IMG/VR virus record: IMGVR_UViG_3300025101_000148
Location: 1-26,488 of that record
Direction: 5' to 3' (one strand)
Length of the DNA: 26,488 bases
DNA from: a virus
In this document: piece after piece, positions 1 through 26,488 of the stretch
Layout of the letters: each line of letters begins with the position of its first letter
Numbering within the stretch: position 1 is the first letter of the stretch
The notes under the pieces: model-generated
Told to the model about the DNA's origin: nothing
Database searches by the model: none
The model's input: the letters and a program-made list of their open reading frames with translations, nothing else
Translations under genes and position numbers: made by a program

Positions 1-111
1 CACACGTCACTGAGTTTTTCACCAACAAAAAATCCTAATACAGACCAACCAAATATTTATTCAGACTACGTATTGTCTTCAGATGAAACGGCTTGGGAAC
101 GTGTATACTAA
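1..111 (+). CDS. 3' end of an upstream gene (partial, unknown)
   Basis: The first frame is open from the window edge and ends at a TAA at 109-111, giving 36 residues that finish in DETAWERVY. The composition (rich in N, P, D, S and Y) looks like a real C-terminus rather than noise, but there is too little to name a family. It overlaps the next gene by 29 bases, which is longer than the other overlaps in this block, so either this fragment or the start chosen for the next gene may be wrong. Its start lies outside the window. Confidence 0.4.
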   Translation, partial: HTSLSFSPTKNPNTDQPNIYSDYVLSSDETAWERVY

Positions 112-478
112 TCTTTGGACAAGGGCTGAAGTCGTTGCATTTTTGCAACACTCATATAGTAAATTTGAATATAGAAATGTGGGTGTGATTGCACAGATTG
201 TGTATGAACTTCAGCCACCACGACTAGAGTTCAAAGATATATTTGAGTGGACTTGGGATGATGTAGATGATAGTTGGTGTGCAAACTTGTTGCATACTCT
301 TGAACAGCAGAAGAATGACTTTGGTTTTCAAGACTACATTGCACCACAAACCAAACCTATTAAAGGTAAGTATGTACCTTACACTAAGTTTAGATTTTCT
401 AAAGTGGCACGAAGAATTATTAATGATGCACCCACACTTAGAAAAGATTTGCTTATGAGGTACTTGCCTTTAAGTTAA
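83..478 (+). CDS. Hypothetical protein, 131 aa
   Basis: I do not recognise this family. The protein is soluble-looking, with an aromatic and acidic centre (FEWTWDDVDDSW at about residues 53-64) and a basic C-terminal third (KFRFSKVARR at about 102-111). No membrane segment, signal peptide or cysteine cluster is seen. The ATG at 83 has no clear ribosome binding site and overlaps the preceding open frame; a GTG at 101 is an alternative. It lies directly upstream of the primase, separated by 42 bases that contain a putative leader, so it may end one transcript or be an early gene of the replication block. No function is assigned. Confidence 0.65.
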   Translation: MKRLGNVYTNLWTRAEVVAFLQHSYSKFEYRNVGVIAQIVYELQPPRLEFKDIFEWTWDDVDDSWCANLLHTLEQQKNDFGFQDYIAPQTKPIKGKYVPYTKFRFSKVARRIINDAPTLRKDLLMRYLPLS

Positions 479-484
479 AAATAT

Positions 485-520
485 GATATTAACTCTGTTA
501 ACAGAAAGGATGTTAAACAA
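485..520 (+). promoter_or_regulatory. Putative leader/RBS region before primase
   Basis: This short non-coding stretch contains the perfect inverted repeat TTAAC-TCT-GTTAA (489-501) and an AGAAAGGA ribosome binding site (503-510), 10 bases before the ATG at 521. The order GATAT, TAACT, TTAACAGAA, GGA recurs before the SSB gene at 4982-5017, and both genes then begin with ATGAATATAGAT. The repetition suggests a shared promoter, operator or translation leader. Which of these it is cannot be told from sequence alone. Confidence 0.35.
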
Positions 521-1312
521 ATGAATATAGATGATATATTAAGAGATGTAGATGTATCTACAGGTTCTACAAAAAGAATGGACTGCCATTTCTGTGGTGG
601 TAAAAATACTTTCACTATTACTAATAGTATGGGTTCTATATTATTTAACTGTTACAAAGCTAGTTGTTCTGTTAGTGGTAACAGAAGAGTGAACCTAACA
701 GTAGATGAAATAAAAAACATAAAACAACCTACTGTTGAGGATAAGTTTGTGCTTCCTGAACATATTGTACCTATCCGTGAAGAGATATTTCATAACCCTA
801 TTGGTGGACTATCGTGGAAAGAGAAGATATGGAAAGACCATTGCCTGCATGATGTTAAAGAAGACAGGGCTGTGTTCTTAATAAAAGATAGTGAGAAGGG
901 TGTAGTTGTAGATGCAATTGGTGCATCCACAGATAAACGATTACCTAAGTGGAAAAGATACGGTAGTAGCAGACATCCTTTCGTATCTTGGAATGGTAAG
1001 TCAGGAGATGGTGGTGACAATAGTTGTGTGCTTGTAGAGGATTGCTATAGTGCTTGTACTGTAGCTAATCATGGCATAACAGGTGTCGCATTGCTTGGTA
1101 CAAATTTATTAGACGAGCATAAAAGATTTATATGCCATAACTTTGACACAGTTGTAGTTGCACTAGACCCTGATGCACTGCAAAAAACATTACAGATAAG
1201 AAAAGAGTTGCAAAGTTGGGTACGTACTGCTAAGGTACTGCGTTTAACAGATGACTTAAAGTATGAAGAAGAAATAGATATTAATAATTTAAAGGAGATG
1301 ATATGGAACTAG
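521..1312 (+). CDS. DNA primase, zinc ribbon plus TOPRIM (stand-alone)
   Basis: This gene probably makes RNA primers for lagging-strand synthesis at the phage fork. The 263-residue protein starts with a zinc ribbon (CHFC at 22-25, C44 and C49), used by primases to read the template trinucleotide. The TOPRIM core follows: VLVEDCYSA places the metal-binding acid at E173, and VVVALDPDA gives the D216xD218 pair. It is close to the primase half of T7 gp4 in arrangement, but here it ends before the helicase, which is a separate overlapping gene. The primase stop (TAG, 1310-1312) lies 10 bases inside the helicase gene, so the two are translationally coupled. An AGAAAGGA site supports the ATG at 521. 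Confidence 0.88.
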   Translation: MNIDDILRDVDVSTGSTKRMDCHFCGGKNTFTITNSMGSILFNCYKASCSVSGNRRVNLTVDEIKNIKQPTVEDKFVLPEHIVPIREEIFHNPIGGLSWKEKIWKDHCLHDVKEDRAVFLIKDSEKGVVVDAIGASTDKRLPKWKRYGSSRHPFVSWNGKSGDGGDNSCVLVEDCYSACTVANHGITGVALLGTNLLDEHKRFICHNFDTVVVALDPDALQKTLQIRKELQSWVRTAKVLRLTDDLKYEEEIDINNLKEMIWN

Positions 1313-2526
1313 CACTATTAAGAAGTTTAATGAACAAGAAGTTCTACGAGGATCATCGTGGAGCAAGGTGTCCTAACAGATTATTTAGTAAGGATGCACA
1401 AAAGATAAAGTCTGTTATAGACAAAGCTATGCAGAGATATGAGAGAACGGTGACACCTGATGAAGTGCAGGCACTGTTTCTTTCTAGTAATCCTAGTATG
1501 ACTACAGCACAGAAGAATGCGTATGGTGCTATGTTCAGACAGGTTAAGAGTGAGAAACCTATGGGTGATGATGTAGCACAAGAGGTATTGTCTAAGTTAT
1601 TTCAGCAGGTGATAGGAGAGGACATTGCAAACTTAGGATTTGATTATGTTAATGGTACACAGAGTTCTCTAGAACCTTTGCGTAAAATGTTAGAGCAGTA
1701 TGGAGATGACTTCACACCTACCTTAAACATAGAGTGGGATGACATCAGCATAGAAAACCTACTAGATAAGAATGACCTTGAAGCAAGGTGGACATTCAAC
1801 ATACCTACATTATGTAGGAAGATTGAGGGTATCAACGCAGGACATCTTATTGAGGTGGGTGCAAGACCCAACACAGGTAAGACATCATTCCATGCTAGTC
1901 TCATAGCAGGTCCGGGTGGGTTTGCATCACAAGGTGCTAAGTGTATTATCCTATGTAATGAAGAAGGCTATCACAGGGTAGGTGCAAGGTATCTTACAGC
2001 AGGTACAGGTATGAACTTACACGAGGTGAAAGCTAATATGCAAAGAGCTAATGAGATATATGCACCCTTGCGTAAGAATATATTTATTAAGGATACAACA
2101 GGACTTGATATGGGTTGGGTTGAGTCAGCAGTCAAGAAGTCTAAACCTGATATAGTTGTACTTGATATGGGTGATAAGTTTGCCACCTACAAAGGACATG
2201 CTAGACCTGATGAAGCACTCAAAGCCTGTGCCATACACGCTAGACAGATAGCAAAGCAATATAACTGTGCTATATTATATATGTCTCAGCTAAGTGCAGA
2301 AGCAGAGGGCAAGGTTATACTTAATCAGAGTATGATGGAAGGGTCACGTACAGGTAAAGCAGCTGAAGCTGATTTAATGATACTGATAGCAAAGAACCCA
2401 CAAGTAGAAGGACAAGACGAAGAGGATGCACAAAGACATCTTAACATTGTCAAGAATAAATTATCAGGTTGGCACGGTAGTGTACACTGTGAGCTAGATT
2501 ATTTATTAGCTAGGTACAACGCATGA
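1303..2526 (+). CDS. Replicative DNA helicase, DnaB/T7 gp4 C-terminal type
   Basis: This is probably the hexameric RecA-fold helicase that unwinds DNA at the fork and recruits the primase encoded just upstream. In the 407-residue protein the Walker A motif is GARPNTGKTS at 186-195 (K193, T194). A probable catalytic glutamate follows in CNEE (about E220). Walker B is DIVVLDMGD at 283-291, which is unlike the usual bacterial DnaB form. The sensor motif is YMSQLS (Q329), and GSRTGKAAEADLM at 347-359 fits the H4 loop. The first 150 residues have no zinc ribbon and presumably form the linker or primase contact region. An AAGGAG site at 1292-1297 supports the start inside the primase gene. The stop overlaps the next ATG by four bases (ATGA). 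Confidence 0.9.
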   Translation: MELALLRSLMNKKFYEDHRGARCPNRLFSKDAQKIKSVIDKAMQRYERTVTPDEVQALFLSSNPSMTTAQKNAYGAMFRQVKSEKPMGDDVAQEVLSKLFQQVIGEDIANLGFDYVNGTQSSLEPLRKMLEQYGDDFTPTLNIEWDDISIENLLDKNDLEARWTFNIPTLCRKIEGINAGHLIEVGARPNTGKTSFHASLIAGPGGFASQGAKCIILCNEEGYHRVGARYLTAGTGMNLHEVKANMQRANEIYAPLRKNIFIKDTTGLDMGWVESAVKKSKPDIVVLDMGDKFATYKGHARPDEALKACAIHARQIAKQYNCAILYMSQLSAEAEGKVILNQSMMEGSRTGKAAEADLMILIAKNPQVEGQDEEDAQRHLNIVKNKLSGWHGSVHCELDYLLARYNA

Positions 2527-2960
2527 GAGATTTATTTGGAAACAAAATAAAAGAAAAGGTTGTTATTAAAGATACCTTGGTATGCATTAAATGCAATACA
2601 CAACAACCCATAGATCAGTTCAGTGCGATGAACTATGCTAGTGATAAACCTACAGAAATTAAAAGAACATGCAGAACTTGCATGAGAAATCAATCTAGCT
2701 TGGTCAAGAAACTAAAACAGCAACACCCATACCCTGCTGATGATTACAAATGTCCTATATGCGACAGAGATATAGAAGAGATAGGCAAGTATAATCAACC
2801 ACGTCTACAGAATTGGGTGTTAGACCACTGTCACGACACAGGTACATTTAGAGGTTGGTTATGTCATCATTGTAACGTAGGTTTAGGTGGGTTCAAAGAT
2901 AGCTTGACAAGACTTAAAAAAGCTGTCATATATATGACTAAACATAAGGAGAGTTTATGA
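2523..2960 (+). CDS. Recombination endonuclease VII-like HNH nuclease
   Basis: The protein (145 aa) carries the endonuclease VII signature: a CPIC zinc pair at 77-80, then LDHCHDTGTFRGWLCHHCN (100-118), with D101, H102 and H104 as the likely active site, C114/C117 completing the zinc site and N118 following. In T4 this family cuts Holliday junctions, Y-branches and mismatches before packaging. An extra CxxC...CxxC finger (C21, C24, C50, C53) sits at the N-terminus and may add DNA binding. The gene overlaps the helicase and the polymerase by ATGA on each side, which places it firmly in the replication operon. A stand-alone HNH homing enzyme is the alternative, but the full Endo VII pattern argues against it. 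Confidence 0.85.
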   Translation: MRDLFGNKIKEKVVIKDTLVCIKCNTQQPIDQFSAMNYASDKPTEIKRTCRTCMRNQSSLVKKLKQQHPYPADDYKCPICDRDIEEIGKYNQPRLQNWVLDHCHDTGTFRGWLCHHCNVGLGGFKDSLTRLKKAVIYMTKHKESL

Positions 2961-4981
2961 AGATAACAATTGACGTAGAGAATACAGTTCAAACTCGTGA
3001 GGGTAAACTACATCTTGACCCTTTTGAAGAGAGGAATGAACTAGTAATGGTAGGCATACTTACAGAGAAAGGTGATGAGTATCTGTATAGAATGAATGAA
3101 GAAAATGTTTACGATAAAATACAATCACTACTTGATGAAGCAACCGTGTTGATTGGACACAATATTGTTCACGATTTAATGTGGTTGTGGGAGTCTAGTT
3201 TTAAATATGAAGGAGATGTGTTTGATACTATGTTAGGAGAGTACATACTACAAGAAGGACAGAAGCAACCTCTTACACTAGAGCTATGTGCAGAAAGATA
3301 TGACCTTGACACAAAGAAACAAGACACATTAAAAGAATACTTTAAGAAAGGTTATAGTGTGGCAGACATACCACCTGATGAGTTATCAGAGTATCTGTCA
3401 GCAGACTTACACGCAACACAGGAGTTATCAAATGAAATATACAAGAAGCTACAGTCACCACAATATGAACATCTTTTGGACACTGTTACTCTTACTAATA
3501 GTGTTGCCCTTTGTTTGGCTAGGATTTATCGTGTTGGTTTTAGTGTTGACGTTGATGGTCTTGATGAGGTACGTAAGTTATTTACTCAAGAGAAGAGAGA
3601 GATAGAGACAGAGCTAAACAAAGAGACTAGATATTTTATGGGTGACACACCTGTAAATTTAAATAGTCCTGAGCAACTGTCGTGGTTAATATATTCTAGA
3701 AAACCTATAGACAAACACGATTGGGTTATGACATTCAATTCTCACATGCCAAAAGATGAGTTTCGTTTAGCTATAAATAGCAAGGCAGAGATACTTAGAA
3801 AGACTAAGGCAGAACAGTGCCACGTGTGTCACGGACACGGAAAGATTAGAAAGACTAGAAAGGATGGTACACCCTATGCAAACGAGAACAGATGTATAGA
3901 ATGTGACGCACTAGGATATAAGTTTATTCCTACATCTGAGTTAGCAGGTATGGGTTTTACACCACCGACTGCTAAGTGGATATCAGCTAATGGATTTACT
4001 ACAAGTAAGAACAGTCTTCAATACTTAAAGTCCGTTGCTCGTCAAAAGAATATGGACAGAGCAGAAAACTTCTTAGAAAAAGTAATTAGACTATCAGCTT
4101 TAGATAGCTACCTCTCTTCATTCGTTGAGGGCATAGCATCTAACATCAAGTCTGACGGAAAGCTACACGTTAGATTATTACAACACCGTACAGCGACAGG
4201 TAGGTTTAGTGGAGCAGACCCCAACATGCAGAATATGCCAAGAGGTGGCACGTTTCCTGTTAAGCGTGTGTTTGTTTCACGATGGGAAGGTGGCAAGATA
4301 CTTGAAGCAGACTTTGCTCAACTAGAGTTTAGAACTGCTGCATATTTGTCACAGGATGAAGTAGCAATGAAGGAGATAAACAATGGGTTTGACGTACATA
4401 ACTACACTGCCAAAGTTATTACTGAAGGTGGTCAAAAGATTAGTAGGCAAGAAGCGAAAGCACACACGTTCGCACCACTCTACGGAGCTACAGGGTTTGG
4501 GAGGTCGCCTGCTGAAGCAACGTATTATAGACAGTTCACGGAAAAGTACAAAGGAATCGCATCTTGGCATGCCAGATTGGCTACGGAAGCTCTGAATGAT
4601 GGCAGAATAAAGACACCATCAGGTAGGTCATTTGCTTTTCCTGATGTGCAGAGAAGGTTTAATGGTTCACCTACACACTTTACACAGATAAAGAACTTTC
4701 CTGTGCAGAGCTTTGCGACAGCAGATATAGTTCCTATAACTCTATTAGATATAGAGAAACAACTACACAGTATGCAGTCATGCATAGTTAATACAGTACA
4801 TGATAGTATTGTAATAGATGTACACCCTGACGAGGTTGAATCAGTTCTTGGTGTAATAAAAAATACTAATGATAGATTGAAAATAATTGTTGACAAACAG
4901 TTTAAAATAGATTTAAATGTACCATTAGTATTAGAAGCAAAAATAGGTAATAATTGGCTTGACACGAAGGATGTTAGCTGA
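2957..4981 (+). CDS. DNA polymerase, family A, with inserted DnaJ-type zinc finger
   Basis: This is the replicative polymerase of the phage, with proofreading. The 674-residue protein begins with a 3'-5' exonuclease domain: DVE (D6, E8), IGHNIVHDL (D73) and YLSAD (Y146, D150). The thumb starts near 175 and contains NLNSPEQL (234-241). An insertion of about 100 residues then holds CHVCHGHG (288-295) and CIECDALG (313-320), a DnaJ-like zinc site. The polymerase core follows: TATGRFSGADPNMQNMP (412-428), motif A LEADFAQLEFR (D452), motif B with R497-K501-F505-Y509-G510, and motif C VHDS (H615, D616). F505 sits at the position of E. coli Pol I F762. No 5'-nuclease domain is present. The zinc insertion matches the polymerase I recall for HMO-2011-type marine podoviruses. 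Confidence 0.95.
   Translation: MKITIDVENTVQTREGKLHLDPFEERNELVMVGILTEKGDEYLYRMNEENVYDKIQSLLDEATVLIGHNIVHDLMWLWESSFKYEGDVFDTMLGEYILQEGQKQPLTLELCAERYDLDTKKQDTLKEYFKKGYSVADIPPDELSEYLSADLHATQELSNEIYKKLQSPQYEHLLDTVTLTNSVALCLARIYRVGFSVDVDGLDEVRKLFTQEKREIETELNKETRYFMGDTPVNLNSPEQLSWLIYSRKPIDKHDWVMTFNSHMPKDEFRLAINSKAEILRKTKAEQCHVCHGHGKIRKTRKDGTPYANENRCIECDALGYKFIPTSELAGMGFTPPTAKWISANGFTTSKNSLQYLKSVARQKNMDRAENFLEKVIRLSALDSYLSSFVEGIASNIKSDGKLHVRLLQHRTATGRFSGADPNMQNMPRGGTFPVKRVFVSRWEGGKILEADFAQLEFRTAAYLSQDEVAMKEINNGFDVHNYTAKVITEGGQKISRQEAKAHTFAPLYGATGFGRSPAEATYYRQFTEKYKGIASWHARLATEALNDGRIKTPSGRSFAFPDVQRRFNGSPTHFTQIKNFPVQSFATADIVPITLLDIEKQLHSMQSCIVNTVHDSIVIDVHPDEVESVLGVIKNTNDRLKIIVDKQFKIDLNVPLVLEAKIGNNWLDTKDVS
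3818..3916 (+). other. DnaJ-type CxxCxGxG zinc finger inside DNA polymerase
   Basis: This segment encodes CHVCHGHG, a 17-residue basic loop, and CIECDALG. The two halves give four cysteines with the spacing of one zinc site of the DnaJ cysteine-rich domain; DnaJ itself has four such repeats and two sites. It lies in the thumb just after the NLNSPEQL helix. From memory, the thioredoxin-binding insertion of T7 gp5 lies just before the equivalent FNPSS element, so the two insertions occupy neighbouring but different places. A role in processivity or partner binding is inference. Confidence 0.85.
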
Positions 4982-5017
4982 TATAACTAGAACACTTAAC
5001 AGAAGGAGTTTATATAT
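4982..5017 (+). promoter_or_regulatory. Putative leader/RBS region before SSB gene
   Basis: The 36 bases between polymerase and SSB contain TTAACAGAAGGAG (4996-5008), a strong ribosome binding site nine bases before the ATG. Upstream sits TAACT, preceded by GATA that starts in the last bases of the polymerase gene. The layout repeats that before the primase, but the inverted repeat present there is missing here. SSB is needed in large amounts, so a separate promoter or strong translation signal is reasonable. Confidence 0.35.
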
Positions 5018-5902
5018 ATGAATATAGATACAAATAACTTTGCCGATATGGCACAGAAGATGGGGATGGGAGTAGACCTAACCCAAAAGAAACAGACAGC
5101 ACAACTTGCTCGTCTTAAAATACAACACTCACCGATTATGGGTGAGGTTGAAGTCAAGGGTAAAAAAACACAGGCTGCCATAGTCAATGGTGGTTCTTAT
5201 AAGATAGATGACTTATCTAGTGAGAGTGTATTTTATTCTGACGATGTTACAATCAGACCTTATGTACAGAGATTTATGTATAAGAAGTTTGTCAAACCTG
5301 AATCAGGTAAAGGCTTTTATGTCAAGACTATTATGGCAGATAACTTAAATGTTGACCTCAAGGATAACACAGGTGGGTTTAACTGTGGAAAGCCTGCAGG
5401 TTTTGTGAAGGATTACCAAGCATTACCTGTCAAGACAAAGGAACTCTTGAAGAGTATCAAGAGAGTAAGAGTATTGATTGGAACTCTATCAGCAGGTTCA
5501 GTATTGGATGCTGATGGTAATGATGCAATGGAGATTGGAAACTTACCATTCATATGGGAAGTAGACAACAGAGATGCATTTAAAATAATGGGCGAACCCA
5601 TAGCCAAGATTGGTAGTAGAAAGCACCTACCTGTACAATACACAATAGGACTAGGTTCTGAAGAAAGAAAGTTGCCTAACGGTAACTCCTACTACCTACC
5701 TACTGCATCCTTAAACTCAGATGTATTAGACGTAGATGATGGCACACAAGATCACTTCTCTGATTTTATGCAATGGATTGAGAACTATAACTCATACATA
5801 TTCAATGCATGGAATGAGAAAGCGAAGCCTGCAGATATGTCTACATCTGATAAGGATGTAGTTAAGAACCTTGTTGATGTTGAAGATGAGATACCTTTTT
5901 AA
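5018..5902 (+). CDS. Probable single-stranded DNA-binding protein
   Basis: No family was recognised along the body of this 294-residue protein, but its end, DVEDEIPF, is almost the conserved C-terminal tip of bacterial SSB (DDDIPF in E. coli), which docks partner enzymes. A charged, flexible stretch (about 270-285) precedes the tip, as in SSB. The body is mixed beta-type with basic and aromatic residues (for example RPYVQRFMYKKF at 80-91), consistent with an OB-like DNA-binding core. It lies between polymerase and exonuclease, the place where T7-like phages keep SSB and nuclease genes. The stop is joined to the exonuclease start by TAATG. The call rests mainly on the tail and the position. 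Confidence 0.65.
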   Translation: MNIDTNNFADMAQKMGMGVDLTQKKQTAQLARLKIQHSPIMGEVEVKGKKTQAAIVNGGSYKIDDLSSESVFYSDDVTIRPYVQRFMYKKFVKPESGKGFYVKTIMADNLNVDLKDNTGGFNCGKPAGFVKDYQALPVKTKELLKSIKRVRVLIGTLSAGSVLDADGNDAMEIGNLPFIWEVDNRDAFKIMGEPIAKIGSRKHLPVQYTIGLGSEERKLPNGNSYYLPTASLNSDVLDVDDGTQDHFSDFMQWIENYNSYIFNAWNEKAKPADMSTSDKDVVKNLVDVEDEIPF

Positions 5903-6645
5903 TGAAGAAGAATAATCCATTTGAGGTACACAACATTGACTACCTATCGCCTAGCAGCATGAATACCTACATAAGCGATGTGCCTATGTGGGTAGCTAGG
6001 TATTTGTTTGGTGTTAAATCAGGCAGTGGAGCAGGTGCAGTCAGAGGTATAGTGCAAGAGTCTGTCTTAGCAGATAAATATAAGACAGGAAAGTTTGACT
6101 TTGATTCTTTGGAAGTAAAATATATAGACACTTGCATTGAATTTAAACTTGACCTTGAAGATGTCAAGATAGAAAAAGAAAAGAAACTTTTAAAAAACTT
6201 TGGCAAAATTATTGATGACAACTTTGACTACACTGACCTGCAAGACTACCAAGAAAGAGTAGAAGTAGAACTAGAAGATATGCCTATACCTGTTATGGGT
6301 TACATTGATTTTAGATTTAAAGATAAGATAGTAGATTTAAAAACAACAACACGCATGCCATCTAAACCAACTGAAGCACAGATGAGACAGATGGCTTTCT
6401 ATTCTATGGCATACCCTGATAATAGTGTGGACTTATTTTTTGCTACACCAAAAGATTATAAGAAGTTCACACTAGATAATTTATCTGTGTACAAAAAGCA
6501 ACTAAAGAAAGTAGCATTTAGTATACAGAAATTTTTGTCCGTCAGCAATGATAGACATGAGTTAGCTTCTTTAGTATACCCTAACTATGATTCATGGACT
6601 TGGGGTTATAAACTAAAACAAGAAGCAAAGAAAATATGGAGCTAA
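5902..6645 (+). CDS. PD-(D/E)XK exonuclease (RecB/Cas4-like)
   Basis: This is probably a 5'-3' DNA exonuclease for recombination and breakdown of host DNA, playing the part of T7 gp6 with a different fold. The 247-residue protein has the core motif order of RecB-type nucleases: an early LSPSSMNTYI (15-24), GYIDFRF with D136, then IVDLKTT with D145 and K147, and QMAFY (Q163, Y167) on the following helix. The usual early histidine is not obvious; GIVQE at 50-54 occupies the expected region. No iron-sulfur cysteine set is present, which separates it from typical Cas4. It starts within the SSB stop (TAATG), so its translation is coupled to SSB. Confidence 0.82.
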   Translation: MKKNNPFEVHNIDYLSPSSMNTYISDVPMWVARYLFGVKSGSGAGAVRGIVQESVLADKYKTGKFDFDSLEVKYIDTCIEFKLDLEDVKIEKEKKLLKNFGKIIDDNFDYTDLQDYQERVEVELEDMPIPVMGYIDFRFKDKIVDLKTTTRMPSKPTEAQMRQMAFYSMAYPDNSVDLFFATPKDYKKFTLDNLSVYKKQLKKVAFSIQKFLSVSNDRHELASLVYPNYDSWTWGYKLKQEAKKIWS

Positions 6646-6649
6646 ATAT

Positions 6650-6874
6650 ATGACAACAACAATTGAAGAACTAGGTGATATGATTAAAGAAAAAGAAAAA
6701 GAACTTATCGCAATGAAGAAAGAATATAGGGAGCGTAGAACAGAAGGGCTACGTGTAGCTATAGAGCAACGCAAAGAAGCAGAGAAGCTAGTGCGTGAAG
6801 AGATGAAGTCGTTAGGTTATCTAAGCAGAGACAACGATAACTACAACGGAACAATTCGTTGGTATAACTTCTAG
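6650..6874 (+). CDS. Small coiled-coil protein, 74 aa
   Basis: The family was not recognised. Residues 5-50 are almost wholly charged with a repeating hydrophobic pattern (for example IKEKEKELIAMKKEY), which predicts one long helix or coiled coil. The C-terminal 15 residues are rich in N, D, Y and W. It sits four bases after the exonuclease and two bases before endonuclease I, so it is part of the same operon and may be an accessory of one of these nucleases. That link is only positional. Confidence 0.65.
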   Translation: MTTTIEELGDMIKEKEKELIAMKKEYRERRTEGLRVAIEQRKEAEKLVREEMKSLGYLSRDNDNYNGTIRWYNF

Positions 6875-6876
6875 TT

Positions 6877-7332
6877 ATGTCAGCGTACAGTGCTAAACAT
6901 ATAGCACGAAAGAATGGGTATAGGAGTGGTTTGGAAGATGCTGTTGCCACTTACTTAAATAAGTTAAAGATAGTATTTACTTATGAAAAGGTAAAGATTG
7001 AGTGGGAAGACCTTGCATATCGCACCTATACTCCTGACTTTGTATTAAACAATGGAATAATAATTGAAACAAAAGGTATGTTCACAGCTTTAGATAGGCG
7101 AAAACATATAGCTATTAAGAAGCAACATCCTAAATTAGATATTCGTTTTGTGTTTACAAATAGTAAAAGAAAATTACGTAAAGGTGCAAAGTCTTCTTAT
7201 GCACAGTGGTGTATAAGATATGGGTTTAATTATTATGATAGAATTATACCTGAAGAATGGCTAAAAGAAAAAGGAAAAACATTAACAAAAACTTTTATTC
7301 CTTATAGGGGTAGAAAAATAAAAAGGAGTTAG
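6877..7332 (+). CDS. T7-like endonuclease I (Holliday junction resolvase)
   Basis: This enzyme resolves four-way junctions and branched replication DNA; in T7 the same enzyme also helps degrade host DNA. The 151-residue protein matches T7 gp3 in length and in its active-site layout: YRSGLED gives E20, YTPDFVL gives D54, and IIETKG gives E64 and K66, next to T7's E20, D55, E65 and K67. The region RKHIAIKKQHPKLDIRFVF (75-93) and the closing PEEWLKEKG are also typical. The C-terminus is strongly basic. The enzyme acts as a dimer in the family. A second, unrelated junction nuclease of the endonuclease VII type is encoded at 2523-2960. Confidence 0.93.
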   Translation: MSAYSAKHIARKNGYRSGLEDAVATYLNKLKIVFTYEKVKIEWEDLAYRTYTPDFVLNNGIIIETKGMFTALDRRKHIAIKKQHPKLDIRFVFTNSKRKLRKGAKSSYAQWCIRYGFNYYDRIIPEEWLKEKGKTLTKTFIPYRGRKIKRS

Positions 7333-7334
7333 AT

Positions 7335-7685
7335 ATGAAAAAAATAGATTCAAAACATTTTAAACCTGAAGACTTTATAATAAGTGTCAGACCTACCCTA
7401 GATACAAACAGAGCTTGGACAGGGCAAGTAGAAATAAATATAGTAACCTCAAAAGAAAATGGTTTAACTAATATGGACAACGAAGCAATGTTTCATTTGT
7501 GTACTTGTATGGCAAGCATTGTTCCTATGATGGAAGTAGATAAAGATTTAATGTATGAGATAGAAGAGTTTACAAAAGAGTTAAATAAAAAAGACACAAG
7601 AGTAAAAGATAAGTTGACAATTAAAAGTAAAGATGGTAATGTCATCTCACTTGATTTTAAATCTGATACAGAAGGGAGTGCCTAA
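7335..7685 (+). CDS. Conserved phage protein of unknown function, 116 aa
   Basis: The general type is familiar from marine podovirus replication blocks (a beta-rich start with ISVRPTLDTNRAWTGQVEINI, then a helix with methionines and cysteines around 52-64), but no function is known to me. There is no membrane segment and no catalytic signature. A good AAGGAG site lies seven bases before the ATG. The stop is joined by TAATG to the DUF3310 gene. Its place between endonuclease I and the DUF3310 and reductase genes suggests an early function. Confidence 0.7.
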   Translation: MKKIDSKHFKPEDFIISVRPTLDTNRAWTGQVEINIVTSKENGLTNMDNEAMFHLCTCMASIVPMMEVDKDLMYEIEEFTKELNKKDTRVKDKLTIKSKDGNVISLDFKSDTEGSA

Positions 7686-7975
7686 TGAATGCAACAGTAA
7701 AAGAAATGATAGAGTTTGAAAAGGGTAATACTATTGATGAGTTTAAAGCAGAAGAATCTGATATGGTAAACCACCCACCTCACTACAATCAAAGAGGTAT
7801 AGAATGTATTGATGCCATTCAAGCTGCTACAGACGTAGGCTTTGAGTATTATCTACAAGGAAACATAATGAAATACATATGGCGATATAGATATAAAAGT
7901 GGAAAGCAAGACTTGAAGAAAGCTAGTTGGTATTTAAATAAACTAATAGAGATTACAAATGAAAATACAAGTTAG
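7685..7975 (+). CDS. DUF3310 / SaV-like protein
   Basis: The 96-residue protein carries the full DUF3310 pattern: VNHPPHYNQRGIECIDAI (28-45), then YYLQGNIMKYIWRYRYKSG (55-73) and DLKKASWYLNKLI (76-88). Proteins of this family are common in phages, are often listed as putative nucleotide kinases, and have no settled activity. The first 25 residues are an acidic extension. It neighbours the ribonucleotide reductase and lies in the same operon as the MazG-like enzyme, so a link to nucleotide metabolism fits, but the sequence does not prove it. Confidence 0.85.
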   Translation: MNATVKEMIEFEKGNTIDEFKAEESDMVNHPPHYNQRGIECIDAIQAATDVGFEYYLQGNIMKYIWRYRYKSGKQDLKKASWYLNKLIEITNENTS

Positions 7976-8138
7976 AATGTGGTTAAATCTAGACGTAGAC
8001 CCTGACGATTATCTTGTACCATCTGATGGAGATATAACGGAAGAGTTAGAAGACGGTGTTCGTGAATATTTACACGACATCAATGGAGTAACAATTAAGA
8101 CAATGAAAGTAACACAGGAGATAAAAGATGAACAATGA
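7959..8138 (+). CDS. Small acidic protein, 59 aa
   Basis: This frame bridges the DUF3310 gene (17-base overlap) and the reductase (11-base overlap), so it fills what would otherwise be a 152-base gap in a packed operon. It begins MKIQVRMWLNLDVDPDDY, is acidic in the middle (EELEDGV) and ends in a KTMKV strand. Beta-helix-beta alternation is likely. Short proteins with the same MWLDVDPEEY-like start are, to my recollection, common next to reductase genes of marine phages. The reductase ribosome binding site (AGGAG, 8116-8120) lies inside it. Function unknown. Confidence 0.65.
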   Translation: MKIQVRMWLNLDVDPDDYLVPSDGDITEELEDGVREYLHDINGVTIKTMKVTQEIKDEQ

Positions 8139-10098
8139 ACACACACTACCAACAGACTATCAAAACTTTATAGCACTATCACGCTATGCAAGATGGTTGC
8201 CTGAAGAAGGAAGAAGAGAAACATGGACAGAGACAGTAGAAAGATATGTACATTATGTTGTTAATCATGTATCTAAGAAACACAATTTTACTTTGTCTTT
8301 AGAATTACAAGATAAGATATTTAAAAACATAGCTAACTTAAATGTTATGCCAAGTATGAGAGCACTAATGACAGCAGGTACAGCACTAGATAAATGTAAT
8401 GTTGCAGGGTATAACTGTTCATATCTACCTGTTGATAGCCCTCGTGCCTTTGATGAATGTATGTACATACTTATGTGTGGTACAGGTGTAGGGTTCTCAG
8501 TTGAAAGAGAGAACGTAGATAAGTTACCTGTGGTTAATGAACACTTTGAAGACAGCACTACTGTTATTAAGGTAGGTGATTCAAGAGCAGGTTGGGCAAG
8601 AGCAGTGAGAGAACTTATTGCTATGCTTTATGTAGGACAAGTTCCTGAGTTTGATGTAGAAGATGTTAGACCTGCAGGTGCTAGGTTAAAAACATTTGGT
8701 GGTAGGGCATCAGGTCCTGAACCATTAGTAGATTTTTATAAGTTTTGTGTCGGTAAGTTTAAAGGTGCAGCAGGTAGAAGATTATACCCTATTGAATGCC
8801 ACGACATAATGTGTAAGATTGGTGAGGTAGTAGTCGTTGGAGGGGTTAGACGATCTGCCCTCATCAGTCTTTCAAATCTAGGTGACGATCAAATGAGACA
8901 TGCTAAGTCAGGTCAGTGGTGGGAGAATGAAGGACAAAGAGCACTAGCAAATAATAGTGTAGCCTACAAAGGTAAGATAAGTATGGAGACATTTATGCGT
9001 GAATGGTTAGCTCTAGTAGAGAGTAAGTCAGGAGAACGTGGTATCTTTAATAGAGACTCAGCTAAGAAACAAGCAGGCAAAAGTGGAAGACGTGATACTG
9101 ATCATGCCTTTGGTTGCAATCCTTGTAGTGAAATTATACTTAGACCTTATCAATTCTGTAATCTATCTGAAGTAGTTGTTAGATCAGACGACACTGAAGA
9201 GACACTACTTGAAAAGGTAGAGGTGGCTACAATACTAGGCACATTACAGTCTACTCTTACAGACTTTAAATATCTACGCAAGATATGGAAAGATAACACA
9301 GAAGAAGAGAGACTACTTGGTGTATCACTAACAGGTATAATGGACAGCGAATTATTTAATGCTCATAATACAATCTTCTTTGAGGATGGTCAGCAAATAT
9401 TTGACGGAGAAAGAGTTGGTGACATATTAGAAAAACTAAAAAAGAAAGCCGTTGATACAAACAAAAAACTTGCAAAGAAATTAGGCATACCACAGTCAAC
9501 TGCTATCACCTGTGTCAAACCAAGTGGTACTGTATCTCAACTAGTAGACAGTGCTAGTGGCATACACACTAGGTATAGTGAGTATTATATCCGTACTGTA
9601 CGTGGTGATAACAAAGACCCTCTAACAGAGTTTATGAAGTCAGCAGGTATACCCAATGAACCTGATGTAATGAAGCCTGATAGCACTACAGTGTTTAGCT
9701 TTCCTATGAAAGCTCCCAAAGGTGCACAGACAGAGCTTAGTGCATTAGATCAGCTACGTACTTGGGAAACATTTCAAAGGTATTGGTGTGAACACAAACC
9801 ATCTGTAACTATATCTGTCAAAGAAGATGATTGGTTGAATGTTGGAGCTTGGGTATACAGAAACTTTGATGACATATCAGGAATAAGTTTCCTACCACAC
9901 AGTGATCACACTTATGCACAAGCTCCTTATCAAGCGATTGATAAAGATAAGTATGAAGAACTAATAAAAGAAATGCCTAGCAGTGTTGATTGGGATAAGC
10001 TCTCTGAGTTTGAAAAGGGAATTGACACCACAGCAGGTAGTAAAGAACTCGCATGCACAGCAGGTGTATGTGAGGTCGTAGACATAATAGCAACATAG
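8128..10098 (+). CDS. Ribonucleotide reductase, class II, adenosylcobalamin-dependent, monomeric
   Basis: This enzyme turns ribonucleoside triphosphates into deoxyribonucleotides for phage DNA synthesis, using coenzyme B12 to make a thiyl radical. The 656-residue protein aligns by eye with the Lactobacillus leichmannii monomeric type: C97 (YNCSY) and C344 (FCNLSE) form the active-site redox pair, GCNPCSE at 329-335 carries the radical cysteine C333 and E335, and the C-terminal CTAGVC gives the shuttle pair C643/C648. The 11-residue distance between C333 and C344 equals that of C408 and C419 there. PSGTVSQL (465-472) matches the phosphate-binding loop. The protein is shorter than the Lactobacillus enzyme. 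It needs no oxygen and no second subunit. AGGAG at 8116-8120 supports the start. Confidence 0.94.
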   Translation: MNNEHTLPTDYQNFIALSRYARWLPEEGRRETWTETVERYVHYVVNHVSKKHNFTLSLELQDKIFKNIANLNVMPSMRALMTAGTALDKCNVAGYNCSYLPVDSPRAFDECMYILMCGTGVGFSVERENVDKLPVVNEHFEDSTTVIKVGDSRAGWARAVRELIAMLYVGQVPEFDVEDVRPAGARLKTFGGRASGPEPLVDFYKFCVGKFKGAAGRRLYPIECHDIMCKIGEVVVVGGVRRSALISLSNLGDDQMRHAKSGQWWENEGQRALANNSVAYKGKISMETFMREWLALVESKSGERGIFNRDSAKKQAGKSGRRDTDHAFGCNPCSEIILRPYQFCNLSEVVVRSDDTEETLLEKVEVATILGTLQSTLTDFKYLRKIWKDNTEEERLLGVSLTGIMDSELFNAHNTIFFEDGQQIFDGERVGDILEKLKKKAVDTNKKLAKKLGIPQSTAITCVKPSGTVSQLVDSASGIHTRYSEYYIRTVRGDNKDPLTEFMKSAGIPNEPDVMKPDSTTVFSFPMKAPKGAQTELSALDQLRTWETFQRYWCEHKPSVTISVKEDDWLNVGAWVYRNFDDISGISFLPHSDHTYAQAPYQAIDKDKYEELIKEMPSSVDWDKLSEFEKGIDTTAGSKELACTAGVCEVVDIIAT

Positions 10099-10111
10099 AA
10101 AGGAGAATATT

Positions 10112-10270
10112 ATGACTGAAGAAACAAAACCAATGACAGCTTTAGAAGTACAAGAGTTGATCATAGGCTCATCCGAAAAGATGAAGCTCTTAAATATATT
10201 TAATTCTTTAATGCAAGAAAACACTGCACTTAAAAATCAAATAGAGGAGATGAAGAATGCTAAAACGTAG
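10112..10270 (+). CDS. Small helical protein, 52 aa
   Basis: An AAGGAG site (10100-10105) lies six bases before the ATG, and the frame fills the gap between the reductase and the next gene, which it overlaps by 14 bases. The product starts MTEETKPMTALEVQELI and ends with a probable coiled coil (LMQENTALKNQIEEMKNA). No family was recognised. The strong ribosome binding site and tight packing are the main reasons to accept it. Confidence 0.6.
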   Translation: MTEETKPMTALEVQELIIGSSEKMKLLNIFNSLMQENTALKNQIEEMKNAKT

Positions 10271-10502
10271 GCATGGATTAAAGAAGTATGATGCACCCTT
10301 GAGGATACAGTTTGATAAAGGAAGGAATGCTTTTTACAGAGGAGTAGATCACAACAACAAACTTCTTGTGCCACCGTATAGTGCAAACAGTATGCAATAC
10401 AGAGAATGGCTACGTGGATTTAATTCTGCATTCGCACAAAGTTTAAAGAAAGTTATTAATTATGAAACTAGAAGAGGAAGCAAGGAAGTTTATGCAAGAT
10501 AG
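10257..10502 (+). CDS. RMF/CrpP-like small basic protein (tentative)
   Basis: The 81-residue protein is basic at both ends. Its centre (about 23-60) reads RNAFYRG, an N33, PPYS (39-42) and EWLRGFNSAF (50-59). This resembles the ribosome modulation factor/CrpP group, where a G-x-G helix is followed by PY and a WLxGWxxA helix. RMF in bacteria binds and silences ribosomes. I see the pattern only; the likeness is short and could be chance. AGAGGAG at 10245-10251 is a good ribosome binding site. The end overlaps the MazG-like gene by 11 bases, or by 41 if the earlier MazG start is used. Confidence 0.6.
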   Translation: MLKRRHGLKKYDAPLRIQFDKGRNAFYRGVDHNNKLLVPPYSANSMQYREWLRGFNSAFAQSLKKVINYETRRGSKEVYAR

Positions 10503-10824
10503 AAAAAAATGTTTATTGGTAGCATCAGACTACCAAACAAAAGCAAAGGAGACTGCCATCTTTCCTAAAGATAAAGCTCTTGAGTATTTAAGTTTGGGAT
10601 TGGTTGGTGAAGCAGGTGAGATAGCTAATAAAGCTAAGAAGGTTATACGTGACAACAAGAAGAGTCACGATCTTGGTGGGGAAATAGGGGATGTCCTATG
10701 GTACTGTGCTATGTTAGCTGATCATCTTAACCTAGACTTAGGTGCATTGATGCAGTCTAATCTTGATAAGTTAAGTGATAGAAAACAACGTGGTGTACTA
10801 GGTGGTAGTGGGGATAAGAGGTAA
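10492..10824 (+). CDS. MazG-like nucleotide pyrophosphohydrolase
   Basis: The protein (110 aa from this start) has the all-alpha NTP pyrophosphohydrolase signature: GEAGE (39-43) followed by EIGDVLWY (64-71), giving the ExxE...ExxD metal set E40, E43, E64 and D67. Such enzymes split NTPs or dNTPs to monophosphates and have been linked to nucleotide clean-up or (p)ppGpp control in phage infection. The ATG at 10492 is chosen because AAGGAAG lies four bases before it; an in-frame ATG at 10462 would add ten residues but has no good site. It is the last gene of the + block and ends two bases before the convergent structural block. Confidence 0.85.
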   Translation: MQDRKKCLLVASDYQTKAKETAIFPKDKALEYLSLGLVGEAGEIANKAKKVIRDNKKSHDLGGEIGDVLWYCAMLADHLNLDLGALMQSNLDKLSDRKQRGVLGGSGDKR

Positions 10825-10853
10825 GGCTATTGCCTAGATTGTAAAAGCCTACC
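10820..10853. terminator. Possible weak hairpin at the convergent gene junction
   Basis: GGTA-A-GGCT (10820-10828) can pair with AGCC-TACC (10846-10853), giving eight base pairs with one bulged A and a 17-base loop. It lies exactly where the + and - blocks meet and overlaps both last codons. No T-run follows on either strand, so it is not a standard intrinsic terminator. It may only slow transcription or be chance. Confidence 0.2.
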
Positions 10854-13800
10854 TATCTTAGAACCTAACGTATAAAAGCCAAGTTCTTCAACTGTCTTGC
10901 CGTTATATTCAGGATCAGGATGGTTGAAGAAATACTCATTAGCTAACACTCTTGCTGTTTCAGGTGTATTTATCCACTTCTCTCTGTCAAAAGGAGTAAA
11001 TGATTTGCCTTCCTTTCTAGCTTTGTTAATAGCTTCAACATTACCTAGCTTTCTAGCTACCTCTCTTAATTTAATTAATCTATTCTTTGTTGCTGCTTGT
11101 TTTTCTTTTTCGTTTTTATCTTTATATGTTTCTGTTTCAAAGAAAGGTGTTAGGTAATCATCTACCAAAGGACCTAATGCTCGTTTAACAAAAGCATCGG
11201 CACTTTTATCTCCCCTTGTTTGAAATATTTTATTGTAGGTAAAACCTAATCTTGTTAACTCTGCTTCAGCAGGTTTCTGTCTCTCTTTATATCTTAAACC
11301 AACTGCCTGTCCTAGAAAAGGAGACTGTGTTAATACTCGTTCACCTCTAGTAGCAGACTCAAACTCAGGAAGTTGTTGTGATAAGTATGGCACATTCTTT
11401 TGAATTTTATTCATAAAGGCATTGGTAAATCTCTCTCTTCCACCAACTCCTTCTACACTACTAGAGTCTCTGACTATAGCTTCGTCTTCATCAAAGGTAG
11501 CTATTAAATCTTTTAACACTCTTACAGGTGTTATAAAACCACCTAGTACTTCTCCTGCGTATCCACCCACTAGCTCTGATAATCTTTCATTTCCTATGTT
11601 AGCAAATCCACCATCTTCTTGTCCTATAACTTCAAAGAATTTATCCACTGTATATGACGCTGCACCTGCTCTAAACTGTGCACCTGTAAAACCATCTATA
11701 AAATCTCTTGGATTTAATTTGTCAAAGTCGTCTGTTATAAATTTTTTATATAACATATCTGCCACTATAAAGTATGGTGCGGCAGGAAAGAAAGGTCTTA
11801 CGTCTATGAGTCTACCACTATCACCTTTTAACTCGTACCATTTAGTGTCTTGATTCTTGTGTCTTATATAAAAAGCTGCGGCTAATGCTGCTGATCCTAC
11901 CATACCCTGAGATATTCTGTCTCTTGCTTCTTGTGTAGCTTTAGCATTTACTTTCTTGCCAAGCACCTTTGCTCCACCTAAAAAAGCTCCCTGCATTAAT
12001 CCATAAATACCATTAAGAAAACTGTACCTTAATTGAAATCCCATAGCGTTTGCCATAAACCTAGCAAAGGGAAACTCTCCTGTACCAATTACTGGAACCA
12101 TTGGAAATGACTCTACAAATTTTACAAAGTGATGTGCTGGACCTTGCTTTGGCATATAAGCAAAGGTATTCTTTAATGCATACTCCATACCACCTTGTAA
12201 TAATTCTGTTGGAACATCTTTACCCTCTTCCATAACTTGCTTCAGAGCTCCTGTTCTACGTAGTTTTTTAACTACGTAATCAGCAAAGAAAGCTCTTCTA
12301 AACATAGCGTCCGTTGCTAGGTTAAGTGCATTTGCAGCACGAGATATACCATACAATGTTTCCTTTTCATCGGGACCTACATCTCCAATAGTACGAAACA
12401 CTAGCTTCTGTATCTTAGGGTTGTGCCTTAATAAATATTCAGATGCATCTGTACCACCTTGTTCAAACAATCCTTGTGATATAAATTTTCTAAACAATCC
12501 AGAGCTATCATCCCACCAATCTTTGAACCCTACGTTAACAGCATTCTCAGTTTTTCTAAATCTATTTAAAAATCCATTACCTGCATGATATATAGTAGCT
12601 TCCATTGTGTTAGCAAGTGTATCAAAAGTTACAACAGACAAACCTGTTGCCGCATTTCTTGCAGTTGTTGCTAACTGAGACGTCATTAATGCCCTACGAT
12701 TTCTATCTAATTTTTTTAAGCCATTCATAAATGCACTATAGCCTAGTGTTACACCATCTTCTGATCTCACAAGATCATCTAATTTCTTCTGCACTTCAGG
12801 GTCTAACTTTCCTAGCTTAGATAACATTTTACCTATACTAGATTCAGCACCTGAAATAGTTTGAGCAGCTTCTCTTTTTCCTAATCTCTGTATCTGTGCA
12901 AAGTCAGGTGTAGCTGACAAGAAATCTAAAAAATCTTTTGTAGAAACACCTGCTTTAACAAGAGCTCTATCTAAAACATCTTCATTTATTGCTTCTATAT
13001 TAGATACTAGAGTTAGTATAGTATCACTAACTTTTTTCTTTTTCTTTCTGTCTCTTACAAACTTTTCTCTTACAGGTTTAGCTAGTGGGTCAGGATCATC
13101 TAATATATTTTTCATTATAGTATCTACTCTTCTAGATACATCCACTAAAACTTTACCGTCAACAACAGGCTTTGATGCTAGAGAAAACTGTTCACTTGGT
13201 GGCATAAGTTGTTGATCAGCTTTTTGTTTTGCTTTCTTAGGTTTAAACTTAGTTTGTTTTAATATCTTATCTTCAGGAGCAATAACACCAAGGTCAGCTG
13301 CTTGATTTATAAATGTTCTTTCGGCAGGTGTAAGTGCTCCGTCAATTGGGTCAACTGCTCCTACAGATTCTTCACTTAAATTAGTTAATGTTTGTTTTTC
13401 AGATACAGACCTACCAAACAGTTTCTTTGCACCTTTTCCTGCAGTAATGATTGCAGGGGTAGCTACTGCACCAATACTAGCACCTATAATAGAATCAAAA
13501 CCAACTTCAGCTAAACTAATATCATCTTCAGGTGTTCTTTGTTCTCCTGTATCAACATCAGTTACATAACCTTTTCTTTGTATGTCCTGCTTACCTAAAC
13601 TAAACGTGCCTTCATATGCAGCACCACCTAATGCACCACCTACTATTGCCTTAGACATAGTTGTTTTTGGTACAAATCTTTTTAGTCCTTCTCTTAGTGC
13701 CATCTTTCCCACTACAGAAGTTCCTACTTTTGCCGCACCAAAACCTACAATATTAATTGGATCAAGAATTATAGACTTAACTACATCTTTTACTGCTCTA

Positions 13801-14294
13801 CTTACAGTATCTCCACCTTCTTCTCCTGCACTAGGTAATTTATTATATATATCATATAAAAAGCCTAGCCTTTTTCTTTCGTCATCACTAGCTACTCTTA
13901 GGTAATCTATCTCACCCATCATACCTACACTGTTATTTTCCATTCTTCTCATATGAGTTAAAAATCTTCTAACATACTCTGTATTGTTTTCGTCTTCTTC
14001 TTGTAGTCCACCCTCACCTTTTCTAGAATACATGTAGTCACTTAGTGTTGACATAACATTTTCATTCTCAGCAAAGTCTTCTATTGAAGATATGTTAGCA
14101 CTCGTGTCAAGAGAAAAAGTTTTATCTTGTTTTTTCTTTTCCTCTTCTTCTTTGTCTGTTGTTTTTAAATAACTTGCAGATGGTGCTTTACCACCATAGT
14201 ATTTAAATTCTGATGAGGGTGTAGTCGTTCTATTACTAAAACCAAAAGTATTTGGTGTTTTATTAATAGTATAATAAGGTTTAAATTCAGCCAT
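10827..14294 (-). CDS. Very large probable internal virion / DNA-ejection protein, 1155 aa
   Basis: This is the last gene of the structural block and the longest protein in the window. It starts with a polar, disordered-looking region containing EEEEKKKQDK (about 50-59). Glycine- and alanine-rich hydrophobic helices follow (IVGGALGGAAYEG; IIGASIGAVATPAIITAG), then long helical stretches such as RNAATGLSVVTFDTLANTM, and a hydrophobic patch before WYELKGDSG. Large helical proteins with such segments at the end of podovirus structural blocks are usually stored in the capsid and ejected into the cell envelope (T7 gp16 role). No transglycosylase motif was found, so a cell-wall-cutting activity is not claimed. 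The ATG lies one base after the stop of the 738-residue gene, with AGGA just upstream. Confidence 0.7.
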   Translation of the reverse strand: MAEFKPYYTINKTPNTFGFSNRTTTPSSEFKYYGGKAPSASYLKTTDKEEEEKKKQDKTFSLDTSANISSIEDFAENENVMSTLSDYMYSRKGEGGLQEEDENNTEYVRRFLTHMRRMENNSVGMMGEIDYLRVASDDERKRLGFLYDIYNKLPSAGEEGGDTVSRAVKDVVKSIILDPINIVGFGAAKVGTSVVGKMALREGLKRFVPKTTMSKAIVGGALGGAAYEGTFSLGKQDIQRKGYVTDVDTGEQRTPEDDISLAEVGFDSIIGASIGAVATPAIITAGKGAKKLFGRSVSEKQTLTNLSEESVGAVDPIDGALTPAERTFINQAADLGVIAPEDKILKQTKFKPKKAKQKADQQLMPPSEQFSLASKPVVDGKVLVDVSRRVDTIMKNILDDPDPLAKPVREKFVRDRKKKKKVSDTILTLVSNIEAINEDVLDRALVKAGVSTKDFLDFLSATPDFAQIQRLGKREAAQTISGAESSIGKMLSKLGKLDPEVQKKLDDLVRSEDGVTLGYSAFMNGLKKLDRNRRALMTSQLATTARNAATGLSVVTFDTLANTMEATIYHAGNGFLNRFRKTENAVNVGFKDWWDDSSGLFRKFISQGLFEQGGTDASEYLLRHNPKIQKLVFRTIGDVGPDEKETLYGISRAANALNLATDAMFRRAFFADYVVKKLRRTGALKQVMEEGKDVPTELLQGGMEYALKNTFAYMPKQGPAHHFVKFVESFPMVPVIGTGEFPFARFMANAMGFQLRYSFLNGIYGLMQGAFLGGAKVLGKKVNAKATQEARDRISQGMVGSAALAAAFYIRHKNQDTKWYELKGDSGRLIDVRPFFPAAPYFIVADMLYKKFITDDFDKLNPRDFIDGFTGAQFRAGAASYTVDKFFEVIGQEDGGFANIGNERLSELVGGYAGEVLGGFITPVRVLKDLIATFDEDEAIVRDSSSVEGVGGRERFTNAFMNKIQKNVPYLSQQLPEFESATRGERVLTQSPFLGQAVGLRYKERQKPAEAELTRLGFTYNKIFQTRGDKSADAFVKRALGPLVDDYLTPFFETETYKDKNEKEKQAATKNRLIKLREVARKLGNVEAINKARKEGKSFTPFDREKWINTPETARVLANEYFFNHPDPEYNGKTVEELGFYTLGSKIGRLLQSRQ

Positions 14295-14295
14295 G

Positions 14296-16512
14296 TTATC
14301 CTAGAATGTTATCAGCTACTGCTTTAGCTTGAGTCTCATTTAATTTACCAGACCCAATAATAGATTGTTGCAACTGCTTAATTATATTTTTTTTCATTGT
14401 CTCTTTATCATTGCTTCTGTTATACTTTCCCTGTAAATTTTTTACAAAAGATTTATTTTTATTTTTCCAACTATCTATACTAAACTCTTTTGTTTTAGTA
14501 ATTTTTTTACTTTCATCTACAGGAAAGTACTCATTACCTTGTAAGAAAAATTTCTCACCATCTTTTTCAAACACGTCAAATGTCTGTGACATTCCACCCA
14601 CGGACACCGTATGTTTTTTGTTGGTCGGTTTATATCCTGCTTTATTTGGAATTATGTTAGAAGGTGCAGTAACAGAGGGATCACTTGCATACATCTGTTG
14701 AGCCGCTTGAGTTAAATCGCTTCGTTCTAAAATACTAAAAGCATCATTTACCATTTGTTCAGCGTCTGTGTAACTTAAACCTCTGTCTATTTTCATTATA
14801 TTTTTTACAACATTTTCTTTGGTTACATTTGGTTGGTTAGTTAAATCCATAGCTATTTTTTCTGCTGTTGGTGCAAATTGATCTGTGTAATCATCTACAT
14901 CAATATTTGTATAATCGCCACCCCCATAGTCTTCTGTAAGATCAAAGCTACTAACTAAAAGTCTAAGACCCCTATCATTTAAATCATCTGGAATCCATAT
15001 ACCATCTCCACCAATTTCACCAGTAGCTTTTAATATACCTAGCTCAACCTGCCTTCTTAACTCGTTATCTTTTTCATTGTACTCTACAGTTCCTTCATAT
15101 AACTTTATCATCTTACTAGGATCGGTAGGATCAGGAACTAAGTAATGTGCTCTTTCTGTTACTGCTAATGCTGCCATTGGGTTTGTTGGGTCTGTTGATT
15201 CTGAAATAGCAGAGACATGTCCATTTTTTGTTCTAGCTACATCTAATTGAAAGTCATAAAAATTTGTTAGAGTTGCAGCATTTCTCTCATTCTTCTCTGC
15301 TGATTTCATTCTAGCAAGTAGTAAGAATTGCTTGTCCATCTGTGAATTTATAATACCTATATTTCTTTGGGCTTCTTCGCTGTTAGGATTTTTCTTTAGT
15401 TCTACACCCCAATAAGTAAGCTGATCATTAAAATCATAGATGGCTTCCATTACAGTGTTTGGTTTTAATTGTTTTTCTTTATTGGCTATTTCAAGTTCTT
15501 GTATTTTTTTAGCCCTCTCCATTTCTGCTTTAGCCCAATCAACAGTTTTTAATTTTGCTATATTTAATTCTATCGTTGACTGTTCTAGTCTATTTTTATT
15601 GTAAGCATTTGTAGTTAGTAATCCTTCCACCTTTAAGTTCTGTTCTACTAATAGCAGTGGGTTCATAAGTGCCATATATTTATTTTCTTCTTTTAGCTTT
15701 TTAAAATTTTCTTTATTTACTTGTTCAGATAAATTGTTCGCACTTATTTCTGCTTTAACAGTAGAGTCTAACATATCATAATTTAAAGGAGCATATCCTG
15801 TATTCTCTCCTAGTGTTCCAACTATTTTTTCAGGAGCAGTTATTTTATTACTTCTTAACTGTTTCATAACAGTTGACTCTAGATAACTTTCAGGTATACC
15901 AAAACCTGATATAGATTTAGTATCCTCTGCAACTTGACCCACTTCTCTATCTAATGTATCAAATGCAGTAAAAGGATTCTGTGATTGTGCATACAAATCA
16001 GACTGCATATTTAAATCTCTTCCAAATTTCTTTTTGTCATCTTCACTTGCAGCTAGATAATCATCTGATCTAGTAAAAAACTTATTTAAAAATATATCTT
16101 TGTTGTATTCAAACTGAGGTTTAGGTATAGCAAAGTCTGCTGTTTCATCAGGCATCATAGAAGACGGTAACTGTGGTTTGTTTTTTTGTTCTTTATCAAA
16201 TGCAGTAAACTGTAATCTCTTATCATTCTCATATGCCTTAATAAAATTTTCAGCACCCTCTAAACCACCTGCTAAAATTCTTTCTATTTGTCCGTTGTCT
16301 AAATTTAAATTAGATAAGTTCTTTAATTTTCTAGCCGCATTCATATAAGCTGTTTTACTAGCTTTTGTCTTTGCATCCCACTCATCATATTTATTAATTA
16401 GTCTTTGCGTTGTTCTATCAGCAACTTGATAAGCTCTAGTCTCAAGCTCTTGCAATCTTTGAGAACCTCTTTTTGCTGCACCTGCTAGTGCTTGTCCAAA
16501 CATAAAACGCAT
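14296..16512 (-). CDS. Probable internal virion protein, 738 aa
   Basis: The protein is mostly helical and charged, with many N, K, Q and E residues. It begins MRFMFGQALAGAAKRGSQRL, continues with long amphipathic helices (for example AELSANN-type and KAEMERAKKIQELEIANKEK stretches in the middle), and ends in a basic Q-rich helix (KNIIKQLQQSIIGSGK). There are no cysteine clusters or enzyme motifs. Size, composition and place between small virion genes and the 1155-residue protein fit the middle internal core/ejection protein of a podovirus (T7 gp15 role). The exact function is inferred from order only. The start lies two bases after the upstream stop; a second ATG four codons in is an alternative. 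Confidence 0.65.
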   Translation of the reverse strand: MRFMFGQALAGAAKRGSQRLQELETRAYQVADRTTQRLINKYDEWDAKTKASKTAYMNAARKLKNLSNLNLDNGQIERILAGGLEGAENFIKAYENDKRLQFTAFDKEQKNKPQLPSSMMPDETADFAIPKPQFEYNKDIFLNKFFTRSDDYLAASEDDKKKFGRDLNMQSDLYAQSQNPFTAFDTLDREVGQVAEDTKSISGFGIPESYLESTVMKQLRSNKITAPEKIVGTLGENTGYAPLNYDMLDSTVKAEISANNLSEQVNKENFKKLKEENKYMALMNPLLLVEQNLKVEGLLTTNAYNKNRLEQSTIELNIAKLKTVDWAKAEMERAKKIQELEIANKEKQLKPNTVMEAIYDFNDQLTYWGVELKKNPNSEEAQRNIGIINSQMDKQFLLLARMKSAEKNERNAATLTNFYDFQLDVARTKNGHVSAISESTDPTNPMAALAVTERAHYLVPDPTDPSKMIKLYEGTVEYNEKDNELRRQVELGILKATGEIGGDGIWIPDDLNDRGLRLLVSSFDLTEDYGGGDYTNIDVDDYTDQFAPTAEKIAMDLTNQPNVTKENVVKNIMKIDRGLSYTDAEQMVNDAFSILERSDLTQAAQQMYASDPSVTAPSNIIPNKAGYKPTNKKHTVSVGGMSQTFDVFEKDGEKFFLQGNEYFPVDESKKITKTKEFSIDSWKNKNKSFVKNLQGKYNRSNDKETMKKNIIKQLQQSIIGSGKLNETQAKAVADNILG

Positions 16513-16514
16513 TA

Positions 16515-17024
16515 TTATTTCTCCTCTTTAACCCTTGACATTAAGCCCATTTTATCCTTACGTATCTCTTGTCCTATAGCTTCAACCATAGGTTCTTTAC
16601 TGCTTAACTCTTCTTCAATAGCACTCTTAACTGTTGACATATCTACCTGTTGTTCTTCTGGAATAGAACCATCTAGTGTGTACTTTACTTTAGCTAACTC
16701 AGATAGACCTTTCATAAATTCTACAAGAATGGGATTTAGTAGTAGAGCTACATCAATAGTATGTAAACCTTCCATCACCCCACCTGTTGTGATAGTTTCT
16801 GATAAGGACGTTAAGGGAATGCCTTTCTTTATTACACTTAATAGTTTTATTGACTGTTGTTCACTTGAAAGTGTTTCTAAATAAAACTCCATAGCATCTT
16901 CAACAGTATTATATTTAGCAGGATTAAACCAAGGTCTACTCTTTTCCCCTGCCGTCATAGCCTGTCCCGGAACAGGTCCTCTAAATCTTTGCTGTGCTTG
17001 TACTTGTTGTGGTTGTAATGCCAT
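16515..17024 (-). CDS. Conserved structural-block protein, 169 aa, unknown
   Basis: The N-terminus is Q- and P-rich (MALQPQQVQAQQRFRGPVPG). A helical domain follows with VEDAMEFYLETL, IKKGIPLTSLSETI and GGVMEGLHTIDVALLLNPIL, then an acidic helical tail. The pattern (an element that holds a valine-rich helix after MEG.HTIDV) is familiar to me from marine podoviruses but has no known role. It sits between virion genes and is joined to the upstream gene by TAATG, so a minor virion or assembly role is likely. AAGGAAAA precedes the start. Confidence 0.65.
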   Translation of the reverse strand: MALQPQQVQAQQRFRGPVPGQAMTAGEKSRPWFNPAKYNTVEDAMEFYLETLSSEQQSIKLLSVIKKGIPLTSLSETITTGGVMEGLHTIDVALLLNPILVEFMKGLSELAKVKYTLDGSIPEEQQVDMSTVKSAIEEELSSKEPMVEAIGQEIRKDKMGLMSRVKEEK

Positions 17025-17266
17025 TATTCTTTTCCTTTTTTAAACCCTTGCTCAATACGTGATGTTATGTTTACTAGTTTCATCATCTCTTCATCCTGCT
17101 TTTCCATGTTGTCCATTCTACCTTCTCTTCTAGTTTCTGACCTGCCCATAAGAGAACCTTTGTAGTCATCAGCAGGATTAAAATCTCTTTGCAACATCTG
17201 TGCTTTTAACATCTGTATTTTTCTGTATGCCATTTCGGCTGCTTTTGTTTTACCTATTGTGCTCAT
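17024..17266 (-). CDS. Small charged protein, 80 aa, unknown
   Basis: The protein is highly charged and methionine-rich, with helices such as KAAEMAYRKIQMLKAQML and DNMEKQDEEMMKLVNI, and a basic end (GFKKGKE). The ATG shares its A with the stop of the upstream gene (TGATG), so I place the start there; a GTG one codon earlier is possible. No family was recognised. Its position in the middle of the internal-protein genes suggests a virion or assembly part. Confidence 0.6.
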   Translation of the reverse strand: MSTIGKTKAAEMAYRKIQMLKAQMLQRDFNPADDYKGSLMGRSETRREGRMDNMEKQDEEMMKLVNITSRIEQGFKKGKE

Positions 17267-18930
17267 CACTTTACTCCAAACATTGATCCTGCAAGTGAAC
17301 CTGCAAGAGGACTTGTAAACATATCAACTATAAAGCCACCAATAGCACCACTTGCTTCTGCATCTAATTTAAGATGAGCGAGTTCAGACTGTAACTTAGC
17401 ATCCATCTCAGCAAGAGTTAGTTCATGTAGTCTAGACTTTGCATTCTCTCCACTTGTCCATGCCCACTCCATAAGATCACCCATATGTGACCACATATTA
17501 GAGTAAGCTGTATTAGATATATCTAGCAATGCTTTTGCATTAAATTCATTTGCATAGTTTTGTGCAGCAGTATCTGTTGTAGCTACCTGCTGTTTCCATT
17601 TAGCATTAAACTGTTCTATAACTAATTTATTCTGTGCGTTAAATTGTTCACGTTGATCTTCTAGCTGTGCATTAAATTTAGCCATAGCATTTGTTTCACC
17701 TGCATTAAACTTTTCCATAGCATTTGTTTGTGATGCATTAAACTGTGATATATTATTTGCAAGATTAGCCATAAATTGATCGGCTTGTTGTTTTGATGTA
17801 GCGTTAAATTGTTTAGCCGCATTATCAGCAGCCTGATCGGACAACATAAAATCTTGCTGTGCTTTTGTGTTAAACATCTCTGTCTGCTGTCTGTTATTTA
17901 AGTTAGCTAAATCTACAGCTAAAAATGTTTTAGAGTTTTCTACTGCCGCTTGTTGTCTGTTACTTAGATTAGCCATATTAAGTGAAGATAGAGCCGCAGC
18001 TTTTGCAAGGGTAGCTTGTTGTGCGTTTGATGCATTGGCTAAACCATACTGTGCAAATGTTTGTGCATCTGCTTTTGCTATAGGTAACTGTGACTCTAGT
18101 ATTGCATTAAATACTGCACCACTAGCCATACTACTAGCACCTAATCCACGAGCAGCCATAGCACTCATTGCTGATCTTACTGCCGCTGTAGCATAGGATG
18201 GTATCTGACCATCTTCAGCTTGAGCACTTAGCATTTCTAACTGACCCATTACAGTTGCTTCTTTGTTTACTTGTGCCTGTCCTGCCATAAGGGCATCAGC
18301 ATATGCCTTCTTTTCTTCTTCAGACATTGTACCTTGAGCAGCTTTAATCTTCATCTCTTCAGTAACAGTTGTTTGTTGTGCTTCTGCTTTAGGTGCATCA
18401 CCTACTTTTGTTGGATCGTATGTCTCTGCTTCTACTTTTTTTGCAGGGTCAGCTACTGTAGTATCTCCTTTTTCTACTTCTACTTTTGGTTTGTTCTCAT
18501 CAACTTGACCTGTACCTCTATCAATTATTTGATTAGGGTCTTGTTCTATCTTTTTTGGTTCTAGTTTAGTGTCTGTAGGTAACTTAGGATCATTGATGTT
18601 ACCTATTGTATCATCCATAATGTTACTTTGTTTTTTATCGTTATCTAGTTTTTCAAATGGGTCAAGTCCTTGAGCATCAGCAGGTAGGTCTGCTCCATCT
18701 TGTGTTCCACCAACCAAATCTTGAGGGTCTACATCACCACCTTCTTGCATCTTTTTAACTACACCACCTTCAGCCATCTGCATAGCTCTTGCATTGTAGT
18801 TTCGCATCATTGCACTCTTCTCAGGATTAGCCATTAAGAAGTTTTCAAACTGATTCATGTCACCCGTGTGACCCATTGAACGTGCAATACGTTGCATCGC
18901 TTCAGGTTTAAATGCTTTAAAAGTTGCCAT
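17266..18930 (-). CDS. Probable virion protein with 11-residue repeats, 554 aa
   Basis: The protein has four zones. An N-terminal helical domain (MATFKAFKPEAMQRIARSMG) is followed by a low-complexity acidic P/D/K/Q linker (about 60-190). An alanine-rich helical zone (240-320, with SAMSAMAARGLGASSMASGA) leads into a long repeat zone (about 321-465). In that zone phenylalanine recurs at 353, 375, 386, 397, 408, 419, 430, 441 and 463, nearly always as [QK]FNA every 11 residues. The C-terminus has a hydrophobic glycine patch (GAIGGFIVDMF) that could touch a membrane. It probably belongs to the internal or tail machinery. It lies between the one-TM protein and the ejection-type proteins. Confidence 0.7.
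   Translation of the reverse strand: MATFKAFKPEAMQRIARSMGHTGDMNQFENFLMANPEKSAMMRNYNARAMQMAEGGVVKKMQEGGDVDPQDLVGGTQDGADLPADAQGLDPFEKLDNDKKQSNIMDDTIGNINDPKLPTDTKLEPKKIEQDPNQIIDRGTGQVDENKPKVEVEKGDTTVADPAKKVEAETYDPTKVGDAPKAEAQQTTVTEEMKIKAAQGTMSEEEKKAYADALMAGQAQVNKEATVMGQLEMLSAQAEDGQIPSYATAAVRSAMSAMAARGLGASSMASGAVFNAILESQLPIAKADAQTFAQYGLANASNAQQATLAKAAALSSLNMANLSNRQQAAVENSKTFLAVDLANLNNRQQTEMFNTKAQQDFMLSDQAADNAAKQFNATSKQQADQFMANLANNISQFNASQTNAMEKFNAGETNAMAKFNAQLEDQREQFNAQNKLVIEQFNAKWKQQVATTDTAAQNYANEFNAKALLDISNTAYSNMWSHMGDLMEWAWTSGENAKSRLHELTLAEMDAKLQSELAHLKLDAEASGAIGGFIVDMFTSPLAGSLAGSMFGVK
17540..17876 (-). repeat. Hendecad (11-residue) FNA repeat coding region
   Basis: About ten units of 33 bases encode [QK]FNA followed by seven polar or helical residues, with the phenylalanine kept in step from residue 353 to 463. 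Two earlier 22-residue units (NLSNRQQ at 321 and NLNNRQQ at 343) keep the same register. Eleven-residue repeats typically form right-handed or straight coiled coils. The DNA copies differ, so the repeat is old rather than a recent duplication. Confidence 0.8.
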
Positions 18931-18932
18931 AA

Positions 18933-19163
18933 TTATTTACCTATTAATATCTTATCTAATTTATCTTCTAATCTTTGAAGTGCATCCATTACTACATGCA
19001 TATCTTCTTTAACGTCATCACGCTTTGCGTACTCTTCTCTTGTTTTATTCAACAGTATGTCAAGTCTTTTTATCTCCATGAACATACCACGAAAGACCCA
19101 TATAGCAGGAGCTATTACGACTGTAAGTATTCCATTCCAAAATAGTATAGGGTTTATTTCCAT
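18933..19163 (-). CDS. One-TM coiled-coil protein, 76 aa (lysis candidate)
   Basis: Residues 6-24 (ILFWNGILTVVIAPAIWVF) form one transmembrane helix. A charged coiled coil follows (IKRLDILLNKTREEYAKRD and MDALQRLEDKLDKILIGK). The layout, a short N-terminal membrane anchor plus cytoplasmic-type coiled coil, is seen in XhlA-like and small holin-type proteins and also in some spanin parts. No endolysin lies beside it, so a lysis role is only suggested. An AAGGA site precedes the start. It lies between a tail protein and internal virion proteins. Confidence 0.65.
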   Translation of the reverse strand: MEINPILFWNGILTVVIAPAIWVFRGMFMEIKRLDILLNKTREEYAKRDDVKEDMHVVMDALQRLEDKLDKILIGK

Positions 19164-19172
19164 AGTTTATCC

Positions 19173-19958
19173 TTAACTGTACATATGATTATAGTTACTA
19201 CCTTTACTAGAATCATCTATGTCTCCATTTGGCATAAAACGTACAATGCCAGCATTTAATCCTGCTGAAGTTGTAGCTGTGCGTTGAGCAGATATTGTAA
19301 AAGTTGAATTTGCATCTAATTCTGTTCTTATCCAACCAGTGTCAGCATAACCATTCATAGGAGTAACAACATTGTAGTTTAAAGCCGATTGTCCTGAAGC
19401 AAGACCACTACCTGTTACTTGAAAGTTATGTGTATGCGATCCATTTCCACCACTTTGAAATTTAAAATAGTAAAAACCTGAAGTGTTAACTTGTAGGTCT
19501 AAATCAATTAAACCACCAGCACCATAACTACTATCGTTACCACCATTCCATGCAATGGCATATGCAAGATAATACTCTAAATGTGAAGCTCCAGATGAAG
19601 ACCAATTTTGACTATACCCACTTTGAGTTCCTGTATTTGATGGATTAGTTGTCCATGATCTAGCACTGATACCACTTGAAGAACCAGCATCTGAATAAGA
19701 AACTTGTGCATTTGTATATCTAAGATATGTAGTTCTTAAATCATCATTAACATTAATACTATCTGATCCTGCATCTAATTGTGATTGTGTCGGAAGATTA
19801 TTAAAACCTTGTTCTGTTGATCCTGCTTCGGAAGTTGGTTTATAGATTAATGACCCCCCTATTGCAAAATCTCTCATACTTACAGTGCCACTTCCACCAT
19901 GATAATTTCTTACAGCACTAAAACTTATTGCTTGCCCTGATGAATAACTAAGTGGCAT
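19173..19958 (-). CDS. Probable tail-tip/receptor-binding protein, 261 aa
   Basis: The start (ISFSAVRNYHGGSGTVSMRDF, residues 11-31) has the pattern IxFSxxRxxxGGxGxVSMxDF that I associate with the N-terminal adapter of many marine phage tail proteins. The rest is beta-rich in G, S, N, T and Y, with a likely sandwich domain (for example GLIDLDLQVNTSGFYYFKFQ) and no enzyme motif. It follows the tail fibre with an 11-base overlap, so the two are probably made and assembled together. A role in binding the host surface is inferred from composition and position. Confidence 0.65.
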   Translation of the reverse strand: MPLSYSSGQAISFSAVRNYHGGSGTVSMRDFAIGGSLIYKPTSEAGSTEQGFNNLPTQSQLDAGSDSINVNDDLRTTYLRYTNAQVSYSDAGSSSGISARSWTTNPSNTGTQSGYSQNWSSSGASHLEYYLAYAIAWNGGNDSSYGAGGLIDLDLQVNTSGFYYFKFQSGGNGSHTHNFQVTGSGLASGQSALNYNVVTPMNGYADTGWIRTELDANSTFTISAQRTATTSAGLNAGIVRFMPNGDIDDSSKGSNYNHMYS

Positions 19959-21969
19959 GGCATTTACACCCTTGTTTATGATTATCTAGTTCTTGTTTTA
20001 AATCTTTTATTGCTTCTATTAATAGTGCAGTTAATTGTTCATAACGCACTGCTTTATATCCATCAGGTCTATCTGCTACAACTTCAGGTAATACTTTTTC
20101 TACCTCTTGAGCTATGACACCTACTTGATGCTTACGATTAAATAAATCATCTTGACCACCATGAGCTTCCATATATTCAGTTGACCAATCAAACTCTACA
20201 CCATTTATATCCATAACTTTGTCAAGTGCATTTGGTATATTTACAATGTTTTCTTTTAATCTTTCATCAGACGAGTAGTAAGCAGTAATATTATTGGTTG
20301 CTCTAATTTCACCTGTTGTACCACTTGCTGCTGTACCCACACCAAATGAGTCAAATTGTACGTCATCACTTGTGCCTACTCCTAAATTAGCTCTTGCATC
20401 TGTTATATTAGAAGCACCTGTACCACCATTTGCTACAGCTAAGTCTGTTCCTGACCAATCTCCGTTATTTACTGTTGTTGAAATAGCTGCCCAAGATAGT
20501 ACACCACTTCCATCTGTTTGTAGATAGTAGCCATTGGTAGGTGAAGCAGGAAATGTGTAAGCTGTATCGCTTGCAGTTTTCTTTAACTGACCTATGTGTA
20601 CACCTGTAGTATCACCTGTTACATTGCCTGTAATATTACCTTCAAATGTAGCTACAATTGTACCTGCCGTACCTGAAAATACTTCTGAAGAATTAGTTGC
20701 GTCAGGTATAAAAGTAAATTTACCTGCACTATCATCAAATCCAAAGAAACCAACCTTTGCTCCTGAACCTGTGTGGTATCTAAACTCTATACCTCTGTCT
20801 TTATTATCATCACTTCCGGGTGCAGTATCTCCACCTAGTGTAAATATAGGATCATCTATTGTAACAGTTGTGCTGTTAACAGTTGTTGTTGTACCATTTA
20901 CAATTAAGTTTTCACCTACTGTTAGATTTCCTGATGTTTCAATGCCTGTAGCAGTCGTAGTTATTCTTGCTGTATTATCATGGTAAATAATAGAAGCACC
21001 ATCTGCTGTAAAAGATGCCATAGTTTCATCACCTGAATATTTCTTTAGGGTAATAGCACTACCTCTAATTATTAACCCACCTGTATCAGCATCGTCAATA
21101 TATGAGTTACTACCATCGTGATATATTTGTAGGTCACTACCTGCACCAAACATTAACTTATCACTATCTTCAAAGCGTAAACCTATGTCTGCTACGTGTG
21201 TAATAGTTATTTCATTGTCAACACCAAAACCTAATACAGCACCATCACTATTTAACTGAAGGTCCTTACTAACTGTTACTGCTGTAGATGCATTAAGATC
21301 AATAGTAACCTCACCATCAATTGTCATTACACCATCAGAACTTTGATGTATAAAAGTAGCCACATCTCCAAAGGTTAATTTGTTTGTACTGTTAAGTGTT
21401 AAGCCTACTCCATCTGTATGTGTTAAAGTTGTATCTGTATCATTACCAAAACCTAGTACTGCTGAGTCAGAACCTAATACAAGATCATCTCCTACTAATA
21501 AATCTGTTGACACATCTACTCTTGTACTTGCATTAATATCTACAATAGGTGCAGTAATCTCTAGCTCACCATCAGCATCTATATCTAATTGACCGTCTGT
21601 TGATGAGTTTATAAATATTGCATCATCTCTAAACTGTATCTTTTTATCTGTAGCTACAAGTATGTCTCTGCCTAATCCATCAATAAAAGCTGTACCATCT
21701 ATGTATATATCTTTAAACTCTAATGAGTCTGTTCCTATATCTAATGTGTTTGTTGTTTTTGGTGTGACAAGAGAAGCTGAAACTACAAGGTCTTGAGCAG
21801 GACCTATCTTAGTTATAGCTCCACCATTTTCTGATGTGCCATCATGTGTATGCCCTGACGTTCCAAAAGCTGTAGCTATTGCATCAAACTCTCCATCAAA
21901 GTCTGAAGCATTAATAATATTACCATCAGCTATATTGTTTGTCGTATCTGTTCTTGAGTAACCTGCCAT
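19948..21969 (-). CDS. Tail fibre/spike with C-terminal S74 self-cleaving chaperone
   Basis: The 673-residue protein opens with a particle-binding end (FDAIATAFGTSGHTHDGT, 28-45). Repeated beta modules follow (about 109-300, including SDLQIYHDGSNSYI), then a domain with DRGIEFRYHTGSGAKVGFFG, which is common in marine phage structural proteins. The end is an intramolecular chaperone of the S74 group: YYSSDERLKENI (564-575), HQVGVIAQEVEKVLPEVV (49-66 of that domain) and a final helix (ALLIEAIKDLKQEL). In this family the chaperone trimerises the fibre and then cuts itself off; S567 and K572 match the Ser/Lys pair. A short CKC-containing tail closes the protein. No glycanase or lyase motif was seen. 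An AGGA site overlaps the upstream stop. Confidence 0.85.
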   Translation of the reverse strand: MAGYSRTDTTNNIADGNIINASDFDGEFDAIATAFGTSGHTHDGTSENGGAITKIGPAQDLVVSASLVTPKTTNTLDIGTDSLEFKDIYIDGTAFIDGLGRDILVATDKKIQFRDDAIFINSSTDGQLDIDADGELEITAPIVDINASTRVDVSTDLLVGDDLVLGSDSAVLGFGNDTDTTLTHTDGVGLTLNSTNKLTFGDVATFIHQSSDGVMTIDGEVTIDLNASTAVTVSKDLQLNSDGAVLGFGVDNEITITHVADIGLRFEDSDKLMFGAGSDLQIYHDGSNSYIDDADTGGLIIRGSAITLKKYSGDETMASFTADGASIIYHDNTARITTTATGIETSGNLTVGENLIVNGTTTTVNSTTVTIDDPIFTLGGDTAPGSDDNKDRGIEFRYHTGSGAKVGFFGFDDSAGKFTFIPDATNSSEVFSGTAGTIVATFEGNITGNVTGDTTGVHIGQLKKTASDTAYTFPASPTNGYYLQTDGSGVLSWAAISTTVNNGDWSGTDLAVANGGTGASNITDARANLGVGTSDDVQFDSFGVGTAASGTTGEIRATNNITAYYSSDERLKENIVNIPNALDKVMDINGVEFDWSTEYMEAHGGQDDLFNRKHQVGVIAQEVEKVLPEVVADRPDGYKAVRYEQLTALLIEAIKDLKQELDNHKQGCKCHAT
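21162..21645 (-). repeat. Two tandem beta modules in the tail fibre
   Basis: Residues 109-195 and 196-269 of the fibre repeat the same order: a K-x-x-F start, FI-x-x-SSDG, an I-D-x-NAST-x-V-x-V-S-x-DL element, S-x-AVLGFG, a THT/THV segment and a GL-x-L/F end. A third partial copy begins at 270. The units are diverged at DNA level. They probably stack along the fibre shaft. Confidence 0.7.
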
Positions 21970-21977
21970 AATAAATC

Positions 21978-24233
21978 CTATGAGTGTGTATGTTCTGCGT
22001 ATTCTAATGTAACAGCATCTAATGAGTATGGAGCATCTGTAGACTCTGACTCAAATTGTAATGATGCTGTAAATCCTGATCCTGTAGTCTGTTCTTCAAA
22101 TATACTTTTTAAACTTTCCCCACCATATGTTGAAGCTCCTACAGAGTTTACAGTTTTAAATGATACTTTTGTGTTGTCATCTAAACTAGAAGGTGTTGCA
22201 GGACTAAAAGTTAAATTACCTGCATTGTTTGTTATAGAGGGTGTGGATGATAATGTAAATACTGTGTGTACAAAACTAGCACCTGACCCTGTTCCTTGAC
22301 CTGCAATTATAAATGTATCTCCTGCAATTAAGTTAGATGTAGATAAATTATCTACTGCAATAGTAGTAACACCTGAACTATAATCACTTCCGTTATTTAC
22401 TAATCCACCATGAGCAAACTGCACATTACCATATATGGCTTGTTCACTTGCAACTGATGTATTAGATATTGTTTTAGTTGCAGGTTGTATTACAGATGGA
22501 TCAGCAAAGTCATACTTTAAAGAAAAGTTAGAATTAAAACTACCCTGTGGGTCTGTAAATAAAAACATCTTATAAAAAGATTTTCTAACTCTAGGGTCAG
22601 TAATTGGAAAAAAAGGTGTAGCAAATGTAGATATTATGTTACTACCATCAAAACTATTACCATCTTCCATTCTATATACGTACCCATCTGTATGTGCAAA
22701 CACAATTAATTCAGACGTGCCGTTGTAATTACTGTCTGCTACAAATGCTCTTATACCTCTGAGCTCACCCCAAGCTAATCCTTCTTGTAATTGTGTAGCC
22801 ATTAGACCTTGAGAAGAGGTTGCAGTAATACTACGGTTAAAACCAAATATTCTATACTGACTTTTTTCTCTAATAACTAAACTTGAAAATGATGTGTTTC
22901 TATTTACAAAGTTTGTTACTTCATCCTGTATTTGTTTAGATGTAACAGCTAAACCAAAGTCACCTATCTTATCTGTAGCACTTAATGACCTTATACCATC
23001 AGGTCCTAAGAATAAAATGTCACCACCTATTTCTTGTATTGTATCAGGTGCAACACACCCAATGTCCATCGTAATAGGTTGTAGTTGAAAGTCTGCTTCT
23101 GATGAACCTACAAGTCTTTGTATTCTTCTTTCACTAAATATAATTAGCTGTTCTCTAAATACAACAATGCCTGTAATTATATCACCAACATTTATTGTTC
23201 CTGCACCTGAAGCAGCAGTAAAATCATCTGAACTAAATAATGCAGTATACACTATATTAGAACCTTTTGCAAACATTATATGGTTTTTAAAGTTTGCTAC
23301 ATGCGTTGATCCTATAACATCTGAAGGTGCATTATCTATTGAATTAAAAGTTGATCCGTCAAAAGTAAAAGGTTTATTTATTTCGTCTACACCAACTAAA
23401 GTTTCTGTACCATTAAAATTAAATGTAGCAAATCTGTGCTTTGACATTAATGATCTATCAGACGATAAAAATGTAACTGCTGCATTATCAGCAGGAGAAC
23501 TTGCAAGGGCAGGATTTATATTTATTGTTGACCCACCTGACGATACAGTTGCATCTGCTGTTACTGTATAAACATTTGCTATACCTGCTACTGTAAATGT
23601 GTCACCTGCTTGAGGTGCGGCAGTTAAGCCATCAATAGCTAATGTTGTACCTGTTTGTGACCCTGCATTTACTAGCACTGTTCCATATACAGGTGTATTT
23701 ATTCTAGTCCAATTAGATGCAGAGCCTGCTGATCTAAATAAGTTACCACCTCTTGCTACAACTACTGTATCTTCAAAAGATGCTACACCTTCTATATCTC
23801 CTGAACCTGTTACAAAAGTAACAGCTACTTGATCTGTTGCATTTGCTACAAGGTTAGGTGTAAAACCTACTGTAACTCTTTTGTTTGCTGTTAGGTCTGT
23901 TGTGTCTACAGATGAAACTGTATACACTTGTGCATTACCTGCTACTGTAAATGTATCACCTACGCTAGGAGATGAAAACATATTTGCTAAAACTATACTA
24001 CTACCACCTGATGCTACTGTTGTTGATACTTTAGGTTCACCATATGGTGGTACTTGATTGTCATCAAACTTTTGAAAACCTTCTATTCGTCTAAACCCAC
24101 CTTGAACAGATGGTTCAAAATTACTCAATACTCTAGCTGAGTTAGGAAGTTGCATACCATGCTGTAGTGGAGACAGGTTAGATACTAACCCACCTTTAAA
24201 CTCTAAGGGATATGTTTTCCATGTAGTCGGCAT
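21978..24233 (-). CDS. Tail nozzle/stabilisation-type protein (tail tubular B-like)
   Basis: The 751-residue protein starts PTTWKTYPLEFKGGLVSNLSP and contains the repeating short beta-strands of a propeller-like tail protein: RRIEGF, SKHRFATFNFNGTETLVGV, DTIQEIGGDILFLGPDGIRSL and ITGIVVFREQLIIFSERRI. This is the pattern of P22 gp10-like stabilisation and podovirus nozzle proteins that close the tail tube. Three extra beta modules are inserted (about 74-141, 189-256 and 621-692), each with a GDTFxxAG core. The gene directly follows a tail-adaptor-type gene, the order expected for tubular A then B. No enzyme motif was seen. Confidence 0.78.
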   Translation of the reverse strand: MPTTWKTYPLEFKGGLVSNLSPLQHGMQLPNSARVLSNFEPSVQGGFRRIEGFQKFDDNQVPPYGEPKVSTTVASGGSSIVLANMFSSPSVGDTFTVAGNAQVYTVSSVDTTDLTANKRVTVGFTPNLVANATDQVAVTFVTGSGDIEGVASFEDTVVVARGGNLFRSAGSASNWTRINTPVYGTVLVNAGSQTGTTLAIDGLTAAPQAGDTFTVAGIANVYTVTADATVSSGGSTININPALASSPADNAAVTFLSSDRSLMSKHRFATFNFNGTETLVGVDEINKPFTFDGSTFNSIDNAPSDVIGSTHVANFKNHIMFAKGSNIVYTALFSSDDFTAASGAGTINVGDIITGIVVFREQLIIFSERRIQRLVGSSEADFQLQPITMDIGCVAPDTIQEIGGDILFLGPDGIRSLSATDKIGDFGLAVTSKQIQDEVTNFVNRNTSFSSLVIREKSQYRIFGFNRSITATSSQGLMATQLQEGLAWGELRGIRAFVADSNYNGTSELIVFAHTDGYVYRMEDGNSFDGSNIISTFATPFFPITDPRVRKSFYKMFLFTDPQGSFNSNFSLKYDFADPSVIQPATKTISNTSVASEQAIYGNVQFAHGGLVNNGSDYSSGVTTIAVDNLSTSNLIAGDTFIIAGQGTGSGASFVHTVFTLSSTPSITNNAGNLTFSPATPSSLDDNTKVSFKTVNSVGASTYGGESLKSIFEEQTTGSGFTASLQFESESTDAPYSLDAVTLEYAEHTHS
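22158..22373 (-). repeat. Inserted beta module 3 of the nozzle protein
   Basis: Residues 621-692: GVTTIAVDNL, GDTFIIAG, VHTVFTLSS, GNLTFSPAT and TKVSF. It is more diverged than modules 1 and 2 and lies far from them, near the C-terminus. Confidence 0.6.
23466..23669 (-). repeat. Inserted beta module 2 of the nozzle protein
   Basis: Residues 189-256: TGTTLAIDGL, GDTFTVAG, VYTVTADATV, STININPAL and AAVTF. It is closest to module 1. Confidence 0.7.
23811..24014 (-). repeat. Inserted beta module 1 of the nozzle protein
   Basis: Residues 74-141: a GGSSIVLAN strand, GDTFTVAG, VYTVSS, a T-rich turn, VTVGFTPNL and VAVTF. It is the first of three related insertions. Confidence 0.7.
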
Positions 24234-24986
24234 TTATAAAGAATCCAATGATGAACCTGATGTTGATAGTGATGTTCCAACTCTACCTCTACCACCTATA
24301 ATAGGTGTCATATATGATCTAACATATATGTAGTTGTTGTTAATTAATAGAGAACGCATATGTTTAACTCCTTCATCAAACTTTTCTTTTGCTACAACAG
24401 CATCTTGCGTATTACCTCTAAACAAATAAGCATAATGCATTGCACCATCTACAATAATATGTTTAAACCTTTCAGGTACATTTGGTACATCATTATGATT
24501 TTCTAACTCCACGGCTATTCTATAGTATTCATAAACTAACTCATATGCTTTGTCAGGCAAAGGTTGTAGTATGTACTCTAGTGATGGAGCATACACAATA
24601 AATCTTGGCAACCCCTTAACAGGATCAGCTTTATATTCTTGGTCTACATACTTTTCTAAGTACTCATTATATGCAAGTTCTTTTAACTTCATAGTTTGAT
24701 TACCTAGTGTAGTGTTCTCTTTTATTCTAAAACTTCTAAAGTTAATTGTCTTTGCATCATCAGGAAAAGGATATCTAGCTGTGCTTGCTGTTAACGTATC
24801 TTCTTGAAGCACGTGGTTATAGGGCCATTCGTATTCTGATTGGTTGATGTATCTTATAGAAGCATTGACTGCATCTTTAGCTAGATTATAAAAACCTGAT
24901 GCAGTAGCAAAGTTAGTTGATGATAACTCTACTTCGTTTAATCTTCTGTTTACGTCATTTACTATTGATAAAAAATTATATGCCAT
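24234..24986 (-). CDS. Tail tubular protein A / head-tail adaptor-like protein
   Basis: The 250-residue protein has the look of the podovirus adaptor family (T7 gp11 / P22 gp4 role): a helical start (FLSIVNDVNRRLNEVEL), a helix with NASIRYINQSEYEWPYN, a strand region (RYPFPDDAKTINFRSFRI), LPRFIVYAPSLEYILQPLP, YELVYEYYRIAVEL, and a long helical end with VPERFKHIIVDGAMHYAYLF. It would form the ring between portal and nozzle. It precedes the nozzle-type gene without any gap. The C-terminal GGRGRV and S-rich end is probably flexible. The family call is from general likeness. Confidence 0.72.
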   Translation of the reverse strand: MAYNFLSIVNDVNRRLNEVELSSTNFATASGFYNLAKDAVNASIRYINQSEYEWPYNHVLQEDTLTASTARYPFPDDAKTINFRSFRIKENTTLGNQTMKLKELAYNEYLEKYVDQEYKADPVKGLPRFIVYAPSLEYILQPLPDKAYELVYEYYRIAVELENHNDVPNVPERFKHIIVDGAMHYAYLFRGNTQDAVVAKEKFDEGVKHMRSLLINNNYIYVRSYMTPIIGGRGRVGTSLSTSGSSLDSL

Positions 24987-25333
24987 TACTTGTCTCTCAC
25001 AGCTAATTTAACACTTCTCTTTGCAGTACTACCTGTACTATCAGTCATAGAGCAAAAGAATGTGTACTCTCTATTTGCAGTACCACCTGCAATATTTATT
25101 GTTGCAACAGTTGTTGTATTAGTTTGGGATACGTTTTGAATAGTATCAGAAGTCGCACTACTAGATGCAGTAGCAAAAGTTTGCCCACTAGCTAGTGTAG
25201 TTTCTGTAGCAAACTCTGTTGACTTTACAGACCACGCAACACTACTAATAGTAGCTGTTCCTAAAAATCTAGACCAATCTACACTATAATCTAACTGTTC
25301 ATCAGGGTCTTTAATGGGCCATCTGAATGACAT
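24986..25333 (-). CDS. Small beta-sandwich tail protein (fibre-tail adaptor-like)
   Basis: The 115-residue protein starts FRWPIKDPDEQLDYSVDWSR, where the DPDE-LDY-VDWS pattern is one I recall from small podovirus proteins described as fibre-tail adaptors. The rest is a T- and S-rich beta domain resembling an Ig-like fold (TANREYTFFCSMTDSTG, then RSVKLAVRDK as last strand). AGAGGAG lies upstream of the ATG at 25333. Its stop overlaps the adaptor-type gene by one base. A structural role is likely; the precise contact is not known. Confidence 0.65.
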   Translation of the reverse strand: MSFRWPIKDPDEQLDYSVDWSRFLGTATISSVAWSVKSTEFATETTLASGQTFATASSSATSDTIQNVSQTNTTTVATINIAGGTANREYTFFCSMTDSTGSTAKRSVKLAVRDK

Positions 25334-25347
25334 TTAACTTAACTCCT

Positions 25348-25833
25348 CTATGCTGCTATTCTTATTGTTCTATCATCTGATGATGATTGTCTTGCTACAA
25401 ATGTTAATCTTATTTCTTGTTTTACGTTTACTGTTCTTTCATCTGCTGTGCTTTTTGCTTTAACATATACTACTCTTGATATATCAAACTGATCTTTAAC
25501 TGCTTCAAAATTAAACTGAACACCTGTAGCAGTAATTGTTCCTATTGAACCTGTGGCAGTTACACCTGATAATGTAGGGTTAGCAGTTGCTGTTAGTGAT
25601 ACTGTTCCAACAGAGAACGTAGCAGATACATCATCAGCAACTTTAATAACAGTAGTTGTTACTGTTCCAATTGAAAGTGTTGCACCTACACCTGTTAGGT
25701 TCTGAGCAGCTGATGATGCTATTGCCGAAACTGAGCCTAGTGCCGTTGTTCCTTGTACACCTAAAACAAAAGTTGTTACATCTCCTGATGCTCCAAATGG
25801 TGTTTGAGAAAAAGCTACAGACGAAAATGACAT
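25348..25833 (-). CDS. Repeat-containing small structural protein, 161 aa
   Basis: The start (MSFSSVAFSQTPFG) is followed by four copies of a 20-23-residue beta unit of the form GVxATxSIGTVT (near 25, 48, 68 and 90), and then a charged C-terminal domain (DQFDISRVVYVKAKSTADER). Marine podoviruses often carry such S/T/V/G-rich repeat proteins next to the small tail genes, but I know no proven role. No ribosome binding site is strong. It lies among tail genes and is probably exposed on the particle. Confidence 0.65.
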   Translation of the reverse strand: MSFSSVAFSQTPFGASGDVTTFVLGVQGTTALGSVSAIASSAAQNLTGVGATLSIGTVTTTVIKVADDVSATFSVGTVSLTATANPTLSGVTATGSIGTITATGVQFNFEAVKDQFDISRVVYVKAKSTADERTVNVKQEIRLTFVARQSSSDDRTIRIAA

Positions 25834-25836
25834 AAC

Positions 25837-26025
25837 TTAGTCTGCATCTTCTATGGTCAGTTCACCTGCATCAACTTGTCGTTTGATTTCAGCGTAGTCT
25901 GTATTAGCTTCGTCTAGTGGAACATAACTTTTTTGTCCATCTATTTCACAAGCAACACAACTTATTGTATCTGTGCCTATAGCTTTTCTATATTTTGCAT
26001 TTGTTATTGTTTTTTTTATGTTCAT
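25837..26025 (-). CDS. Small hypothetical protein, 62 aa
   Basis: The protein has a basic start (MNIKKTITNAKYRK), a CVACEIDGQKSYVPLD strand region, and an acidic end with EIKRQVDAGELTIEDAD. Small proteins with the xVPLDxxNxxYxxIxxQVxxGxLxIxDAD ending are common between tail genes of marine phages. The function is unknown; a chaperone-like or minor tail role is possible. It is packed with seven bases to the upstream gene. Confidence 0.65.
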   Translation of the reverse strand: MNIKKTITNAKYRKAIGTDTISCVACEIDGQKSYVPLDEANTDYAEIKRQVDAGELTIEDAD

Positions 26026-26033
26026 AATAAACC

Positions 26034-26488
26034 CTATAATTCTGCACTTAAAAAAACGAAAGCATTAACACTAGCTAGCATACCACCAGAATGACCAGCC
26101 GTGCCACTCATATCAGTTGCGTTTATAATTGAAGTTGCTTTATCATTGCCTGCATTTAAAACAACATCATTAAAATGGTCTGCTGTACCATTACGATAAA
26201 AAGAAAAATAATTAGTTCCATCAGCACTAATTACTGTTGGACTTGTTCTCATTTGTACTGGATGAAATATAAGACCCAATACATTACTAGCATCATACTG
26301 CCAACCATTAGAAAAATAATGATCGCCACCAGCTTTTGTTACAGGAGCATAAAAATACCTTTGGCATCTAGCTAAACTAGCTTCAAAAGTTTCATATTCA
26401 AAAGGTGTAGCTACATCACCAGTTTCAATCTGCAATCCTGTTATAAACAATTCATTATCTGTACTGCTAAATATACTTCCTATACCTG
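26034..26488 (-). CDS. C-terminal part of a fibre-like protein (cut by window edge)
   Basis: The frame is open to the window edge, so the gene begins to the right of this window. A TTG at 26450 is possible but unlikely as the real start, because coding-like sequence (GSIFSSTDNE) continues upstream. The visible part has LQIETGDVATPFEYETFEASLARCQRYFY, split here as LQIETGDVATPFE and ARCQRYFY, a pattern found near the C-terminus of many tail fibres and carbohydrate-binding phage proteins. A G-, T- and N-rich beta region follows and ends FVFLSAEL. It is probably a second host-contact protein. Confidence 0.7.
   Translation of the reverse strand, partial: GIGSIFSSTDNELFITGLQIETGDVATPFEYETFEASLARCQRYFYAPVTKAGGDHYFSNGWQYDASNVLGLIFHPVQMRTSPTVISADGTNYFSFYRNGTADHFNDVVLNAGNDKATSIINATDMSGTAGHSGGMLASVNAFVFLSAEL

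Follow-up and report, generated by a model that had tools for sequence, protein, structure and literature searches.

A predicted zinc finger in the thumb of an HMO-2011-type family A DNA polymerase and its candidate roles

HMO-2011-type phages, which have been described as dominant in the ocean, are recognized partly by a DNA polymerase that carries, between its exonuclease and polymerase domains, a partial DnaJ central domain with two CXXCXGXG motifs (PMC6918029, PMC9038755). This finger is the recognition mark of their polymerases, and the GenBank record of HMO-2011 itself bears a partial-DnaJ annotation. A thumb insertion is also present in the family A polymerase of T7, in which basic residues contact the DNA backbone (PMC5984650) and basic patches bind acidic tails, the tail of the T7 helicase being acidic (PMC12593628). 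For Pol I, truncation of the thumb reduces both processivity and fidelity, according to the passage of PMC10061031 that cites Minnick 1996.

We analyzed a 26,488-base IMG/VR virus record (IMGVR_UViG_3300025101_000148), referred to here as the window, in which an earlier note made from the sequence had pointed to a finger of this kind. That note had stated that the insertion is known from HMO-2011-type phages and that its role is not settled. Both statements agree with the literature (PMC9038755, PMC6918029), and our search, which covered mostly literature outside subscription, found no functional test of the finger and no biochemistry of the enzyme. The polymerase and its parts, the primase, the helicase, and the gene that follows the polymerase lie on the plus strand.

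The polymerase and its insertion site

The polymerase gene (2957-4981) encodes a 674-residue protein that shares 62.6% identity with the HMO-2011 DNA polymerase and 63.7% with its counterpart in Roseobacter phage CRP-345; CRP-1 is similar. Pfam detected both DNA_pol_A (E value of 1.1e-51) and DNA_pol_A_exo1 (8.5e-8), identifying a family A polymerase with a 3'-5' exonuclease domain. As the earlier note had claimed, the catalytic motifs are complete: the exonuclease residues D6/E8, N69...D73, and Y146...D150 were all found, as were polymerase motifs A (DFAQLEFR at residue 452), B (RQEAKAHTFAPLYG at 497), and C (VHDS at 614), and most of these residues are invariant across 68 relatives. In a maximum-likelihood tree built on the palm region, all finger-bearing polymerases, including those of HMO-2011 and the window, formed one clade (support of 97/89). 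The finger is the published group-defining feature, and the window polymerase is another HMO-2011-type member.

Upstream of the polymerase, the replisome context consists of a DNA primase (521-1312; phrog_47 DNA primase, 1.3e-14) and a DnaB-like replicative helicase (1303-2526; Pfam DnaB_C, 1e-14). An endonuclease VII-like gene, which may be a mobile homing-type endonuclease, occupies positions 2523-2960 between helicase and polymerase; these two genes directly adjoin in HMO-2011 and HTVC033P. Farther downstream, beyond the gene that follows the polymerase, lie a gene for a PD-(D/E)XK-like protein, matched weakly (5902-6645), and then one for a T7-type endonuclease I (6877-7332).

The insertion occupies residues 247-345 (3695-3991), between the thumb helix motif NLNSPEQL that directly precedes it (residues 234-241, 3656-3679; N234, L235, and S237 invariant) and the TATGR start of the palm (residues 412-416, 4190-4204; T412, T414, and R416 invariant). 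These positions bear out the claim of about 100 inserted residues between the two landmarks, with the next thumb element starting at residue 346. At this site, bacterial PolA has just a short loop, and the nearest phage relatives have 47 to 122 residues. NLNSPEQL corresponds to NLSSTKQL of E. coli Pol I, and the Pol I loop after this motif presumably falls in the thumb-tip segment deleted in the classic Klenow thumb mutant, by our own residue count.

In T7, the corresponding motif is NPSS at residue 335. GAPVVDDE follows 25 residues later, the same spacing as in Pol I, and the insertion that binds thioredoxin precedes NPSS. Aligners run without motif anchoring overlay the T7 and window insertions, so that the placement is taken from motif spacing; on that spacing, the statement in the earlier note that the T7 insertion lies just before the matching element was correct. 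An insertion immediately before the motif, as in T7, was not found in the window polymerase, where the insertion follows NLNS. With one insertion before and the other after the matching motif, the two flank one short helix.

Sequence, structure, and conservation of the finger

Within the insertion, zinc knuckle 1 (CHVCHGHG, residues 288-295, 3818-3841) and zinc knuckle 2 (CIECDALG, residues 313-320, 3893-3916) are separated by a basic loop (KIRKTRKDGTPYANENR, residues 296-312, 3842-3892). The span of 3818-3916, where the motifs had been placed originally, runs exactly from C288 to G320 of the polymerase reading frame. An AlphaFold2 model of the polymerase based on 68 sequences (mean pLDDT of 89.6 and pTM of 0.83) has an overall Pol I fold, with Bacillus Pol I as the best PDB match (TM of 0.69 to 0.79), and block mean pLDDT values of 84 to 92 over residues 281-330. 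In this model, the finger is a long beta-hairpin at the thumb tip, with a stem formed by residues 281-287 (3797-3817) and 321-329 (3917-3943), both strands having a pLDDT of about 92, and with both knuckles and loop 296-312 positioned beyond the stem, so that two CxxC knuckles for one predicted zinc carry an outer basic loop.

We examined conservation in 177 relatives whose identity ranges from about 35 to 100% (effective number after weighting, 27). C288, C291, and C316 are present in 177/177 and C313 in 176/177; G293, G295, and G304 are likewise kept in all 177, and residue 301 is always K or R. This conservation rules out chance or a sequencing artifact. The lone loss of a knuckle cysteine was C313D (codon GAC) in relative L062, which may be genuine or stem from misassembly. 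Two CxxC motifs suffice for one site, and our data favor the single zinc site that had been predicted. Both synonymous Cys codons are used at every cysteine position, and random pairs of relatives differ at ~48% of amino acids in the finger segment (about 50% in its flanks) and at 36% in the palm and fingers of the polymerase. The codon usage, together with a finger segment more divergent than palm and fingers, supports selection on the motif rather than recent copying.

A second sample was blind to the finger and consisted of 72 viral PolA reading frames selected with a DNA pattern of the palm motif. Of these, 43 had both CxxC pairs, at a constant distance of 25 residues, and the other 29 had no CxxC pair; since the pattern favors HMO-type genes, this ratio is no frequency, and the all-or-none split is what counts. 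The first motif of the window polymerase is canonical, and the second is CxxCxAxG instead of CxxCxGxG. The second motif is canonical in 24/43 and 99/160 relatives, about 60% of the group, which makes the strict wording of two CXXCXGXG motifs too narrow. In two CRP-3-like relatives (L100 and L101), 12 extra, mostly basic residues lie between the knuckles, indicating that the loop tolerates extension.

We also looked for the finger in other cultured-phage polymerases. Among 50,697 phage records, strong matches occurred only in 12 HMO-2011-type records; two weak extra matches were inspected and proved to be a CxxCxGxG-repeat protein and a DnaJ. No CxxC was found in 71 bacterial PolA thumb segments, and the best 80 matches listed from bacterial genomes, PolA-like genes with ≤33% identity, included no HMO-type prophage. 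Among the matches listed by Foldseek against viral models, none was a finger-bearing relative by name.

The DnaJ-type description of the motif pair held in part. Residues 282-321, between the exonuclease and polymerase domains, match Pfam DnaJ_CXXCXGXG (PF00684) at 19.1 bits, under the 32.7-bit cutoff, and this model is also matched by 66/68 relatives (best E value of 3.8e-6). The best PDB sequence match of the finger is the E. coli DnaJ Cys-rich domain (1exk, E value of 5.5e-4), with DnaJ motifs 2 and 3 as the best stretch. These findings support one two-knuckle, DnaJ-like site, but one with a noncanonical second motif. The polymerase has two CxxCxGxG-type motifs rather than the four motifs and two zinc sites of DnaJ/Hsp40, and Pfam detected no J domain; together with the score below the gathering cutoff, these differences rule out DnaJ membership. 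We also observed a weak likeness to phage antitermination protein Q (PDB 7ubj, E value of 0.24; 4mo1, 0.42), and Q proteins possibly carry another single-site knuckle of this kind.

Finger-bearing polymerases and their sisters

The sister of the finger clade comprises MEP402 and QDWS535 (support of 99/96), followed by ICP2 and VP41s3 with the Autographiviridae R8W and PGT2 (100/95). The MEP401/402 authors describe their enzymes as lacking the HMO-type domain (PMC10580990). The sister polymerases have an insertion of 47 to 122 residues at the same thumb position, net +1 to +6 in charge and free of CxxC pairs; most show a [FY]K.G.R.GE-like pattern. The net charge is +4 to +6 in MEP402, QDWS535, ICP2, and VP41s3, and PGT2 is weakly basic at +1; the insertion is 47 to 53 residues long in Zobellviridae and QDWS535. 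Profile alignment placed the finger and the sister insertion at the same site with a strand-by-strand register that varied between methods, so that we claim no homology at the residue level. Seeing the finger as a solution separate from that of T7 at almost the same position, as proposed, is fair, but the finger is not alone in using this site, as relatives without CxxC pairs have insertions there too.

The simplest account of these sequences is that the finger-bearing clade arose once, with the knuckles hardly ever lost among those sampled. Since the closest polymerases carry a basic but knuckle-free insertion at this site, basicity is probably older than zinc, and the knuckles were probably added to a pre-existing basic insertion.

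Two further observations concern the sampled genomes. The polymerase is split into two reading frames in ICP2, MEP402, QDWS535, and VP41s3 (L084, L086, L296, and L298), in some of them separated by a small ORF, and an intron has been suggested by the MEP401/402 authors. The 110,914-base record IMGVR_UViG_3300029448_000003 contains two different HMO-type polymerases (L016 and L019) about 59 kb apart. With a length roughly twice that of an HMO-type genome, the record is probably two genomes joined in assembly.

Candidate roles and partners of the finger

The loop between the knuckles is basic in 33/33 representatives (net +3 to +8, mean of +5.1), and the whole polymerase averages -1.2; a median of 1.5% of same-length stretches of the same proteins are equally basic. 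These charges, together with the near-invariant cysteines in an otherwise diverging finger and the confidently modeled stem-hairpin, are consistent with a zinc-stapled basic hairpin that acts as a clamp to grip DNA, dock an acidic tail, or both, a reading by analogy to which we give an even chance. The four cysteines would bind one zinc, which would stiffen the hairpin into a permanent positively charged handle on the thumb. Behind the active site, the handle would press against the phosphates of the primer-template backbone and thereby raise DNA affinity and processivity; T7 obtains the equivalent handle through host thioredoxin bound to a neighboring thumb loop. The acidic C-terminal tail of a putative single-strand-binding protein (SSB) may dock on this basic surface as well, as in T7. 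Further arguments for this clamp are its position in the thumb-tip segment that comes after NLSSTKQL in Pol I, an enzyme in which thumb truncation lowers processivity and fidelity, the analogy to the basic thumb insertion of T7, the acidic tail always encoded by the next gene, and the basic insertion of sister phages at the same site. Against it stand the +1 charge of the PGT2 insertion and the substitutions R298Q in part of the clade and K299L in L097 and L093, and the loop could bind something else.

The next gene (5018-5902, 294 residues) encodes a candidate partner that its synteny and tail charge mark as a putative SSB. An acidic-tail gene lies downstream of the polymerase in 146/146 pairs, with a median gap of 55 bases and all gaps ≤850 bases. 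The last 20 residues of its product average -6.0 and reach -3 or lower in 146/146 homologues, a level seen in 13% of other ORFs. The tail in the window ends in DVEDEIPF, and in the sister phages the gene that directly follows the polymerase gene encodes an SSB-like product ending in DDLESDIPF or DMEDDIPF. We take such ends to resemble the acidic tip of E. coli SSB. Phage and bacterial SSBs characteristically have acidic tails (PMC5686142). The model of the downstream protein is rich in beta structure and has a disordered tail; neither Foldseek nor profile searches matched it significantly to a solved SSB, and PHROGs placed it only in a family of unknown function (phrog_5686, 24/57 members, best value of 1.5e-4), so that the SSB identity rests on position and tail. 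C-terminal tails of 162 helicase homologues average +0.1 and are not acidic, which rules out a T7-like partnership with an acidic helicase tail and makes the T7 helicase route unlikely. From these comparisons, the acidic-tailed downstream product, and not the helicase or a chaperone, is the likeliest phage partner.

Docking of this tail could even be the main role of the finger, a possibility that we regard as serious though on the unlikely side. The constancy of the tail and of its gene position, the DVEDEIPF end with its DIPF counterparts in sister phages, and the nonacidic helicase tail all favor it, as does SSB binding at the thumb tip predicted for the C. perfringens PolA-SSB pair (PMC10061031). 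However, the downstream protein has no significant SSB fold match, and many homologue tails are without the DIPF tip though the finger cysteines are kept. An improbable alternative is that the finger serves only as a structural staple, holding the long insertion of the thumb in its fold, having no partner, and contributing little to DNA binding. The knuckle cysteines and glycines are indeed its most conserved part, and sister phages do without zinc at the same site, but a mere staple would not need the loop charge, which is conserved too. Recruitment of the DnaK/DnaJ chaperones of the host to the phage replisome is very improbable, as the match to 1exk and the mention of a DnaJ role in lambda replication (PMC9038755) are set against a missing J domain, two of four motifs, a score below the Pfam cutoff, and conservation of knuckles and basic loop rather than of a DnaK-binding motif.

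Returning to the clamp, we tentatively propose, as an unlikely but specific model, that the pair of CxxC knuckles arose a single time on a basic thumb insertion that predates them, rather than being transplanted from DnaJ, and yielded a self-sufficient clamp that replaces a protein processivity factor and docks the acidic tail of the neighboring SSB-like protein. A built-in clamp would show how a replicative family A enzyme can dispense with both thioredoxin and a sliding clamp, and the zinc-stapled hairpin would lend itself as a module to making polymerases more processive. The sister-phage insertion and the neighboring acidic tail offer specific, cheap tests of the role of the finger.

Among known systems, HMO-2011-type polymerases share with the window the same gene, domain order, and two motifs, and nothing essential differs; the window has CxxCxAxG as second motif and an endonuclease VII gene between helicase and polymerase. 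The PolA proteins of Zobellviridae and related phages (MEP402, ICP2, and VP41s3; QDWS535, R8W, and PGT2) are nearest in the tree and share the insertion point and net positive charge, but their insertion lacks CxxC pairs and is shorter in Zobellviridae and QDWS535. The DnaJ/Hsp40 Cys-rich domain (PF00684) shares CxxCxGxG-type knuckles, with alignment to its motifs 2 and 3, but has four motifs against two and two sites against one, and no J domain was found in the polymerase. The thioredoxin-binding domain of T7 gp5 is likewise a basic-rich thumb insertion in a phage family A polymerase; in contrast to the finger, it lies before the N-x-x-S helix, has no CxxC knuckles, needs thioredoxin, and belongs to an enzyme distant in the tree.
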